In this document: in pieces, positions 1-64,000 of the stretch
How positions within the stretch are numbered: the first letter of the stretch is position 1
Layout: the number at the start of each line of letters is the position of its first letter
Assembly: GCF_020866905.1 (NCBI RefSeq)
Contig: NZ_JAIVCC010000013.1
Location: 1-64,000, forward strand
Reading direction: 5' to 3'
Source: Salinimicrobium sediminilitoris
GTDB lineage: Bacteria > Bacteroidota > Bacteroidia > Flavobacteriales > Flavobacteriaceae
DNA: 64,000 nt
Program-made: the position numbers and the translations under genes
The notes under the pieces: model-generated
The model's database searches: none
What the model saw: only the letters and a program-made list of their open reading frames with translations
What the model was told of the DNA's origin: nothing

Positions 1-35
1 AAAGAGGAAAAAGTATTGCTTCACATATTGACAAT

Positions 36-72
36 AAAAAAAGCCGCCTAAAAATTACTTTTTAGACGACCT
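36..72 (-). terminator. Intrinsic terminator of the pst-phoU operon
   Basis: A 12-bp stem (arms 43-54 and 59-70) with a 4-nt loop is followed on the - strand by a run of T (A tract 36-42 on the + strand). Three of the pairs are G-U only when read on the - strand, where + strand reading would give C-A mismatches, so the hairpin is built for the - strand transcript. It lies about 55 bp past the phoU stop codon. Confidence 0.8.
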
Positions 73-126
73 CTTTTTATTTATTGAGAAAAGCTTTCGG
101 GCCAAATACCTCCGGGCCGATCCATT

Positions 127-810
127 TTAAGAATCTTTCTTTTTAGCACCTTTTTTCTTGCGATGTTTAAGAACTTCAGCTTCCCTGAAGAAAATGATCT
201 CTTCAGCAATGTTGGTTATAAGGTCTCCTATCCTCTCCACCTTTTTAATAACTGAAAATAACAACATTACCTGATCGATCACTTGAGGGTTTGCCTTTAC
301 TTCTTCAGAAATAATTGCGAAAGATTTCATGTTTATTTCATTGAGGATTTTATCTTTCTTGAATACCTTCCGGGCCATTTTAGTATCTGAATTAGTATAC
401 GCCAGGGTAATGTCATCAAGCATGGATAAACCCGTGGTGAACATCTCCTCAACTCGCATCCTTTCCAGCAATCTTGGTTCAATTTGCGTATCTATCTTCA
501 CAATATAATTTGAGATCCCATAAGCATGATCTCCTACACGCTCCAGGTCAAAATTGATTTTTCTTAAAGCCAGAACAAAGCGTAAATCGCCGGCAACAGG
601 ATTGTGAAGTGCGATGAAGCGTTCACAGTCGCGGTCGATTTTAAGATCAAGCGCGTTGACCCTGTTTTCTGTATGCATCACTTCTTCGGCAAGATCACTA
701 TCGTGGTTAAAGAATGCTTCCTGTGCATTTTCCAGCTGCTTTTTACAAAGCTCCAGCATTTCTAGCCCGGCCGAATTTAATGCCTCTCTATTTTGATCTA
801 AACTTATCAT
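127..810 (-). CDS. phoU: Phosphate signalling complex protein PhoU
   Basis: A 227-residue cytoplasmic protein made of the two-repeat helical PhoU domain. The metal-binding signature regions are visible as RVGDHAYGISNYIV near residue 90 and ERIGDLITNIAEEIIF near residue 190, one in each repeat, as expected for the family. PhoU links the Pst transporter to the PhoR-type sensor kinase and damps the phosphate-starvation response when phosphate is plentiful. It is the last gene of the phosphate operon, 11 bp after pstB, and is followed by a terminator. The C-terminus is a short lysine-rich tail. The partner two-component system phoR-phoB is not in this window. Confidence 0.95.
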   Translation of the reverse strand: MISLDQNREALNSAGLEMLELCKKQLENAQEAFFNHDSDLAEEVMHTENRVNALDLKIDRDCERFIALHNPVAGDLRFVLALRKINFDLERVGDHAYGISNYIVKIDTQIEPRLLERMRVEEMFTTGLSMLDDITLAYTNSDTKMARKVFKKDKILNEINMKSFAIISEEVKANPQVIDQVMLLFSVIKKVERIGDLITNIAEEIIFFREAEVLKHRKKKGAKKKDS

Positions 811-821
811 GATGTATTATT

Positions 822-1616
822 TTATCCGAACCTACCGGTAATATAATTCTCGGTTTGCTGTTTTTCGGGATTGGTAAATAGCTTTTTTGACTTATCGTAT
901 TCAATTAGATCGCCCATGTAGAAGAAAGCGGTATAGTCACTAATTCTCCCAGCCTGCTGCATGTTATGGGTTACAATAACTATTGTATATTTTTCTTTAA
1001 GCTCATAAATAAGTTCCTCAATTTTGGCAGTTGAAATTGGATCCAGGGCAGAGGTAGGCTCATCCATAAGAATAATGGATGGCTCTACAGCCAGGGTACG
1101 GGCAATACACAACCGTTGTTGCTGACCACCAGACAGGGCTAAAGCAGATTTATTAATATCATCCTTGACCTCATTCCACAAGCCAACCTGCTTAAGGGAA
1201 TCTTCAACTTTATCTTTTAGGAAACTTTTATCCTTTATGCCCTGAATCTTAAGGCCATAAGCCACATTTTCATAAATGGATTTAGGAAAAGGATTAGGCT
1301 TTTGAAAAACCATTCCAACCTGTTTCCTAAGCTGTTCAACATTGATTTTTTTCTTGTTGATATTTTCCCCGTCAATGAGAATTTCCCCCTCCATTCTAAA
1401 CCCCTCAATATAATCATTCATGCGGTTAAAAAGGCGGAGAAAAGTTGACTTTCCACAACCTGAAGGTCCAATAAATGCTGTAATCTTATTTGCTCTGATG
1501 TTCATGTCGATTCCTTTTATCGCCATAAAATCATCATAAAAAACCTTAACCCCTTTAGTCTGGATTTTATGTTTCCTTTTCAGGGATTTATCTATTGTAT
1601 CTTTTTTTTCTTTCAT
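822..1616 (-). CDS. pstB: Phosphate ABC transporter ATP-binding protein PstB
   Basis: A 264-residue ATPase that powers phosphate import through the PstA-PstC channel. Walker A (GPSGCGKST, about residue 50), the Q-loop ([11 protein letters not shown]), the ABC signature (LSGGQQQR), Walker B (IILMDEP) and the switch histidine (VTHNM) are all intact. FQKPNPFP is typical of PstB rather than other ABC ATPases. The N-terminus carries about 20 extra charged residues before the conserved core. It starts 1 bp after the pstA stop codon and so is translated from the same mRNA. Confidence 0.97.
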
Positions 1617-1617
1617 T

Positions 1618-2472
1618 CTATTTTAATTTACTCTGCCACCTGTTCCTGAAGTACACTGCAATTCCATTCATTACAAATGTAATTAACAATAATATAATGA
1701 TGGCTGCAGCGGCATTTGTTTCAAAACCATGCTGGGGCCGTGAGATCCAGTTAAAGATCTGTATGGGCAGTACTGAAAATTCATCCATTGGAGATGCGGG
1801 CGCAAAGGGCACATATGCCAGGGCTCCAATAACAATTAAAGGAGCTGTCTCTCCAACTGCCCTGGAAAGAGCAAGGATAATTCCTGTTAGTATCCCTCCA
1901 AAAGATGCAGGCAGCAATTGTTGAGAAACCGTTTGCCATTTTGAAGCTCCAAGTGCAAAGGAGGCGTCCCGTATGGATTTCGGAACAGCCTTTATTGATT
2001 CCCGTGTGGATACTATGACTATAGGAAGAATTAAAAGTGCCAGGGTAAAACTTCCCGCAATCACACTGGCTCCCATTTGCAGAATCCGCACAAAAACTTC
2101 CAACCCAAGAAGTCCGTAAATAATTGAAGGTACTCCGGCAAGATTAGAAATATTGACTTCCAGCAGGGAAGCAAGCTTACTTTTTTTAGCGTATTCCTCA
2201 AGATAGATGGCTGCAGCTATTCCTATTGGAAGTGCAATAATAGTGGTAAAGATCAAAATCCAGATGCTTCCCATTAATGCGGTAAAAATTCCTGCTCTTT
2301 CTGCTTTTCTGGAAGGTAAACTGGTAATAAAATCCCAGTCAATCCTTTGCACCCCATCAACTATTATTGAACCTATAAAAACGCTCAGGAGGACAAGTCC
2401 CAGGAAGGTACAGGCAATACCCCAATATTTAAAAGCCTGGTCTTTGACCCTGTTCTTTCTAATATTATTCAT
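1618..2472 (-). CDS. pstA: Phosphate ABC transporter permease PstA
   Basis: Inner-membrane permease subunit of the high-affinity phosphate importer. About six transmembrane segments flank the typical permease loop seen here as [24 protein letters not shown] chose the ATG at 2472, giving 284 residues starting MNNIRKN, instead of an in-frame start at 2595: the longer form would put 41 extra residues inside the end of pstC. With this start, pstA overlaps the pstC stop by 8 bp (ATGAATAA), a sign of translational coupling. ORF size and topology fit the family. Confidence 0.93.
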
Positions 2473-3370
2473 ACTTCTCTCTGAATTTTTTCCTAATCTT
2501 ATAACTAATAGTATTAAGAAGGAAAGTGAAAATGAAGAGTGTAATACCCGCAGCAAAAATTGTTCGGTATTCCAATGTTCCATGCTGCACGTCACCCAAA
2601 CTCACCTGTACAATAAATGCAGTAATGGTTTCCACAGGAACAGTTGGATCAAAGGTGAGACGTGGTTGCTGCCCTGCAGCAATGGCCACGATCATGGTTT
2701 CACCAATTGCCCTTGAGATCGCCAGGATTATGGAAACTACAATACCCGAGGAGGCTGCCGGCACCAAAACTCTGAAGGCATTCTGTAATTTGGTGGATCC
2801 CATTCCGTAAGCCGCTTCACGTAATGAGTTTGGCACGGCATGCAATGCATCTTCACTTAAAGAAGAAACAAAAGGAATGATCATGATCCCCATAACCAAA
2901 CCGGCCGATAGTGAGTTAAATCCCGCAAGCCCTGGAATAAAAGTTTGCAGAAATGGTGTCACCACAGTAAGAGCAAAGAAACCGTAAACTACGGTTGGAA
3001 CTGCTGCAAGCAGCTCTAAGGCAGGCTTAATAGTCTTCCTGAAGCTACGAGGTGCATATTCACTAATGTAGATACTTATTGATAAACCTATCGGCACTGC
3101 AAATATGATTGCAATAAAGGAAGTCAATAAAGTACCCGACAATAATGTAATGATCCCAAAGTTCTTATCGGTGTACAGCGGTGTCCATTGTGTATCTGTA
3201 AAGAAATCAATTATGGACACCTCTCTAAAGAAAAGTATAGCTTCAAAAGAGAGCACCAGGATTATCCCTACAGTAACAGCAATAGTGACTAAGGCACTGG
3301 CCTGCAGTCCTCTTTCTATTACCGTTTCTTTAAGTTTTCGCATGTGATCTAGGGGAATAATCCGGGGCAT
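2465..3370 (-). CDS. pstC: Phosphate ABC transporter permease PstC
   Basis: The second inner-membrane permease of the phosphate importer, 301 residues, with about six membrane helices and the permease motif visible as EDALHAVPNSLREAAYGMGSTKLQ in the last third, then the conserved SRAIGETMIVAIAAG segment. The gene follows pstS by 20 bp. The first nine residues (MPRIIPLDH) are not family-like; the ATG at 3343 (MRKLKETVIERG) is an equally good or better start. PstA and PstC form the channel to which PstB binds. Confidence 0.94.
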   Translation of the reverse strand: MPRIIPLDHMRKLKETVIERGLQASALVTIAVTVGIILVLSFEAILFFREVSIIDFFTDTQWTPLYTDKNFGIITLLSGTLLTSFIAIIFAVPIGLSISIYISEYAPRSFRKTIKPALELLAAVPTVVYGFFALTVVTPFLQTFIPGLAGFNSLSAGLVMGIMIIPFVSSLSEDALHAVPNSLREAAYGMGSTKLQNAFRVLVPAASSGIVVSIILAISRAIGETMIVAIAAGQQPRLTFDPTVPVETITAFIVQVSLGDVQHGTLEYRTIFAAGITLFIFTFLLNTISYKIRKKFREKYE

Positions 3371-3390
3371 TAGTGCCCCGGAAGATTTTA

Positions 3391-4332
3391 TTATTGAGCT
3401 GTGTGTTTTTCTACAAAGGCAGCAAATTTCTCCTGCTCCCTTTTGTACTCTTCATCAGTTAAAGGCACGTAACCTACATCAGCTAAAAGCTCTGGAGCTT
3501 CTGTCAAATAGAAATTCACGAAATCGATCACCTCGGGATTATCAAGAGAAGAGCTATTTACATAAATGTACAGCGGGCGGGAAAGTGGTGCGTAGCTTCC
3601 GTCACTTACGGTTTGTGTAGAAGGTTCAACACAACCTTCACCTCCATCAACTGCTACCATTTTAAGTTTATCTGAATTTTCTTCGTAATAAGCCAATCCA
3701 AAGAACCCAAGACCATATTTATCACCAGAAACTCCCTGTACAAGTACGTTATCATCTTCACTGGCGGTATAATCTCCCCTGCTGCTTCCGCTGGTACCTA
3801 CAATGGCTTCAGTAAAATAATCGAAAGTTCCAGAGGCCACTCCTGGTCCATAAAGACGGATCTCTTCATCTGGCCACGTCGGTTCGATTTGATTCCATCG
3901 CTTAATATTCCCTTGTGCTGAAGGTTCCCAGATTCTTTTTAACTGGTCAACGGTAAAACAAGATACCCAGTCATTTTCTGGGTGTACAATCACAGCAAGA
4001 CCATCATAAGCCACTTCCAGTTCAACAAAGGAAATTCCATTTTCTTCTGCTATGGCTCGTTCATCTTCTTTAATTGGTCTGGAAGCATTGGTAATTGCCA
4101 CTTCTCCCCTACCAAACTTTTGAAATCCTCCACCGGTACCCGATACTCCAATGGTAACATCGGTATCTGGTGCTTCGGTGCGATATTCTTCGGCTATAGC
4201 TTCAGTAACAGGATAAACTGTGCTTGACCCGTCAATAGCTATGGTAGTTCCATTTCCACCGCCTTCTTTTTTGGTATTTCCGCAGGAAGCCAGGGAAATT
4301 GTTATTGCTGTTAATAAAATAAGTTTTTTCAT
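3391..4332 (-). CDS. pstS: Phosphate-binding lipoprotein PstS
   Basis: A 313-residue substrate-binding protein that captures phosphate in the periplasm and hands it to PstC-PstA. A type II signal peptide ends in the lipobox LASC with the cysteine at residue 17, so the mature protein is a lipoprotein. Phosphate-contact regions typical of the PBP-like domain are visible: [16 protein letters not shown] near residue 35, [16 protein letters not shown] near residue 62, and [11 protein letters not shown] near residue 165. It sits between the porin gene (12 bp upstream) and pstC, matching a transport order from outer membrane to cytoplasm. Confidence 0.96.
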
Positions 4333-4344
4333 AATTTGTCTTTG

Positions 4345-5544
4345 TTATAATTGTAATTCAAGTTGTAATCTATACATAAGGCCATCGTCCAGCCCCAAAT
4401 TCATATCGGTATAGCTAAGATCGGTCTGCACTTTTAGTTTATGGCCCACAAAATATTTAGAGAGAGCAAGAGTATATTGGTTCTCTAATGCCTGTGCCAC
4501 TTCATCTTTAAGGTCAATATTCGTATATCTCCCCACGAGCTGCAGGTTGTTCCCAAATAAATAACCGGCCTGCAGGTTGATCCCACTACCCGCATTTACA
4601 GCATCACCCGTTAAGCTCCCATCTGTATCCCTTGCAAAAATGTCTTCGGCATCGCGGTAGGCATATTCCCCCATCGCAGAAAATCCCTCATACTTAAACA
4701 TCGCATCCACAAAAATGGTAGAGATATCGGTCTCGAAAAAGCCATTTTCTATGAACATGTAGTTTCCTGCATTAGATCTGGTTCTAACAGCATTGTCATT
4801 ATAGTCATAGGAAAATCCCACAGCCAGTTTAGGACTGTCTTCCCGGACAAAGTCGGCTCCCGCGTAATCTTCAAAATTTCCCAAAGGCAGGAATTCCAGT
4901 CTCGCAGTATATTGATAGCCACCAAGGTTACCGGTGGTCACATTGCGACCTTCACCCTGGGCAATAGATAATGCTTCTCTCATAATGAAATCTCCGCCTA
5001 GTGATGTTTCATGATGTAGCTGTATTCCAAGATCACGCCCCAGGTTGAAACGGCTGTTAACCAGGGAACGATCTACAGTTTCAAGGCTTCCTGAAGAGAT
5101 CAACTGCTCTCTGTTTCCCGGCAATTTTGTCTGGCCGGCCCATAGTTCAAAATTCTCGTAAAAATTCCACATTACTACTGCATCAAGAATATACCTTGGT
5201 GCATCACTGGTGAAATCTGAAGCTCCCGAGATGTCCCTGTTGGACAAACCAAGTTGTAATTTATATTTTAGACGGGGTGAATAAGCAAAACCGTCAAATT
5301 TAAGACGCGCGCGTCGTATAAGGAAAGCAGATTCTCCTGTTCCAAATCCATCATCTTCGGTAATCCCCCAGTCAGAAGTAAAGAGAGTCTGCATTCTCAA
5401 GCCCATCTTCATACTGTAGGAGCTATCCTGGGCTACCACGTTAACAAGGCCTTTTCCAAATTTATTCTCTGTAATATCCTGACCATAAAACTGAATGGAA
5501 AGAAATAGGCTTATGACTGTTAACCAGCCGGTTCTAATTCTCAT
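4345..5544 (-). CDS. Phosphate-selective porin (OprO/OprP family)
   Basis: A 399-residue outer-membrane protein with a cleavable signal peptide ending near FYGQ, then alternating aromatic/hydrophobic strands and a C-terminal strand typical of a beta-barrel (YRLQLELQL). The pattern ARLKFDGFAYSPRLKYKLQLG near residue 80, followed by a WFYENFELWAGQTKLP-like segment, is characteristic of the phosphate-selective porin O/P family found in many Bacteroidota. It is the first gene of the operon, 12 bp before pstS, which argues that its substrate is phosphate. A Pho-box-like repeat lies 38-55 bp upstream. Substrate is inferred from family and context. Confidence 0.88.
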   Translation of the reverse strand: MRIRTGWLTVISLFLSIQFYGQDITENKFGKGLVNVVAQDSSYSMKMGLRMQTLFTSDWGITEDDGFGTGESAFLIRRARLKFDGFAYSPRLKYKLQLGLSNRDISGASDFTSDAPRYILDAVVMWNFYENFELWAGQTKLPGNREQLISSGSLETVDRSLVNSRFNLGRDLGIQLHHETSLGGDFIMREALSIAQGEGRNVTTGNLGGYQYTARLEFLPLGNFEDYAGADFVREDSPKLAVGFSYDYNDNAVRTRSNAGNYMFIENGFFETDISTIFVDAMFKYEGFSAMGEYAYRDAEDIFARDTDGSLTGDAVNAGSGINLQAGYLFGNNLQLVGRYTNIDLKDEVAQALENQYTLALSKYFVGHKLKVQTDLSYTDMNLGLDDGLMYRLQLELQL

Positions 5545-5566
5545 GATTTCTTAATTTTTGTCACTG

Positions 5567-5599
5567 CAAAGAACAAGAACGAATGTTAATTTAATGTTA
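5567..5599 (-). promoter_or_regulatory. Candidate Pho box and promoter of the phosphate operon
   Basis: On the - strand, TAACATTAAATTAACATT holds two TAACATT units with an 11-bp period (5593-5599 and 5582-5588 on the + strand). This matches the direct-repeat geometry of Pho boxes bound by PhoB/PhoP-type regulators, with TAACA close to the TTAACA half-sites known from Bacillus. Seven bases further, GTTCTTTG (5574-5567) could serve as a weak -7 element, placing transcription start about 17 nt before the porin start codon. That layout fits an activator box replacing the upstream promoter element. Confidence 0.6.
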
Positions 5600-5818
5600 C
5601 CCCGAAATTATCAATAAGTAAAAAGGTTGCCCAAAAGGACAACCTTACTACATACATCTAAATCGACAAAAACTAAGAATATATGAGTTTTCAAAAATGC
5701 CATTTTCAACCTTCTTTAATGTTACCTTAATTTAAATTTTAGATTAAGATTTTTATAACCAAACTGCTTCGGGGCGGTGAATTTTTTTTTCTAACTTGTA
5801 CTCAAACCAACCTCAAAT

Positions 5819-6508
5819 TTGAGCAAATCATTTCTTAAAAAGTACGGTTCCTTTATTATAAGTTTTGGCATTTTGGCTATTTTGGTGATCCTGTATTTTA
5901 CTTATCCACCTTTTCAAAAATCATTACAGGAAGCATGGAGTGTCCTGCTTAGCGAGGATGAACAACGTATTCAGGAATACGTGCAGCAGTTTGGGGCCCT
6001 GGGTCCCCTGGCCATTATTGTCTTTATAATCCTGCAAATGTTCCTCATCATATTTCCCTCCTGGCTGCCCATAATTGTTGGGGTGCTGGCCTTTGGATTC
6101 TGGTGGGGAATTTTGATCAACCTGGTGGGAGTGGGAATTGCCTCTACCCTTGGTTATTTTATCGGAAAAAGATTTCAGAATGTATTTATCAGCGAAAAGA
6201 AATATGAAAAGATGAAGTTTTGGATTAAAAACTACAGTTTTGGAACTGTAATACTTTTTAGGGTTTCACCGTTCTTTTCAAATGATGCGATAAGCTTTAT
6301 TGCAGGAATCTTCAGAATGAGCTATAAAAAGTTCATCCTCGCCACTTACGCAGGAATGATCCCGCTGTCACTTGCGGTAGGTTATTTTTCCACCGATATT
6401 GATAAGCTGGAAAATGGCCTCTACTGGATAGGTGGGATAGGAGCCGCTCTATATGCCATTTATATTTATATTGACCATAAAAGAAAAAAGAAAGATGCAA
6501 AAAAATAA
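5819..6508 (+). CDS. TVP38/TMEM64 family (VTT domain) membrane protein
   Basis: A 229-residue inner-membrane protein with about five hydrophobic segments and the SNARE-associated/VTT core: the reentrant region near FGFWWGILINLVGVGIASTLGY and the family motif FRVSPFFSNDAISFIAGIFRMSYKKF near residues 145-170. Related DedA-superfamily proteins act in lipid flipping or membrane homeostasis, but no substrate can be read here. The only in-frame start before an upstream stop (5792) is TTG at 5819. The 3' end overlaps the next gene by 14 bp, so the two are probably cotranscribed. Confidence 0.85.
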   Translation: MSKSFLKKYGSFIISFGILAILVILYFTYPPFQKSLQEAWSVLLSEDEQRIQEYVQQFGALGPLAIIVFIILQMFLIIFPSWLPIIVGVLAFGFWWGILINLVGVGIASTLGYFIGKRFQNVFISEKKYEKMKFWIKNYSFGTVILFRVSPFFSNDAISFIAGIFRMSYKKFILATYAGMIPLSLAVGYFSTDIDKLENGLYWIGGIGAALYAIYIYIDHKRKKKDAKK

Positions 6509-7739
6509 ATTCCCGGTTGAAGAAGTAAGGGCGCAGTTTCCTGCTTTAAATTTTAAAAATAAGGAGCAGGTTTTTCCAATTTATTTTGACGGCCCCGGCG
6601 GCACCCAAATGGTGCAATCCTGCATAGATCGAATGCTGGAATATATAGAAACCGGAATGGCTAATCTCCACGGAACTTTTTCCACCAGCCAAAAGACAGA
6701 TGCTTTACTCGAAGAGGCAAAAGAAGCAGTGGGAGATCTCCTTAATTGTTCTGCAAAAGAAGTGGCGTTTGGTCAAAACATGACCAGCCTGGCATTTCAG
6801 GTTGCAAACAGTTTGCGAACTCTGTTGCAGGAAGGGGATGAAATTTTAGTAACCCAACTGGACCACCGTGCCAATGTGGACCCATGGATCTACCTGGCAA
6901 AAGAGACCGGTGCAACTGTGAAATGGATTCCTGTTGACAAAGAAAAACTGGTGCTCGATCTTAGCGATCTTGACAGCCTCATCAACAAGAATACCCGGGT
7001 GGTGGCCATTGGCTTATCCTCCAATCTTACAGGAACCATAAGTGATGCAAAAAAGATCTTTGAAACGGCTAAAAAGGTAAATGCGATCACTATAGCAGAT
7101 GCAGTACACGCAGTACCTCATTTTCTCGTAGATAAACAAGAGCTGGGAAGCGACCTTCTCTTTTGCTCTGCCTATAAGTTCTTTGGACCACACCTGGGAA
7201 TCGCTGCAATTAAAGAAGAACTTTTTGAACAACTGGAAATCGCGAAACTTAAACCCGCTCCAAACCAGATTCCCTATAAGCTTGAAACCGGCACCCAAAA
7301 TCATGAAGGGATCGCCGGACTTTGCGGCGCCATAAGCTTTATCGAATACCTTGGCAGCGGAAATTCCCGTCGACAAAGACTTAGTTCGGGAATGCAAGCC
7401 ATAAAAAGCCATGAAGAAGAGCTAATGACAGAACTGCAAAGTTTCCTGAATTCAATCCCTGAAGTAACTCTTTATCGTGCCGGAAATGAGGTGAACAAAA
7501 CTCCCACTTTTGCTTTCAAAATTAAAGGCATTCACTCCCGGGAGGCCACAAAATTTTTTGCTGAAAAATTTAATCTGTGTATTGCCGATGGTCACTTCTA
7601 CGCCTCTACCATGGCCGAAGTTTTCCCGGTGATGGAAACCGGGGGTTGGATAAGGATTGGGCTGGCCCCGTACAACACCCTCGGAGAGATCGCAATATTC
7701 AAAACTGCACTTAAAGATCTCCTCCTCATGAAATCCTAA
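6495..7739 (+). CDS. Class V aminotransferase, cysteine desulfurase-like (VC1184 subfamily)
   Basis: A PLP enzyme of about 414 residues. The opening YFDGPGGTQM motif, the HGTFSTSQKTDALLEEAKEAVGDLLN-type segment, and the PLP-lysine region FCSAYKFFGPHLG (Lys near residue 230) mark the subfamily of SufS-like proteins whose exact reaction is not settled. I chose the ATG at 6495 (MQKNKFPVEEVRAQFPAL) because the longer in-frame start at 6453 lies inside the membrane-protein gene and adds only charged, non-family residues. No SUF genes are nearby, so a role in Fe-S assembly is not supported by context. Confidence 0.85.
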   Translation: MQKNKFPVEEVRAQFPALNFKNKEQVFPIYFDGPGGTQMVQSCIDRMLEYIETGMANLHGTFSTSQKTDALLEEAKEAVGDLLNCSAKEVAFGQNMTSLAFQVANSLRTLLQEGDEILVTQLDHRANVDPWIYLAKETGATVKWIPVDKEKLVLDLSDLDSLINKNTRVVAIGLSSNLTGTISDAKKIFETAKKVNAITIADAVHAVPHFLVDKQELGSDLLFCSAYKFFGPHLGIAAIKEELFEQLEIAKLKPAPNQIPYKLETGTQNHEGIAGLCGAISFIEYLGSGNSRRQRLSSGMQAIKSHEEELMTELQSFLNSIPEVTLYRAGNEVNKTPTFAFKIKGIHSREATKFFAEKFNLCIADGHFYASTMAEVFPVMETGGWIRIGLAPYNTLGEIAIFKTALKDLLLMKS

Positions 7740-7742
7740 AAA

Positions 7743-8417
7743 ATGATCGTTCGGGTAATAAAATTCTTCGCCAAAGGCCTGCTGGCTTTTTTAATGCTTT
7801 TGCTGCTGTACTTCGTGGCGGCATTAATAGGTTCGGCCATTCCTGTGAATTCAGACAGGCAGGCTGGTGGAGATATTACTATCTACCTCCGAACGAACGG
7901 GGCTCATACAGATTTTATCTTTCCGGTAGAAAATGACGTCATGGATTGGGAGCAAATGATCGATTCCACGTATATCCTCTCTAAAAAGGGAAATTACGAT
8001 TACATTTCCTTTGGCTGGGGAGATCTGGAGTTTTACCGGAACACACCGGAATGGAGTGACCTTACCTTTCCCACAGCCATGCAGGCCGTTTTCCTGCCAA
8101 CCCCCTCGGCTATGCATGTAGAATTTGAATCCCCTCCCCGTTTCGATCAGCCTACTGTGCCTATCAAAGTAACAGAAGAGGAATACCGAACACTTGTGGA
8201 TTATGTAAGTTGGAGCTTCCAGAAGGATTTTTCTGGAAATGTGAGACCGGTTCCCGATTTGCATTACAATCAAAACGACGCCTTCTTTTATGCAAAAAGG
8301 TCCCTCAACTCTTTTTACACCTGTAATACCTGGGTGAATAATGGTTTAAAAGAAGCTGGTCTACCCGCTTGTTTATGGACCCCTTTTGACGAAGGCATCT
8401 TCTACAAGTACCATTGA
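7743..8417 (+). CDS. DUF2459 (TIGR02117) family protein
   Basis: A 224-residue protein with one N-terminal membrane segment (residues 6-30), then an extracytoplasmic domain. The sequence NGAHTDFIFPV, SFGWGDLEFYRNTPEWSDL and the C-terminal FYTCNTWVNNGLKEAGLP are the conserved landmarks of DUF2459. The histidine, cysteine and asparagine in these motifs recall a papain-like fold, but no activity has been assigned here. It follows the aminotransferase gene by 3 bp and probably shares its mRNA. Confidence 0.8.
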   Translation: MIVRVIKFFAKGLLAFLMLLLLYFVAALIGSAIPVNSDRQAGGDITIYLRTNGAHTDFIFPVENDVMDWEQMIDSTYILSKKGNYDYISFGWGDLEFYRNTPEWSDLTFPTAMQAVFLPTPSAMHVEFESPPRFDQPTVPIKVTEEEYRTLVDYVSWSFQKDFSGNVRPVPDLHYNQNDAFFYAKRSLNSFYTCNTWVNNGLKEAGLPACLWTPFDEGIFYKYH

Positions 8418-8430
8418 TTTTATACATATT

Positions 8431-8489
8431 TTAAGATGTAGCGGCTTAAGATTAAATGTAAAAATCTTAACTTCAGCCTTATACGTTTT
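8431..8489 (+). promoter_or_regulatory. Inverted-repeat site and candidate promoter of the aldolase gene
   Basis: TTAAGAT occurs at 8431-8437 and TTAAGATT at 8446-8453; the second copy is repeated in inverse orientation as AATCTTAA at 8463-8470 with a 9-nt spacer. Twelve bases further, TACGTTTT (8482-8489) is one mismatch from the Bacteroidota -7 element TAnnTTTG, 26 bp before the aldolase ATG. The arrangement looks like a regulator site just upstream of a promoter. Confidence 0.4.
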
Positions 8490-8515
8490 AAACCAACCCG
8501 TCAAACCACATTTTT

Positions 8516-9574
8516 ATGAGTAATCTAAAAAAGATCACCGAGCTTCTTGGAGATGAAGCTTCCTACCTGCTAGAACACCGCAGTGAAAAGATTTCTAAAG
8601 AAAGATTAACCATTCCCGGCCCTCATACGGTTGACAATTTTGCTGAAAGTGACCGCAATCCACAGGTCCTCAAAAGTATTTCCCAACTTTACAACCATGG
8701 TACACTTGGAGGAACAGGTTACCTCAACATTTTACCTGTTGACCAGGGAATAGAACACAGCGCGGCTGCCTCTTTTTATAAGAACAAGGATTATTTTGAT
8801 CCCGAAAATATCATCAAACTTGCCCTGGAAGCAGGCTGCAACGGTGTAGCATCAACCTTTGGCGGTCTTGCATTACACGCGCGAAAGTATGCACACAAAA
8901 TTCCTTTTGTTGTGAAAATCAATCACAATGAGCTGCTTACTTATCCCACCAAATACGACCAGATCCCCTTTGGAAGTGTTCGCGAGGCGTGGGACATGGG
9001 TGCGACTGCAATTGGCGCTACCATTTACTTTGGAAGTGAAGAAAGTACCCGACAGATCCAGGAAATAACTGCAGCGTTTGAAGAAGCCCACCAGCTGGGA
9101 ATGGCAACTATTCTTTGGTGCTACACCCGGAATTCAGCTTTTAAAAAGGACGGAAAAGATTACCATTCGGCCGCCGATCTTACCGGACAGGCGAACCACA
9201 TTGGAGTCACCATCAAAGCCGATGTGATCAAGCAGAAACTTCCCGAAACCAACTTTGGATTCCAGGACATCAACTTTGGAAAGCACTCAAAAGAAATGTA
9301 CGAGAGTCTTTCCACAGATCATCCTATCGACCTTTGCCGGTTGCAGGTTGCTAATTGCTACATGGGGAAAATTGGGTTAATCAACTCCGGTGGTGGCTCC
9401 GAGGGAGATTCAGATTTTAAGGCGGCAGTAAAAACGGCGGTCATTAATAAACGTGCCGGCGGCTGCGGACTCATTATGGGAAGAAAAGCATTTCAAAGGC
9501 CACTAAAAGACGGAGTTGAGATCCTGCAAAGTGTACAGGAAGTATACCTGACAGATGAGATCACCGTGGCTTAG
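8516..9574 (+). CDS. fbaB: Class I fructose-bisphosphate aldolase (FbaB/DhnA type)
   Basis: A 352-residue Schiff-base aldolase that cleaves fructose 1,6-bisphosphate to dihydroxyacetone phosphate and glyceraldehyde 3-phosphate in glycolysis and reverses this in gluconeogenesis. The conserved blocks of the archaeal-type class I family are present: [10 protein letters not shown] near residue 77, [14 protein letters not shown] near residue 103, [10 protein letters not shown] near residue 130, and [13 protein letters not shown] near residue 235, which includes the expected catalytic lysine region. The phosphate-binding end [11 protein letters not shown] and [12 protein letters not shown] are intact. 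The gene stands alone and ends at a shared terminator. Confidence 0.92.
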
Positions 9575-9642
9575 AGAGTATTGAGAAGTTAGTTTTGAGT
9601 ATTGAGATATTTACAAACCTGCAGGGTATTTGAATGAAACCG

Positions 9643-9712
9643 CTGTCAGGGCCATAAGCCGCTGACAGGGTTGCGGAAGAACCCTTTCTGGGTTTGGAAC
9701 CCTGAAAGGGTT
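9643..9712. repeat. Double-hairpin intergenic palindromes
   Basis: Two adjacent inverted repeats. The first pairs CTGTCAG (9643-9649) with CTGACAG (9662-9668) and is extended inward by GGC/GCC. The second pairs AACCCTTTC (9680-9688) with GAAAGGGTT (9704-9712) and continues inward as GGGTT/AACCC around a 3-nt loop, with one T-T mismatch. They lie between two convergent genes, upstream of the true terminator, and resemble REP-type palindromes. Confidence 0.55.
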
Positions 9713-9722
9713 GACCTAACTC

Positions 9723-9779
9723 AGAAAAAAACCTCACAGATTTTGAGAATCTGTGAGGTTTGAATAAAAATTTTTTTTT
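9723..9779. terminator. Bidirectional terminator between fbaB and rimO
   Basis: A perfect 13-bp stem (AACCTCACAGATT, 9730-9742, with its complement 9748-9760) and a 5-nt loop. A run of T follows on the + strand (9771-9779) and a run of T follows on the - strand (A tract 9725-9731). It serves the two convergent genes on either side. Confidence 0.85.
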
Positions 9780-9805
9780 ACTGCTTACTAAAGACTGCGC
9801 ACTGC

Positions 9806-11152
9806 CTACTGATTAAAAAGTACCTTCCGCTTAGGCTTTTCCACGTTCGCGTTTACCGGTTCTCCAAAAAGGTCAAAATCGGCAGCATCTGTGATCTTTA
9901 CTTCGTAGAAATCTCCCGTCTTCAGGTAGATCTTCGTCGCGTCGATCAAAACTTCATTATCCACATCGGGGGAATCGTGTTCGGTTCTTCCCACATAGTT
10001 TTCGCCTTCTTTGCGGTCGATAACCACCCTAAAGGTCTTTCCAATTTTCTGCTGATTCAGTTCCCAGGAGATCTGCGACTGAATTTCCATGATCTCATTG
10101 GCTCTCTCCTGCTTCACCTCCTGTGGCACATCATCTTCAAGATTATAAGCATGTGTATTCTCTTCATGAGAATAAGTAAAACAACCAAGACGTTCAAAAC
10201 GCATGTCTTTTACCCACTGCTTCAGCTCTTCAAAATGAGCTTCAGTTTCTCCGGGATACCCAACAATAAGAGTGGTTCTAATTGCCATATCGGGCACCCT
10301 GTTACGGAATTCCTTCAGTAAGTTTGTTGTTTTCTCATGAGTGGTTCCGCGGCGCATTGATTTCAGAAGATCATCAGAAATATGCTGTAACGGAATATCC
10401 AGATAGTTACAAACCTTAGGCTCCCGCTTCATCAGGTCCAGAACATCCATCGGGAAACCGGTTGGGAAAGCATAATGCAACCTTATCCATTCAATTCCCT
10501 CCACCTTCACCAGGTTTTCAAGAAGCTCGGCCAGATTTCGCTTTTTATACAAGTCAAGCCCGTAATAAGTAAGATCCTGCGCAATAAGAATAAGCTCCTT
10601 CACTCCCTGGGCAGCAAGTTTCCTTGCTTCCTCTACCAGGCTTTCAATTGGAGTGGATTTATGCTTTCCGCGCATAAGCGGAATCGCACAAAAAGAACAT
10701 GGGCGGTCACAACCTTCAGCGATCTTGAGGTAAGCATAATTCTTCGGAGTTGTGGTAAGACGTTCCCCTATTAGTTCATGCTTATAATCGGCTTCCAGGG
10801 CGGCAAGAAGTTCGGGCAGCTCGGTAGTTCCAAAGTATTGGTCAACGTTAGGGATCTCTTTTACAAGATCTGGCTTATAGCGTTCACTTAAACAACCGGT
10901 CACAAAAACCTTGTCCACTTCTCCCTGTTCCTTTAATTCTACGTATTCTAAAATGGTATTTACAGACTGTTCTTTTGCGTTGTCAATAAAACCACAGGTG
11001 TTGATCACCACTATATTTCCTTCCTGCTCATGCACTACATCTTTGTTGTTCGCCTTAAGCTGCCCCATAAGGATCTCACTGTCATAGACGTTCTTGCTGC
11101 AGCCAAGGGTGACCACATTGATCCTGTTCTTTTTTAATGACTTTGTTCTCAT
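9806..11152 (-). CDS. rimO: Ribosomal protein S12 methylthiotransferase RimO
   Basis: A radical-SAM enzyme of 448 residues that adds a methylthio group to the conserved aspartate of ribosomal protein S12. Three domains are seen in order: the N-terminal UPF0004 domain with cysteines in VTLGCSKN, VINTCGF and FVTGCLS; the radical SAM core with the cluster motif CDRPCSFCAIP near residue 150; and a C-terminal TRAM domain ending in EVKITDAADFDLFGEPV. SKNVYDSE near the start separates RimO from MiaB. I chose the ATG at 11152 (MRTKSLKKNRINV); an in-frame ATG at 11167 adds only five residues. Confidence 0.95.
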   Translation of the reverse strand: MRTKSLKKNRINVVTLGCSKNVYDSEILMGQLKANNKDVVHEQEGNIVVINTCGFIDNAKEQSVNTILEYVELKEQGEVDKVFVTGCLSERYKPDLVKEIPNVDQYFGTTELPELLAALEADYKHELIGERLTTTPKNYAYLKIAEGCDRPCSFCAIPLMRGKHKSTPIESLVEEARKLAAQGVKELILIAQDLTYYGLDLYKKRNLAELLENLVKVEGIEWIRLHYAFPTGFPMDVLDLMKREPKVCNYLDIPLQHISDDLLKSMRRGTTHEKTTNLLKEFRNRVPDMAIRTTLIVGYPGETEAHFEELKQWVKDMRFERLGCFTYSHEENTHAYNLEDDVPQEVKQERANEIMEIQSQISWELNQQKIGKTFRVVIDRKEGENYVGRTEHDSPDVDNEVLIDATKIYLKTGDFYEVKITDAADFDLFGEPVNANVEKPKRKVLFNQ

Positions 11153-11233
11153 ACTATAGATTTTCACCCGTCAAACCTCACAAGGATCTAAAACTTAAGA
11201 AGTTTCAGAAAATAAGGTCTTTCAAAGCGGGTG

Positions 11234-11241
11234 CAAAGATA
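11234..11241 (-). promoter_or_regulatory. Bacteroidota -7 promoter element of rimO
   Basis: TATCTTTG on the - strand matches TAnnTTTG exactly and is followed by CACC. It lies about 80 bp upstream of the rimO start codon. A TTTG at 14 bp upstream is too close to be a convincing -33 element, so only the -7 box is claimed. Confidence 0.55.
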
Positions 11242-11336
11242 CAACCTAAAATGACAAATCTAACATTCAAGGGTTTAAGCTTTTGAAATTCCCGTATAGC
11301 GAAATCTTTCCTCATGCGAACTATTATCCCAGATCA

Positions 11337-11441
11337 AAGACCCTGAAATAAATTCAGGGTGACGCCATTTCTTTGATTCGTCATGCTGAACTTGTTTCAG
11401 CATCTCATGTTGAAGACCCTGAAATAAATTCAGGGTGACGC
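11337..11441. repeat. Composite intergenic repeat with three hairpins
   Basis: Two identical 29-bp copies (11337-11365 and 11413-11441, 76 bp apart) each contain the hairpin ACCCTGAA-ATAAA-TTCAGGGT followed by GACGC. Between them lies a third hairpin, ATGCTGAA (11383-11390) pairing with TTCAGCAT (11396-11403). All three hairpins share the CTGAA/TTCAG core. The unit sits in the 285-bp gap between rimO and the class IV aminotransferase and contains no reading frame. It looks like a dispersed repeat family rather than a gene. Confidence 0.7.
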
Positions 11442-11452
11442 TTTTTGAGTTC

Positions 11453-12313
11453 CTATCTCCTTGTTCTTTTGATAAATTCCTCCTGCAGGAGTCGTGTAAT
11501 TTCCCCTTTTTGAGAAGTAAATACTTCTTTACCTTCTATGGTCACAGAAGATACAGGAGCGATCTGAGTAGTGGTGCCGGTGAGAAAGATCTCATCTACT
11601 TCTGAAAGTTTGGCGACAGGGAAAGCTTCCTCCTTTAAAGGAATTTCCAGACTATTACAAAGTTCTATCACCACCTTTCTCGTAATGCCGGAGAGGATCT
11701 GCCGGTCTTCGGGATGGGTATATACAACATCATCTTTAACGAAGAAGATCGTGGTATGGGAGCCTTCAGTGAAAACGCCGTTGCGGAATAAAAGGTTTTC
11801 ATCATATCCGGCGGAAATGGCGGCATCATTCGCCATGGTATTTGCAAGTAATGCTGTCGATTTGATATCGCACCTGTGCCAGCGAAGATCTTCGGAAGCC
11901 ATTACTTTCCAGAACCTATTTTTAAAATTAGACAAATCCACCCGGAAAGCATAAAGCAATAAAGTTGGCTCTGCATCTTCGGGAATGAAGTGAGAACGAG
12001 GTGCCTTTCCGCGGGAGATCTGCAGGTAAACTGCAGCATCTTCCGAAGAAAAAGAGGAACGTTTTACCGCCTCCAGCATCAGCCCCTCCAGGATCGAAGC
12101 ATTAAAATCAATACTCATTTCCTGCAGACAATACCTTACCCTTGCCAAATGATCCTGCAGCCGAAAAGGTTTTCCGCTGTAAAAAGGGGTCACCTCATAG
12201 ATCCCATCCCCGAACATGAAAGAACGGTCAAAAACCGAAACAAAAGCGTCTTCAGGTTTTTTCCATTTATCATTCAGGAAAACTTCGGCAGGATAGGTTT
12301 TTTTGTTTTTCAT
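11453..12313 (-). CDS. Class IV aminotransferase, D-amino-acid aminotransferase-like
   Basis: A 286-residue PLP enzyme of fold type IV. The first block FLNDKWKKPEDAFVSVFDRSFMFGDGIYEVTPFYSGKPFRL is the family opening; the PLP lysine lies in CDIKSTALLANTMAND near residue 150, and the conserved glutamate in LFRNGVFTEGSHTTIFFVKD near residue 180. The family includes D-alanine, branched-chain and aminodeoxychorismate enzymes; the YEV..F pattern and the short length favour a D-amino-acid transaminase, but the substrate cannot be fixed from sequence. It lies 46 bp downstream of the glyoxylate aminotransferase gene and may be cotranscribed. Confidence 0.82.
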   Translation of the reverse strand: MKNKKTYPAEVFLNDKWKKPEDAFVSVFDRSFMFGDGIYEVTPFYSGKPFRLQDHLARVRYCLQEMSIDFNASILEGLMLEAVKRSSFSSEDAAVYLQISRGKAPRSHFIPEDAEPTLLLYAFRVDLSNFKNRFWKVMASEDLRWHRCDIKSTALLANTMANDAAISAGYDENLLFRNGVFTEGSHTTIFFVKDDVVYTHPEDRQILSGITRKVVIELCNSLEIPLKEEAFPVAKLSEVDEIFLTGTTTQIAPVSSVTIEGKEVFTSQKGEITRLLQEEFIKRTRR

Positions 12314-12359
12314 TTAAAGGCTTCTTACCAATATTTGTATAAAAAACTCAGCGTCTCAA

Positions 12360-13532
12360 TTATTTAGATCCTAAAAGCACATTTTGAAAAGCCTGCAAGC
12401 TTTTCCCTGAATTTATATCGTGACCCAGTTCTGATAAGGCACGTTCCAAGGCACCCAGAACCGCAATGAGATCATTGGCAGATACCGAGCCCATATGGCC
12501 GATCCGAAAGTACTTAGATTTAATATCTGATAGTAGTCCACCGGCGAGAATCACATCACTTTTGGCTATTTTTGAAAGTAGCGCCGCACCATCTATTCCA
12601 CCTGGATAATAAGCAGCAGTAAGTGTATTAGCTGCTATTTCATTTCTTTCAGGTATTATCTGAAGGTTCAAGGAGGAGATTCCCGCCCGAAAAGCTTTTG
12701 CCAAAATTTGATGCCTTTTTACTCTTTCCTCTACGCCTTCTGCAGCTATGATCTTAAGGCTTGTTTCTAAGGCAACAATTAAATTAACTGCAGGTGTTCC
12801 GAAATACGAAGGTCTTCTTTCTTCATAAGCTTTCATTATTGGCAACCAGTTGTTCCAATCGGCATAATAGTTAGATACAGGCGTTTTTCTTTTTCCCCAG
12901 GCTTCCATAGCTTTCTGCGATGCTACTAGAAGGGCGAGTCCGGGAGGTACACCAATGGCTTTTTGAGATCCTGTTAAAACAACATCGAGCCCCCATTCAT
13001 CCTGATCTATCTCTTCACCCGCAACCGAGCATACACCATCTAAAATACTAAGGGTGTTATATTTTTTGGCTAATTTCGCTATAGGTTTTGGATCTACCAA
13101 TACTCCGGTAGAGGTATCAACATGAGTAATGGTCAAAGCTTTATAATTGTTGGTTTGAAGCTCTTTTTCAACTGCTTCCAAACTCACTACTTCACCTGTG
13201 GGAGCTTCCAGGATGGTAGTGTCAGCACCATAGCGATCCAGTATGTCTTTGAACCTTTGGCCGAAGTATCCTGTGGAGATCACCAATACACGATCCCCTT
13301 GTTCCACTAGATTGGCGGCTGCCATATCCATAGCCAAAGTGCCGGTTCCGGCGACGATAAAAGGTTGGCCTTTTGGAGACTTCCATACTTCTCGCATAAG
13401 CTCAAGGCTGTTCCCAAAAGTCTCTATAAAATCTGGTGCAACATGACTTTGAGTCGGCATTCCCATGGCCTGTAAAACTTCCGGTTCAAATTCTATAGGA
13501 CCGGGAATCATAAGTAGCTTTCTGCCTTTCAT
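12360..13532 (-). CDS. Alanine/serine-glyoxylate aminotransferase family protein
   Basis: A 390-residue class V PLP aminotransferase. Landmarks are MIPGPIEFEPEVLQAM at the start, VAGTGTLAMDMAAANLVEQGDRVLV near residue 60, HVDTSTGVLVDP near residue 137, and the PLP lysine in VVLTGSQKAIGVPPGLALL near residue 190. Enzymes of this group make glycine from glyoxylate using alanine or serine as amino donor. The gene directly follows isocitrate lyase, which makes glyoxylate, so removal of glyoxylate to glycine is the likely job; donor amino acid is not visible. A partly decisive test would be comparison with AGT and SGAT subfamilies. Confidence 0.87.
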   Translation of the reverse strand: MKGRKLLMIPGPIEFEPEVLQAMGMPTQSHVAPDFIETFGNSLELMREVWKSPKGQPFIVAGTGTLAMDMAAANLVEQGDRVLVISTGYFGQRFKDILDRYGADTTILEAPTGEVVSLEAVEKELQTNNYKALTITHVDTSTGVLVDPKPIAKLAKKYNTLSILDGVCSVAGEEIDQDEWGLDVVLTGSQKAIGVPPGLALLVASQKAMEAWGKRKTPVSNYYADWNNWLPIMKAYEERRPSYFGTPAVNLIVALETSLKIIAAEGVEERVKRHQILAKAFRAGISSLNLQIIPERNEIAANTLTAAYYPGGIDGAALLSKIAKSDVILAGGLLSDIKSKYFRIGHMGSVSANDLIAVLGALERALSELGHDINSGKSLQAFQNVLLGSK

Positions 13533-13611
13533 TATTTTCTATTTATCGGATGCTCTAAAATAATAAATGCGATATACCTGGATATCGAATTTATTAATCA
13601 ATTTTATTAAT

Positions 13612-15237
13612 TTATTTATCGAGAACAGGCTCCCGTTCAGTAACAGTTTCATGTTCTTTAAACTGATTACTTGTATTTTTTTCGCCTCCCGCTTTTAAAG
13701 CTTTTTCTCCGGCAAAGAAGCTCTTGTGATCATCTCCAAGATCGGAACCTGCCATACGCTGATGTTTGACACAGGAAACGCCCTTTCGGATTTCCTGTCT
13801 TTGAACCCCTTTTACATATGCTAACATTCCCTCTTCAGAAAAATAACCTGCTGTTAGGTCATTCATGTGAAGGGCAGTTGTGTGATAGGTTGGCAACGTG
13901 ATCAAGTGATGGAAAACCCCTGCTTCTCTTGCAGCATCGATTTGGAATGTTTTAATCTTCCTATCTGCTCTAAAGCATAATTCGGTATCATCATATTCCG
14001 AACACATTAAATTATTTCTGTCATAACCGGTCATATTTTCCCCTTCTGCAAGCATATCATCATAAGCCTGGTGACGGAAGTTTAAGGTCCAGTTAAAAGA
14101 TGGTGAGTTATTGTAAACCAGCTTGGCATTGGGTACAACTTTTTTTACCCTGTTCACCATGTGGGCAATCTGTTTAACATTAGGGGTCGGAGTCTCGATC
14201 CATAGAAGATCTGCTCCATTTTTAAGACTTGTGATACAATCTAATACAACCCTGTCTATGTTTGAACCATCTTTAAATTTATATAAACCATTAGCCAATC
14301 GTACGGGACGCATTAATTTCCCGTCTCTTTTAAGAAGAACATCGTCTTCTTTGGCATCGTTGATTTCAATTTCTTCAGCTTCTATAAAAGCTAAATACTG
14401 AGATGCCAGATCCCCCGGCTCCTGACTTACCGGAAGCTTTTGAGTTAAACCGGCACCTTCGGAATCTGTTCTCGCTACTATAATCCCGTCTTCCACACCT
14501 AATTCTATAAATGCATATCTGATAGCATTTAATTTGGCAATAAAATCTTCATGAGGTACAGTAACCTTTCCATCCTGATGTCCACATTGTTTGGCATCAG
14601 AAACCTGATTTTCGATCTGAATGGCACAAGCTCCGGCCTGGATCATTTTTTTAGCTAATAAATAGGTCGCTTCTTCATTCCCGAAACCGGCGTCAATATC
14701 GGCAATAATAGGAACTACGTGTGTTTCAAAATTATCAATTTGATCCTGCACATCTTCTCCTTTCTCGAGTCTTTTGAAGAGATCGTTTAACTCAATAGCA
14801 TCTGCCTGGCGTAAGAAATCATAAATTTCATTTATTAATGAAGGAACAGCAGTTTTTTCGTGCATGGATTGATCTGGCAGCGGTCCAAATTCTGAACGTA
14901 ACGCAGCAACCATCCACCCGGAAAGATAAAGGTATTTTTTACTGGTAGTTTTGTGATGCTTTTTGACAGCTATCATATTTTGCTGCGCCACAAAACCATG
15001 CCAGCTACCCAAGGACTGGGTGTATTGGGATGGATCTGCGTCATACTCTGCCATATCTTTTCTCATAATGGCCGCTGTATATCTCGCAATATCCAAACCT
15101 GTTCTAAACCTGTTTTGGGTAACCATCCTGGCAGCGCTTTCAGGATTTATTGAATTCCATGTTTCTCCATATTTTTCTTTAAGATTTTTTACAGCCTCTA
15201 ATGCAGAGCTATAATTTGTTTGTGGTTGATTTTTCAT
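13612..15237 (-). CDS. aceA: Isocitrate lyase
   Basis: A 541-residue enzyme that splits isocitrate into glyoxylate and succinate, the first step of the glyoxylate shunt. The active-site cysteine loop is SDAKQCGHQDGKVTVPHEDF near residues 210-230; the KQCGHQDGK form and the length mark the Pseudomonas aeruginosa-type lyases rather than the shorter E. coli type (KKCGH). Metal and substrate regions IIADIDAGFGNEEAT near residue 178 and VYNNSPSFNW near residue 365 are intact. It lies 75 bp after malate synthase on the same strand and is probably in one operon with it. Confidence 0.96.
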   Translation of the reverse strand: MKNQPQTNYSSALEAVKNLKEKYGETWNSINPESAARMVTQNRFRTGLDIARYTAAIMRKDMAEYDADPSQYTQSLGSWHGFVAQQNMIAVKKHHKTTSKKYLYLSGWMVAALRSEFGPLPDQSMHEKTAVPSLINEIYDFLRQADAIELNDLFKRLEKGEDVQDQIDNFETHVVPIIADIDAGFGNEEATYLLAKKMIQAGACAIQIENQVSDAKQCGHQDGKVTVPHEDFIAKLNAIRYAFIELGVEDGIIVARTDSEGAGLTQKLPVSQEPGDLASQYLAFIEAEEIEINDAKEDDVLLKRDGKLMRPVRLANGLYKFKDGSNIDRVVLDCITSLKNGADLLWIETPTPNVKQIAHMVNRVKKVVPNAKLVYNNSPSFNWTLNFRHQAYDDMLAEGENMTGYDRNNLMCSEYDDTELCFRADRKIKTFQIDAAREAGVFHHLITLPTYHTTALHMNDLTAGYFSEEGMLAYVKGVQRQEIRKGVSCVKHQRMAGSDLGDDHKSFFAGEKALKAGGEKNTSNQFKEHETVTEREPVLDK

Positions 15238-15312
15238 AATTTTGTTAGATGTTATTTATTATTAATAATTAGATCCTGTTGATTGTTGCCGCAATCGCAG
15301 GATTGCTTTTTT

Positions 15313-16911
15313 TTAGATGTATTGATATGCGGGGAGGGTTAAGAACTCTTCAAACTTTTCTGCAAGAACCAGTTTGTCAAAGAGCTCTATAGCGAGCTTA
15401 TAGCGGTTGTTCTCATTAGAGTTTCCTCGGTATTCTTTTAAGATTTTTTCTACCTCATCATTCAAAAGGTCGATGTATAATTCCGTATTGAATTTGCGTC
15501 CGTCTTCCAGTACGACTTCGTGCTTTAACCATTGCCATACCTGTGTTCTTGAAATTTCGGCAGTAGCTGCATCTTCCATTAAATTATACAGCGCTACAGC
15601 ACCATGACCTCTCAACCAGGCTTCTGTATATAAAATCCCGACATTGATATTTTTTCTTATCCCGGCTTCCGTAACAGTACCTTTCGGTATTTCCACAAGG
15701 TCTTCTTCGGAAATATTCATGTCTTCACGAGTGACGTGTAATTGATTTGGCATTGGCATGTGTTTGTTAAACTCTGTCAGTGCTACTTCCACTAATGCCG
15801 GATGCGCCACCCATGTACCGTCATGGCCATTTTTAACTTCCCGCTCTTTATCTTTTCTTACTTTTTCTATAGCAGCTGCGTTGGCCTTTTCATCATTTTT
15901 AATAGGAATTTGAGCAGCCATTCCGCCAATAGCATGGATGCCACGTTTATGGCAGCGTTGAATAACTAGCTTGGAATACGCCTCCATGAAAGGAGTGGTC
16001 ATTGTAACCTGGTCACGGTTTGGCACCACAAAATTCGGGTGGTTCCTGAATTTCTTGATGTACGAAAAAATATAATCCCAGCGACCGCAATTGAGCCCTA
16101 CGATATGATCTTTAAGTTCATATATGATCTCGTCTAACTGAAAACTTGCAGTAATGGTCTCAATAAGAACGGTTGCTTTAAAAGTGCCTTTAGGCACTTC
16201 CAGGAATTCCTGGGCAAAAGTGAACACTTCATTCCACCAGCGTGCTTCAGTATAGTGCTCCAACTTTGGAAGATAGAAGTAGGGGGCAGTATTATTCTTC
16301 AACAAGGTTTGCCTGTTGTGGAAAACATACAAACCGAAATCCACAAGACTACCTGAAGTTTCTTCCCCATTGATCAGAATATGTCTTTCATTTAAATGTA
16401 GCCCTCTGGGCCTGACCATTAAAACTGCTGTCTCATTATTTAGGCTGTAAGATTTACCACGATCTGAGTCTACCAGTGAAATTGTTTTATTATTGGCATC
16501 TATAAGATTTTGTTGGCCTTCAATAACATTTTGCCAAGTGGGTGCAGTACTGTCCTCCAGGTCTGCCATAAATGTCCTGGCTCCGGAATTAAGTGCGTTG
16601 ATCACCATCTTTCTGTCTACAGGGCCTGTAATTTCTACCCGTCTGTCCTGTAAATCTTCAGGGGTTTTGCCCGCACTCCAATCACCTTCCCTAATGGATT
16701 TTGTCTCTGGCGGGAATTCAGGCAACTTTCCTTCATCAAAAACCTTTTGCTGGTTTATTCTTTTTTCTAAGAGAGAAAGTCTTTCTCCATTAAATCTTTC
16801 ATGAAGTGCCGCTATAAAATTTAGGGCATTATCTGTCAGGATTTCTGGATAATAATTCTTTACCTCTTCTGAGAATTTTAAAATAGATGTTTTTAAGGTT
16901 TTGGCTTCCAT
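15313..16911 (-). CDS. aceB: Malate synthase A
   Basis: A 532-residue A-type malate synthase that condenses glyoxylate with acetyl-CoA to malate. Key regions are RRVEITGPVDRKMVINALNSGA near residue 87, the catalytic arginine in MVRPRGLHLNERH near residue 165, the magnesium and substrate block IETITASFQLDEIIYEL near residue 250 and the following GLNCGRWDYIFSYIKKF. The C-terminal catalytic aspartate region NLMEDAATAEISR is intact. It is the first gene of the aceB-aceA cluster; its upstream region holds a palindrome and three repeats shared with the divergent regulator gene. Confidence 0.96.
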   Translation of the reverse strand: MEAKTLKTSILKFSEEVKNYYPEILTDNALNFIAALHERFNGERLSLLEKRINQQKVFDEGKLPEFPPETKSIREGDWSAGKTPEDLQDRRVEITGPVDRKMVINALNSGARTFMADLEDSTAPTWQNVIEGQQNLIDANNKTISLVDSDRGKSYSLNNETAVLMVRPRGLHLNERHILINGEETSGSLVDFGLYVFHNRQTLLKNNTAPYFYLPKLEHYTEARWWNEVFTFAQEFLEVPKGTFKATVLIETITASFQLDEIIYELKDHIVGLNCGRWDYIFSYIKKFRNHPNFVVPNRDQVTMTTPFMEAYSKLVIQRCHKRGIHAIGGMAAQIPIKNDEKANAAAIEKVRKDKEREVKNGHDGTWVAHPALVEVALTEFNKHMPMPNQLHVTREDMNISEEDLVEIPKGTVTEAGIRKNINVGILYTEAWLRGHGAVALYNLMEDAATAEISRTQVWQWLKHEVVLEDGRKFNTELYIDLLNDEVEKILKEYRGNSNENNRYKLAIELFDKLVLAEKFEEFLTLPAYQYI

Positions 16912-16931
16912 GGCTTTAATGTTTTACATGA

Positions 16932-17011
16932 CAATATTACAGGAAAGTTTTTTAAAAAACAAGCGAACGTTCGCTAAAACTAAATATTCGCAAATTACTA
17001 AGATTCGCAAA
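16932..17011. promoter_or_regulatory. Operator array and aceB promoter between aceB and its regulator
   Basis: Three TTCGC(A/T)AA units read on the + strand at 16970, 16987 and 17004, exactly 17 bp apart. The first is one arm of a perfect 14-bp palindrome, AGCGAACGTTCGCT (16962-16975). For aceB on the - strand, TAATATTG (about 16932-16939) is one mismatch from the -7 element and CTTG about 20 bp upstream could be the -33 element, so the palindrome would overlap the upstream promoter end. RamB, a related regulator in Corynebacterium, binds a TTTGCAAA-like motif, which is similar to TTCGCAAA. Confidence 0.65.
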
Positions 17012-17017
17012 AATGCC

Positions 17018-17025
17018 TATATTTG
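17018..17025 (+). promoter_or_regulatory. Bacteroidota -7 promoter element of the regulator gene
   Basis: TATATTTG matches TAnnTTTG exactly. It ends 4 bp before the regulator's ATG at 17030, so transcription would start at or next to the start codon. The third TTCGCAAA operator unit (17004-17011) lies just upstream, which would suit autoregulation. Confidence 0.5.
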
Positions 17026-17029
17026 AAAT

Positions 17030-18508
17030 ATGGAAGAAGATTACATCAAATTAATATTTGGCCTGAAGCTAAAGCAGATAAGGACTGAGAAGAATTTGTC
17101 TTTATTCGGGTTGTCGAAACTTTCCGGTTTATCAAAGTCTTATTTAAATGAAATTGAAAACGGAAAAAAATACCCTAAACCAGATAAAATAGCTTTGCTT
17201 TCAGATAAACTGGAAGTTCCCTATGATCAAATGGTCTCTTTAAGGCTGGATAAAAATTTAGCTCCAATTGGGGAACTATTACAGTCTAAAATTCTAAAAG
17301 AGATCCCATTGGATCTCTTTGGCATTAAGGAAAGTAATCTAATAGATATAGTCGCCAATGCACCTACAAAAGTAACTGCATTTATAAGTACTATTATTGA
17401 AATTGCACACCATTACAGCTTTAGCAAGGAAAGCTTCTTTCTGGCTGCTGTACGTTCTTTTCAGGAAGCGAATAATAATTACTTTGATGAGTTAGAACAA
17501 CAGGTTTTAAAGTTCTCAAAAGCTTATCAGGTAGAACTAACAAGGTCTCTTACATCCAAAGATCTGGAGGAGATCCTTACTGAAGAATACGGTTATACCA
17601 TTAACGATAGCGAATTAAGTAAAAATGAGGCCCTAGGAAACCTGCGGTCAGTACTTGTACCTCAAACCAATACGCTGTTGCTCGCTAACGGGATCGATGA
17701 ATCCCAACGCACCTTTATTTTCGCTAAAGAAATCGCATATAATTATCTGGAAATAAAAGACAGGCTTCATACTTTTCCCTGGATCAAATTCCAGAGGTTT
17801 GATCAGGTGCTCAATAATTTCTATGCCTCATATTTTGCCGGTGCACTTGTCATTCCTAAAGATGATTTGACTTCACAACTAGAAACTATTTTTGAAAAAG
17901 AGACCTTTGATGAAGCTCTTTTTCTTCAAATGCTGGAAGGCTTCAACGCTTCCCCGGAAACATTTTACCAGCGATTGACCAATATCCTGCCCAAAGCGTT
18001 TAATATTAAAAATTTATTCTTTTTAAGGTTTACTCATAAGGCAGGCACAGAACAATTTTACCTGAACAAGGAACTTCATTTATCACATCAGCATTCCCCG
18101 CGGGCCAATGAAACCAATGAGCATTATTGCAGGCGATGGGTTTCTTTGAGAGGTTTAAAAGAAATAAGTAAAAGTAAGAAACCTCATGAGTTTGGACTTC
18201 AAATTTCTCATTATCCCAGTCATGGGACAACTTATTTAGTGATCTCGTCGGCAACTAAAGATCCTTTCCGAAACAACCAGTATAGAAGTATAAGTATTGG
18301 TTTATTGATGAATAAGCAACTGGAGCGGAAGCTTAAGTTTTTGGAAGATCCAACTATTACCCGGCGCGAGGTTGGAGTTACCTGTGAACGCTGTGGTATT
18401 ATTGATTGTGAGGTAAGACAGGCTCCCTCAGTTATTCTGGATAAAGAAGCTAAGAATAAGAAGATAGAAAGGATCGTAGATGAATTAAATGCCAGATTTC
18501 AGGCCTAA
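17030..18508 (+). CDS. RamB-like transcriptional regulator (XRE HTH, IrrE-like and DUF2083 domains)
   Basis: A 492-residue protein. Residues 9-65 are an XRE helix-turn-helix (LSLFGLSKLSGLSKSYLNEIENGKKYP). A middle region around residues 200-290 resembles the ImmA/IrrE-like domain, although the usual HExxH is not obvious (here RTFIFAKEIAYNYLEI). The C-terminal third matches short-chain fatty-acyl regulator proteins and carries cysteines in VTCERCGIIDCEVRQAPS near residue 455. RamB-type regulators of this architecture control acetate and glyoxylate-shunt genes in Actinobacteria. Divergent placement from aceB with a shared repeat array supports control of aceBA; activator or repressor is unknown. 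Confidence 0.8.
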   Translation: MEEDYIKLIFGLKLKQIRTEKNLSLFGLSKLSGLSKSYLNEIENGKKYPKPDKIALLSDKLEVPYDQMVSLRLDKNLAPIGELLQSKILKEIPLDLFGIKESNLIDIVANAPTKVTAFISTIIEIAHHYSFSKESFFLAAVRSFQEANNNYFDELEQQVLKFSKAYQVELTRSLTSKDLEEILTEEYGYTINDSELSKNEALGNLRSVLVPQTNTLLLANGIDESQRTFIFAKEIAYNYLEIKDRLHTFPWIKFQRFDQVLNNFYASYFAGALVIPKDDLTSQLETIFEKETFDEALFLQMLEGFNASPETFYQRLTNILPKAFNIKNLFFLRFTHKAGTEQFYLNKELHLSHQHSPRANETNEHYCRRWVSLRGLKEISKSKKPHEFGLQISHYPSHGTTYLVISSATKDPFRNNQYRSISIGLLMNKQLERKLKFLEDPTITRREVGVTCERCGIIDCEVRQAPSVILDKEAKNKKIERIVDELNARFQA

Positions 18509-18632
18509 TAGCGTTCAAATAAACCCTTTAAACTTTCGTTGAAGAAAATTTTTAAAAACACTGCACAAAAAACCGTGAGGTAATTATCTGAATGGCTTCG
18601 GTTTATTTAAAGGAAATATCTTCCGCAGCAAC

Positions 18633-18911
18633 CTACGAAATAACCTGCTGCTGCACCCAGATACTAAAAGAGGTTTCATAAACCCGGGTGAGAATGATCA
18701 CTGCTGCGCCAATGCCCACCAGCCACCAGGAATAGGTTTCCCGTTTCACCTGGATTGCTGCAATCATCCCCAGAATAAGGTAAGGAAGCATAAGGAGCAG
18801 GTTTGGCCATAGCCAGGCGCCGCCAAATATGATGACCGTCTTCATGACGATATAAAAAATACTGTAAATAAGGATGATCTTGGTAAGGATCACCAGGTTT
18901 CTGTACGACAT
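18633..18911 (-). CDS. Small membrane protein of unknown function
   Basis: A 92-residue protein with three predicted membrane segments (about residues 7-28, 35-52 and 62-82) and no recognisable motif. It starts 1 bp after the amidase stop codon on the same strand, so it is very probably cotranscribed and translated with it. I do not recognise a family. It could be a helper or an unrelated passenger; the tight spacing is the main evidence that it is a real gene. Confidence 0.6.
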   Translation of the reverse strand: MSYRNLVILTKIILIYSIFYIVMKTVIIFGGAWLWPNLLLMLPYLILGMIAAIQVKRETYSWWLVGIGAAVIILTRVYETSFSIWVQQQVIS

Positions 18912-18912
18912 A

Positions 18913-20583
18913 TTATCTGTAATTCCCCGGTGGTTTTCTTAAGTAATTCAACTGTTCAAAACTGTTCCCGATATTTAAAAGTTTATCTTCTTCAAAGGGT
19001 TTTGCAATGAAGGTAATACTCTTAGGTTCCCCCGAAGATTCAAAACCTGCAGGAACTGCCAATGCCGGATATTTTGCCACCGCAGCGTAAGCCGCATGGT
19101 AATTATTAATTGAAGCAACTGCATCGAGGTCGTATCTTTCCATAGGCTCATCAAAAAACTTCCTGCCGCTCTCCTGAAGCTGTGCAGAGATCCTTTCCAG
19201 CTCTTCGGCACTGGTAGTATCGGCCACTATGGCGTCAAAAAGCTGCTGCCCATAAGGAGCTCTAATAAGGCTGTCTTCAAGGTTGTACTTCACAATCGCT
19301 TCCACATTATTATAAGTCACTTCCTTTCCGGCATAATTAGAAAGATAAACAGGCAAATCTTTTTTCATATCAGCGCTGAGCAAGGTTAGGAAGTTGTCGA
19401 GAGAAACCTGCTCCTCTTCAAATTCTATAATGGCGGCGCCGCTTTCTTTCATCGCCTCCACAGCATTGTTGTATAGAGAATCTGTCAAAAGGGATTTCAT
19501 GACGCCAATCCGCTTTCCACGAAGACCATCGGGAGTCAGAGCTTTTACATAATTTTTCCCTCCGCCTACAGAGGCAGGATCTTCTGAGTCTTTTCCGGTA
19601 AGGGCGTTGAGTAAAATAGCATTATCAATGACGTATTTTGTCATAGGTCCGGGGGTGTCCAGGGTGCCCGAGATTGGGATTATCCCTGTTCGGCTTAGTA
19701 GTCCTATCGTTGGTTTTAATCCTACCACAGCATTCTTCGAAGCCGGAGAAAGTATGGAGCCCGCGGTTTCAGTTCCAACTGCAGCTACAGCATAATTTGC
19801 GGCCACCGCCACTCCACTACCTGAACTGGAACCTCCTGTTTCAAACTTCTTTCTTCCGTAAGGATTTAAAGTTTGCCCGCCTACTGCACTGTATCCCAAG
19901 GGACAGCCATCACAAAAGTAATACGCCCATTCGCTCAAATTTGCTTTTCCCAGGATGAGTGCATTATTCTCTTTTAACCGGTCGACAATAAAGGCATTTT
20001 TGGAAGGTTTATTTTCAGCCAGAATCAAAGCTCCGGCGGTAGTTCTCATATTGTCGGTATTGATATTGTCTTTCAACAATATGGGCATACCATATATTGT
20101 ATTTTCCCTGCCTTCAGGAACTCCTTTTTCATCAAGCTTTCTTGCCTCGGCAACTACATCGGGGTTAAGAGCGATAACTGCGTTGAGCGACATTTCATTA
20201 TTGCTCTCAAATTCCCTAATGCGATAAATGTAGAAAAGCGTGAGATCTGTGTAGCTCAGCTTTCCGCTCTGGATAGCACGTTGTATTTCAGGAATGCTTC
20301 TTTCAAAAATAACCGGCTTCAGGGATTCATATTTTTCCGCAGAAAAAGCAGAAAGCTCCTTCTCAAAAGGGCGCCATATTTCATTCTTATCTAAAGTCTT
20401 TGAATTGATAAGTTTAAACCTCATCCTTTCATTCTCATGCTGCGCCTGTTCTTTAAGCTGGGCAGTTTCATCCTGTCGCTCCCACAAAACGGCAGGTTCT
20501 TTTACAGCTGCCTCCTCTTCTTTCTGAACTTTGCAGGAAGTGGCCATAAGAAATACCAAAAAAGGAATGAAAATTTGCTTCAT
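18913..20583 (-). CDS. Secreted amidase-signature family lipoprotein
   Basis: A 556-residue amidase with a type II signal peptide (lipobox ATSC, cysteine at residue 17), so it acts outside the cytoplasm. The amidase-signature catalytic set is visible: the lysine in GMPILLKDNINTD near residue 170, and the glycine/serine stretch KFETGGSSSGSGVAVAANYA near residue 250 that carries the cis-serine and nucleophile serine. It is related to GatA but longer and exported, with no gatB or gatC nearby, so tRNA amidation is excluded. Likely substrates are amides or peptides; none is indicated by context. It follows ftsY by 23 bp. Confidence 0.85.
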   Translation of the reverse strand: MKQIFIPFLVFLMATSCKVQKEEEAAVKEPAVLWERQDETAQLKEQAQHENERMRFKLINSKTLDKNEIWRPFEKELSAFSAEKYESLKPVIFERSIPEIQRAIQSGKLSYTDLTLFYIYRIREFESNNEMSLNAVIALNPDVVAEARKLDEKGVPEGRENTIYGMPILLKDNINTDNMRTTAGALILAENKPSKNAFIVDRLKENNALILGKANLSEWAYYFCDGCPLGYSAVGGQTLNPYGRKKFETGGSSSGSGVAVAANYAVAAVGTETAGSILSPASKNAVVGLKPTIGLLSRTGIIPISGTLDTPGPMTKYVIDNAILLNALTGKDSEDPASVGGGKNYVKALTPDGLRGKRIGVMKSLLTDSLYNNAVEAMKESGAAIIEFEEEQVSLDNFLTLLSADMKKDLPVYLSNYAGKEVTYNNVEAIVKYNLEDSLIRAPYGQQLFDAIVADTTSAEELERISAQLQESGRKFFDEPMERYDLDAVASINNYHAAYAAVAKYPALAVPAGFESSGEPKSITFIAKPFEEDKLLNIGNSFEQLNYLRKPPGNYR

Positions 20584-20606
20584 GAGTTATGGTTTAGACG
20601 GAAAGA

Positions 20607-21560
20607 TTATTTAAAAAAGGAATCCACAAATTCATATTTGTTGAAAACCTGCAGGTCTTCAATTCCCTCTCCCACCCCTATGTATTTTACGGGGATCTGG
20701 AACTGGTCACTAATTCCTATCACAACGCCACCTTTTGCTGTGCCATCAAGTTTAGTCACGGCCAGGGAAGTCACCTCGGTAGCTGCAGTAAACTGTTTTG
20801 CCTGCTCAAAGGCATTTTGTCCCGTAGAACCATCAAGAACCAGGAGAACTTCATGCGGCGCATCGTCCACCACCTTTTGCATCACTCTTTTCACCTTGGT
20901 AAGCTCATTCATTAGGTTTACTTTATTGTGAAGACGCCCGGCAGTATCAATGATAACCACATCGGCATCTTGTTTTACGGCACTTTGAACAGAGTCAAAA
21001 GCTACAGATGCAGGATCACTTCCCATACTTTGTTTTACAATTGGAACATCCACCCTGTCTGCCCAAACCTGAAGTTGATCAATAGCAGCTGCCCTAAAAG
21101 TATCGGCTGCACCAAGCACTACTTTTTTACCTTCTTTTTTGAACTGGTAGGCAAGTTTTCCAATGGTAGTAGTTTTACCCACCCCATTCACACCTACGAC
21201 CATGATAACGTAAGGCTTTTTATTTGTGGGCACATAGAAATCGGTTGCTTCGCCCGAATTTGTTTCGGCCATTAAAGCCGCGATCTCTTCCCTAAGGATC
21301 TTGTTAAGTTCATCTGTTCCAAGAAACCTGTCCCGGGCCACACGAGCTTCTATTCGGTTAATGATCTTCACTGTAGTTCCCACTCCCACGTCGCTGCTCA
21401 CCAGCACGTCTTCCAGGTCATCCAGCACCTCATCATCAACTTTGGATTTACCGGCGACTGCTTTCCCCAATTTGGAAAAGAAATCGGTTTTTGATTTTTC
21501 GAGGCCTTTGTCCAGGGTCTCCTTTTTCTCACGGGAGAAGATCTTTTTAAATAAACTCAT
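20607..21560 (-). CDS. ftsY: Signal recognition particle receptor FtsY
   Basis: A 317-residue GTPase that docks signal-recognition-particle-bound ribosomes at the membrane. A short charged N-terminal tail is followed by the four-helix N domain and the NG GTPase: G1 GVNGVGKTTTIGKLA near residue 123, the I-box region GAADTFRAAAIDQLQVWA, G3 DTAGRLHNK near residue 205, and G4 TKLDGTAKGG near residue 270. The long acidic A domain of the E. coli protein is absent, as in most Bacteroidota. It heads a possible operon with the amidase and the small membrane protein. Confidence 0.97.
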   Translation of the reverse strand: MSLFKKIFSREKKETLDKGLEKSKTDFFSKLGKAVAGKSKVDDEVLDDLEDVLVSSDVGVGTTVKIINRIEARVARDRFLGTDELNKILREEIAALMAETNSGEATDFYVPTNKKPYVIMVVGVNGVGKTTTIGKLAYQFKKEGKKVVLGAADTFRAAAIDQLQVWADRVDVPIVKQSMGSDPASVAFDSVQSAVKQDADVVIIDTAGRLHNKVNLMNELTKVKRVMQKVVDDAPHEVLLVLDGSTGQNAFEQAKQFTAATEVTSLAVTKLDGTAKGGVVIGISDQFQIPVKYIGVGEGIEDLQVFNKYEFVDSFFK

Positions 21561-21637
21561 TATGTGGTATGGTCTTAGTATTTATAAAAATGGCAATATA
21601 CCCACGGGCAACATGCCGAGGGTAAATATACACAAAA

Positions 21638-21670
21638 ACAAAAAGCCGTCCCGATGCGTATCGGGACGGC
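21638..21670 (-). terminator. Terminator of the rpmB-rpmG-DUF4295 operon
   Basis: An 11-bp perfect stem, GCCGTCCCGAT (21645-21655) with ATCGGGACGGC (21660-21670), 4-nt loop. On the - strand the stem is followed by a T-rich run (TTTTTGTTTTT), placing the signal 24 bp after the DUF4295 stop codon and before ftsY. Confidence 0.85.
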
Positions 21671-21693
21671 CTTCAAAATATTTTGAAAATAAC

Positions 21694-21846
21694 TTATTTC
21701 TTATTAAGGAAGTCATTTACCATTTCAGGAGCCATAATTCCTTCAACAAAAGTATAGGCACCGGTCTTTGGAGATTTAACCATTCTAATGGCTTTAGTTA
21801 GCCTCTTTGATCCTGTCTGTAATGTTGCTACTGATTTCTTTGCCAT
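21694..21846 (-). CDS. DUF4295 family small protein
   Basis: A 50-residue basic protein beginning MAKKSVATLQTGSKRLTKAI and ending VNDFLNKK. It is too short for a standard ORF cutoff but recognisable: DUF4295 proteins of this size stand directly behind rpmG in Bacteroidota, as here (9 bp after the rpmG stop codon). The high lysine and arginine content and the context suggest a ribosome-associated protein, but the function is not established. The terminator follows immediately. Confidence 0.88.
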   Translation of the reverse strand: MAKKSVATLQTGSKRLTKAIRMVKSPKTGAYTFVEGIMAPEMVNDFLNKK

Positions 21847-21855
21847 GACTTATGC

Positions 21856-22038
21856 TTATTTAATTTCTTTATGAACCGTCATTTTCTTTAGAATTGGGTT
21901 GAATTTCTTCAGCTCCATTCTATCTGGCGTGTTCTTTTTGTTTTTTGTAGTAATATATCTTGAAGTACCGGGTTTTCCCGTTGCTTTGTGCTCTGTACAC
22001 TCTAATATAACCTGAACTCTGTTACCTTTCTTTGCCAT
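21856..22038 (-). CDS. rpmG: Large-subunit ribosomal protein L33
   Basis: A 60-residue basic protein with the L33 core [23 protein letters not shown] and the end [17 protein letters not shown]. The single cysteine in ECTEHK, without the CxxC pairs of zinc-binding forms, marks it as the zinc-independent type. It lies 24 bp after rpmB, the usual arrangement. Confidence 0.96.
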
Positions 22039-22062
22039 TTTACTGCGTCTTAAATGTTGGGA

Positions 22063-22302
22063 TTACTTGGTTAAAAAGCCTTTTGCACGGGCATCTTTAA
22101 TTACTGCAGCAATTCCTTTTTTATTAATTGTCTTAATTGCAGAAGTAGATACTTTTAAAGTGATCCATTTATCTTCCTCAGGGATATAAAAACGTTTTTT
22201 AACCAAATTGGCGTCAAATTTACGTTTTGTCTTGTTCATCGCGTGGGAAACGTTGTTTCCAACCATTGCTTTCTTACCTGTAAGTTCACAAACTCTTGAC
22301 AT
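22063..22302 (-). CDS. rpmB: Large-subunit ribosomal protein L28
   Basis: A 79-residue ribosomal protein with the family opening SRVCELTGKKAMVGNNVSHAMNKTKRKF and the C-terminal KVSTSAIKTINKKG. A single cysteine in CELTGK is present where zinc-binding forms have a CxxC pair, so it is the zinc-free type. It heads the rpmB-rpmG-DUF4295 operon. A TTAATTTG about 40 bp upstream is one mismatch from the -7 promoter consensus. Confidence 0.96.
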   Translation of the reverse strand: MSRVCELTGKKAMVGNNVSHAMNKTKRKFDANLVKKRFYIPEEDKWITLKVSTSAIKTINKKGIAAVIKDARAKGFLTK

Positions 22303-22556
22303 TGCTCTATACTTTAACTCGTTATTTCAAAACAGGCTGCAAATTAACGATTTTTTTACCTAATAGCCAATAGAGAATAAAAATATTTTTCTGAAGCTGC
22401 TCTTTATTTACTTTTCCTGAAAAAGCTTCTGAAAATGCCACTTTTGACACCTAAATGCTCTTCTTTCTTTTGTCGCTTCGGAAGTTTTACTGACATTAAT
22501 TTTCATTCCCAGCCTCCCGAAAGTTCCTGTAAGACTTAAAAGGCAGAAAAAATCTC

Positions 22557-23807
22557 TTAAGCTTCAGAAATTTCCTTCAATATCATTTCAAAGGCTTTTT
22601 GAACAGATTTTTTAACCACCTGGTCCCTGGTATTGCCAAAAATAAACTTTTTGGAGTAAACTTTTTCCGGAGTGGCAAGACCAATGTAAACCGTCCCGAC
22701 TTCAGCATCACTGTCTCCTTTTGTAGGTCCGGCATTACCGGTCGTAGACAAAGCGTAGTCGGTTTTAAACATCTTTTTGGCATTTTTGGCCATAGCCTCG
22801 ACCACCTCGTGACTTACCACACTATGTTTATCTATGAGCTCCTGTCTCACTCCCAAAGTTTCCACCTTGATCTGGGTCGAATATGAGACAATGCCGCCTT
22901 TAAAACAAGCCGAAGCGCCGGGATGGGTGGTAAATTCGGCAGCCAGTGCGCCACCTGTACAACTTTCTGCTGCCGATAAAAATTTCTTTTGGGAAGTGAG
23001 TAACTTACTTATCTGTACCGCAATTTTTTCATCCTCCTCCTGTTCATCAGAAATAATATCCTCCAACAGTTCATAAAGACCAGAAACCTGCGTTTCAACC
23101 GAATTGATCAACTCCTCCTCATTCTCCCCTTTTCCGGAGAGTCTTAAGCGCACACGACCAAGCCCGGGGAGGTAAGCAAGCTTGATATGAGTAGGGAGTT
23201 TATCTTCAAAAGAGGCAAGTTTATTGGCAATTGCACTTTCACCTTCTCCTTTTGTAAGAATGGTCTTATGGTAGATAAAAGGCCGGTGGAATCTTTCCCG
23301 CAGGCGTGGAATTACCTCCACCTCCACGAGGTTTTTCATCTCATAGGGCACTCCGGGAAGGGAAATATAAACTTTGCCCTCCTTCTCCATCCACATTCCC
23401 GGGGCAGTACCATATTTATTATGAAGCACAGTTGCTTTTGAGGGCAGCATGGCCTGCTCACGGTTAAGATCGGATATTGATGTTTTTTTATACTTTGCGA
23501 AAAGCGCCTCAACATGCTGCAGAACTTCCTGGTTGAGCTTTAGCTCGTCTTGAAAAAATTCGGCAAAAGTATATTTTGTGACATCATCTTTAGTTGGGCC
23601 CAGCCCGCCGGTAAGGATAACAATATCTGCTCTTTTTGAAGCCTCCTGCAAAGCGTTAAGGATATGCTGCTTTTCATCCTGAACAGATGTGATTTGATAG
23701 ACAGAGATCCCAATAAGATTTAGCTCCTTGGCAATAAAAGCCGAGTTGGAATCCACAATTTGTCCAATGAGGATCTCATCTCCAATAGTTATGATCTCTG
23801 CGGTCAT
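22557..23807 (-). CDS. cinA: CinA family protein (nicotinamide-nucleotide amidase / competence-damage protein)
   Basis: A 416-residue two-domain protein. The N-terminal molybdopterin-binding-like domain starts [22 protein letters not shown] and contains [16 protein letters not shown] near residue 73. The C-terminal CinA domain (from about residue 265) has the deamidase motifs [17 protein letters not shown] and [12 protein letters not shown]. The C-terminal domain deamidates nicotinamide mononucleotide in NAD salvage; the N-terminal domain can act as an ADP-ribose pyrophosphatase. Its start codon overlaps the upstream Hpt gene's stop codon (TAATG), suggesting coupled translation. Confidence 0.93.
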
Positions 23808-24145
23808 TACAGGTCAAAGTCTTCCTTGAGTTCTTTTTCGGCTTTTTTGTACTTATCTGTGATGATGCGGGCAGCTTCGTTTACACCTTCTTTGCTATCA
23901 CCGGCTTTAGCCCAACCCTCCAGGACCTTGATTTGAGGCATCACACCCAGCCCGAACATCTGGAAATTGGGTTTCATCTTGTGAGCATACTGGTAAGCCT
24001 GCTGCGGATTATCTTCTATAATCGCCTGATTCATTGCTTCAAGATCTGGCGGAATTTCTTCCAGAAATGTCTGCACCACGACCTTTACAAAGTCCTGGTC
24101 CCCGCCGGCCATTTCTTCAACGCTTTCTAAGTTGTAGTTCCTCAT
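23807..24145 (-). CDS. Histidine phosphotransfer (Hpt) domain protein
   Basis: A 112-residue protein made of one Hpt four-helix domain. The phospho-accepting histidine is His55 in [15 protein letters not shown]. No kinase or receiver is fused to it and none lies beside it, so its partner is unknown; a TPR hybrid kinase lies elsewhere in the window (41.2-43.4 kb) but nothing links them. It overlaps the FAH gene upstream by one base and cinA downstream by 3 bp, so the three are one transcription unit. Confidence 0.85.
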
Positions 24146-24759
24146 TATTTTACCTGTATTGAAAATATTTGTTGATCTTCTATAAATCCGCTCAGGTTAT
24201 CATTTTTTTCAACCGGCCCCACTCCTGCGGGAGTTCCTGTGAAGATTACATCTCCTATCTTGAGCGTAAAATAGCTTGAAATATATTCAATTATTTCGTC
24301 AATTTTCCATAACATATGTGAAGTTCTTCCCTGCTGCACTAAATTTCCGTTCTTTTCAAGGCTAAAACTTATATCATTAAGGTCGCTAAAATGAGATTTT
24401 CGAATCCATTTTTCCCCAATAACGGCAGAGCCGTCAAAACCTTTCGCCTTCTCCCATGGCAAACCTTTTTCCTTGAGCTTGGCTTGTAGATCCCGGGCAG
24501 TGAAATCTATTCCCAATCCAACCTCATCATAATATTTATGGGCGAATTTTTTCTGAATATGTTTTCCAATCTTGTTGATCCTCACCAGTAGCTCCACCTC
24601 GTAGTGCACATCACTAGAAAACTCCGGAATAAAAAATGGCTGTTTCTTAAGAAGCACCGCCGAATCGGGTTTTAAAAAGATCACCGGCTCATCGGGTCTT
24701 TCATTTTGGAGTTCGGCAATATGATCGGTATAATTACGGCCTATACAGAGGATCTTCAT
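24145..24759 (-). CDS. Fumarylacetoacetate hydrolase family protein
   Basis: A 204-residue FAH-fold hydrolase of the YcgM-like, single-domain size. Metal-binding acidic residues are visible in FSSDVHYEVELLVRINK near residue 50 (the E-x-E pair) and in the following GLGIDFTARDLQ block. The end GDVIFTGTPAGVGPV is the family signature. Members cleave C-C bonds in acylpyruvates or decarboxylate oxaloacetate; the substrate is not indicated. It overlaps the Hpt gene by one base and follows the exonuclease gene by 12 bp. Confidence 0.87.
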   Translation of the reverse strand: MKILCIGRNYTDHIAELQNERPDEPVIFLKPDSAVLLKKQPFFIPEFSSDVHYEVELLVRINKIGKHIQKKFAHKYYDEVGLGIDFTARDLQAKLKEKGLPWEKAKGFDGSAVIGEKWIRKSHFSDLNDISFSLEKNGNLVQQGRTSHMLWKIDEIIEYISSYFTLKIGDVIFTGTPAGVGPVEKNDNLSGFIEDQQIFSIQVK

Positions 24760-24771
24760 CGACGGTAAATT

Positions 24772-25551
24772 TTATTTAAGCTTGGTATTGAGTTTTCTCA
24801 ACTTTATAGCGGTAAGTACCTTTTTGGTGTACAGCGGGAAATCGGCATTTTGAAACCATCCGAAATATCCCGGTTCCTGGTCGAGAATATCTTCCACAGA
24901 TTTCCCTTTATGTTTCCCAAAGCTAAAGACTTCTCTTCCTTTTTTGTCAAAAACAATAAGCCCTGCGATATCTGCACATTCTTTTCTCGAGGTAAAAGAG
25001 GAAAGCCACTTCACATCATTTTGAAGCTGATCTTCATATCTATCCAGCTGAGACTTTAAAACTTCAAAAGTCGCCATAGTATCAACTTCGGCACCATGCG
25101 CTCCTTCGAGGTCCTTTCCGCAGTAGAATTTGTAGGCAGCAGAAAGAGTTCGTTGTTCCATCTTATGGAAAATGGTCTGCACATCAACAGCGAGAGAGTT
25201 CTTCATATCAAAGTCAACTCCTGCCCGCAGCATTTCTTCAGCTAAAAGAGGGATATCATAACGGTTTGAGTTGTACCCCGCAAGATCGCAGCCCTTGATC
25301 ATTTCATAAACCGTAGGAGCGAGCTCTTTAAAAGTGGGTTCGTTGGCCACCTTTTCGTTGGTAATGCCATGCACAGCCACTACCTCCTTAGAGATTGGCA
25401 CCGTAGGGTTTACAAGCCAGGTTTTACTTTCACGATTTCCATTAGGGAAGATCTTAAGGATCGAGATCTCCACAATCCTGTCTTTCGCCACATTTGTTCC
25501 AGTCGCTTCAAGATCAAAAAAACATAAGGGTTTATTCAGCTTCAACTCCAT
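24772..25551 (-). CDS. DEDDh 3'-5' exonuclease (DnaQ-like)
   Basis: A 259-residue protein with an exonuclease domain in its first two thirds. Exo I is FFDLEATG near residue 12, Exo II is in CDLAGYNSNRYDIPLL near residue 90, and Exo III is HGAEVDT near residue 150, giving the D-E-D-H-D set of the DnaQ superfamily. The C-terminal 60 residues (FSFGKHKGKSVEDILDQEPGYFGW) form a small domain often appended to such exonucleases. It is not fused to polymerase and is more likely a repair or RNA/DNA processing nuclease than the replicative epsilon subunit. TATCTTTA, one mismatch from the -7 consensus, lies just upstream at 25569-25576. Confidence 0.85.
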   Translation of the reverse strand: MELKLNKPLCFFDLEATGTNVAKDRIVEISILKIFPNGNRESKTWLVNPTVPISKEVVAVHGITNEKVANEPTFKELAPTVYEMIKGCDLAGYNSNRYDIPLLAEEMLRAGVDFDMKNSLAVDVQTIFHKMEQRTLSAAYKFYCGKDLEGAHGAEVDTMATFEVLKSQLDRYEDQLQNDVKWLSSFTSRKECADIAGLIVFDKKGREVFSFGKHKGKSVEDILDQEPGYFGWFQNADFPLYTKKVLTAIKLRKLNTKLK

Positions 25552-25610
25552 ATTAATTCAGGTTTTGGTAAAGATACTATTTCCCGAAACTTTAGCAGGA
25601 AACAGCTAAA

Positions 25611-25642
25611 AAAGAAAGCCACAACCGGAAGGGTCATGGCTT
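25611..25642 (-). terminator. Candidate terminator after the E2 acyltransferase gene
   Basis: On the - strand AAGCCA (25642-25637) pairs with TGGCTT (25621-25616), with further inner pairing of GACC and GGTT around a short loop. A TTTCTTTTTTAG run follows. It lies 22 bp after the E2 stop codon. Confidence 0.6.
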
Positions 25643-25664
25643 TTTATCATTTTTGAGACTTTAT

Positions 25665-26996
25665 TTAAATGTCTCTGTTTTTATCAAATTTTTCAAGGTA
25701 CTGGGCTACTCTCTGCACAAACTGTCCTCCTAAAGCGCCATTCACAACACGGTGATCATAGCTGTGAGAAAGGAACATTTTGTATCTAATCCCAATGAAA
25801 TCTCCCTCGGGAGTTTCGATCACGGCGGGTACTTTTCTAATAGCACCAAGGGCAAGGATCCCAACCTGCGGCTGATTTATAATAGGTGTTCCCATGATGC
25901 TTCCAAAAGTTCCCACGTTGGTAACTGTGTAAGTCCCGCCCTGGATATCATCGGGCTTAAGCTTGTTAAGACGGGCACGGCCGGCCAGATCGTTCACTGC
26001 CTTTGCCATTCCAACAAGGTTAAGTTGATCGGCATTTTTGATCACAGGCACAATTAAATTCCCATCGGGTAAAGCTGCTGCCATCCCCAGGTTGATATTC
26101 TTACGTTTAATGATCTTATCCCCGTCAACAGAAATGTTGATCAATGGAAAATCTTTTATAGCCTTGGCTACAGCTTCCATGAAGATAGGGGTGAAAGTAA
26201 GTTTCTCTCCCTCTCTTTTTTCGAAAGCGTCTTTGTTCTTCTTTCTCCAGTTCCAGATGTTGGTTACATCTACTTCTATAAAAGACTGCACGTGAGCCGA
26301 AGTCTGGGTACTTTCCACCATATGATGCGCGATCATCTTGCCCATACGGGACATCTCAATGATCTCATCTTCCCCACTCACGCTCACAGGAGTTTTAGCC
26401 GGTTGTGGCGCTGCCTGCTTTGGAGCAGAAGTTTGTTGCTGTTGTTGCTGTTGTTGTTTTGGCTGAGAAGCAGGCTGTGAGGACCTGGTCTCTAGATATC
26501 CTAAAATATCATTTTTAGTTACCCTTCCATCTTTTCCGCTACCTTCTATCTGCTCGAGCTCATCGAATGAAACTCCTTCTTCCTTGGCAATGTTCTTTAC
26601 CAGGGGAGAATAGAATCGGTTACTGTCGGCATAATCTGAAGAACTTATATTTTTTGCTTCTTCTACCCTTTTATCTGCTGCGGCAACTGCCTCTTCAATC
26701 TCGGGTGAAGGCACTTCCTGGTCGGCTACAGGAGTGGCGTTTGCTGCCTCTTCCCCTTCAGCTTCAATAATAGCAATGGTTTGTCCCACCTGCACTACAT
26801 CATCTTCATTGAACAGCTTTTCTACCAATACTCCGTCAACTTCACTCGGCACCTCGCTGTCAACCTTATCTGTGGCAATTTCCAGAACTGCCTCATCGGC
26901 TTCAATGGTATCTCCAACCTCTTTTAACCAATTTGTAATGGTTGCTTCCGCAACACTTTCCCCCATCTTGGGTAATTTTAGTTCAAATCTTGCCAT
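25665..26996 (-). CDS. 2-oxoacid dehydrogenase E2 (dihydrolipoamide acyltransferase)
   Basis: A 443-residue E2 subunit. The lipoyl domain spans residues 1-76 with the lipoylated lysine at position 44 (ATDKVDSE). A peripheral-subunit-binding domain follows at about 130-165 (FYSPLVKNIAKEEGVSFDELEQ). Between it and the core (from about residue 215) lies a linker with an uninterrupted run of eight glutamines. The C-terminal catalytic motif is SYDHRVVNGALGG, with asparagine where many E2 proteins have aspartate (HxxxDG). Single lipoyl domain and sequence style suggest a branched-chain-type E2, but no E1 or E3 gene is nearby, so the complex is not settled. TAATTTTG upstream is its likely promoter. 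Confidence 0.88.
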   Translation of the reverse strand: MARFELKLPKMGESVAEATITNWLKEVGDTIEADEAVLEIATDKVDSEVPSEVDGVLVEKLFNEDDVVQVGQTIAIIEAEGEEAANATPVADQEVPSPEIEEAVAAADKRVEEAKNISSSDYADSNRFYSPLVKNIAKEEGVSFDELEQIEGSGKDGRVTKNDILGYLETRSSQPASQPKQQQQQQQQTSAPKQAAPQPAKTPVSVSGEDEIIEMSRMGKMIAHHMVESTQTSAHVQSFIEVDVTNIWNWRKKNKDAFEKREGEKLTFTPIFMEAVAKAIKDFPLINISVDGDKIIKRKNINLGMAAALPDGNLIVPVIKNADQLNLVGMAKAVNDLAGRARLNKLKPDDIQGGTYTVTNVGTFGSIMGTPIINQPQVGILALGAIRKVPAVIETPEGDFIGIRYKMFLSHSYDHRVVNGALGGQFVQRVAQYLEKFDKNRDI

Positions 26997-27033
26997 ATTC
27001 TTATTTCGAAGGTGTTATACATAAATTGGACTG

Positions 27034-27041
27034 CAAAATTA
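27034..27041 (-). promoter_or_regulatory. Bacteroidota -7 promoter element of the E2 gene
   Basis: TAATTTTG on the - strand matches TAnnTTTG exactly and is followed by CAG. It lies 38 bp upstream of the E2 start codon, which would give a leader of about 30 nt. Confidence 0.5.
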
Positions 27042-27207
27042 TTAAAAATTTACCACAATTAATAATAATTATTCAGCAGCCGACATTTTTCAATGTCTTT
27101 TGGCTTCTGAAACAGAGCCAATTTACCGAGTAAAATTACAATTTTTCTTCAGGAATCCTGCGAAGTAAAAATATTTGAAGATTTCCGCAGAAAAATTTCA
27201 GCTGAAG

Positions 27208-27825
27208 TTAATTCTTCAGGGAATTTTCAAAAGGTATCCTATTGGTTATACTGCGCCCAAGGGTAACTTCATCTGCATACTCAAGCTCATCCCCTACAGA
27301 AATTCCGCGGGCAATAGTACTTGTTTTGACATCAAATCCTTCCAGCTGTTTAAAAATGTAAAAATTGGTGGTATCGCCTTCCAACGTGCTGCTGAGAGCA
27401 AAAATTATTTCTTCGATTTCCCCTTTTTGGGCCTTTTCCACCAAAGATTTTATAGTGAGTTGCGAAGGCCCAACTCCTTCCATAGGATTGATCTTCCCAC
27501 CCAGGACGTGATAAAGCCCGCGGTACTGGCTTGTGTTCTCAATCGCCATTACATCCCGAATGTCTTCTACCACACAAACTACTTCCTGCTGGCGGTTTTT
27601 GTTCGCACAGATCTCACATAGCTCGCTATCACTAATATTGTGACAGTTCCTGCAAAATTTCACTTCGGTCTTGAGGTCCACTAAAGCTTTGCTTAATGCG
27701 ACCGTCTGGGACTCGGGCTGCTTTAACAAATGTAAAACCAATCGCAGGGCCGTGCGCCTGCCAATCCCGGGAAGCTGGGACATCTCATTCACAGCTTCCT
27801 CCAATAATTTTGAAGAAAATTCCAT
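27208..27825 (-). CDS. recR: Recombination protein RecR
   Basis: A 205-residue protein of the RecFOR DNA repair pathway, which loads RecA on single-stranded gaps. The helix-hairpin-helix region [17 protein letters not shown] lies at residues 18-34, the four-cysteine zinc finger [16 protein letters not shown] near 56-71, and the Toprim domain from [20 protein letters not shown] with the Walker-like end [12 protein letters not shown]. Length and domain order are standard. It is divergent from the symporter gene. Confidence 0.97.
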
Positions 27826-27931
27826 AACCCAAAATTACTCCTTATTTAATACAATTCCCAGAAAAAGAAGCCGCATTCCCCATGCTGCAGATATTCTGAA
27901 GTTTCGTAATTTGCCGCCGAAATTCTGACAA

Positions 27932-29371
27932 ATGCAGCCCTATTCCATACTCCTTTTAATAGCCGGTTATTTCCTTACCCTTATTTTCATTTCCTGGATA
28001 ACCGGAAGAAAATCTGATAATAACACATTTTTTAAAGCCAACCGGCAATCCCCCTGGTATATAGTGGCCTTTGGGATGATTGGAGCATCCCTGAGCGGGG
28101 TGACCTTTATCTCTGTTCCCGGCTGGGTGGAAGCGAGCCAGTTTAGCTATATGCAGGTCGTACTGGGTTATGTGGTGGGATATATCGTGATTGGGCTGGT
28201 ACTACTGCCCCTCTATTACAGGATGAACCTTACTTCTATTTACACCTATTTGGAAGGTAGATTTGGCACGTATTCTTATAAAACCGGCGCCTCTTTCTTT
28301 TTACTTTCCCGAATAGTGGGAGCAAGTTTCAGGCTGTTCCTGGTGGCGAACGTACTGCAGATCATCCTTTTTGACAGCCTTGGGATTCCCTTTTGGGCGA
28401 CAGTGATTATGACCATATTGTTGATCTGGCTGTACACCTTCAGGTCGGGGATAAAAACCATTGTATATACTGATACCCTTCAAACCCTTTGCATGTTGGT
28501 AGCAGTGGGAGTAAGCATATATTACGTTTCAGAAGACCTGGGAATCCAGGGTGGAGAATTGATCTCTCACATCTCAAACAGTGAACTGTCAAAAATGTTC
28601 TTTTTTGATGACTTTAAAAGTGCCGACTTCTTTTGGAAGCAATTCATTTCGGGTGCGTTTATAACTATTGTAATGACAGGACTCGACCAGGACATGATGC
28701 AAAAAAACCTTACCTGCCGCAACCTGGGGGATGCACAAAAAAATATGTTCTGGTTTACTATTGTACTGGTATTTGTAAACCTTTTATTCCTGTCCCTGGG
28801 AGTTTTGCTTACCGAATATGCACGTGCTAATGGAATTGATGCTTCAAAGGATGATCTCTTCCCGGTAATAGCAACTTCGGGAGAACTGGGAATGGGAATA
28901 GCAGTATTCTTTATCCTTGGATTGATCGCAGCCGCGTACAGTAGTGCCGACAGTGCGCTCACTGCCCTCACCACTTCATTTAGTATTGACATTCTGGATA
29001 TTGAGACCAGGTACAGCCCCGAGAAGCAGGAAAAGGTGAGGAAACTAATTCACATAGGTGTTTCTGTCGTATTGATCCTGGTCATTATCGCCTTCAAATA
29101 CATCATTAGAGATGAAAGTGTGATCGCTAAACTCTTTGTATTTGCGGGATACACCTACGGACCATTACTTGGTTTATACAGCTTCGGTCTGTTCACAAAA
29201 ATGAAGGTGAAAGACAAACTTGTGCCGGTAATAGCCATTCTTTCTCCTATCCTCACTTATGTAATAAGCATCAACAGCCTTGTTTGGTTTGGTTTTGAAT
29301 TCGGATTTTTTGTCCTTATCCTCAATGGACTCCTCACTTTTCTGGGACTAGTACTGCTTCGTAGAAAGTAA
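27932..29371 (+). CDS. Sodium:solute symporter family protein
   Basis: A 479-residue inner-membrane transporter with about thirteen hydrophobic segments and the SSS family core: FGMIGASLSGVTFISVPGWV near residue 50, the GYVVGYIVIG helix, and AAYSSADSALTALTTSFSIDIL near residue 335, which carries the sodium-site serines. The substrate cannot be read; related transporters carry sugars, amino acids or carboxylates. The 3' end overlaps the convergent CoA-binding gene by 24 bp, with no room for a terminator between them. Confidence 0.9.
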   Translation: MQPYSILLLIAGYFLTLIFISWITGRKSDNNTFFKANRQSPWYIVAFGMIGASLSGVTFISVPGWVEASQFSYMQVVLGYVVGYIVIGLVLLPLYYRMNLTSIYTYLEGRFGTYSYKTGASFFLLSRIVGASFRLFLVANVLQIILFDSLGIPFWATVIMTILLIWLYTFRSGIKTIVYTDTLQTLCMLVAVGVSIYYVSEDLGIQGGELISHISNSELSKMFFFDDFKSADFFWKQFISGAFITIVMTGLDQDMMQKNLTCRNLGDAQKNMFWFTIVLVFVNLLFLSLGVLLTEYARANGIDASKDDLFPVIATSGELGMGIAVFFILGLIAAAYSSADSALTALTTSFSIDILDIETRYSPEKQEKVRKLIHIGVSVVLILVIIAFKYIIRDESVIAKLFVFAGYTYGPLLGLYSFGLFTKMKVKDKLVPVIAILSPILTYVISINSLVWFGFEFGFFVLILNGLLTFLGLVLLRRK

Positions 29372-29710
29372 TATAAGCGTACACGCCACTTCTACCTCAA
29401 TACCATTTTCCTGAAGAAGTTTGTAAAACTCAGGGTTTTCTGTGCCGGGGTTAAAAATTACTCTTTCGGGGTGTAAGGAAAGGATGTAGTCATAATATTC
29501 GGGCTGTCGCGAGGGACCAAGATACAATGTAACCGTATGCACATCTTCAAAAGGCAATTTTTCATTCTCGATTTTTACTCCCGCTACTTCTCCCTTTCTT
29601 AAGCCTATAGCCACTGTAGGAACGTTATTTCTTACAAGTCTGTTTATTGCGATGTTGGCATATCTTGCAGGGTTAGTAGACGCACCCAAAACGAGGGTTT
29701 TTTTATCCAT
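29348..29710 (-). CDS. CoA-binding domain protein
   Basis: A 120-residue single-domain protein with a Rossmann-like CoA-binding fold. The start TLVLGASTNPARYANIAINRL holds the nucleotide loop, and YLGPSRQPEYYDYILSLHPERVIFNPGTENPEF is the conserved back half. Proteins of this size resemble YccU/YneT-type CoA-binding proteins with no assigned reaction. The gene's last 24 bp overlap the end of the convergent symporter gene. Confidence 0.87.
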   Translation of the reverse strand: MDKKTLVLGASTNPARYANIAINRLVRNNVPTVAIGLRKGEVAGVKIENEKLPFEDVHTVTLYLGPSRQPEYYDYILSLHPERVIFNPGTENPEFYKLLQENGIEVEVACTLILLSTKQY

Positions 29711-29727
29711 TTTAAATTTCTTTTTCA

Positions 29728-29870
29728 GTTAGTGTAACAATGCCCGTAGTTAGGCAGTCATTAAGGTAAGAAATATTTCCCGCATTGGGGTGATTTGAGA
29801 AACATTGATGGTTAGTGTTAAAGGAGCCCCATGCTAAACCCATGCACTCTGTGCATGGGTTTTTCTTTTC
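29728..29870 (+). ncRNA. Candidate structured RNA or leader ending in a terminator
   Basis: The 348-bp gap between the CoA-binding gene and the beta-barrel gene holds a strong hairpin, AAACCCATGCAC (29836-29847) with GTGCATGGGTTT (29851-29862), followed by TTCTTTTC. It is oriented for the + strand. Upstream, CAATGC (29738-29743) can pair with GCATTG (29782-29787), and the same GCATTGGGG can instead pair with CCCCATGC (29827-29834), so two structures compete. GTTAGTGT occurs twice (29728 and 29811). There is no reading frame. It could be a stand-alone small RNA or an attenuator of the downstream gene; I do not recognise a known family. Confidence 0.5.
29836..29870 (+). terminator. Intrinsic terminator upstream of the beta-barrel gene
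   Basis: A perfect 12-bp stem with a 3-nt loop (29836-29862) and a T-rich tail on the + strand only; on the - strand the stem is followed by TAGCATGGGG. No annotated + strand gene ends here since the symporter stops 465 bp earlier, which is why an RNA gene is proposed. Confidence 0.8.
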
Positions 29871-30058
29871 TTGATAAAGCCTTTTTTGGAAGGAAATAAC
29901 CTACGAAAAGCTTAAAATCTCATCTTTTTTGTAACAAAACGTTTTTTGAGCAGTCTTTTATATATACCTGGAGAGCAAAATTGAGAAAACATGGCTTCTT
30001 TTATTATGCATTACAAGGTATTAGGCTAAATCAATCATCATCATCAAACAATCAAAAA

Positions 30059-32425
30059 ATGAAACAGTTTATTTTAATTTTTATTCTACTCCTTGGAAAC
30101 ATTTCAGGATACGCGAACACCGATCCCGCTGAACTTGGCACCATAACTGGACAAGTTATGGATAAAGAACTTCAGGAACCTATTCCCTATGCCACCATTA
30201 CAGTAACAACTCCGGAAGGAGAAATGATCACCGGAGCCGTCACCTCAACCGACGGAACTTTTTCCGTAGAAAAACTGAAAGACGGAATATACATTTTTAA
30301 AGCCCAGTTCATGGGCTACAAAACTTTTTCTCAGGAAGTGAAAGTATCCGGCGGAAATCGACAGATCAAAATAGGTGCTATTTTTCTTGAACCTGAAGTT
30401 GCACAACTTGAGAGCGTTGATGTAGTTGCCGAAAGATCTACCATTGAACAACGAATAGACCGAAAAGTAGTAAATGTGGGGAAAGATCTTACTACTACAG
30501 GCGCATCGGCCAGTGAAATCATGAACAACATTCCCAGCCTCGCTGTGGATCAGGATGGAAATATCTCCATGCGTGGAAATGATAATGTAAGGATCCTTAT
30601 AGACGGGAAGCCGACCAATATTCCCGCAGCCCAACTGCTTAAACAAATTCCCAGCACTTCGATAAAGAGCATTGAACTTATCACCAATCCTTCGGCCAAG
30701 TATAACCCCGAAGGTATGAGCGGGATCATTAATATCATCCTGCACAAAAATTCGAATATGGGCTTTAACGGGAACCTTAACACCGGAGTGACCGTGGGGG
30801 AAGATACCCGCTACACCGGCTCCCTGGACATGAACTACCGCACCGGAAAACTCAATTTCTTCGGAAACTTTGGAACCAATGGCGGCAAGAGAGGACAAAC
30901 AGGGGTCATTCAAAATTTCACGAACAACTATACCGAAAACATCCATTTCCTTAATGATAATGAGTCCTACCTTTTTAAGGTTGGTGTGGACTATTACCTG
31001 GATGACAGGAACACTTTCTCATTTTACACAAATCAAAACTATTATTTTGGAGAACCATTTGGAGAAGCAGATATCATTTTTTACGATCCTGCTACCGAAA
31101 ATATTTACCAGGATTTCTTCATAGAAAATGATAATGTAACCCGCACTTATAACTTCGCTTATAACCATGAGTTCAATTCTGAAGGTCATAAGCTAATCCT
31201 GGAAGCAGATCATAGTACGACCGATGCAGAAGAGATAGCACGTTTTGAATATACCGGAGGTGGCGCAGAGAACCTGGATTCTTATCGCGATGACGTGCAG
31301 GAAGATATTTCCAACACCACGTTTAACCTGGATTATGAAAACCCTTTTTCTGAAACTGCAAAACTGGAGCTGGGAGCCGAAGCAAGATTGAGAAGAAGTA
31401 CCAACGATTATCGAACCACCAATGAGATGTTGGATAATGCGTTGTACGATTATGACAACAACATCTATTCCTTCTACTCCACTTTTGGACAGAATTGGGA
31501 CAAATGGTCATACCAATTGGGAGCCAGGGTAGAAAGCTATGATGTAGAGGCCGTCCTGGATGGAGACCTTGTTTATGAAACAGATTATTTTACGCTTTAT
31601 CCTTCAGCCTTTCTTTCTTACAAAATCAATGAAATGAAATCCCTGCAGATAAGCTACGGAAGAAGAGTTGACCGCCCAGGTCTCAATCAGGTGAATCCTG
31701 TAAGGGAATTTTCTACTCCCAGGATCACTGCAGTGGGTAACCCCGAGCTGGATCCACAGTTTACGAACTCTATAGAGCTCAACTATACCCATAACTTCAA
31801 AAAAGGAAGTTTTACTGGCGGAGTATTTTACAGGATCATTGAAGATGAAATTAACCAGATATTATTAATAGATCCCGAAGATCCTTCCCGTTTGTTGCTC
31901 ACTTTTATGAACTGGGAAGATAACACCTCCTATGGTGTTGAACTAAGCGGAAGATATAAACCCTTTTCCTGGTGGAGCCTGAACCCAAGTTTTGAGCTGT
32001 ACAGCAGTACCGAAAAGGGAATTGTAGGAGAAGATTACCTGGAAGTGGAGAGCACCGTTTACAACTTTAGACTAAGCCAAAGCTTTAACGTGACAAAGAA
32101 ACTTACGCTCCAGCTCTTCGGGATGTACCGCAGCAGCACAGAGATGTTACAGATACAACCGGAAGAATTCTATTTTATGAATGCCGGAGCCCGTTATAGC
32201 TTCTTGAATGACAAAGCTACTTTAAGCCTAAATATTAATGACATTTTTGACACCCAGGAATTCACCTTCACTACAGATGTGCCTTATTCGCAGAAGGGTA
32301 ATTTTAAAGGTGATTCACAAACAGTGTACCTAGGGTTTTCCTACAGATTTGGCGGCGGAAAGAACAAAGCCCTTGACAGAAAACAAAGAGACGATAATAC
32401 CAACTCCGGAGGAGGTATATTTTAA
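30059..32425 (+). CDS. Outer-membrane beta-barrel family protein with carboxypeptidase-like plug domain
   Basis: A 788-residue TonB-receptor-like outer-membrane protein. A signal peptide (residues 1-20, ending SGYAN) is followed by a carboxypeptidase-D regulatory-like domain (GTITGQVMDKELQEPIPYAT through residue 115), a plug-like domain (STIEQRIDRKVVNVGKDL, ASEIMNNIPSLAVDQDGNI, IRGNDNVRILIDGKP), and a long barrel ending GFSYRFGGGKNK. The first Met in frame is TTG at 29981; the ATG at 30059 puts the signal peptide at the N-terminus. A short lysine-, asparagine- and glycine-rich tail follows the barrel. No TonB box or SusD partner is seen, so the cargo is unknown. Confidence 0.88.
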   Translation: MKQFILIFILLLGNISGYANTDPAELGTITGQVMDKELQEPIPYATITVTTPEGEMITGAVTSTDGTFSVEKLKDGIYIFKAQFMGYKTFSQEVKVSGGNRQIKIGAIFLEPEVAQLESVDVVAERSTIEQRIDRKVVNVGKDLTTTGASASEIMNNIPSLAVDQDGNISMRGNDNVRILIDGKPTNIPAAQLLKQIPSTSIKSIELITNPSAKYNPEGMSGIINIILHKNSNMGFNGNLNTGVTVGEDTRYTGSLDMNYRTGKLNFFGNFGTNGGKRGQTGVIQNFTNNYTENIHFLNDNESYLFKVGVDYYLDDRNTFSFYTNQNYYFGEPFGEADIIFYDPATENIYQDFFIENDNVTRTYNFAYNHEFNSEGHKLILEADHSTTDAEEIARFEYTGGGAENLDSYRDDVQEDISNTTFNLDYENPFSETAKLELGAEARLRRSTNDYRTTNEMLDNALYDYDNNIYSFYSTFGQNWDKWSYQLGARVESYDVEAVLDGDLVYETDYFTLYPSAFLSYKINEMKSLQISYGRRVDRPGLNQVNPVREFSTPRITAVGNPELDPQFTNSIELNYTHNFKKGSFTGGVFYRIIEDEINQILLIDPEDPSRLLLTFMNWEDNTSYGVELSGRYKPFSWWSLNPSFELYSSTEKGIVGEDYLEVESTVYNFRLSQSFNVTKKLTLQLFGMYRSSTEMLQIQPEEFYFMNAGARYSFLNDKATLSLNINDIFDTQEFTFTTDVPYSQKGNFKGDSQTVYLGFSYRFGGGKNKALDRKQRDDNTNSGGGIF

Positions 32426-32447
32426 TGATGACGTTTAATTAGCCAAA

Positions 32448-32479
32448 AAAAATCCGCAGCTGAAAAGCTGCGGATTTTT
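32448..32479. terminator. Bidirectional terminator between the beta-barrel gene and fabH
   Basis: A 14-bp perfect stem, AAAAATCCGCAGCT (32448-32461) and its complement (32466-32479), with a GAAA loop. The A and T tracts of the stem itself provide T-runs on both strands. It serves the two convergent genes. Confidence 0.88.
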
Positions 32480-32549
32480 GTTATTTTAGACTTTTAAAGA
32501 GATATCTTAAAGTTCTGGTTCTTGACTCTTGATTCTTGACTCCTCTTAA

Positions 32550-33560
32550 TTACCACTTGATAACTGCACTGGCCCAGGTAAAACCACTACCAAAAGCCGC
32601 TAACACAACAGTATCTCCTTCTTTTATCTTTCCTTCTTCCCATGCTTCGGTCAAAGCAATAGGAATAGAGGCAGCAGTTGTATTCCCATACCGCTGAATG
32701 TTGTTGTAAACCTGATCATCACCAAGGCTGAACTTCTGCTGAATAAATTGTGAAATCCTCAAATTCGCCTGATGCGGAATAAGCATATCAATATCCTTAA
32801 CCTCAAGACCGTTCGCGTCCAGTCCTTCTTTAATAACTTCAGAAAAACGAACTACAGCGTTTTTAAAAACAAACTGCCCGTTCATATATGGATAGTAGAT
32901 GATATCATCTCCCTGCGGATTCTCCTCGATGATCTCGGGAACCCAATGCATGGTACTAGGACCTTTCAGAGATAATTCGAGTGCATGTTTCCCTTCAGAA
33001 TGTAAGTGAGTGGAAAGAATTCCTTGCCCGTGGTGATCGCTACGGGTAAGAACCGCTGCTCCTGCCCCATCTCCAAAGATCACTGAAACACCGCGACCGC
33101 GGGAGGTAAAGTCGAGTCCTCCACTATGGTTTTCACTACCTATAAGCAGCACATTTTTGTACATGCCGGTCTTGATATATTGATCGGCTACAGAAAGTCC
33201 GTAGATGAATCCGCTACACTGGTTTCTCACATCTAATGCAGGGCAGGTATTAATGTCCAGCATTTCCTGAATTTGTACACCTCCTCCTGGAAAATAATAG
33301 TCGGGGCTTAGGGTGGCAAAAACAATAAGATCAATGTCATCTTTTGAAATATTTGCGCGTTCAATGGCTATTTTGGCGGCTTTGGCTCCCATCACGGCAG
33401 TAGAATTTCCATCTCCTTTCTTGATGTGGCGCCTTTCTTTAATTCCTGTTCTCTCCTGGATCCATTCATCATTGGTATCCATAATCATGGAAAGATCATC
33501 ATTAGTCACCACATTTTCGGGCACGTAAAATCCCAGACCCGCTATCTTTGATTGATACAT
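32550..33560 (-). CDS. fabH: Beta-ketoacyl-ACP synthase III
   Basis: A 336-residue FabH-type ketosynthase that starts fatty-acid chains by condensing an acyl-CoA with malonyl-ACP. The catalytic triad regions are present: Cys115 in ALDVRNQCSGFIYGL, the histidine in MLIPHQANLRI near residue 253, and the asparagine in YGNTTAASIP near residue 285. The start DDLSMIMDTNDEWIQERTGIKERRH is typical of the family. No other fab genes adjoin, so it may be a second or specialised copy used for branched or special starter units; that is inference. Confidence 0.92.
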   Translation of the reverse strand: MYQSKIAGLGFYVPENVVTNDDLSMIMDTNDEWIQERTGIKERRHIKKGDGNSTAVMGAKAAKIAIERANISKDDIDLIVFATLSPDYYFPGGGVQIQEMLDINTCPALDVRNQCSGFIYGLSVADQYIKTGMYKNVLLIGSENHSGGLDFTSRGRGVSVIFGDGAGAAVLTRSDHHGQGILSTHLHSEGKHALELSLKGPSTMHWVPEIIEENPQGDDIIYYPYMNGQFVFKNAVVRFSEVIKEGLDANGLEVKDIDMLIPHQANLRISQFIQQKFSLGDDQVYNNIQRYGNTTAASIPIALTEAWEEGKIKEGDTVVLAAFGSGFTWASAVIKW

Positions 33561-33686
33561 TTAGTAATTTTTAGGCTCTGATAAATTATTTCTTTTAAAT
33601 TTAAGCAATTAATAAAAAGTTGCGCCGCAATATAAGAAAGATTAACATTTTCTCAGTGCAGTGCTTATCAATCTAATTTTATAACC

Positions 33687-36152
33687 ATGAAAAAAGCCTT
33701 TTTAAGCTTCCTCTCCTTTCTTTGCCTCACAGGAGCCACTTTTGGTCAGGAAAATCTTACTTATCAAAAACCACCGCAGGAGATCCTGGAACTCGTTGAC
33801 GTTCCACTTGCTCCTTCCACCCTGATCGACAGCGATGCCGAAAAAATCGTCTTCCTTTACCGGGACCAGTTCAAATCTATAGCCGAATTGAGTGAGGAAG
33901 AAATGCGCCTTGGGGGTCTAAGGATCAATCCTGTTACAAACATTAGCAGCCGTGCAACCTACTTTAATAATATTGAAGTAAAGAAAATGGAGGCAGATCA
34001 ACCTACGCAGGTGAAGGGCCTTCCCGAAAACCCACGTCTTACTAACTTCAGCTGGTCGCCAGATGAGTCAAAAATGGCATTTACACATACCACTTCAGAA
34101 GGGGTGGAACTTTGGGTAGCCGATCTTGATGCTGCAACTGCCAAAAGACTTACCGGCCCTACCCTCAATGCCAACATGAGAGATGTGCTCAACTGGTACA
34201 GGGACAATTCGGCTATTTTGGTAAAGATGCTTCCCGAAGACCGTAAAAAATTAATTAATCCTGAAACTTCTGTACCTACCGGCCCAACAGTTTCAGTAAG
34301 TGATGGAAAAGAAGCTCAAAACAGGACCTATCAGGACCTGTTAAAAAATCCGACAGATGAGTTCAACTTTGAGCAACTAGCCCGTGCCGAACTGGTGAAG
34401 GTGGATCTCGAAGGAAAGACTTCAAAATGGCTGGATCCTAAAATGTACGATGACATTTCTTTTTCTCCCGATGGAGATTATGTGATGGTAAGCCACATCA
34501 AAAAACCATTTTCTTACCTCGTACCTTATTACCGTTTCCCTTCAGAAACTAATATCTACACCAAAGATGGACAACTTGTAAACCGGGTGAACCAGGTGCC
34601 TCTTACAGAAGATCTTCCGAAGGGCTTTATGGCAGAAAGAGAGGGCCGAAGAAACCTTAGCTGGAGAAATGATTCACCATCCACTCTTGTATATGTAGAA
34701 GCACTTGATGGTGGTGACCCCGAAAGAGAAGCTGAGTTTAGAGATGAAGTACTTCTTCTGGAAGCTCCGTTCAAGGGGGAAGGAAGATCAATTCTAAAAA
34801 CAAAAGACCGATACGCAGGAATTATCTGGGGTGATAAAAACACCGCAATAGCCAATGACTACTGGTGGAACAACCGTAACACCCGCACCTATGTTTTTGA
34901 TCCATCAAACCCGGGGCAGGATCCTAAGGTACTCTTTAATCGTAACTACCAGGATCGCTACAGTGATCCCGGAAGCTTTGTGAGAGTAAAAAATAAGTTC
35001 GGGCAACAGGTGCTAAAAATAGTAAATGACGACACTTTCCTTCTAGGAGATGGGTTTACTCCCGAAGGACAATATCCATTCGTGGATCGTCTTGACCTTG
35101 AGACTGGGGAAACAAAAAGGCTTTACCAGTCCAGCTATAATGACCGGAAAGAGACTTTGGTCGAAGCCATAGATATGGAAGAAGGAGAGATCTTAGTAAG
35201 AATTGAAGCTTCTACCGAATATCCTAACTACTTTATACGTGATATAGATAATGAAGAGGATTTAACCAGGGTTACTTCTTTTGAAAATCCTTTTAAAAGT
35301 CTTGAAGAAGTAAGCAAAGAAGTGATTACCTACAAAAGAGAAGACGGGCTTGACCTCAACGCAACTTTATATTTACCTGCCGGATATGATAAAGAAAATC
35401 CTGAAGAGCTTCCAATGATCGTCTGGGCATACCCAAGGGAATTTAAAGACAAGGCTTCTGCCGGACAAAACACTTCTAATGCAAATGACTTTACCTATCC
35501 ATATTACGGTTCTCCTGTTTATTGGGTAAACCGCGGATATGTGGTTCTGGATGACGCTTCTTTTCCTATAGTAGGAGAAGGAGAGGATGAGCCAAATGAC
35601 AGCTTTAGAAATCAACTTGTTGCCAATGGAAAAGCAGCTATTGATGCCGTTGACGATATGGGTTATATCGACAGGGACAGAGTTGCTGTAGGTGGGCATA
35701 GCTATGGCGCCTTTATGACAGCCAACCTTCTCTCCCACTCCAATCTCTTTGCCGCCGGAATTGCACGAAGCGGTGCTTACAACCGTACGCTTACCCCATT
35801 TGGGTTCCAGAGCGAAGAGAGAAATTACTGGGAAGCACCGGAAGTTTATTACAATATGTCACCTTTTATGCATGCCGATAAAATGAAGACTCCGCTGCTA
35901 CTTATCCATGGAGAAGCCGATAATAACTCGGGAACTTACCCCATGCAGAGTGAACGCTATTTCAATGCCTTAAAAGGTCTTGGTGCAACTGCCAGATTGG
36001 TTATGTTGCCAAAAGAAAGTCATGGGTACAGTGCAAAAGAATCTGTACTGCACGTACTTTGGGAGCAGGATCAATGGCTTGAGAAGTATGTGAAAAACAA
36101 GGAACAAACAGAAGCTAATATTGAGAAGACCACGCCTGAGCTTCAGAATTAG
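33687..36152 (+). CDS. Secreted S9 family (S9D-like) prolyl-oligopeptidase-type peptidase
   Basis: An 821-residue protein with a signal peptide (residues 1-20, cut after FGQ). A long N-terminal beta-propeller-like part includes WSPDESKMAFTHTTSEG and NTHTGERNL-like blade motifs; the C-terminal alpha/beta-hydrolase has the nucleophile serine in VAVGGHSYGAFMTANLL near residue 672, the aspartate in LLIHGEADNNSG near 744 and the histidine in PKESHGYSAKES near 778. The segment WAYPREFKDKASAGQ and the ordering resemble glutamyl endopeptidases of subfamily S9D. It probably degrades peptides in the periplasm. Single gene, with a terminator directly behind it. Confidence 0.88.
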   Translation: MKKAFLSFLSFLCLTGATFGQENLTYQKPPQEILELVDVPLAPSTLIDSDAEKIVFLYRDQFKSIAELSEEEMRLGGLRINPVTNISSRATYFNNIEVKKMEADQPTQVKGLPENPRLTNFSWSPDESKMAFTHTTSEGVELWVADLDAATAKRLTGPTLNANMRDVLNWYRDNSAILVKMLPEDRKKLINPETSVPTGPTVSVSDGKEAQNRTYQDLLKNPTDEFNFEQLARAELVKVDLEGKTSKWLDPKMYDDISFSPDGDYVMVSHIKKPFSYLVPYYRFPSETNIYTKDGQLVNRVNQVPLTEDLPKGFMAEREGRRNLSWRNDSPSTLVYVEALDGGDPEREAEFRDEVLLLEAPFKGEGRSILKTKDRYAGIIWGDKNTAIANDYWWNNRNTRTYVFDPSNPGQDPKVLFNRNYQDRYSDPGSFVRVKNKFGQQVLKIVNDDTFLLGDGFTPEGQYPFVDRLDLETGETKRLYQSSYNDRKETLVEAIDMEEGEILVRIEASTEYPNYFIRDIDNEEDLTRVTSFENPFKSLEEVSKEVITYKREDGLDLNATLYLPAGYDKENPEELPMIVWAYPREFKDKASAGQNTSNANDFTYPYYGSPVYWVNRGYVVLDDASFPIVGEGEDEPNDSFRNQLVANGKAAIDAVDDMGYIDRDRVAVGGHSYGAFMTANLLSHSNLFAAGIARSGAYNRTLTPFGFQSEERNYWEAPEVYYNMSPFMHADKMKTPLLLIHGEADNNSGTYPMQSERYFNALKGLGATARLVMLPKESHGYSAKESVLHVLWEQDQWLEKYVKNKEQTEANIEKTTPELQN

Positions 36153-36169
36153 GAAAGTCTGAAAATTGA

Positions 36170-36194
36170 AAAAGCCCGCAAATTGCGGGCTTTT
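36170..36194. terminator. Bidirectional terminator after the S9 peptidase and EF-hand genes
   Basis: GCCCGC (36174-36179) pairs with GCGGGC (36185-36190), extended by flanking AAAA/TTTT, around a 5-nt loop, with T-runs on both strands. It separates two convergent genes. Confidence 0.85.
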
Positions 36195-36217
36195 ATCATT
36201 TTAGGCTGCTTTACATC

Positions 36218-36742
36218 CTACCAATTTTCAAATGCATCATAATCGTTGAATTCCTCTTCATCAACAAAATTGTCATCATTTACATCCCAGTCATCGAAGG
36301 TACTAATGTTCCACTCATCATTATCGATAAGCCCATCTTCATTGGTGTCATATCTGTTAAACCAGGTATTATTGTTCATGCCTTCATCCCACTCATCGGT
36401 ATCTAACATGCCGTCCCTGTTGGTATCAAACAAGTCGTAATCTTCGTCTCTAAAGGATTCACCCATTCCGGTGTCCATTCCTTCATTCCATTCATTTTCA
36501 TCTATAAAATTGTCACGATTACGGTCCAGGTTATTATAGGCTCTGTCTGAAAATTCATTGTCATCTATATTTCCATCTCTGTTAGCATCCCAGTTATCAT
36601 AACCTGCATTATTTCTTTCGTTAAATTCGGTCTGGTCGAGCCTGCCATCAGTATCGATATCATAAGTGTCAAAATCCTGAGCATAAACTGCAGTTCCAAA
36701 GATCATGCAGACTGCCATAAATGTTCCTTTAAAAGTTTTCAT
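36218..36742 (-). CDS. Secreted protein with six EF-hand loops
   Basis: About 174 residues, starting at ATG 36742 with the signal peptide MKTFKGTFMAVCMIFGTAVYAQ (an in-frame ATG six bases earlier is also possible). The mature part is almost wholly made of EF-hand calcium loops: DIDTDGRLDQTEF, DANRDGNIDDNEF, DRNRDNFIDENEW, DTNRDGMLDTDEW, DTNEDGLIDNDEW and DVNDDNFVDEEEF, spaced about 20-28 residues apart. All six have acidic residues at the loop's first and last positions. The protein is exported and likely binds calcium; its partner is unknown. It is acidic throughout. Confidence 0.9.
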   Translation of the reverse strand: MKTFKGTFMAVCMIFGTAVYAQDFDTYDIDTDGRLDQTEFNERNNAGYDNWDANRDGNIDDNEFSDRAYNNLDRNRDNFIDENEWNEGMDTGMGESFRDEDYDLFDTNRDGMLDTDEWDEGMNNNTWFNRYDTNEDGLIDNDEWNISTFDDWDVNDDNFVDEEEFNDYDAFENW

Positions 36743-36870
36743 AATCATATTTTAAGTTCAACTTCATTTAATTCTACAATTTTCAATGTAACATGTAATC
36801 ACACTGATATAAAGCACTTTAATATTTTTAACAGGCTTTAGAAGGAATTTAGAGTTATAATAACAGGAAT

Positions 36871-36899
36871 AAAAAAACCGGAACAAATTTGTTCCGGTT
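36871..36899 (-). terminator. Terminator after the ABC1 kinase gene
   Basis: A 24-bp perfect palindrome (36876-36899), half AACCGGAACAAA, is followed on the - strand by TTTTTTT. It lies 24 bp after the kinase stop codon. Confidence 0.82.
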
Positions 36900-36922
36900 G
36901 GAAATTAATAAGATCCTGAGAA

Positions 36923-38230
36923 TCAGGAATACTGCTTAAAGTTATTGATCTTAACTGTTGCTCCCAGATCATGCAGTAAATTGTATAGCCCGAAGAAAGT
37001 CCGGTTGATATAAAGAAAATGCTTGCTTCCGCGGTTTCCGTTCATCTTCCTCAACTCCTGATCCTTGCTGTACTTCTCACTAAGGGTTGTAACCGAAGTC
37101 CAGAAACCCTCATCTGAAAAGTCAAATTCCTCCCCCTGGAAAGGAGCAGTAAATAAACTAAGCATCTGGTAGAACAATTCTGAGAAGAAGGCAATTTCCT
37201 TCGGACTATCCTCTTTCCTCAGGATTTCCAGTTCAAACAGTTTAGCATTAAAAACTTCTGGATCATTGATCTTGTCCTTATCGGCAAGCTCAAAGTAAGG
37301 ATCGTAAAAATCTTGCGGCACCTGCTTAATGCAACCAAAATCTATGGCTATTAGGTTGTCATCCTCATCTATCAGAAAGTTTCCGGGATGTGGATCGGCA
37401 TGTACCGCTTTCAAGACATGCATTTGGTACATATAAAAATCCCAAAGCGCCTGGCCCAACTTATTTGCCTTTTCTTTATCCTTATTCTGCTTTGCAAAGT
37501 CGCTTAAGTGAAGACCTGTCATCCAGTCCATGGTAATGATCTTTTCACTTGACAACTCGGGATAATATACAGGAAATCTTAGATTAGGGATATGTTTACA
37601 TTTTTCTGAGATCTCAATGCTTTGCTGCACTTCGAGCACATAATCTGTCTCTTCAAGCAACTTTCCTTCCACCTCCTTAAAATATCTCTCGGAATCTTTT
37701 CCCTGCAAATTGAACATCTTAATGGCAATGGGTTTTACCATGGCAAGATCTGAGCTAATACTATCGGCCACTCCCGGATACTGGATCTTAACCGCAAGTT
37801 CTTTCCCATCTTTAGTCGCTCGGTGCACCTGACCTATACTGGCAGCATTTACAGAATCCAGCGAAAAAGTATCAAAAAGTTCATCGGGATATTGCCCGTG
37901 ATACTTTTTAAAGGTCTTCCTCACCAAAGGAGCAGAGAGCGGTGGCACGCTGAATTGCGCAAGACTAAACTTTTCAACATACGCGTTGGGAAGCAGGCTT
38001 TTTTCCATAGAGAGCATCTGCGCCACCTTGAGCGCGCTTCCCTTTAGACTTTTTAGCCCATTGTAAATATCTTCTGCATTACTTTCGTCAAGTTGATCCC
38101 GGGAAAGATCGCTGTTTATTGCCTTTTTTGAGTAGTATTTAAGGTAATTACCTCCTACCCTGATCCCGGTTTGTACCATTTTACCGGTACGACTTATCTT
38201 TCCCGTGGGAATTTTATCTATTGTTTTCAT
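36923..38230 (-). CDS. ABC1/AarF/UbiB family atypical kinase
   Basis: A 435-residue UbiB-like protein kinase-fold protein. The family N-terminal motif is present as ALKVAQMLSMEKSLLP near residue 62, where the usual KxGQ reads KVAQ; the alanine-rich loop is NAASIGQVHRATKDG near 128, the catalytic lysine AVKIQYPGV near 148, and the later motifs HADPHPGNFLIDE near 272 and IAIDFGCIKQ near 290 are intact. UbiB-type kinases/ATPases support ubiquinone or menaquinone synthesis or membrane lipid functions. It is in an apparent operon with the TetR gene, 82 bp downstream, which may regulate it. Confidence 0.87.
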   Translation of the reverse strand: MKTIDKIPTGKISRTGKMVQTGIRVGGNYLKYYSKKAINSDLSRDQLDESNAEDIYNGLKSLKGSALKVAQMLSMEKSLLPNAYVEKFSLAQFSVPPLSAPLVRKTFKKYHGQYPDELFDTFSLDSVNAASIGQVHRATKDGKELAVKIQYPGVADSISSDLAMVKPIAIKMFNLQGKDSERYFKEVEGKLLEETDYVLEVQQSIEISEKCKHIPNLRFPVYYPELSSEKIITMDWMTGLHLSDFAKQNKDKEKANKLGQALWDFYMYQMHVLKAVHADPHPGNFLIDEDDNLIAIDFGCIKQVPQDFYDPYFELADKDKINDPEVFNAKLFELEILRKEDSPKEIAFFSELFYQMLSLFTAPFQGEEFDFSDEGFWTSVTTLSEKYSKDQELRKMNGNRGSKHFLYINRTFFGLYNLLHDLGATVKINNFKQYS

Positions 38231-38312
38231 ATTAATTTAAAATAAAAGCCCGGGGCCGAAATAGTAGGGGTAAAACGACCGCAGGCATAAAAGGGTACTT
38301 TTGAAAACCTGA

Positions 38313-38984
38313 TTAGGCCATTTTTTCCTTCCAAAGGAATTTTCCAAGATCAAGCACCCTCTCTAAAGGGCTATTTTCAAATAAATCAAAAACAGTATTG
38401 ACAGATTTTTCTATAGCCACGTCTGTACTTTCAAATTGTGGCGAATTGTCATCCATCCAAAACTTAAGAAGGAACATCAACTGTACCCAGGCAGCTTCAG
38501 AAAATATGGTTTCCGATCTTTTAAGTAGTTTTCCTTGTTTTTCCTGGTTGCCCTCACGAATAAGTTCGGCAGTATAGTGTTTCACCTCACGTCTAAGCCC
38601 CTTCAGCTGCCCTGCATTCTTCAGCATTGGTTCCTCTTTTCGAAGAGTGAACAGCACATAGCTTCGGTTTGCAGTTAACATTTCAAAAAAGGTATAGTAA
38701 AGGGTGAGCATTTTCTCCCGGTTGTCGAAAGAAGCATATTCCTTGCTGCTCTGCATTACCTCCAGGGTATGTTCAAAAAATCGTTTCCAGATTCCCATTT
38801 TAAGCCCCTCAAAACTTCCGAAGAAATTATAGAATTCTGTTTCAGTAATATCATGCTGCTTGCAAAACTTGTATACCGTTCCCGGCTCTTCTCCATTTTC
38901 CAGCACATCATTCATATACATTTCTATAAGACGATCCTGAGTTAAAACCTCATCCTGCTCTTGTATTTTCTTTGCTTTTGCCAT
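38313..38984 (-). CDS. TetR family transcriptional regulator
   Basis: A 223-residue protein with an N-terminal HTH region (residues about 17-60: LIEMYMNDVLENG through HDITETEFYNFFGSFEGL), the NFFGSFEGL block being a TetR-type recognition segment, followed by a long helical ligand-binding domain. The HTH is more divergent than average. It is upstream of, and on the same strand as, the ABC1 kinase gene. A perfect 10-bp inverted repeat lies 37-64 bp before its start codon, so self-control is likely. Ligand unknown. Confidence 0.8.
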   Translation of the reverse strand: MAKAKKIQEQDEVLTQDRLIEMYMNDVLENGEEPGTVYKFCKQHDITETEFYNFFGSFEGLKMGIWKRFFEHTLEVMQSSKEYASFDNREKMLTLYYTFFEMLTANRSYVLFTLRKEEPMLKNAGQLKGLRREVKHYTAELIREGNQEKQGKLLKRSETIFSEAAWVQLMFLLKFWMDDNSPQFESTDVAIEKSVNTVFDLFENSPLERVLDLGKFLWKEKMA

Positions 38985-39020
38985 TGTTTATTAATTAATT
39001 AAGTCAAATTTACAACTTAT

Positions 39021-39048
39021 GTTTAAATTTAAAGGTTAAAATTTAAAC
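39021..39048. promoter_or_regulatory. Candidate TetR operator
   Basis: GTTTAAATTT (39021-39030) and AAATTTAAAC (39039-39048) form a perfect 10-bp inverted repeat around an 8-nt spacer, AAAGGTTA. It lies in the divergent region between the tetR gene (- strand) and htpG (+ strand), nearer tetR. The palindrome size and position suit a TetR dimer, though A/T-rich palindromes can also arise by chance. Confidence 0.5.
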
Positions 39049-39121
39049 AATATCGTGTTAATTAAATTCGCTATCAGGGAAAGACTTTTAGCGTAGTCGT
39101 AAAAGAAGCTGAAAAATTACT

Positions 39122-39144
39122 TTCGCTGTCAGTTTGTCAGCGAA
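39122..39144. promoter_or_regulatory. Inverted repeat upstream of htpG
   Basis: TTCGCTG (39122-39128) and CAGCGAA (39138-39144) are separated by 9 nt, TCAGTTTGT. The spacing is that of CIRCE heat-shock operators, but the arm sequence differs from CIRCE (TTAGCACTC). It lies 18-40 bp upstream of the -33 element of htpG. Confidence 0.45.
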
Positions 39145-39161
39145 GATTAGTTGGTACTTTT

Positions 39162-39190
39162 TTTGACTTCTCTGTGGGAACGTAAAATTT
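39162..39190 (+). promoter_or_regulatory. Candidate promoter of htpG
   Basis: TTTG (39162-39165) as -33 element and TAAAATTT (39183-39190) as a one-base variant of TAnnTTTG, separated by 17 bp, within the 17-23 bp spacing usual for this phylum. It lies 15 bp before the htpG ATG at 39206. Confidence 0.5.
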
Positions 39191-39205
39191 TATAAACTAA
39201 AATAT

Positions 39206-41092
39206 ATGGCAACCGGAAACATTAATGTATCTGTTGAAAACATTTTTCCCTTAATTAAAAAGTTTTTATACAGTGATCACGAGATCTTTTTACGCGAATT
39301 GATCTCTAACGCCACAGATGCTACTTTAAAGCTGAAGCACCTCGCCACTATTGGAGAGACTACGGCAGAATATGGCAATCCTGTCATCGAAGTGAAGATC
39401 GACAAGGAAAAGAAACAGCTTATTATAAGCGACCAGGGAATTGGAATGACGAAGGAAGAGGTTGAAAAATATATCAACCAGGTAGCATTTTCGGGTGCTG
39501 AAGAATTTCTTGAAAAGTATAAAGATTCAGCCAAAGACAGCGGAATCATAGGACACTTCGGTCTGGGATTCTATTCAGCTTTTATGGTAGCCAACAAGGT
39601 GGAGATCCTCACCAAATCCATTAAAGATGAGCCTGCAGCTCACTGGATCTGTGAAGGTACTACAGAATTTACCCTTGAAGAAGCCGATAAAAAAGGACAC
39701 GGGACAGATATAATTCTTCATATCAATGAAGACGACAAAGAGTTCCTTGAAGAGAACAGGATCGAAGAGCTACTTGTGAAATACAACAAGTTCATGCCTA
39801 TCCCAATTAAATTTGGAACTCGTGAAGAAACTTTGGAGCTTCCTGAAGATGCTCCCGAAGACGCAAAACCAGAGACAAAAACGGTTGACAATATTGTTAA
39901 CAATACCAACCCGGCCTGGACCAAGCAACCTACAGATCTTGAGGACAAGGATTATAAAGATTTCTACAGGGAACTTTATCCTATGCAGTTCGAAGAACCT
40001 TTGTTCCATATCCACCTAAACGTTGATTATCCTTTTAATCTTACAGGAATTCTATATTTCCCAAAGATGTCTCAGGATATGAACATTCAGAAAGATAAGA
40101 TTCAGCTGTACCAAAACCAGGTTTTCGTGACCGATAATGTGGAAGGTATAGTACCTGAATTCCTTACCATGCTGCGTGGAGTGATAGATTCACCAGATAT
40201 CCCGCTAAACGTTTCCCGCTCATACCTGCAGGCAGACGGAGCCGTGAAGAAGATCTCCAGCTATATTACCCGTAAGGTAGCAGATAAGCTGAAGTCTCTT
40301 TTCAATAATAACCGTGAAGATTTCGAGAAAAAGTGGAATGACATCAAGATCGTTATCGAATACGGGATGCTTTCTGAAGATAAGTTCTTCGAAAAAGCAA
40401 AAGACTTTGCTCTTTATCCAACAGTAGACGACAAATATTTCACTTTTGAAGAGTTTATTGAAAAGATCAAGGACAACCAGACCGATAAAGATGGCAACAG
40501 GGTGATCCTTTACGCTTCCAACCAGGATGAGCAACACAGTTACATCGAAGCAGCCAAAGAAAAAGGTTATGAAGTACTGTTATTAGATTCTCCAATTGTA
40601 TCTCACCTTCTTCAAAAGCTGGAGTCGGGAGAGGAAAAAGTTTCTTTCGCCCGTGTAGATGCAGATCATGTTGACAACCTAATTAAGAAAGACGAAGAGA
40701 AGATCTCTAAATTAAGTGAAGAGGAAAAAGAAAAGCTAAAAGGTGATTTTGAGAAGGTAGTACCAAAAGAGAAGTACACTGTACAACTTGAGGCTATGGA
40801 CAGCAATGCGGCTCCTCTTATTATCACTCAGCCGGAATTCATGCGCCGCATGAAGGAAATGCAGCAAACCGGTGGCGGCGGAATGTTTGGAATGGGTAAC
40901 ATGCCCGAGATGTATAACCTGGTGGTAAATACCAACCACCCACTGGTTACCGAAATCCTTAACACAAAAACAGAAAAGAAACAGGAACGATTGATCAAAC
41001 AATCCCTTGACCTGGCTAGACTTTCACAGAACCTCCTAAAAGGGGAAGAATTGACATCATTTATTAAGCGAAGCTTTGAGATGATTAAATAA
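39206..41092 (+). CDS. htpG: Molecular chaperone HtpG (Hsp90)
   Basis: A 628-residue Hsp90 that uses ATP to remodel client proteins in the cytoplasm. The N-terminal GHKL ATPase motifs are in place: FLRELISNATDATLK near residue 30, IISDQGIGMTKEEV near residue 80 and GHFGLGFYSAFMVANKV near residue 120. The middle domain motif SRSYLQADGAV lies near 345. The C-terminal dimerisation domain carries ordinary sequence with a glycine-methionine stretch (GGGGMFGMGNMPE). It is a single gene with its own promoter and terminator, and an inverted repeat upstream that may be a heat-shock control site. Confidence 0.97.
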   Translation: MATGNINVSVENIFPLIKKFLYSDHEIFLRELISNATDATLKLKHLATIGETTAEYGNPVIEVKIDKEKKQLIISDQGIGMTKEEVEKYINQVAFSGAEEFLEKYKDSAKDSGIIGHFGLGFYSAFMVANKVEILTKSIKDEPAAHWICEGTTEFTLEEADKKGHGTDIILHINEDDKEFLEENRIEELLVKYNKFMPIPIKFGTREETLELPEDAPEDAKPETKTVDNIVNNTNPAWTKQPTDLEDKDYKDFYRELYPMQFEEPLFHIHLNVDYPFNLTGILYFPKMSQDMNIQKDKIQLYQNQVFVTDNVEGIVPEFLTMLRGVIDSPDIPLNVSRSYLQADGAVKKISSYITRKVADKLKSLFNNNREDFEKKWNDIKIVIEYGMLSEDKFFEKAKDFALYPTVDDKYFTFEEFIEKIKDNQTDKDGNRVILYASNQDEQHSYIEAAKEKGYEVLLLDSPIVSHLLQKLESGEEKVSFARVDADHVDNLIKKDEEKISKLSEEEKEKLKGDFEKVVPKEKYTVQLEAMDSNAAPLIITQPEFMRRMKEMQQTGGGGMFGMGNMPEMYNLVVNTNHPLVTEILNTKTEKKQERLIKQSLDLARLSQNLLKGEELTSFIKRSFEMIK

Positions 41093-41112
41093 GGTCTTAC
41101 AATCTTTAAAAG

Positions 41113-41150
41113 AAAAACCGCCTCTCTGCATATAAGGGAGGCGGTTTTTT
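41113..41150 (+). terminator. Terminator of htpG
   Basis: AAAAACCGCCTC (41113-41124) pairs with GAGGCGGTTTTT (41138-41149) around a 13-nt loop and is followed by T. It lies about 20 bp after the htpG stop codon. Confidence 0.85.
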
Positions 41151-41235
41151 ATTTTGAATTATTGAGGTTCTGTTCTTATGAACTAAAAAATATTTCCAGA
41201 TATAATGGAGATATTGTGGTTCGCTTCCCTGCCCA

Positions 41236-43443
41236 CTACTCCGCATCCGGACTAACGGGCGTTCTAAGATTCCTGAAGATCGTATTAAAAAAAGTAGGGA
41301 TGTCATAGGGTTTTATGATAATATCATTCATCCCGGAAGCAAGGATCTCATCCCGCATTTCCTGTACCTCCACTGCTGTCAAGGCAATTACAGGAACATC
41401 GGGATTAAATTCCCGGATCTTTTGAGTAGTTTCCATTCCGCTTAATCCCGGCATATTTACGTCCATCAATACCACCCCAAAATCTTCCTTCTTGAGCATT
41501 TCAATTGCCTCATATCCATCCCCGGCTACCTCGCATCTAAAATGGCGTTTTTCGAGAACTCTCCTGGTTACAACCTGATTGATCCTGTTATCATCCACAA
41601 TAAGTGCCTTTTTCAACCCATTGTCTTCGGAAGCATTCTCATCTCCAGATCGAGCGACAGTTTCTTCAGTCTCACCCTCTTCGAACAAAATTTCAAAACT
41701 GAACACAGATCCTTCACCTTCCTTACTTTCCAGGTGAATTTCTGACCCAAACAATTTTAGCAGGTTCCTTACTATAGGTAAACCTAAACCTGTACCCTGG
41801 TAATTATAATTGTTCGCCTTTAACTGGGAAAACTCTTCAAATATCTCTTGTTGTTTATTTTTAGGAATTCCCGCTCCGGTATCCCCGACTTCAAAATAAA
41901 TAAGACATTTCCCGTTCTCACAATGTTTAAATGTAGCTTGGATCCAGACCTTACCACGTTCGGTGAATTTCACTGCATTCCCCACAAGGTTCATGATGAT
42001 CTGAGAAAGGCGTACTGAGTCTCCAATAAGGATCCGTGGGATATTATCATCAATGTTAAGTTCAACCGTGTTATTATTTTGATGCCGTGTAAATTCAAAG
42101 GATTTTACAATACCCTTCATAAGACCCTTGAGGTTGAAGGGTGTATTCTCCAGTGAAACCAACCTGGATTCCATTTTGTTCATTTGCAGAACATCATTTA
42201 TAAGAGCCAGTAGGTAATCGGCAGAGAACTTCAGAGATTTGAGGTCCTCTGCCATTTTTTTATTGTGATTATCTTCAAGCAACAAAGAAGTCAATCCAAC
42301 CACCCCATAAAGCGGAGTTCTTAATTCGTGACTAACCGTAGAAAAAAAGCGGCTTTTCAAACTGGATAATCGCTCGGCCTCTTCTTTTGCCGCTAATAAT
42401 TCGCTGTTCTTATCCTTTAATTCGAGAATTAGTTTTCTTCTTGCGCGATTATTTCTAACAAGAAGTAAAATAAACAGGAGCATTACAATTGAGGAAATGA
42501 GCATGATATAAAAAACCTGTTCTGATTTGGCTATCGCCTCATCTTTATATTGTTGCTCTCTTCTTGCTCTTTCAAGGTTGTCCCTATATTGATTGGTTTC
42601 GAATTGGGCCTGTGCAGCTTCCATTTGCTCCAGTTTTTCCTTTTCGTATAATTCGGCGTCGTATTCGATATACTTATCAAGAGCCTTGTAAGCTTCTTCA
42701 AATTCCTTGTTCTTGAACAAAACTTCGGCATACCCGTCATAGGCAGTCACAGCTTCGTAGTAAAGAGAATCTTTTTCGGCAATTGCTATGGCCTCTTCAT
42801 AATAGTCCTTGGATCTTTCAAAATTGTCTTTCCCGGAATAATAGTTACCAAAGAGGGAAGCGATTTGACTTTGGATGTAAGGATCCTTTACATTCCCAAT
42901 AAGTCTTTCAACTTCCACCAAATATGGATAGGCTTCATCATATTCTTTCATGTAAAGATGGGTCCATCCTTTATTCATGAGCGGTGTTGCCTTGCTATCG
43001 GGGTCATCCAGGTGAGATGCGGCTTCTATGGCTTTATCATAATACCTAAAACCCTCCTCTACAGTCGCCTTGTTGGAAGTAAACATATTTCCAAGATTGT
43101 TGTAAGCCCACCAGAGAAGCGTATCATTTTCTACAATCTTGGCATACCTTAAAGCTTTTTCGTAATTATTTTTAGCTCTAATGGTATCGTACAATTCATC
43201 GTAAGTAATTCCCAGATTGTTATAACCGTGGTAAAGATTATAATAATCTTTTTCCTTTTCTGCCAACTGTATTAAACGCAGTGAGTAGTCGATGGCTTTG
43301 CTGTACTCATAACCATTCATAGCCTCTGTAGACAATTCCAGAAGTTCACGAATACTATCACAAGAATTATCTTCTTCAGATTGGGAAAAAGAAATGCCTG
43401 AAATCAATAAAGCCAGAAAAAGAGAAGCGTAATTTGCGTTCAA
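41236..43443 (-). CDS. TPR-containing hybrid histidine kinase/response regulator
   Basis: A 735-residue signalling protein. A signal peptide (residues 1-20) is followed by about six TPR-like repeats in the periplasm (to about residue 290), one membrane helix (about 310-332, FYIMLISSIVMLLFILLLVRN), a coiled linker, a histidine kinase (phospho-His in FFSTVSHELRTPLYGVVG near residue 369, N box NLVGNAVKF, G boxes GDTGAGIPKNKQ and GTGLGLPIVRNL), and a C-terminal receiver with aspartate near 661 in VLMDVNMPG. There is no output domain, so a separate partner receives the phosphate. The sensed signal is unknown. Confidence 0.92.
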   Translation of the reverse strand: MNANYASLFLALLISGISFSQSEEDNSCDSIRELLELSTEAMNGYEYSKAIDYSLRLIQLAEKEKDYYNLYHGYNNLGITYDELYDTIRAKNNYEKALRYAKIVENDTLLWWAYNNLGNMFTSNKATVEEGFRYYDKAIEAASHLDDPDSKATPLMNKGWTHLYMKEYDEAYPYLVEVERLIGNVKDPYIQSQIASLFGNYYSGKDNFERSKDYYEEAIAIAEKDSLYYEAVTAYDGYAEVLFKNKEFEEAYKALDKYIEYDAELYEKEKLEQMEAAQAQFETNQYRDNLERARREQQYKDEAIAKSEQVFYIMLISSIVMLLFILLLVRNNRARRKLILELKDKNSELLAAKEEAERLSSLKSRFFSTVSHELRTPLYGVVGLTSLLLEDNHNKKMAEDLKSLKFSADYLLALINDVLQMNKMESRLVSLENTPFNLKGLMKGIVKSFEFTRHQNNNTVELNIDDNIPRILIGDSVRLSQIIMNLVGNAVKFTERGKVWIQATFKHCENGKCLIYFEVGDTGAGIPKNKQQEIFEEFSQLKANNYNYQGTGLGLPIVRNLLKLFGSEIHLESKEGEGSVFSFEILFEEGETEETVARSGDENASEDNGLKKALIVDDNRINQVVTRRVLEKRHFRCEVAGDGYEAIEMLKKEDFGVVLMDVNMPGLSGMETTQKIREFNPDVPVIALTAVEVQEMRDEILASGMNDIIIKPYDIPTFFNTIFRNLRTPVSPDAE

Positions 43444-43574
43444 TTCTGCAACATGTTAAGTTCGATAATAGGGCAATGCAAATTATTTATTTTTAGCATC
43501 TTATCCAACAAAATTTTAAAATTATATTAAAATACTTAATTTTTTGTTAAAGCATTCTCCAGGAAAACATCTCA

Positions 43575-43611
43575 CAAAAAAAGAACCCGAATTTATTAAA
43601 TCCGGGTTCTT
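43575..43611 (-). terminator. Terminator after the S1/P1 nuclease gene
   Basis: AAGAACCCG (43581-43589) pairs with CGGGTTCTT (43603-43611); on the - strand the stem is followed by TTTTT. It lies 23 bp after the nuclease stop codon. Confidence 0.82.
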
Positions 43612-43633
43612 CAATATTATAGAAAAAAAAATC

Positions 43634-44413
43634 TTACTTATAAATATCATTAAGGATACTGGCTAACCTTAGACCACCCTTCTGGATTTGATCATGAACA
43701 ACAGGAAACCATTCATACATATATTTATAACCTAATTTTTCGCCTGTTTCAGCCGAGTTATAAACTTTGTTGGCAAGTTCTTTTGACTCATACATCCAGT
43801 CCAGGATAGATCCCTTTTGAATATTACGAATTTGTTCTTTAGAAAGCTCATCGGTGTTATAAGCAAGTTCTGTATAGCTCATGTCAAAATCATTGATCAT
43901 TTCACTATCCCATACCCTGTGAAGGTTTGAACCGTCTCCAAACCATCTTACCTGTATATCATTTCCTCCTTTATCTTCTCCTCTCCCGGCGTGTAGTGGC
44001 TGGTGTAGGTCTCCCACAAAATGCACCAGCATTTTCAAGGCAAATTCTTTGTCCTCTTTAGAGGCATTTTTATCCTTTAGTACCTCAACAGAAGAATTAA
44101 TGGCATGTACCAGGTCACCATCGGGATTGGCTTTTTCCTTAGAATATTCAGTCTCTCCCGGTTCAAGATTCACATAATGCCAGGGGTTATATTTTCTATA
44201 GGCTGGATCACTTTTAATATCATCCCCGTAAGTAGATACAAAAGCCAGGTTCATCCCGTCAAGAAGTTCTCTAACCTTTGCTTTTGCTTTTTTGGATAAA
44301 TGCTGTTCTGCCACTTCTCCTGTAGCTCTGTGGCCCGTCCTACCCCAATCATTTTCAGAAGCAAATGTGAAGGTGGAAATAAACATAGCCGCAGCAAGTA
44401 AATAAATTTTCAT
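43634..44413 (-). CDS. Secreted S1/P1 family nuclease
   Basis: A 259-residue zinc-dependent nuclease with a signal peptide ending near TFA-SEN. After cleavage the mature protein begins close to WGRTGHRATGEVAEQHL, which has the N-terminal tryptophan and histidine used in zinc binding. Further ligands are in YRKYNPWHYVN near residue 75, HFVGDLHQPLHAGRGEDKGGNDIQV near 128-150 and NLHRVWDSEMI near 162. Zinc trinuclear nucleases of this family degrade single-stranded nucleic acids outside the cytoplasm, probably for phosphate or nucleoside scavenging. A TATCTTTA element lies 22 bp upstream. Confidence 0.93.
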   Translation of the reverse strand: MKIYLLAAAMFISTFTFASENDWGRTGHRATGEVAEQHLSKKAKAKVRELLDGMNLAFVSTYGDDIKSDPAYRKYNPWHYVNLEPGETEYSKEKANPDGDLVHAINSSVEVLKDKNASKEDKEFALKMLVHFVGDLHQPLHAGRGEDKGGNDIQVRWFGDGSNLHRVWDSEMINDFDMSYTELAYNTDELSKEQIRNIQKGSILDWMYESKELANKVYNSAETGEKLGYKYMYEWFPVVHDQIQKGGLRLASILNDIYK

Positions 44414-44556
44414 GTGTTAGTATTTTTAGGTCCGTAAAGATAGAAAAAGGTGGACATTTTTAAGTGGATTTCAAAAATCCTGCCTAATTTTCCCTTTTTT
44501 GGAAGGTTGTAAAGACAAACAGGAAATATTACTTTTATAAAAACAAATTCCAGCCG

Positions 44557-44753
44557 GTAAATACTTTTTTAAATGACGTATTAAAAGCCGCAAGACCCCC
44601 AGAAAACCTGGTTGTTCTCGAAGACATGAACCATATCTTCGGAAAATTGAAGGTAACAGCCTTGAAAATTCAAAATCCAATAATGAAGCCCACCGGCCCC
44701 TATACCCCGAATTGATCCAGTTAATATCTGGATTTGTAAAAAATTTAAAATGA
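44557..44753 (+). pseudogene. Decayed 3' end of an alpha/beta hydrolase gene
   Basis: The gap between the divergent nuclease and HAD genes contains a reading segment that translates NDVLKAARPPENLVVLEDMNHIFG (44572-44640), which is the C-terminal region of an alpha/beta hydrolase, including the catalytic histidine in DMNH. It then reads TALKIQNPIMKPTGPY, and after a frameshift near 44701-44709 the other frame reads ELIQLISGFVKNLK and stops with TGA at 44751-44753. That stop overlaps the HAD ATG as ATGA. The first two thirds of the gene, including the nucleophile region, is missing. Confidence 0.7.
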
Positions 44754-45568
44754 CCTATAAGATTATCTTTACCGATATTGACGGCACCCTCCTCAACAAG
44801 GACCGACAACTCTCCCCGCTTACGCTGAAGGTTTTTCAGCAGCTCAGGGAAGAAATTCCCGTAGTCCTTATTTCCTCCCGAATGCCTCAGGCTATGAAGC
44901 ACCTTCAGGAAGAATTGGATATTGTTCATCACCCACTTATCTGCTATAATGGAGCTTTAATAAATATTGATGGGAAGACAGTGGGATCAAAGGAAATTCC
45001 GTGGGAAATAATTCAAGATCTGCACCATTTTAATTTTGAACTGGATTGTCATATAAGCCTTTATAATAACACCGACTGGTATGTTCCCAAAATGGATCAA
45101 TGGGCGAAAAGGGAAGAGAATAATACTAAAGTTACTCCACAGATAAAATCCACTAATGCTGTTTTAGAGGACTGGAAAAATTCAGAAAAAGGGGCTCATA
45201 AGATCATGTGTATGGGGGAAGCAGACAAAATAAATGCTCTTGAAGATCACCTTTTTGGGAGGTTTAAAGATCAACTGCATTTATATCGATCGAAGGATAC
45301 TTACCTGGAAATAACCAATAAAGATGTATCAAAGCTAACGGCAGTAAAATATTTACTGGATAACCACTTTAATCTTTCTTTAAAAGAAACCATTGCTTTC
45401 GGCGACAATTACAACGACTTTGAAATGCTAAAAGCAGCAGGAATGGGGATTGCAGTTGGGAACGCGCGGCCGGAAGTCCTTGAAATCGCCAAACAGGTAA
45501 CCCATCATAATACCGAAGACGGAGTGGCAAAAAGCTTACAGGAATTATTTAACCTCTCTCAGTTTTAA
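44750..45568 (+). CDS. HAD superfamily (Cof-like) phosphatase
   Basis: A 272-residue phosphatase of the Cof/type IIB HAD group. Motif I is IFTDIDGTLLNKDR near residue 6 (nucleophile aspartate and the second aspartate), motif II is in VVLISSRMP near 36, and motif IV is TIAFGDNYNDFEMLKAAGMGIAVGNA near 215, with the lysine in LTAVKYLLD near 200. The insert between about 90 and 190 is the cap domain. It acts on small phosphorylated metabolites in the cytoplasm; substrate unknown. Its ATG overlaps the stop of the decayed hydrolase, suggesting the two were once one operon. Confidence 0.9.
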   Translation: MTYKIIFTDIDGTLLNKDRQLSPLTLKVFQQLREEIPVVLISSRMPQAMKHLQEELDIVHHPLICYNGALINIDGKTVGSKEIPWEIIQDLHHFNFELDCHISLYNNTDWYVPKMDQWAKREENNTKVTPQIKSTNAVLEDWKNSEKGAHKIMCMGEADKINALEDHLFGRFKDQLHLYRSKDTYLEITNKDVSKLTAVKYLLDNHFNLSLKETIAFGDNYNDFEMLKAAGMGIAVGNARPEVLEIAKQVTHHNTEDGVAKSLQELFNLSQF

Positions 45569-45623
45569 TAAATTTTTATGACACTTCTAAAAATCGTATT
45601 TTGCCGGCCTTTAAAGGAAAATT

Positions 45624-46889
45624 ATGGACAATCCCCCTATTTTTACTAATGATGCCATAGTCCTTGGACTATTAATGCTGGCGTTAGGATTCGTATTCTT
45701 TACCTCTTCTAAAGAAGAAGGTTTTTGGTATAAATTTTATAAAGTGGTACCGGCGCTGTTGATGTGTTATCTCATCCCGGCGATTCTTAACTCCCTCAAC
45801 ATCATATCTGACGAGACTTCAAATTTGTACTTTGTTGCAAGCCGTTATCTGCTTCCGGCTTCCCTGGTGTTGATGACACTGAGTATCGATCTCAAGGCAA
45901 TATTTAACCTCGGTCCCAAGGCCCTTATCATGTTCTTTACAGGAACTATAGGAATTATTATTGGAGGACCCCTGGCTATTTTACTTATTTCCACCTTTTC
46001 CCCCGAGACCGTGGGCGGTGTAGGACCAGATGCGGTTTGGCGCGGCTTGTCAACACTTGCAGGAAGCTGGATTGGTGGTGGTGCCAACCAGGCCGCAATG
46101 CTGGAAATCTTCGAATATAATCCCGATCTTTACGGCGGAATGGTTCTCGTGGATATTGTGGTAGCAAATATTCTTATGGCTTTGCTCCTCATGGGCATTG
46201 GTAAGAGTGACCGAATTGACGCATGGTTACAGGCAGATAATTCTGCAATAGAAACCCTAAAAAAGAAAGTTATCGCATATTCTGAAAGTGTAACAAGAAA
46301 TCCTTCTCTTCCAGATCTAATGATCATGCTTGCATTAGCATTTGGAGCAGTTGGTTTTGCTCACTGGAGTGCCGATGGAATTTCTGAATATTTGTCTTCT
46401 AATTTTGCAGCCTTTCGCGACAATAAATCAGCATTATCTTCTTTTGCTTCCTCCTTTTTCTGGATGATATCTATTGCAACTGCAGTTGGTATAATTTTAT
46501 CATTTACCCGGGCTAAGGAGTATGAAGGAGCAGGAGCGAGTAAACTGGGAAGTGTTTTCATTTATTTCCTTGTAGCCACTATTGGTATGAAAATGGACCT
46601 TACCATGGTTTTTGATAATCCCGGTCTAATCGCAATTGGACTGGTTTGGATGTCTATTCATGCAGGGCTCCTGGTTCTTGTTGCAAAATTAATTAAGGCT
46701 CCTTATTTCTTTCTCGCAGTTGGAAGCCAGGCTAACGTAGGAGGTGCAGCCTCTGCTCCTGTGGTTGCAGCCGCCTTTCACCCTTCTCTTGCTACTGTGG
46801 GTGTTCTTTTAGCAGTTTTTGGATATGTAGTAGGGACGTATGGTGCTATCCTTAGTACAATTTTAATGCAACTGGCTGCCGGGGGATAA
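45624..46889 (+). CDS. DUF819 family membrane protein
   Basis: A 421-residue inner-membrane protein with about eleven hydrophobic segments and glycine-rich helices such as GTIGIIIGGPLAILLI and the block GSWIGGGANQAAMLEIF near residue 150, mirrored by GSQANVGGAASAPVVAAAFHPSLATVGVLLAVFGYVVGTYGA in the last quarter. The internal symmetry is that of a transporter. Family members resemble DUF819/sodium-dependent carriers, but no substrate is established. It follows the HAD gene by 55 bp. Confidence 0.82.
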   Translation: MDNPPIFTNDAIVLGLLMLALGFVFFTSSKEEGFWYKFYKVVPALLMCYLIPAILNSLNIISDETSNLYFVASRYLLPASLVLMTLSIDLKAIFNLGPKALIMFFTGTIGIIIGGPLAILLISTFSPETVGGVGPDAVWRGLSTLAGSWIGGGANQAAMLEIFEYNPDLYGGMVLVDIVVANILMALLLMGIGKSDRIDAWLQADNSAIETLKKKVIAYSESVTRNPSLPDLMIMLALAFGAVGFAHWSADGISEYLSSNFAAFRDNKSALSSFASSFFWMISIATAVGIILSFTRAKEYEGAGASKLGSVFIYFLVATIGMKMDLTMVFDNPGLIAIGLVWMSIHAGLLVLVAKLIKAPYFFLAVGSQANVGGAASAPVVAAAFHPSLATVGVLLAVFGYVVGTYGAILSTILMQLAAGG

Positions 46890-46941
46890 GGTTAAAAAGG
46901 ATTTTTTTAGCATATTTGCGCGCATTTTACCAAAAGAAAAC

Positions 46942-47676
46942 ATGAAAAAAATAGGATTACTTTTACTCGCCCTTACTATGTTGGCGGCCTGCTCTTCTGA
47001 AGAAAAAAACCTCAAGATCCAGGGGAAAGTTCAGGGATTAAAAAAAGGAACTCTTTACCTCCAAAAGGTGGAGGACACCAGCCTTGTTACAATTGATTCT
47101 GTAGTAATGAAGGGAAACGAGACCTTTGCTTTTGAAACCTTCATAGAAAGTCCGCAGGTGTTATATCTCTACCTAAACAAAAAGGACAATAATATTTACG
47201 ACGATCGTATCCTGTTTTTTGCCGAACCCGGGGAAATGACCATCAACACCACCCTCAAAAATTTTGAAGATGATGTTGTCGTGGAAGGGTCCGAAAATCA
47301 AAAAAAGCTTTTAGAGTACCGAAAAATGGTAAATCGCTTTAATACCCGAAATCTTGAACTTATTCAACAGAGTGTAAAGGCCCGGCAGGAGGAAAACCTG
47401 GCTTCTTTAGATTCAGCAAATGCTGAATATGACAGGCTCTTGAGAAGGAGGTACTTATTCACCGTGAACTTCGCCATCAACAATAAGAATCTTGAAATAG
47501 CCCCTTATCTGGCCATGTCCGAAGTGTTTGACGCAAACATTAAATATCTTGACACCATTTACTCTTCCCTTACTCCCAAAGTAAAGGAGTCCCAGTACGG
47601 AAAGAATCTTAAAGAATTCCTGAAGGAACGTCGGGAAAATGAAAAAGTTCAGGAAGAAGCTAATTCACAGTCATAA
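46942..47676 (+). CDS. DUF4369 domain lipoprotein
   Basis: A 244-residue lipoprotein: type II signal peptide with lipobox LAAC (cysteine near residue 18). The N-terminal half is a DUF4369 beta-rich domain (IQGKVQGLKKGTLYLQKVEDTSLVTIDS through INTTLKNFEDDVVVEGS). The C-terminal half is a helical, charged region containing ARQEENLASLDSANAEYDRLLRRR. DUF4369 domains often stand before thioredoxin-like domains; here no thioredoxin motif follows, so this is a domain-only form. Function unknown. It ends at a terminator. Confidence 0.82.
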   Translation: MKKIGLLLLALTMLAACSSEEKNLKIQGKVQGLKKGTLYLQKVEDTSLVTIDSVVMKGNETFAFETFIESPQVLYLYLNKKDNNIYDDRILFFAEPGEMTINTTLKNFEDDVVVEGSENQKKLLEYRKMVNRFNTRNLELIQQSVKARQEENLASLDSANAEYDRLLRRRYLFTVNFAINNKNLEIAPYLAMSEVFDANIKYLDTIYSSLTPKVKESQYGKNLKEFLKERRENEKVQEEANSQS

Positions 47677-47701
47677 ATCTGAAAGAATTTTTTAAATACT
47701 C

Positions 47702-47730
47702 ATCCCGCTAACCGGCGGGATTTTTTTTGT
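47702..47730 (+). terminator. Terminator of the HAD-DUF819-DUF4369 cluster
   Basis: ATCCCGC (47702-47708) pairs with GCGGGAT (47715-47721) around a 6-nt loop and is followed by TTTTTTTG. It lies 25 bp after the lipoprotein stop codon. Confidence 0.85.
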
Positions 47731-47809
47731 CTCTGTTTTTGGAAAGGTTTAATACTTCCTTAGTAAAGCTTATTTCCTGAAATCTTTATTTTGAAAAAAA
47801 GCAATAAAA

Positions 47810-49315
47810 ATGAACAGACCTGAAGAGATTAATCGAAAATATGATTTTATATGCGTGGGTGGCGGTGTCATGAGTGCAACTTTAGCTATAATGCTGAAGA
47901 TCCTTGATCCCGACCTCAACGTTATTATTTTTGAAAAACTGGATGAGGTGGCGCTGGAAAGTTCGGCTGCCAAAAACAATGCAGGTACCGGTCATTCTGC
48001 TTTTTGTGAATTGAATTACACCCCAAGAAACGGGGACGGGAGCATAGATATTAGTAAAGCCATCAGGATTTTTGAAGAGTTCGAGACCTCTAAACAATTC
48101 TGGTCTTTTCTTGTACAGGCAGGAATACTTGATGAACCTGAAGCTTTCATAAATAGTATTCCACACCACGCCTGGGTTCCCGGAGAAAAAAATGTAAAAT
48201 TTCTTAGAGACAGGTTTGAAGCCATGCGGTCGCATTTCATGTTTGAGACCATGGAATATACAGAAGATCACGACACCATGAGATCATGGTTCCCTCTTAT
48301 CATGAAAGAACGGTCAAAGAATGAGAAACTGGCAGCAACAAGAATGGAATTGGGAACCGGTGTTAATTTTGGAGCCCTTACCCGAAAACTCTTTGGTGTA
48401 CTTAAGGAAAAATTCAATGTTCCTGTCCTTACAGAACACGAAGTACTGGACATAGACCCCGGTAGAAAAGATAAATGGCTGGCAGAGGTTAAGAATCTAA
48501 AAACCGGTGATAAAATCTATTTTGATGCACAAAACGTCTTTATAGGTGCCGGTGGTGGCGCTCTTCCCCTCCTTCAAAAAGTTGAAATTGATGCGAAAAA
48601 TGGCTATGGCGGATTTCCAATCAGCGGGCAATGGCTGTTTTGTAAAAACGAAGAATTAATAAAGCAACACACCGGTAAGGTCTACAGCAAAGCAGAAGTA
48701 GGTTCGCCCCCAATGTCTGTTCCCCACCTGGATACACGCTATATCAACGGAAAAAAAGAGTTGATGTTTGGGCCTTTCGCAGGCTTTAGCACCAAATTCC
48801 TTAAACAGGGATCCAAGGCCGATCTTGTCAAATCTCTAAACCTGAGTAACCTTCCATCGATGTGGGGAGTTTTCTGGCACAATCTGGACCTTACGAAATA
48901 TCTTATTGAGCAGGTAAGTATGGGGCATGAAGACAGGATCGAAGAACTGCGCATCTTTTTAAAGGACACCAAACCCGAAGACTGGGAACTGCAGGTAGCA
49001 GGGCAACGAGTACAGATCATTAAAAGAGATGAAGAGGAAGGTGGAACTTTAGAATTTGGAACAGATGTACTGCACAGTAAAGATGGTGCTATTACGGCGT
49101 TATTGGGAGCTTCCCCCGGAGCATCGGTCTCAGTTAAGATTATGCTGGAAGTGCTCGACCTGGTATTTCCTGAAAAGATGAAAACTGAAGAATGGCAAAA
49201 GAAATTAACTGAAATGATCCCATTTTGGAATCGGGATATAAAGGATCACAAAGAGGAATTTCAGAAAGTACAGGCTGAAGCTTCTAAAGCTCTAAAACTG
49301 GATGTACTTCATTAG
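47810..49315 (+). CDS. mqo: Malate:quinone oxidoreductase
   Basis: A 501-residue FAD enzyme that oxidises malate to oxaloacetate and passes electrons to the quinone pool. The FAD-binding start DFICVGGGVMSATLAIMLK lies at residues 11-29, and conserved blocks HSAFCELNYTPRNGDGSIDISKA, the catalytic region LFCKNEELIKQHTGKVYSKAEVGSPPMSVPHLDTRYING near 280 and the C-terminal LLGASPGASVSVKIMLEVL are intact. It is membrane-associated and joins the citric acid cycle to respiration; malate made by malate synthase elsewhere in the window is its substrate. A single gene. Confidence 0.96.
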   Translation: MNRPEEINRKYDFICVGGGVMSATLAIMLKILDPDLNVIIFEKLDEVALESSAAKNNAGTGHSAFCELNYTPRNGDGSIDISKAIRIFEEFETSKQFWSFLVQAGILDEPEAFINSIPHHAWVPGEKNVKFLRDRFEAMRSHFMFETMEYTEDHDTMRSWFPLIMKERSKNEKLAATRMELGTGVNFGALTRKLFGVLKEKFNVPVLTEHEVLDIDPGRKDKWLAEVKNLKTGDKIYFDAQNVFIGAGGGALPLLQKVEIDAKNGYGGFPISGQWLFCKNEELIKQHTGKVYSKAEVGSPPMSVPHLDTRYINGKKELMFGPFAGFSTKFLKQGSKADLVKSLNLSNLPSMWGVFWHNLDLTKYLIEQVSMGHEDRIEELRIFLKDTKPEDWELQVAGQRVQIIKRDEEEGGTLEFGTDVLHSKDGAITALLGASPGASVSVKIMLEVLDLVFPEKMKTEEWQKKLTEMIPFWNRDIKDHKEEFQKVQAEASKALKLDVLH

Positions 49316-49410
49316 ATTTGAGATCAGAGATTTGATACTTGAGAATTGAATGTCTTGAGTCAAAAACTTAGTGTTTAGATAATTAAAAAATCTCTTTTTC
49401 GAAACCTTTC

Positions 49411-49426
49411 AAGCCGATGGAGGGAC
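49411..49426. repeat. 16-bp copy of the tRNA-Thr 3' end
   Basis: AGCCGATGGAGGGACT occurs here and again at 49511-49526, exactly 100 bp away, where it is the 3' end of the tRNA-Thr gene (including the discriminator base, acceptor 3' arm and the T-stem part). The sequence between is CCCTCGACTGCGCTCGG and the small palindrome CCCGATGGCTATCGGG, with no tRNA-like remainder. It looks like a partial duplication or a scar of past integration. Confidence 0.6.
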
Positions 49427-49476
49427 TTCCCTCGACTGCGCTCGGTCCCGATGGCTATCGGGATTCTCGTCCTCCA

Positions 49477-49507
49477 TAAAAAAAGCTCCTTCATTTCTGA
49501 AGGAGCT
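49477..49507 (-). terminator. Terminator of tRNA-Thr
   Basis: AGCTCCTTCA (49484-49493) pairs with TGAAGGAGCT (49498-49507) around TTTC; on the - strand the stem is followed by TTTTTTT. It lies just past the 3' end of the tRNA. Confidence 0.85.
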
Positions 49508-49510
49508 TAG

Positions 49511-49584
49511 AGCCGATGGAGGGACTCGAACCCACGACCTGCTGATTACAAATCAGCTGCTCTAGCCAGCTGAGCTACATCGGC
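49511..49584 (-). tRNA. trnT: tRNA-Thr (anticodon UGU)
   Basis: A 73-nt cloverleaf with discriminator U. Acceptor arms GCCGATG and CATCGGC pair fully; D arm GCTC/GAGC; anticodon stem GCTGA/TCAGC with loop TTTGTAA, giving anticodon UGU; variable region AGGTC; T-loop TTCGAGT. The T stem has one U-U mismatch at positions 50-64. CCA is not encoded. The - strand terminator follows directly, so it is transcribed alone. Confidence 0.95.
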
Positions 49585-49597
49585 AATTGCTTTATTA

Positions 49598-49864
49598 CTA
49601 TAAAGCGTTTATCTTTTCTACAAGATTTGTTGCTTTCGCCTCAAATTCTTCCTCTATTCCTTTAAAATGTTGCTTTTTGTTCTCAACATTTTTCTGGTTC
49701 ATCTTTCCAATCAATTCATCAAAATCTGAAATCGCCTCATCAACAACTTTTTCAGATTTAGCAGGATCTTCATCGGGATGGGTTATCTGGTGCAGGTAAG
49801 CAGCCTCGATAATGTCTCCAAAAACATAATTCATATCCCTTTTTAATGTTCTTCTATTCGCCAT
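49598..49864 (-). CDS. Conserved hypothetical protein, helical
   Basis: An 88-residue soluble protein beginning MANRRTLKRDMNYVFGDIIEAAYLHQ, rich in charged and helical residues, with no motif I recognise. The pattern is typical of small conserved proteins found in Flavobacteriaceae without assigned role. It starts its own small transcription unit upstream of the tRNA and ends 14 bp before the tRNA gene's 5' end on the same strand, so read-through from here could also cover the tRNA. Confidence 0.75.
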   Translation of the reverse strand: MANRRTLKRDMNYVFGDIIEAAYLHQITHPDEDPAKSEKVVDEAISDFDELIGKMNQKNVENKKQHFKGIEEEFEAKATNLVEKINAL

Positions 49865-49934
49865 CTTTCGCGTAATTTTTCAGGTGCGAATTTACACTAT
49901 TTCTCAATTCAAAAAACAGTTTTGTAAAAAAAAA

Positions 49935-50345
49935 TTATTCCCCTTTATAGGTAACAAAGTTTCGGGGGGTTTCATACAAGGTTACTTCCAAATCAAGATG
50001 TGGCTCAAGTTCTGCCCGTAATTTACGCCATATCACCACAGAGATATTCTCGGCAGTAGGGTTCAGATCCTTGAATTCAGGGACTTCTACATTGAGGTTT
50101 TTGTGATCAAAAGGAACTTCAATTTTATTATAGATCAATTCCTTAAGATCCTTAAGGTCCATCACAAATCCTGTTTGCTCGTCAATTTCTCCTGTGACCG
50201 CAACAATTAATTCATAGTTATGGCCGTGATAATGAGGATTACTGCACTTTCCAAAAACCTGACGGTTCTTCTCATCATCCCAGTCTTTTCTATGCAATCT
50301 ATGCGCTGCGTTGAAATGTGCCCGTCGATTTACCGTTACTTTCAT
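49935..50345 (-). CDS. queD: 6-carboxytetrahydropterin synthase / 6-pyruvoyltetrahydropterin synthase family (QueD)
   Basis: A 136-residue enzyme of the QueD fold. Zinc histidines are visible in RAHFNAAHRLH near residue 12 and HYHGHNYELIVAV near residue 40, the catalytic cysteine in VFGKCSNPH near residue 33, and the glutamate in PTAENISVVIW near 100. It makes 6-carboxytetrahydropterin from dihydroneopterin triphosphate in queuosine synthesis; other queuosine genes are absent from the window, so the exact product is inferred. It overlaps idi by one base (50345). Confidence 0.9.
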   Translation of the reverse strand: MKVTVNRRAHFNAAHRLHRKDWDDEKNRQVFGKCSNPHYHGHNYELIVAVTGEIDEQTGFVMDLKDLKELIYNKIEVPFDHKNLNVEVPEFKDLNPTAENISVVIWRKLRAELEPHLDLEVTLYETPRNFVTYKGE

Positions 50346-50860
50346 TACTGGATGTGCTTGTAATATTTATCAAAAATGATCTTAAACCACGCAGTGTAAA
50401 TATCTGGATTCTTTTTCATATCCTGCTTCAGGTCTTCCAAATTCATCCATTTATAGGCATGGGCCTCTTCGGGATTTAAATTTGGTTCTCCGTTAAAATG
50501 TCCTACAAGAATATGATCGAATTCATGTTCCGTTAAGCCGTTGTCAAAAGGAGCTTTATAAATGAAGGAAATAGTGTCTTTTAACTCAGTAGAGAATCCC
50601 ATTTCTTCCTGCAGGCGACGCTTACCTGCCTCAATATTGGTTTCTCCTTCCCGCTGGTGACTGCAACAGGTGTTGGTCCACAGCCCGGGCGAATGATACT
50701 TGCCCAGTGCGCGCTGCTGGATCATGAGCTCGTTCTTATCATTAAATACAAAGACTGAAAAGGCCCTATGCAGCAATGCTTTTTCATGAGCTTCCATTTT
50801 TGCCATAAGGCCAATTTGCTCATCATTTTCATTAACCAGGATGACTTGTTCTTCTTTCAT
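50345..50860 (-). CDS. idi: Isopentenyl-diphosphate delta-isomerase
   Basis: A 171-residue Nudix-fold type I isomerase that interconverts isopentenyl and dimethylallyl diphosphate in isoprenoid synthesis. The signature blocks HRAFSVFVFNDKNELMIQQRA, LWTNTCCSHQREGET (catalytic cysteine near residue 68) and the Nudix-like RLQEEMGFSTE, plus EHEFDHILVG (catalytic glutamate) are intact. It is translationally linked to queD and is divergent from prfC. Bacteroidota make isoprenoids by the MEP pathway, where this enzyme is helpful but not always essential. Confidence 0.94.
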   Translation of the reverse strand: MKEEQVILVNENDEQIGLMAKMEAHEKALLHRAFSVFVFNDKNELMIQQRALGKYHSPGLWTNTCCSHQREGETNIEAGKRRLQEEMGFSTELKDTISFIYKAPFDNGLTEHEFDHILVGHFNGEPNLNPEEAHAYKWMNLEDLKQDMKKNPDIYTAWFKIIFDKYYKHIQ

Positions 50861-50974
50861 TGTAAAAATTGAGCTTCAAATGTACAAAATCGATCGGGAA
50901 AACCTCTTTTTAAGGCTTCAGAAAAGCCGGAAAAGGAGAACCTCTTCTGAGTACGAAATTCACGATCAAATAAT

Positions 50975-50982
50975 TATCTTTG
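50975..50982 (+). promoter_or_regulatory. Bacteroidota -7 promoter element of prfC
   Basis: TATCTTTG matches TAnnTTTG exactly, followed by CAGCC, 17 bp before the prfC ATG. It implies a leader of about 12 nt. Confidence 0.6.
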
Positions 50983-50999
50983 CAGCCTTAAATACAAGT

Positions 51000-52586
51000 A
51001 TGAAGTTTTCAGAAGAGATCAAGAGAAGAAGGACTTTTGGGATCATTTCCCACCCCGATGCCGGGAAAACTACCCTAACCGAAAAACTGCTGCTTTTTGG
51101 AGGCGCAATCCAGGAAGCCGGGGCTGTAAAGTCCAACAAGATCAAAAAGGGCGCGACCAGTGACTTTATGGAGATAGAGCGCCAGCGGGGAATTTCGGTT
51201 GCTACTTCTGTACTTGCTTTTGAATACAAAAAGAATAAGATCAATATCCTGGACACCCCGGGCCACAAGGATTTCGCCGAAGATACTTTTCGAACCCTTA
51301 CTGCCGTTGACAGTGTGATCGTAGTGATTGATGTTGCAAAAGGGGTTGAGGAACAAACCGAAAAACTTGTAGAGGTTTGTCGCATGCGCAATATCCCAAT
51401 GATCGTTTTTATAAACAAACTTGACAGGGAGGGAAAAGATGCTTTTGAACTTCTTGACGAGATCGAACAAAAGCTTAACCTCACCGTTACTCCCTTAAGC
51501 TTTCCTATCGGGATGGGTTACGACTTCAAAGGGATCTATAATATCTGGGAACAAAACGTAAATCTTTTTACGGGAGACCCAAGAAAAGATATTGAGGAGA
51601 CTGTGGAGATCTCTAATCTTGAATCTAAAGAGCTGGACGACCTTATAGGTGAAAAGGCTGCCGATACTTTAAGAGATGAGCTCGAACTGGTACACGGTGT
51701 ATACCCGGATTTTGACAAGGAGGCTTACCTGGCCGGAAACCTGCAACCGGTATTTTTTGGTTCTGCGTTAAATAATTTTGGAGTCCGGGAACTGCTGGAT
51801 TGTTTTATTACTATCGCACCTCCTCCCCGCCCGAAAGACAGTGATATTCGAAAGGTTAATCCTTCCGAAGATAATTTCACAGGCTTTGTCTTTAAGATAC
51901 ATGCCAACATGGATCCCAAGCACAGGGACCGTCTTGCTTTTATTAAGATCGTATCAGGAAAATTTGAAAGGAACAAACCTTACCTGCACGTAAGGCACAA
52001 TAAGAAGCTAAAATTCTCCAGCCCAAATGCTTTTTTTGCTGAAAGAAAGGAGATCGTTGATGTTTCCTATCCCGGAGATATTGTGGGACTTCACGACACC
52101 GGAAATTTTAAAATTGGTGATACCTTAACTGAAGGAGAAGAATTGCGATACAAAGGTATTCCAAGCTTCTCTCCCGAACATTTCCGTTACATCAATAATG
52201 CCGATCCAATGAAGTCCAAACAGCTGGAAAAAGGTATTGACCAGCTTATGGATGAAGGGGTGGCCCAGTTATTTACTTTGGAATTGAACGGCCGAAAAGT
52301 TATCGGAACGGTTGGGGCACTACAGTTTGAAGTAATACAATACCGTCTTGAACACGAATATGGCGCTAAATGTACCTATGAAAACCTGAACGTGCACAAG
52401 GCATGTTGGGTGGAACCCAAGGATCCAAAAAGCGAGGAATTCAAAGATTTTAAAAGAGTAAAGTCGAAGTTTCTTGCCATTGATAAACGAGGTCAATTGG
52501 TGTTCCTGGCAGATTCTGCTTTTTCACTACAAATGGCACAACAAAAATATCCCGACGTGAAGTTCCACTTCACTTCGGAATTTTAA
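51000..52586 (+). CDS. prfC: Peptide chain release factor 3
   Basis: A 528-residue translational GTPase that removes RF1 and RF2 from the ribosome after termination. G1 is HPDAGKTTLTEKLLLFGG near residue 18, the switch region KGATSDFMEIERQRGISVATS, G3 LDTPGHKDFAEDTFRT near 90, G4 FINKLDREGKDAF near 140. Later domains carry the RF3 patterns YPGDIVGLHDTGNFKIGDTL and GVAQLFTLELNGRKVIGTVGALQFEVIQYRLEHEY. An in-frame start at 50841 would add 53 residues overlapping idi; the ATG at 51000 fits the family and sits right after a -7 promoter element. Confidence 0.96.
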   Translation: MKFSEEIKRRRTFGIISHPDAGKTTLTEKLLLFGGAIQEAGAVKSNKIKKGATSDFMEIERQRGISVATSVLAFEYKKNKINILDTPGHKDFAEDTFRTLTAVDSVIVVIDVAKGVEEQTEKLVEVCRMRNIPMIVFINKLDREGKDAFELLDEIEQKLNLTVTPLSFPIGMGYDFKGIYNIWEQNVNLFTGDPRKDIEETVEISNLESKELDDLIGEKAADTLRDELELVHGVYPDFDKEAYLAGNLQPVFFGSALNNFGVRELLDCFITIAPPPRPKDSDIRKVNPSEDNFTGFVFKIHANMDPKHRDRLAFIKIVSGKFERNKPYLHVRHNKKLKFSSPNAFFAERKEIVDVSYPGDIVGLHDTGNFKIGDTLTEGEELRYKGIPSFSPEHFRYINNADPMKSKQLEKGIDQLMDEGVAQLFTLELNGRKVIGTVGALQFEVIQYRLEHEYGAKCTYENLNVHKACWVEPKDPKSEEFKDFKRVKSKFLAIDKRGQLVFLADSAFSLQMAQQKYPDVKFHFTSEF

Positions 52587-52622
52587 AGTAGTATTGAGAA
52601 TTGAGTACTGAGAATTGAGACT

Positions 52623-52663
52623 AAAAAAACTTTCCAAAAAAGATATTTTTGGAAAGTTTTTTT
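52623..52663. terminator. Bidirectional terminator after prfC and the secreted-protein pair
   Basis: A long stem, AAAAACTTTCCAAAAA with its complement TTTTTGGAAAGTTTTTT (52625-52662), with an AGATA-like loop, flanked by A and T runs on both sides. It lies between two convergent genes. Confidence 0.85.
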
Positions 52664-52691
52664 GCAATCATGCGACTCCCTTAAAATTGAA

Positions 52692-53474
52692 TTACAGTCG
52701 CTCTTTTATAAACTCTGGTGCCTTTGCCTGGTAAAACTCTACAAGCTCGAACCGTTTAGCTTCAGGTAAAAGGGTGTAAAATCTTCTGTTTTCGGCACAG
52801 AAATAAACGAAGTCTCTAATACGATCTTCGGGAATACCCAAATCTGTGAAAAAAGAAAGTGGCAATGCCGCTACTCCCGCATCCACGGCTTGGGAAAGAT
52901 CTTCGTTGGCAGCAGCTTTTTGAAGCATTGCAGTTTTGCCGTTGATGCTGTTCAAGATTCCGTCCAGGCTGACTTTCGCCCCTGCAGGTGTCTGCGGAGA
53001 TGAAGTGCTCAGATTAGAAGCAGTCTTGAGCTTTCTTTCAATGGAAGTAGGTCTGGGCCTATCTGACATTGGGAAACCAAGATCAGCCTGGGTAAGGGTG
53101 GGGATGTTTTCAATATCTGTAGCGAGATTTCCGCTAAGATCGATATCGCTGATGCTTACCTCATTAAGTTCGTCTATTTTTTCTACAAGAAGCACAGTCA
53201 AAAATGCCTTTTTTAGCACCTCATTGGTTATTACTATTTCCCGAAGCTCATATTGAACCGAAGAAAAAAGAAGTGTATCGTTGACTTCTACTTCTATTTC
53301 AAATTCGCCACTCGCGTTGTTTGTTGTTCCGGTTTTGCTGGTAAGGTTGATAATATTAATAGCCGAAATTTCTTCCTCTGGCGTCAAAATCTTACCCTGC
53401 AACAAAGTTTTTTCCTGCGCCATTGAGGAAAGACTACAAATTAGCAGTAGAATAAAGGTTAGAGATTTCTTCAT
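52692..53474 (-). CDS. Secreted carboxypeptidase-like domain protein, paralogue A
   Basis: About 260 residues, starting at ATG 53474 with the signal peptide MKKSLTFILLLICSLSSMAQ (four extra residues are possible from 53486). A beta-sandwich domain of the carboxypeptidase-D regulatory type follows (TLLQGKILTPEEEISAINIINLTSKTGTTNN through KIDELNEVSI), then a segment found also in the neighbour (LSGNLATDIENIPTLTQADLGFPMSDRPRPTS), a low-complexity part and the end RDFVYFCAENRRFYTLLPEAKRFELVEFY. Copies differ by an insert of about 20 residues after STSSPQTPAG. No function is known; it resembles an anchor or export-related protein. Confidence 0.72.
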   Translation of the reverse strand: MKKSLTFILLLICSLSSMAQEKTLLQGKILTPEEEISAINIINLTSKTGTTNNASGEFEIEVEVNDTLLFSSVQYELREIVITNEVLKKAFLTVLLVEKIDELNEVSISDIDLSGNLATDIENIPTLTQADLGFPMSDRPRPTSIERKLKTASNLSTSSPQTPAGAKVSLDGILNSINGKTAMLQKAAANEDLSQAVDAGVAALPLSFFTDLGIPEDRIRDFVYFCAENRRFYTLLPEAKRFELVEFYQAKAPEFIKERL

Positions 53475-53487
53475 TGAATAAGTCAAA

Positions 53488-54228
53488 CTACATTCCTTCT
53501 TTTACGTACGTCGGAGCTTTTTCCCGATAATACGCTACGAGTTCAAGGCGCCTCGCATCAGGCAAATATGTATGAAAGTCGGGATCTTCTGCACAGAAGT
53601 ACACAAAGTCCCTTATTTTATCTTTCGGAATCAAAAGCTCCTCAAAAAAGGACTCCGGTAGCGCATTTTCACCGGCATCAACCAGCTGGGAAAGATCCTC
53701 ATTCGCAGCAGCTTTCTTCAGCATTTTAATTTTTCCGTTAAGGGTATTGAAGAGTAAGTCCATACCTGAGGACGCCGTAGTGAGCTTTCTCTCTATGGAA
53801 GTTGGCGGGGGAACATCAGACATTGGAAAGCCGATATCTGCCTGTGTAAGCGTTGGAATATCTTCAATATCTTTAGCAAGATTTCCACTAAGGCTAATAT
53901 TACTAATACTTACCTCCTTAAGCTCATCTATTTTCTCCACAAGAAGTACCGTCAAAAATGCCTTTTTTAGCACCTCCTTTGTAATTATTATTTCCCGCTG
54001 ATCGAATTGAACCGAAGAAAACAAAAGAGTATCGTTAACCACTACTTCTATTTCAAATTCTCCCTTACTATTGTTAGTTGTCCCTGTTTTACTTGTTAGG
54101 TTGACAATGTTGATAGAGAAAATTTCACCGTCTGGTGTTAGTATCTTTCCCTGTAACAGAGATCTCTCCTGCCCTACTGTAGACAAGCTTAAAAGAAAGA
54201 ATATAAGAAGCGGAAAATTTTTGATCAT
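53488..54228 (-). CDS. Secreted carboxypeptidase-like domain protein, paralogue B
   Basis: A 246-residue protein with a signal peptide ending near STVGQ and the same architecture as its neighbour. Shared blocks include LLQGKILTP, TSKTGTTNN, LFSSVQ, KAFLTVLLVEKIDEL, LSGNLA, DIENIPTLTQAD or DIEDIPTLTQAD, GFPMSD and RDFVYFCAED. The DNA also matches closely, for instance a 26-bp stretch around GTCAAAAATGCC, which points to a fairly recent tandem duplication. It lies 14 bp after paralogue A begins on the same strand and 3 bp before the DUF962 gene. Confidence 0.72.
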   Translation of the reverse strand: MIKNFPLLIFFLLSLSTVGQERSLLQGKILTPDGEIFSINIVNLTSKTGTTNNSKGEFEIEVVVNDTLLFSSVQFDQREIIITKEVLKKAFLTVLLVEKIDELKEVSISNISLSGNLAKDIEDIPTLTQADIGFPMSDVPPPTSIERKLTTASSGMDLLFNTLNGKIKMLKKAAANEDLSQLVDAGENALPESFFEELLIPKDKIRDFVYFCAEDPDFHTYLPDARRLELVAYYREKAPTYVKEGM

Positions 54229-54231
54229 TTT

Positions 54232-54552
54232 CTAATCCTTTCGGGAATCAAAGCTCTTGCTCCCGAAGAGAATTTGGAAAAATAATTTAAAGTCGGAGAT
54301 CAGGCTCCAAAAAGGATACTGGAAAGTGGCCGGCCTGTTCTTTTCAAAAAAGGCATGACCTACCCAGGCAAAACCATAACCCACAAGCGGCAAAAAGATC
54401 CATTCCCAGCCCCAGCCATTGAATATTGCGAGAAACAAAAGCACGAATACGAGAAATGTGCCTGTAAAATGAATAATTCGGCTGGTTCTGTTTTGATGTT
54501 CTGTAAGGTAGAACCGGTAAAATTCTTTATAATTAGTAATTCTTTCTGCCAT
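54232..54552 (-). CDS. DUF962/Mpo1-like membrane protein
   Basis: A 106-residue protein with hydrophobic segments near residues 30-50 and 55-75 and the family blocks FYLTEHQNRTSRIIHFTGT (residues 11-29) and GYGFAWVGHAFFEKNRPATFQYPFWSLISDF. The HQN and the later H..F pattern are the expected landmarks of Mpo1-like (DUF962) proteins; yeast Mpo1 acts in fatty-acid alpha-oxidation. The role here is not established. It precedes the paralogue pair by 3 bp and likely shares its mRNA. Confidence 0.82.
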   Translation of the reverse strand: MAERITNYKEFYRFYLTEHQNRTSRIIHFTGTFLVFVLLFLAIFNGWGWEWIFLPLVGYGFAWVGHAFFEKNRPATFQYPFWSLISDFKLFFQILFGSKSFDSRKD

Positions 54553-54640
54553 TCCTAACGATTTAAAGTTATTTGTAGCATTGCTGCTGCACCTTCACTT
54601 AATTTAACATGAAAGTTATCTCTTTATTGCCTTTTCTGCT

Positions 54641-54656
54641 CAGATTTACAAATCTG
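54641..54656. repeat. 16-bp palindrome
   Basis: CAGATTT and AAATCTG around AC, in the gap between the DUF962 gene and the terminator of the lipoprotein gene. No role is visible; similar palindromes may arise by chance in A/T-rich spacers. Confidence 0.3.
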
Positions 54657-54706
54657 TGAATTAATTTAGTCTCAATTTATCCTGTACGTTACCTATAAGA
54701 GTGAAA

Positions 54707-54736
54707 AAAAACCGAAGCTGTTGCTTCGGTTTTTTA
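54707..54736 (-). terminator. Terminator of the lipoprotein gene
   Basis: AAAAAACCGAAGC (54707-54719) pairs with GCTTCGGTTTTTT (54724-54736) around TGTT, with T-runs on both strands. It lies 17 bp after the stop codon of the - strand gene. Confidence 0.87.
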
Positions 54737-54752
54737 GCCTTTTGGTGTAGAA

Positions 54753-55421
54753 TTAAGATCTGGTGACGACTTCCTTTTCCTGAGGCTCCACTTGGAGCTC
54801 AGGCTTCAGATTAAGCTTTAAAGCCTCAAAAGATTCACTTTTAATCCCTATCAGGCCGGCTCTTGTTTCCCCGCTTTTAATCAAGGTCCCGTGAATGTTA
54901 TACTCCTCCAGCTCGTTCTTGAATTTTTTATTTGCCGAACTGGCGACTAACAGATTACCTCCTGCCAAAGCAGGTCCAACAATAAGCCCTATAGGAAATG
55001 AGCTGGTTTCCTCCTGCATCCCATATTCGTTGGACTTGGAAGTGTAAAGGTTGATAGGAGTAAGCAAAAGATAGAACAAATGAGTGGCAGGACGCTGCTT
55101 AAGGTTTTTGAATACTTTTTCATTTTCCATAATGTAGATCTCGTTTCCATTGGCATATTCCAAGGTGAGGTCTCTGCCAAAGGTGAGATCGTGACCGGTG
55201 TTGTTGGTGATCTTTACAGCCACCAGTTTCACTCCTTTCTTCATTTCTTTTTTCTCATACTTCTTATGAAGCAGGTCATATTTGTACTCCAGTTTAACAC
55301 CACCGACGCTCTCTGCAGAGACATAAGCTACATCATTAGGTTTAATGGCCTTATACGAAGAGGCACAACTTGCTAAAGAAACAATAACGGTGAGTAACAG
55401 GATAATCTTGAGGGACTTCAT
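54753..55421 (-). CDS. Lipoprotein of unknown function
   Basis: A 222-residue lipoprotein: signal peptide with lipobox LASC (cysteine near residue 19). A beta-rich region runs from SVGGVKLEYKYD through LTFGRDLTLEYANGNEIYIMEN, then a hydrophobic stretch ATHLFYLLLTPINLY and a glycine-rich membrane-like segment FPIGLIVGPALAGGNLL that could insert in a membrane. The end is acidic and charged. I do not recognise a family. It is a single gene with its own terminator. Confidence 0.72.
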   Translation of the reverse strand: MKSLKIILLLTVIVSLASCASSYKAIKPNDVAYVSAESVGGVKLEYKYDLLHKKYEKKEMKKGVKLVAVKITNNTGHDLTFGRDLTLEYANGNEIYIMENEKVFKNLKQRPATHLFYLLLTPINLYTSKSNEYGMQEETSSFPIGLIVGPALAGGNLLVASSANKKFKNELEEYNIHGTLIKSGETRAGLIGIKSESFEALKLNLKPELQVEPQEKEVVTRS

Positions 55422-55517
55422 TCTTTTTTAAAATTAATTAAGGGTACTTCCTTTGATTTAAGAAATTAGTAGCCACTCATTTCAAAATGTTACAAAAATC
55501 TTAAAAAGTTTTATCTT

Positions 55518-55557
55518 TTCGTAAAAACAAAAAACCCGAAGCATAAGTTTCGGGTTT
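55518..55557 (-). terminator. Terminator-like hairpin in a 371-bp gap
   Basis: AAACCCGAA (55532-55540) pairs with TTCGGGTTT (55549-55557), and on the - strand a T-rich run follows. The nearest gene end on that strand is the small membrane protein at 55793, over 230 bp away, so either a long 3' untranslated region or an unseen transcript ends here. Apart from this hairpin, 55422-55792 shows no gene. Confidence 0.6.
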
Positions 55558-55792
55558 ATTAATTCGCAAAAAATCCTTTTTAAAAGGGTGTGAATTCTTT
55601 CATGCTGACGTGTATGTGTTACTATTCTTTCTTTTACAACACCTTCTTCATAGATGTCATTCTTCTTTAAAAATGGTCTTTTCTAGTTTATTAATTTTTA
55701 GGAACTGAACCCAGTGAGCTCTGCTTCTAAGTTCTGGAATGGAAATCCAGTAAGATTAATAAAAAAGCATTTAAGCAAGTCATTTCAGGTAT

Positions 55793-55936
55793 TTATTTTT
55801 TACGGTCCTGGTATTTCTTCCATAGATTAAAATAAGCCAGTAGTCCAACGAAGGGTACAAAAAAGACCAGCATTCCCCATAACATCCCTTCTCCCCCATG
55901 GAACTCTGAGTTAACAATTTCATACAGGAAATACAT
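55793..55936 (-). CDS. Small membrane protein, 47 residues
   Basis: Begins MYFLYEIVNSEFHGGEGMLW and ends KKYQDRKK, with one hydrophobic helix (about residues 17-38, MLWGMLVFFVPFVGLLAYFNLW). The start is ATG at 55936 and the stop TAA at 55793-55795. It is too short for an ORF cutoff and lies in a different frame from a spurious longer ORF, but the clean amphipathic topology and basic C-terminus fit a real small membrane protein. No family recognised. Confidence 0.55.
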   Translation of the reverse strand: MYFLYEIVNSEFHGGEGMLWGMLVFFVPFVGLLAYFNLWKKYQDRKK

Positions 55937-56024
55937 TTAGGACACCAAAAACTCAAACATAAATGCCTGCCACAAAAAAACTGCAAATGAAAAATCTTCT
56001 AAAAAGAATTCCGTAATATTTAAT

Positions 56025-56351
56025 TTAAGCCTGTCCTGTTGGTCCAAAGTTTAAAGGGATTGGCGGCTGGTCGTAATCCTTGATCTCCCCATGAGCTTTT
56101 TCAAAACGCTGTACGTTGTCCCCTAAAGCTTTTAACAGGCGTTTCGCATGCTGCGGAGTCAAAATTATACGGGATTTTACTTTACTCTTTGGAGTACCCG
56201 GCATAATACTTACAAAATCCACTACAAATTCGGAGACAGAATGATTAATGATCGCCAGATTGGAATAGGTGCCTTCGGCAACTTTTTCATCAAGTTCTAT
56301 ATTGATTTGCCCTTTTTTGGACTTTTTAGGATTGTTGTTTTCGTCGCTCAT
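56025..56351 (-). CDS. DUF3467 family protein
   Basis: A 108-residue protein with the DUF3467 core GQINIELDEKVAEGTYSNLAIINHSVSEFVVDFVSIMPGTPKSKVKSRIILTP. It is predicted cytoplasmic. The family is regularly found next to rpoC in Bacteroidota, as here, and is thought to be linked to transcription, but the role is not proven. A strong - strand terminator lies between rpoC and this gene, so it may have its own promoter or depend on readthrough. Confidence 0.85.
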   Translation of the reverse strand: MSDENNNPKKSKKGQINIELDEKVAEGTYSNLAIINHSVSEFVVDFVSIMPGTPKSKVKSRIILTPQHAKRLLKALGDNVQRFEKAHGEIKDYDQPPIPLNFGPTGQA

Positions 56352-56383
56352 TATTAAATTTTTATAGGATTAAAAGTACAAAA

Positions 56384-56410
56384 AAATCCCGACCGTAAGG
56401 GTCGGGATTT
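56384..56410 (-). terminator. Terminator after rpoC
   Basis: ATCCCGACC (56386-56394) pairs with GGTCGGGAT (56400-56408) around a 5-nt loop; on the - strand it is followed by TTTTTTTG. It lies 44 bp after the rpoC stop codon and 33 bp before the DUF3467 ATG. Confidence 0.86.
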
Positions 56411-56453
56411 TCTTTCTTAAAGAGAAAAGGCCGCTATTGCAGCCTTTCTTCTG

Positions 56454-59400
56454 CTAGTTATAATTCACTTCCTGCTTTTTTTCAAGCATTTCGTCAAATT
56501 CTTCTTTAGAACCAACAATGATATTGTCATACTCCCTAAGACCTGTACCGGCTGGGATTCTGTGTCCAACAATAACATTTTCTTTAAGTCCTTCAAGCAT
56601 ATCAACCTTACCACTTACGGCCGCTTCGTTAAGTACCTTCGTAGTTTCCTGGAAGGACGCTGCAGAAATAAATGATTTGGTTTGCAGTGATGCACGGGTA
56701 ATACCCTGTAGTACCGGAGTCGCTGTGGCAGCAACTACGTCTCTTGCAGTAACCAGATTCTTATCCTCTCTTCTAAGAATAGAGTTCTCATCTCTAAGGT
56801 CTCTTGGAGAAATTAGCTGTCCCGGTTTAAGGTTCTCTGAATCTCCTGCATCTTCTACCACTTTCATTCCAAAGATCTCATCGTTTTCCAGAGTGAAATC
56901 ATCCTTGTGGATCAACTGGTTCTCAAGGAAAATAGTATCTCCCGGATCAACGATTCTTACCTTACGCATCATTTGTCTCACAACTACTTCAAAGTGCTTA
57001 TCATTGATCTTCACCCCCTGTAGTCGGTATACTTCCTGAACTTCATTCACAAGATACTGTTGTACAGCACTTGGACCTTTGATAGAAAGTATATCTTCAG
57101 GCGTTACAGAACCATCGGATAATGGCATTCCGGCACGCACATAATCATTCTCCTGAACAAGGATCTGGTTGGAAAGTTTCACAAGATACTTCTTAACCTC
57201 ACCAAGTTTAGATTCGATAATGATCTCACGGTTACCACGTTTGATCTTTCCGAAGGAAACAACTCCGTCGATCTCACTTACCACAGCAGGGTTAGATGGG
57301 TTACGTGCTTCGAAAAGCTCTGTTACCCTTGGAAGACCTCCTGTAATATCCCCGGACTTCGAAGATTTACGCGGGATCTTAACCAAAATCTTACCTACCT
57401 TGATCTTCTCATCGTTGTCCACCATAAGGTGAGCTCCAACAGGAAGGTTGTAAGAACGAATTACTTCATCTTTCTTACCAAGGATCTGAAGAGTTGGGAT
57501 AAGCTTCTTGTTACGACTCTCGGAAATTACTTTTTCCTGGAATCCTGTCTGCTCATCGATCTCTACCTGGTATGTTACCCCTTGCTCGATATTCTCATAC
57601 CTGATCTTACCTGCAAACTCTGAAATGATCACCCCGTTATAAGGATCCCACTGGCAAACAACCTCGTCTTTGGAAACTTTGTCTCCGTTTTTGATAAATA
57701 ACTGTGATCCATAAGGAATGTTACTTGTACTAAGAACTATTCCAGATTTCTCATCTTTCAGTTTCAATTCTGAAGTTCTGGAAATTACGATCTCGGCCTC
57801 ACTACCATCAGGAGCTTCTCCTTTTACAGTCTTAAGATCTTCGATCTCTGCAATTCCCGGGAACTTCGCGATCAATTTATTTTCTTCAGAAATGTTTCCT
57901 GCAATACCCCCCACGTGGAAGGTACGTAGTGTAAGCTGTGTTCCCGGTTCTCCAATGGACTGGGCAGCTACAACTCCAACCGCTTCACCTTTCTGTACCG
58001 TTTTATTGGTAGCAAGGTTACGGCCGTAACATCTCACACAAATACCTTTTTTGGCCTCACATGTAAGGGCAGATCGTACTTCTACACTTTCAATTGGTGC
58101 ACTGGTGATCTTCTTGACGATATCTTCATCAATTTCAACACCCGAAGCTACCAATAGCTCATTTGTTAAAGGATCGTATACATCATGAAGGGCAGTTCTA
58201 CCAAGAATACGCTCTCCCAGTGATTCCACGATCTCTTCATTCTTCTTCAACGGAGCTACATCAACACCTCTTAACGTACCACAATCTTCTTCGTTGATGA
58301 TCACATCCTGTGAAACGTCAACAAGACGACGGGTTAGGTAACCTGCATCGGCCGTTTTAAGAGCCGTATCGGCAAGACCTTTACGTGCACCGTGAGTAGA
58401 GATAAAGTATTCAAGAATCGAAAGACCTTCCTTAAAGTTAGAAAGAATAGGGTTTTCAATAATTTCTCCACCTCCAGATGTAGATTTCTTAGGCTTAGCC
58501 ATCAAACCACGCATCCCGGTTAACTGACGGATCTGTTCTTTAGATCCCCTCGCACCCGAGTCAAGCATCATAAACACCGAGTTGAATCCTTGCTGGTCTT
58601 CACGAATACGCTTCATGGCTAATTCCGTTAAGCCGGCGTTCGTAGAAGTCCAGATATCAATAACCTGGTTGTAACGTTCGTTGTTGGTGATAAGACCCAT
58701 GTTATAGTTACCAATGATGCCTTCTACCTGCTGATTTGCATCATCGATCATGCTCTGCTTTTCCTCCGGTATAATAATATCCCCAAGGCTAAAGGAGAGA
58801 CCACCGCGGTATGCATATCCATAACCCATTTCTTTAATGGCATCAAGGAATTCTGCAGTTTCAGGTACACTGGTTACTTTAAGAATATTTCCAATAATGT
58901 CTCTAAGAGACTTTTTGGTAAGTACTTCATTCACATAACCTGCAACTTCTGGCACAGCCTGGTTAAATAATACCCTACCAACAGTTGATTCGATGATTTG
59001 GCTTACCAGTTTACCTTCTTCATTATAATCTTTCGTACGTATCTTAATGATAGCGTTCAGTTCAACCCTCTTCTGGTTGTAGGCAATAACTACCTCTTCC
59101 GCAGAATAGAAAGTAAGGCCTTCACCCTGAACTTTTCTCTCTTCAGTAGATTTTCTGGCCTTTGTCATGTAGTAAAGACCAAGCACCATATCCTGAGAAG
59201 GAACAGTAACAGGAGAACCGTTTGCAGGGTTCAAAATATTGTGAGAACCAAGCATCAACAGCTGCGCCTCAAGGATAGCCTCAGGTCCCAGCGGAAGGTG
59301 AACAGCCATTTGATCCCCATCAAAGTCGGCGTTGAATGCAGTACACGCAAGTGGGTGTAACTGGATCGCCTTACCTTCAATAAGTTTTGGCTGGAATGCC

Positions 59401-60755
59401 TGGATACCAAGTCTGTGAAGGGTTGGGGCCCGGTTAAGCAACACAGGGTGCCCTTTCAACACGTTCTCAAGAATATCCCAAACAACAGGTTCTTTCTTAT
59501 CTATAATTTTCTTGGCAGATTTTACTGTCTTAACAATACCTCTTTCAATAAGCTTTCTTATCACAAAAGGCTTGTAAAGCTCGGCTGCCATGTCTTTTGG
59601 AAGACCACATTCGTAGAACTTCAACTCAGGTCCCACAACAATTACCGAACGTGCTGAATAATCCACACGCTTACCAAGCAGGTTTTGACGGAAACGTCCT
59701 TGCTTACCTTTTAAGGAATCGGAAAGAGATTTCAACGGCCTGTTGGAATCGGTTTTTACTGCTGAAGATTTTCTGGTGTTGTCGAACAACGAATCCACAG
59801 ATTCCTGAAGCATACGCTTCTCGTTACGTAAGATCACCTCAGGAGCTTTGATCTCCATTAAACGCTTCAAACGGTTGTTACGAATAATTACACGACGGTA
59901 AAGATCGTTCAAATCTGAAGTTGCGAAACGTCCTCCATCAAGCGGCACCAATGGACGCAATTCCGGCGGAATGATTGGAATTACCTTCATGATCATCCAC
60001 TCTGGACGGTTCTCGCGGTTTTTATTTGCATCACGAAGCGACTCAACAACCTGAAGTCTCTTAAGAGCCTCAGTCTTACGTTGCTTTGAAGTTTCGTTAT
60101 TCGCCTTATGTCTTAATTCATATGAAAGTTCATCAAGATCAATACGCTGCAGGATATCTATAAGACATTCTGCACCCATTTTAGCGATAAATTTGTTCGG
60201 ATCCTTTTCATCAAGGTAAAGGTTTTCCTGCGGAAGGGTATCCAGAATATTCAGGTACTCTTCTTCGGTAAGGAAATCCATCTTCTTCAACGGCGATCCA
60301 TCTTCATTCTTGGCAATACCCGGCTGAATTACTACGTATCTCTCGTAGTAAATGATCATGTCTAATTTCTTAGACGGAAGACCAAGCAGGTAACCAATTT
60401 TGTTAGGTAAAGAACGGAAGTACCAGATGTGTGCTACAGGAACCACAAGGTTGATATGTCCTACGCGGTCTCTACGCACTTTCTTTTCGGTCACCTCTAC
60501 ACCACATCTATCACACACGATCCCTTTGTAGCGGATTCTCTTGTACTTTCCGCAGGCACATTCGTAATCCTTCACAGGACCAAAGATGCGTTCACAGAAA
60601 AGCCCGTCCCTTTCGGGTTTGTGCGTACGATAATTGATAGTTTCAGGCTTTAAAACCTCTCCGCGTGACTCGGCAAGAATCGACTCAGGAGAAGCTAAAC
60701 CTATAGAGATCTTGTTAAACCTCTGTACTGTATTCTTATCATTATTTCTAGCCAT
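56454..60755 (-). CDS. rpoC: RNA polymerase subunit beta prime
   Basis: A 1433-residue subunit forming one jaw of the RNA polymerase active site. The N-terminal zinc ribbon [21 protein letters not shown] lies near residue 65, the catalytic aspartate triad in [15 protein letters not shown] near residue 460, and the second zinc site in [18 protein letters not shown] near 900. Trigger-loop and bridge-helix sequences ([51 protein letters not shown]) are intact. Length is usual for Bacteroidota, with lineage inserts. It follows rpoB by 64 bp. Confidence 0.98.
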
Positions 60756-60787
60756 AATAAATGGTGCTATCTAATTATTGTAAATGC

Positions 60788-60811
60788 TGTGCAGGGTTGC
60801 GGCCCTGCACA
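60788..60811 (-). promoter_or_regulatory. Hairpin between rpoB and rpoC
   Basis: TGTGCAGGG (60788-60796) pairs with CCCTGCACA (60803-60811) around a 6-nt loop. No T-run follows on the - strand, so it is not a terminator. It may be an RNase processing or pausing site inside the rpoBC mRNA. Confidence 0.5.
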
Positions 60812-60819
60812 ACAAAGCT

Positions 60820-63800
60820 TTATTCTTCTAATCTAATATCTAATCCCAGACCTTTCAATTCGTGCATTAACACGTTAAAAGATTCAGGTAGTCCAGGTTC
60901 TGGCATTGGCTCACCTTTTACAATGGCTTCATAAGTCTTGGCTCTTCCTATTACATCATCAGACTTCACAGTAAGGATCTCACGTAAGGTTGCAGAAGCA
61001 CCATATGCCTCAAGCGCCCAAACTTCCATCTCTCCAAAACGTTGTCCACCAAATTGAGCTTTACCTCCAAGCGGCTGCTGTGTGATCAATGAGTATGGCC
61101 CGATTGAACGTGCGTGCATCTTATCATCGATCATATGCCCTAACTTAAGCATATAAATCACCCCAACAGTCGCAGGCTGATCAAAACGATCTCCGGTTCC
61201 ACCATCATAAAGGTAGGTGTGACCAAATCTCGGGATTCCAGCTTCATCTGTCAATTCATTGATCTGGTCTATAGTTGCACCATCAAAAATTGGAGTAGCA
61301 AATTTTCTACCCAGTTTTTGTCCGGCCCATCCAAGCACAGTCTCATAGATCTGCCCAATGTTCATCCGTGATGGTACCCCAAGTGGGTTCAACACGATAT
61401 CAACAGGCGTTCCATCTTCAAGGAATGGCATATCTTCCTGGCGAACGATACGTGCAACAATACCTTTGTTCCCGTGACGTCCTGCCATTTTATCCCCTAC
61501 TTTAAGCTTACGTTTCTTAGCGATGTAAACTTTAGCAAGTTTGATGATACCAGAAGGAAGTTCATCCCCTACAGAAATAGTGAATTTCTCTCTTCTTAAG
61601 TTACCCTGAATATCATTTTCCTTAATACGGTAGTTGTGAAGAAGATCGGCCACCAAAGCGTTCAGGTGATCATCTGTAGTCCACGTACCTTGTGTAAGGT
61701 GAGCATAATCATCAACTGCGTTAAGCATTTTTTGAGTATACTTCTTACCTTTTGGAAGGATCTCCTCACCAAGGTCGTTCATCACTCCCTGGGCAGTTTT
61801 TCCACCAATAATCGCGAATAATTTATCTACCAGTTCAGACTTTAAAATGGCAAATTTCGCTTCATATTTTTTCTCAAGTGCCGCAACATCTTCTTTATCC
61901 TGAGCTCTCTTACGCTTATCCTTAATGGCACGGGCAAACAATTTCTTGTCTATTACCACACCTCTTAATGATGGCGAAGCTTTAAGAGAAGCATCTTTTA
62001 CATCTCCGGCTTTATCACCAAAGATCGCTCTAAGAAGTTTTTCTTCCGGAGTTGGATCGCTCTCTCCTTTTGGAGTGATCTTTCCAATAAGAATATCTCC
62101 AGGCTTAACTTCTGCACCAATTCTAATCATACCATGCTCATCAAGGTCTTTTGTAGCCTCTTCTGAAACGTTTGGAATATCATTGGTTAATTCTTCGTTA
62201 CCAAGTTTAGTATCTCTAACTTCAAGAGAATATTCATCAATGTGAATCGAAGTAAAAATGTCATTTCTCACAACATTTTCTGAGATCACAATTGCATCCT
62301 CAAAGTTGTAACCTTTCCATGGCATGAAGGCAACCTTCATGTTACGTCCAAGAGCAAGTTCCCCGGCCTCGGTAGCATAACCCTGGCAAAGCACCTGTCC
62401 TTTAGCAACCCTGTCACCTACTCTTACGATTGGCTTCAGGTTGATAGAAGTTCCCTGGTTCGTCTTTCTGAATTTTACCAGCTCATAAGTCTTGGAATCT
62501 GAATCAAAGCTTACCATTCGCTCCTCTTCAGTTCTATCATACTTAATAGTGATCTGGTTTGCATCAACATACTCTACAGTTCCATCTCCTTCAGCATTGA
62601 TCAATACACGGGAATCTGTAGCTACCTGTCTTTCCAGTCCTGTACCTACGATTGGAGAATCAACTCTCAATAATGGTACTGCCTGGCGCATCATGTTAGA
62701 TCCCATCAAGGCACGGTTAGCATCATCGTGTTCAAGAAATGGGATAAGAGAAGCAGAAATAGAAGCGATCTGGTTTGGAGCAACATCCATATAGTGAACC
62801 TGGGTAGGATCAACAACAGGGAAATCACCTTCTTCACGCGCAATTACTCTTTCAGCCTCAATAGTACCATCATCACTCATTGCAATGTTCGCCTGGGCGA
62901 TCATCTTGTCTTCTTCCTCTTCGGCACTTAAATATCTTGGCTCCTCGGTAACATTAACTTTACCGTTAACTACCTCGCGGTAAGGAGTCTCAAGGAATCC
63001 CATTGAATTCACCTTAGCATAAGCCGAAAGTGACGAGATAAGTCCAATGTTTGGACCTTCAGGAGTTTCAATAGGACAAAGTCTTCCATAGTGTGTATAG
63101 TGAACGTCACGTACCTCAAAACCTGCACGCTCACGGGAAAGACCACCTGGCCCTAAAGCCGAAAGTCTTCTTTTGTGAGTGATCTCTGCCAGTGGATTTG
63201 TTTGATCCATGAACTGAGACAACTGGTTGGTTCCAAAGAAAGAGTTGATCACAGAAGACAGAGTCTTCGCATTGATCAAATCTATTGGGGTAAAAACCTC
63301 GTTATCACGTACGTTCATTCGCTCACGAATAGTACGTGCCATACGGGCAAGACCTACACCAAATTGTTGAGACAGCTGCTCTCCTACTGTTCTTACACGA
63401 CGGTTAGACAAGTGGTCAATATCATCAACCTCTGCCTTTGAGTTAATAAGTTCAATAAGGTATTTTACAATAGTAATGATATCTTCACGGGTAAGCACCT
63501 GCTTATCCATAGCGATATCAAGACCAAGCTTTTTGTTCATTCTGTAACGCCCTACTTCCCCAAGGTTGTAACGCTGGTCACTAAAGAACAATTTGTCAAT
63601 AATTCCGCGGGCAGTCTCCTCATCGGGTGGTTCTGCGTTACGAAGTTGACGGTATATATGTTCAACCGCTTCCTTTTCGGAGTTGGTTGGATCTTTTTGT
63701 AATGTGTTATGGATGATAGCGTAATCCCCGGTCTGGTTATCTTCTTTGTGAAGAAGGATGGTTTTAGATCCGGTTTCTACGATCTCTTCTATATGATCTT

Positions 63801-64000
63801 TTTCAAGAACAGTATCACGATCTAATACAATTTCGTTACGTTCAATTGAAACTACCTCCCCTGTATCTTCATCTACAAAATCTTCATACCAGGTATTCAA
63901 TACACGTGCAGCGAGTCTGCGTCCAAGGACTTTCTTAAGTCCGGTTTTGGAAACTTTAACCTCTTCTGCAAGGTCAAAGATCTCCAGAATGTCTTTATCA
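60820..64000 (-). CDS. rpoB: RNA polymerase subunit beta (5' end beyond window)
   Basis: The C-terminal about 1060 residues of RpoB; the reading frame is open through base 64000 with the continuation [20 protein letters not shown] just before the part that begins [13 protein letters not shown], so the true start lies outside the window. The rifampicin region shows [47 protein letters not shown]; the later [13 protein letters not shown] and the C-terminal [50 protein letters not shown] are standard. It is cotranscribed with rpoC, 64 bp away. Confidence 0.97.

Follow-up and report, generated by a model that had tools for sequence, protein, structure and literature searches.

What controls the glyoxylate shunt in the Bacteroidota, and from which DNA site? 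The locus examined here raises this question in a compact form, with a malate synthase gene, aceB, and a divergently transcribed regulator gene of the XRE type separated by a gap of only 118 bp. It lies in a window (the whole stretch of DNA that was analysed) of 64,000 nucleotides from Salinimicrobium sediminilitoris. The gap contains a palindrome, AGCGAACGTTCGCT, and further half-sites at +17 and +34. The features discussed below are the following; counts over 79 loci refer to close, named relatives.

13612..15237, minus strand: aceA, isocitrate lyase of the NF005074 type (988 bits, cut-off 446), the gene next after aceB
15313..16911, minus strand: aceB, malate synthase A (793 bits, cut-off 594.5)
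16932..16939, minus strand: predicted aceB -7 box TAATATTG, of the form CAAnnnTA, at a constant distance to the palindrome in 76/79 loci
16960..16962, minus strand: predicted aceB -33 TTG, which shares one base with the edge of the palindrome; CAA abuts the palindrome in 66/79 loci
16962..16975, no strand: candidate core operator, the perfect 14-bp palindrome AGCGAACGTTCGCT, made of two inverted half-sites; exact in 20/20 aligned family gaps, window included
16970..16977, plus strand: half-site 1, TTCGCTAA, the right arm of the palindrome as read in the sequence
16987..16994, plus strand: half-site 2, TTCGCAAA, at +17; a unit at +17/18 in 44/79 loci
17004..17011, plus strand: half-site 3, TTCGCAAA, at +34; a unit at +34 to +36 in 76/79 loci
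17018..17025, plus strand: predicted regulator -7 box TATATTTG, 4 bp ahead of the regulator ATG
17030..18508, plus strand: ScfR/RamB/PrpR-like regulator of 492 aa, with an XRE helix-turn-helix, PrpR-like domains and C-X2-C-X4-C, from domain, fold and cysteine evidence

The aceB-regulator gap and its predicted promoters

A preliminary description of this DNA had proposed three repeat units at 16970, 16987 and 17004, all on the plus strand and spaced by 17 bp, the first of them being half of a perfect 14-bp palindrome at 16962-16975. The sequence bears out both statements. The pattern TTCGCWAA-N9-TTCGCWAA has two overlapping matches in the 3.59-Mb genome, both of them in the gap, and none in the reversed control. 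The palindrome, allowing up to one mismatch, has a single site in this genome, again in the gap, and therefore no second target can be named there. When the 118-bp gap was shuffled 2000 times with its dinucleotides preserved, a triplet of words (8 bases, at most one mismatch, any equal spacing of 10-30) arose in 3 shuffles, a perfect 14-bp palindrome in 79, and both together in none. By that measure the palindrome on its own is unremarkable in DNA so rich in A+T; its significance lies in its being conserved and tied to the regulator gene. A second perfect 14-bp palindrome, GTTTTTTAAAAAAC, is found at 16947-16960, between the predicted aceB -33 and -7 boxes, and is not conserved letter for letter in the aligned gaps of relatives.

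The -7 and -33 boxes were assigned by the Bacteroidota promoter consensus. For aceB, the predicted -33 TTG and -7 box are separated by a spacer of 20 bp, and in 76 of the 79 loci the CAAnnnTA box, read on the minus strand, lies 38 bp ahead of the forward half-site. The centre of the palindrome (16968.5) is thereby predicted to fall near -40 of aceB. A site near -40 is in the classical position of an activator. On the other side, a TAnnTTTG box for the regulator was found in 75/79 loci; in 71 of them its first base lies 14 bp beyond the start of half-site 3. Half-site 3 is accordingly placed, by prediction from the sequence, between the -33 and -7 elements of the regulator's own promoter, whose message would start at or beside the ATG.

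Downstream of the isocitrate lyase gene, a class V aminotransferase is encoded at 12360-13532 on the minus strand (best NCBIfam match: aspartate-glyoxylate aminotransferase BhcA, 233.5 bits, cut-off 650), followed at 11453-12313 on the same strand by a second open reading frame judged by eye to be aminotransferase-like. The two are possibly a glyoxylate-using extension of the aceBA operon.

Conservation in the family and across the phylum

Among 149 Flavobacteriaceae genomes, which are kin, so that counts are not independent events, the exact palindrome occurs in 21, identical to the 21 that encode malate synthase A; a search for the exact palindrome found it in 0/128 family genomes without this enzyme. 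The regulator is present in 23/149 at E <1e-100, including all 21 palindrome genomes; this search gave 32 matches, of which the 9 beyond the 23 are HTH-only. The palindrome is the same to the letter in 20/20 aligned family gaps (window included), even though regulator identity drops to 57%. Counted by eye in these gaps, the +34 to 36 unit is found in 19 and the +17/18 unit in 9. The 20 aligned gaps omit the window duplicates L001 and L002, the HTH-only matches L026-L032, and L011, L023 and L025, whose loci hold no usable divergent aceB. A loss of the repeats or their spacing in relatives that keep the divergent gene pair would have spoken against the proposal; in such relatives units, palindrome and spacing are in fact conserved.

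The two regulator-bearing family genomes without aceB are G038 and G013. In G038 aceBA is absent and the palindrome ahead of the regulator is reduced to CGAACGTTCG. In G013 (L197 2001-3053) an isocitrate lyase from about residue 444 abuts a regulator from about residue 220, a remnant that looks as if a single deletion had taken aceB and both gene starts. A congener, G007, with an estimated completeness of 100%, lacks the regulator, malate synthase, isocitrate lyase and the exact palindrome. Because all parts are missing from this congener, the aceBA-regulator cassette seems to be gained or lost as a block.

From at least 576 relatives, the 80 closest named loci were read; the nearest has a regulator 98% identical to that of the window. 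A divergent malate synthase is present in 78/80, and the core in 79/80 (L251 is without it). The 79 loci used for the spacing test were selected for holding GCGAACGTTCGC, and the invariance of these 12 columns is thus by construction. Past the palindrome, however, they contain 122 half-sites (at least 7/8 letters) versus 3.2 expected from mononucleotide shuffling. The offsets are +17 (31), +18 (13), +34 (30), +35 (11), +36 (35), +51 (1) and +52 (1), with no half-site of at least 7/8 at any other offset past the palindrome in these loci. That is, the outer unit is conserved in 76/79 and the middle one in 44/79. Four forward units, the last at +51, are found in one relative, L254.

In wider samples, the regulator turned up in 63/296 genomes of the order and 70/395 of the phylum, two samples that overlap; about 110 places were matched in them, and 90 loci were read, window included. 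The core GCGAA-NN-TTCGC (GCGAANNTTCGC) stands within 450 bp upstream of the regulator in 73/90 loci and the variant AGCGAACGTACGCT in 6 more, with neither in the 450 bp upstream in 11/90. GCGAANNTTCGC occurs 75 times in the 40.5 kb upstream of the 90 regulator genes versus 2 times in 292 kb elsewhere in the loci. Half-sites are more variable. Of 38 distant loci, 12 have a forward half-site of at least 7/8 at +17/18 and 4 have one at +34/35; 11 more such half-sites are scattered at other offsets, up to +73. Family f5 has a second, imperfect palindrome at +35/36 in 7/11 loci. In genera g127 (17 loci) and g131 (2), the palindrome or its variant is followed by no forward half-site of at least 7/8, and the array is therefore dispensable in some lineages. 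Of the phased array proposed in the preliminary description, then, the invariant palindrome and the units at multiples of 17-18 bp hold for close relatives, whereas farther out the half-sites are often absent. To judge from these sequences, the palindrome seems to be the ancient core; the phased half-sites would be a common extra that can be done without and is most pronounced in Flavobacteriaceae.

The gene on the other side of the palindrome also changes. Divergent partners other than aceB, with the palindrome in between, include AMP-binding enzymes (L118, L126, L138), which are probably acyl-CoA ligases, an aconitase (L124) and a PEP carboxykinase (L133); in these five the metabolic theme is retained. 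At L120, L136, L143 and L145 the scanned neighbours are unrelated or belong to no family, and are not always divergent or nearest. In L220 and L223 (family f62) the same type of palindrome precedes a large glutamine amidotransferase open reading frame. Among the matches listed, AGCGAANNTTCGCT is present in at least 47/50 regulator-bearing genomes versus at least 13/50 in the reversed control, some genomes having several sites. At palindromes picked by hand in distant genomes, 30 neighbouring proteins were scanned. Seven fit an acyl-CoA/acetate theme, namely aconitase (three), acyl-CoA dehydrogenase (two), enoyl-CoA hydratase and 3-hydroxyacyl-CoA dehydrogenase; the others are unrelated or without family (helicases, glutamine amidotransferase, TonB, IlvD, LRR and others). 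As most of the scanned neighbours are of the latter kind, a wider regulon in these genomes is only suggestive.

A specific case of a changed partner is provided by G038 and Xanthomarina spongicola (G781), both of which are without aceB and aceA. Each has a single perfect match to AGCGAANNTTCGCT, namely AGCGAACATTCGCT; it follows immediately on TACATTTG where the pyruvate carboxylase gene, pyc, begins:

L196 3001-3014 and L314 about 1501-1514: pyc-promoter palindromes of the two aceBA-less genomes, perfect matches to AGCGAANNTTCGCT

Only perfect matches were used, because matches with one mismatch were no more numerous than in the reversed control. The pyc sites were identified by eye in stretches of 120 bp; in such stretches the palindrome is absent from the close relatives G780 and G782 (Xanthomarina sp., aceBA kept), and also from G000, G087, G039 and G148. 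The pyc palindromes of G038 and G781 may stem from one shared event.

The regulator protein

The regulator carries an N-terminal helix-turn-helix of the XRE type (HTH_3, E 4.1e-10), and Pfam M78 reaches 21 bits, just below its 22-bit cut-off. The RamB equivalog model NF038139 (NCBIfam) scores 51.7 bits against a cut-off of 700 and so misses its threshold; all 21 aligned members of the regulator group match this model, with a best E of 1.3e-17. Cysteines C367, C452, C455 and C460 are invariant in 21/21 members and arranged as in PrpR, the fourth Cys standing 85 from the C-X2-C-X4-C motif, versus 84 by the published PrpR numbers (PMC6765138). From the sequence, these four are predicted to be the ligands of a [4Fe4S] cluster. 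By eye, no HEXXH motif is present in the regulator translation, and the passages on PrpR used here describe that protein as likewise without it (PMC6765138).

The AlphaFold2 model of the regulator is of middling confidence (mean pLDDT 75, with both Fe-S segments below 50). Its best Foldseek match is M. tuberculosis PrpR (E 4.1e-11). In a fold comparison, the PrpR structures 6cz6, 6cyj and 6cyy were matched at Z 23.6-24.0 over 281-283 residues (rmsd 4.1-4.5 A) at an identity of 17-19%, and the highest-ranking structure of any other protein has Z 13.8. When solved structures were searched by sequence, with the single protein or with a profile, PrpR was not listed; the link to the ScfR/PrpR family thus rests on the fold, the cysteines and the weak RamB model match. 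Judged by model and sequence, the regulator belongs to the ScfR/PrpR-RamB superfamily as a distant member and is not a RamB equivalog. The earlier label of a RamB-like regulator is therefore to be read as remote kinship. With this kinship, the conservation described above, and the co-occurrence of palindrome and malate synthase A without exception in 149 genomes, the computed evidence supports the proposal of an operator array for a glyoxylate-shunt regulator.

Proposed mode of action, alternatives and known systems

Anatomy, conservation, co-occurrence and fold relation, as computed, make it highly likely that the palindrome and half-sites are the operator of the adjacent ScfR-like regulator, as predicted from the sequence. 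For binding, stoichiometry, sign, ligand and start sites, we infer as the best reading an operator of four half-sites; its regulator, probably a tetramer that senses acyl-CoA, would control aceBA and its own gene. Two DNA-binding domains would sit on the palindrome, centred at 16968.5, and two more on the half-sites at +17 and +34, so that one tetramer would span 16960-17011 with one half-site per subunit. When an acyl-CoA signal is present and the iron-sulphur cluster is intact, the regulator on its operator would activate aceBA from a position just upstream of -33 and limit its own synthesis; without the signal, it would repress or be idle. Occupancy by one tetramer and activation are favoured because relatives are tetrameric (PrpR, with four subunits, PMC6765138; P. 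denitrificans RamB, with an Fe-S cluster, PMC10370305), because P. denitrificans needs both operator boxes for activation (PMC10370305), and because the spacing there, 32 bp, comes near the 34-36 bp seen here.

The sign of control is the least certain part of this reading. That aceB is activated rather than repressed seems to us the better supported view, held with modest confidence. The pyc palindrome right behind a -7 box argues that the regulator is also able to repress. It is less likely, though still plausible, that the same regulator at the same operator is mainly a repressor of aceBA released by acyl-CoA, with the array as a silencer over both promoters. The array does cover the zone between the two predicted promoters, and the pyc palindrome of G038 and G781 comes directly after the TACATTTG box. 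A palindrome directly after a -7-type box is in a typical repressor position. C. glutamicum RamB, moreover, represses aceA and aceB (PMC4448153). At aceB, however, the palindrome lies just upstream of the predicted -33 box, touching it, and does not cover -7 or +1, and P. denitrificans RamB, whose gene is arranged in the same way, is an activator on acetate, if also a repressor on succinate (PMC10370305).

It is very improbable that the array belongs to another, global regulator, the neighbouring gene being merely linked: the exact palindrome is missing from all 128 family genomes without malate synthase A, and through the phylum it is the regulator gene that the core accompanies, even where the gene opposite is a different one. 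The readings as an RNA hairpin or terminator, or as a chance product of A+T-rich DNA, have a negligible probability and were set aside, since perfect palindromes did arise in 79 of the 2000 shuffles but never together with the triplet, the palindrome is unchanged in every aligned family gap, the phased half-sites are far above chance, and the palindrome would by inference lie upstream of both predicted starts.

Taking the activating tetramer as our preferred reading, a broader picture can be sketched, which we offer tentatively and would not expect to hold in every part. The regulator would be a phylum-wide acyl-CoA regulator that, in Flavobacteriaceae, uses four half-sites, repeated every 17-18 bp and each taken by one subunit of the tetramer, as a ruler; it would couple activation of the shunt to autorepression and, where the shunt genes are lost, be re-used on the C4-replenishing pyruvate carboxylase. 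The pyc case is then a natural rewiring experiment. The conserved switch between the two genes is very probably the seat of this regulator, from which it would start or stop growth on acetate or fats in many members of the phylum. For the glyoxylate shunt of the Bacteroidota this names a candidate regulator together with its predicted operator, letter by letter, and so addresses a blank in the carbon metabolism of flavobacteria.

That RamB/PrpR proteins control genes of acetate and propionate use is already known. In the open-licence literature we found no characterised glyoxylate-shunt regulator of Bacteroidota, and of the eight open-licence papers in which GCGAACGTTCGC occurs none deals with bacterial gene regulation, to judge by title and opening of the abstract; a literature search for a link to light or proteorhodopsin in Dokdonia yielded nothing for the present reading. 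A Bacteroidota member with such an operator is thus apparently new as far as the open-licence literature goes, although the founding ScfR survey may already list Bacteroidota members.

Among the known systems, PccR of Rhodobacter (ScfR) has the family and the acyl-CoA theme in common with the regulator described here, but controls propionyl-CoA carboxylase genes in the published account used (PMC12632250). C. glutamicum RamB controls aceA and aceB through a TTTGC-type box that is like the present operator; the passages used describe 13-bp motifs and mostly repression, and no phased array (PMC4448153). M. tuberculosis PrpR/RamB has C-X2-C-X4-C and one upstream Cys, as does the regulator here, and a site, TTTGCAAA-n-TTTGCgAA, in which the second word equals TTCGCAAA read on the opposite strand; this is a 17-bp site, for which the passages used describe no phased array (PMC6765138). 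The system nearest in gene order is RamB of P. denitrificans, an ScfR class 2 protein whose gene is divergent from aceB-icl, as is the regulator gene here, and whose preferred ligand comes from the ethylmalonyl-CoA pathway (PMC10370305). Its boxes, in the main text and published oligos, are without TTCGC or GCGAA, unlike the present operator, and number two, where here a palindrome is followed by two half-sites. In the published oligos they are 32 bp apart, start to start, or about three helical turns, compared with 34-36 bp between half-sites 1 and 3 in the operator proposed here (PMC10370305).
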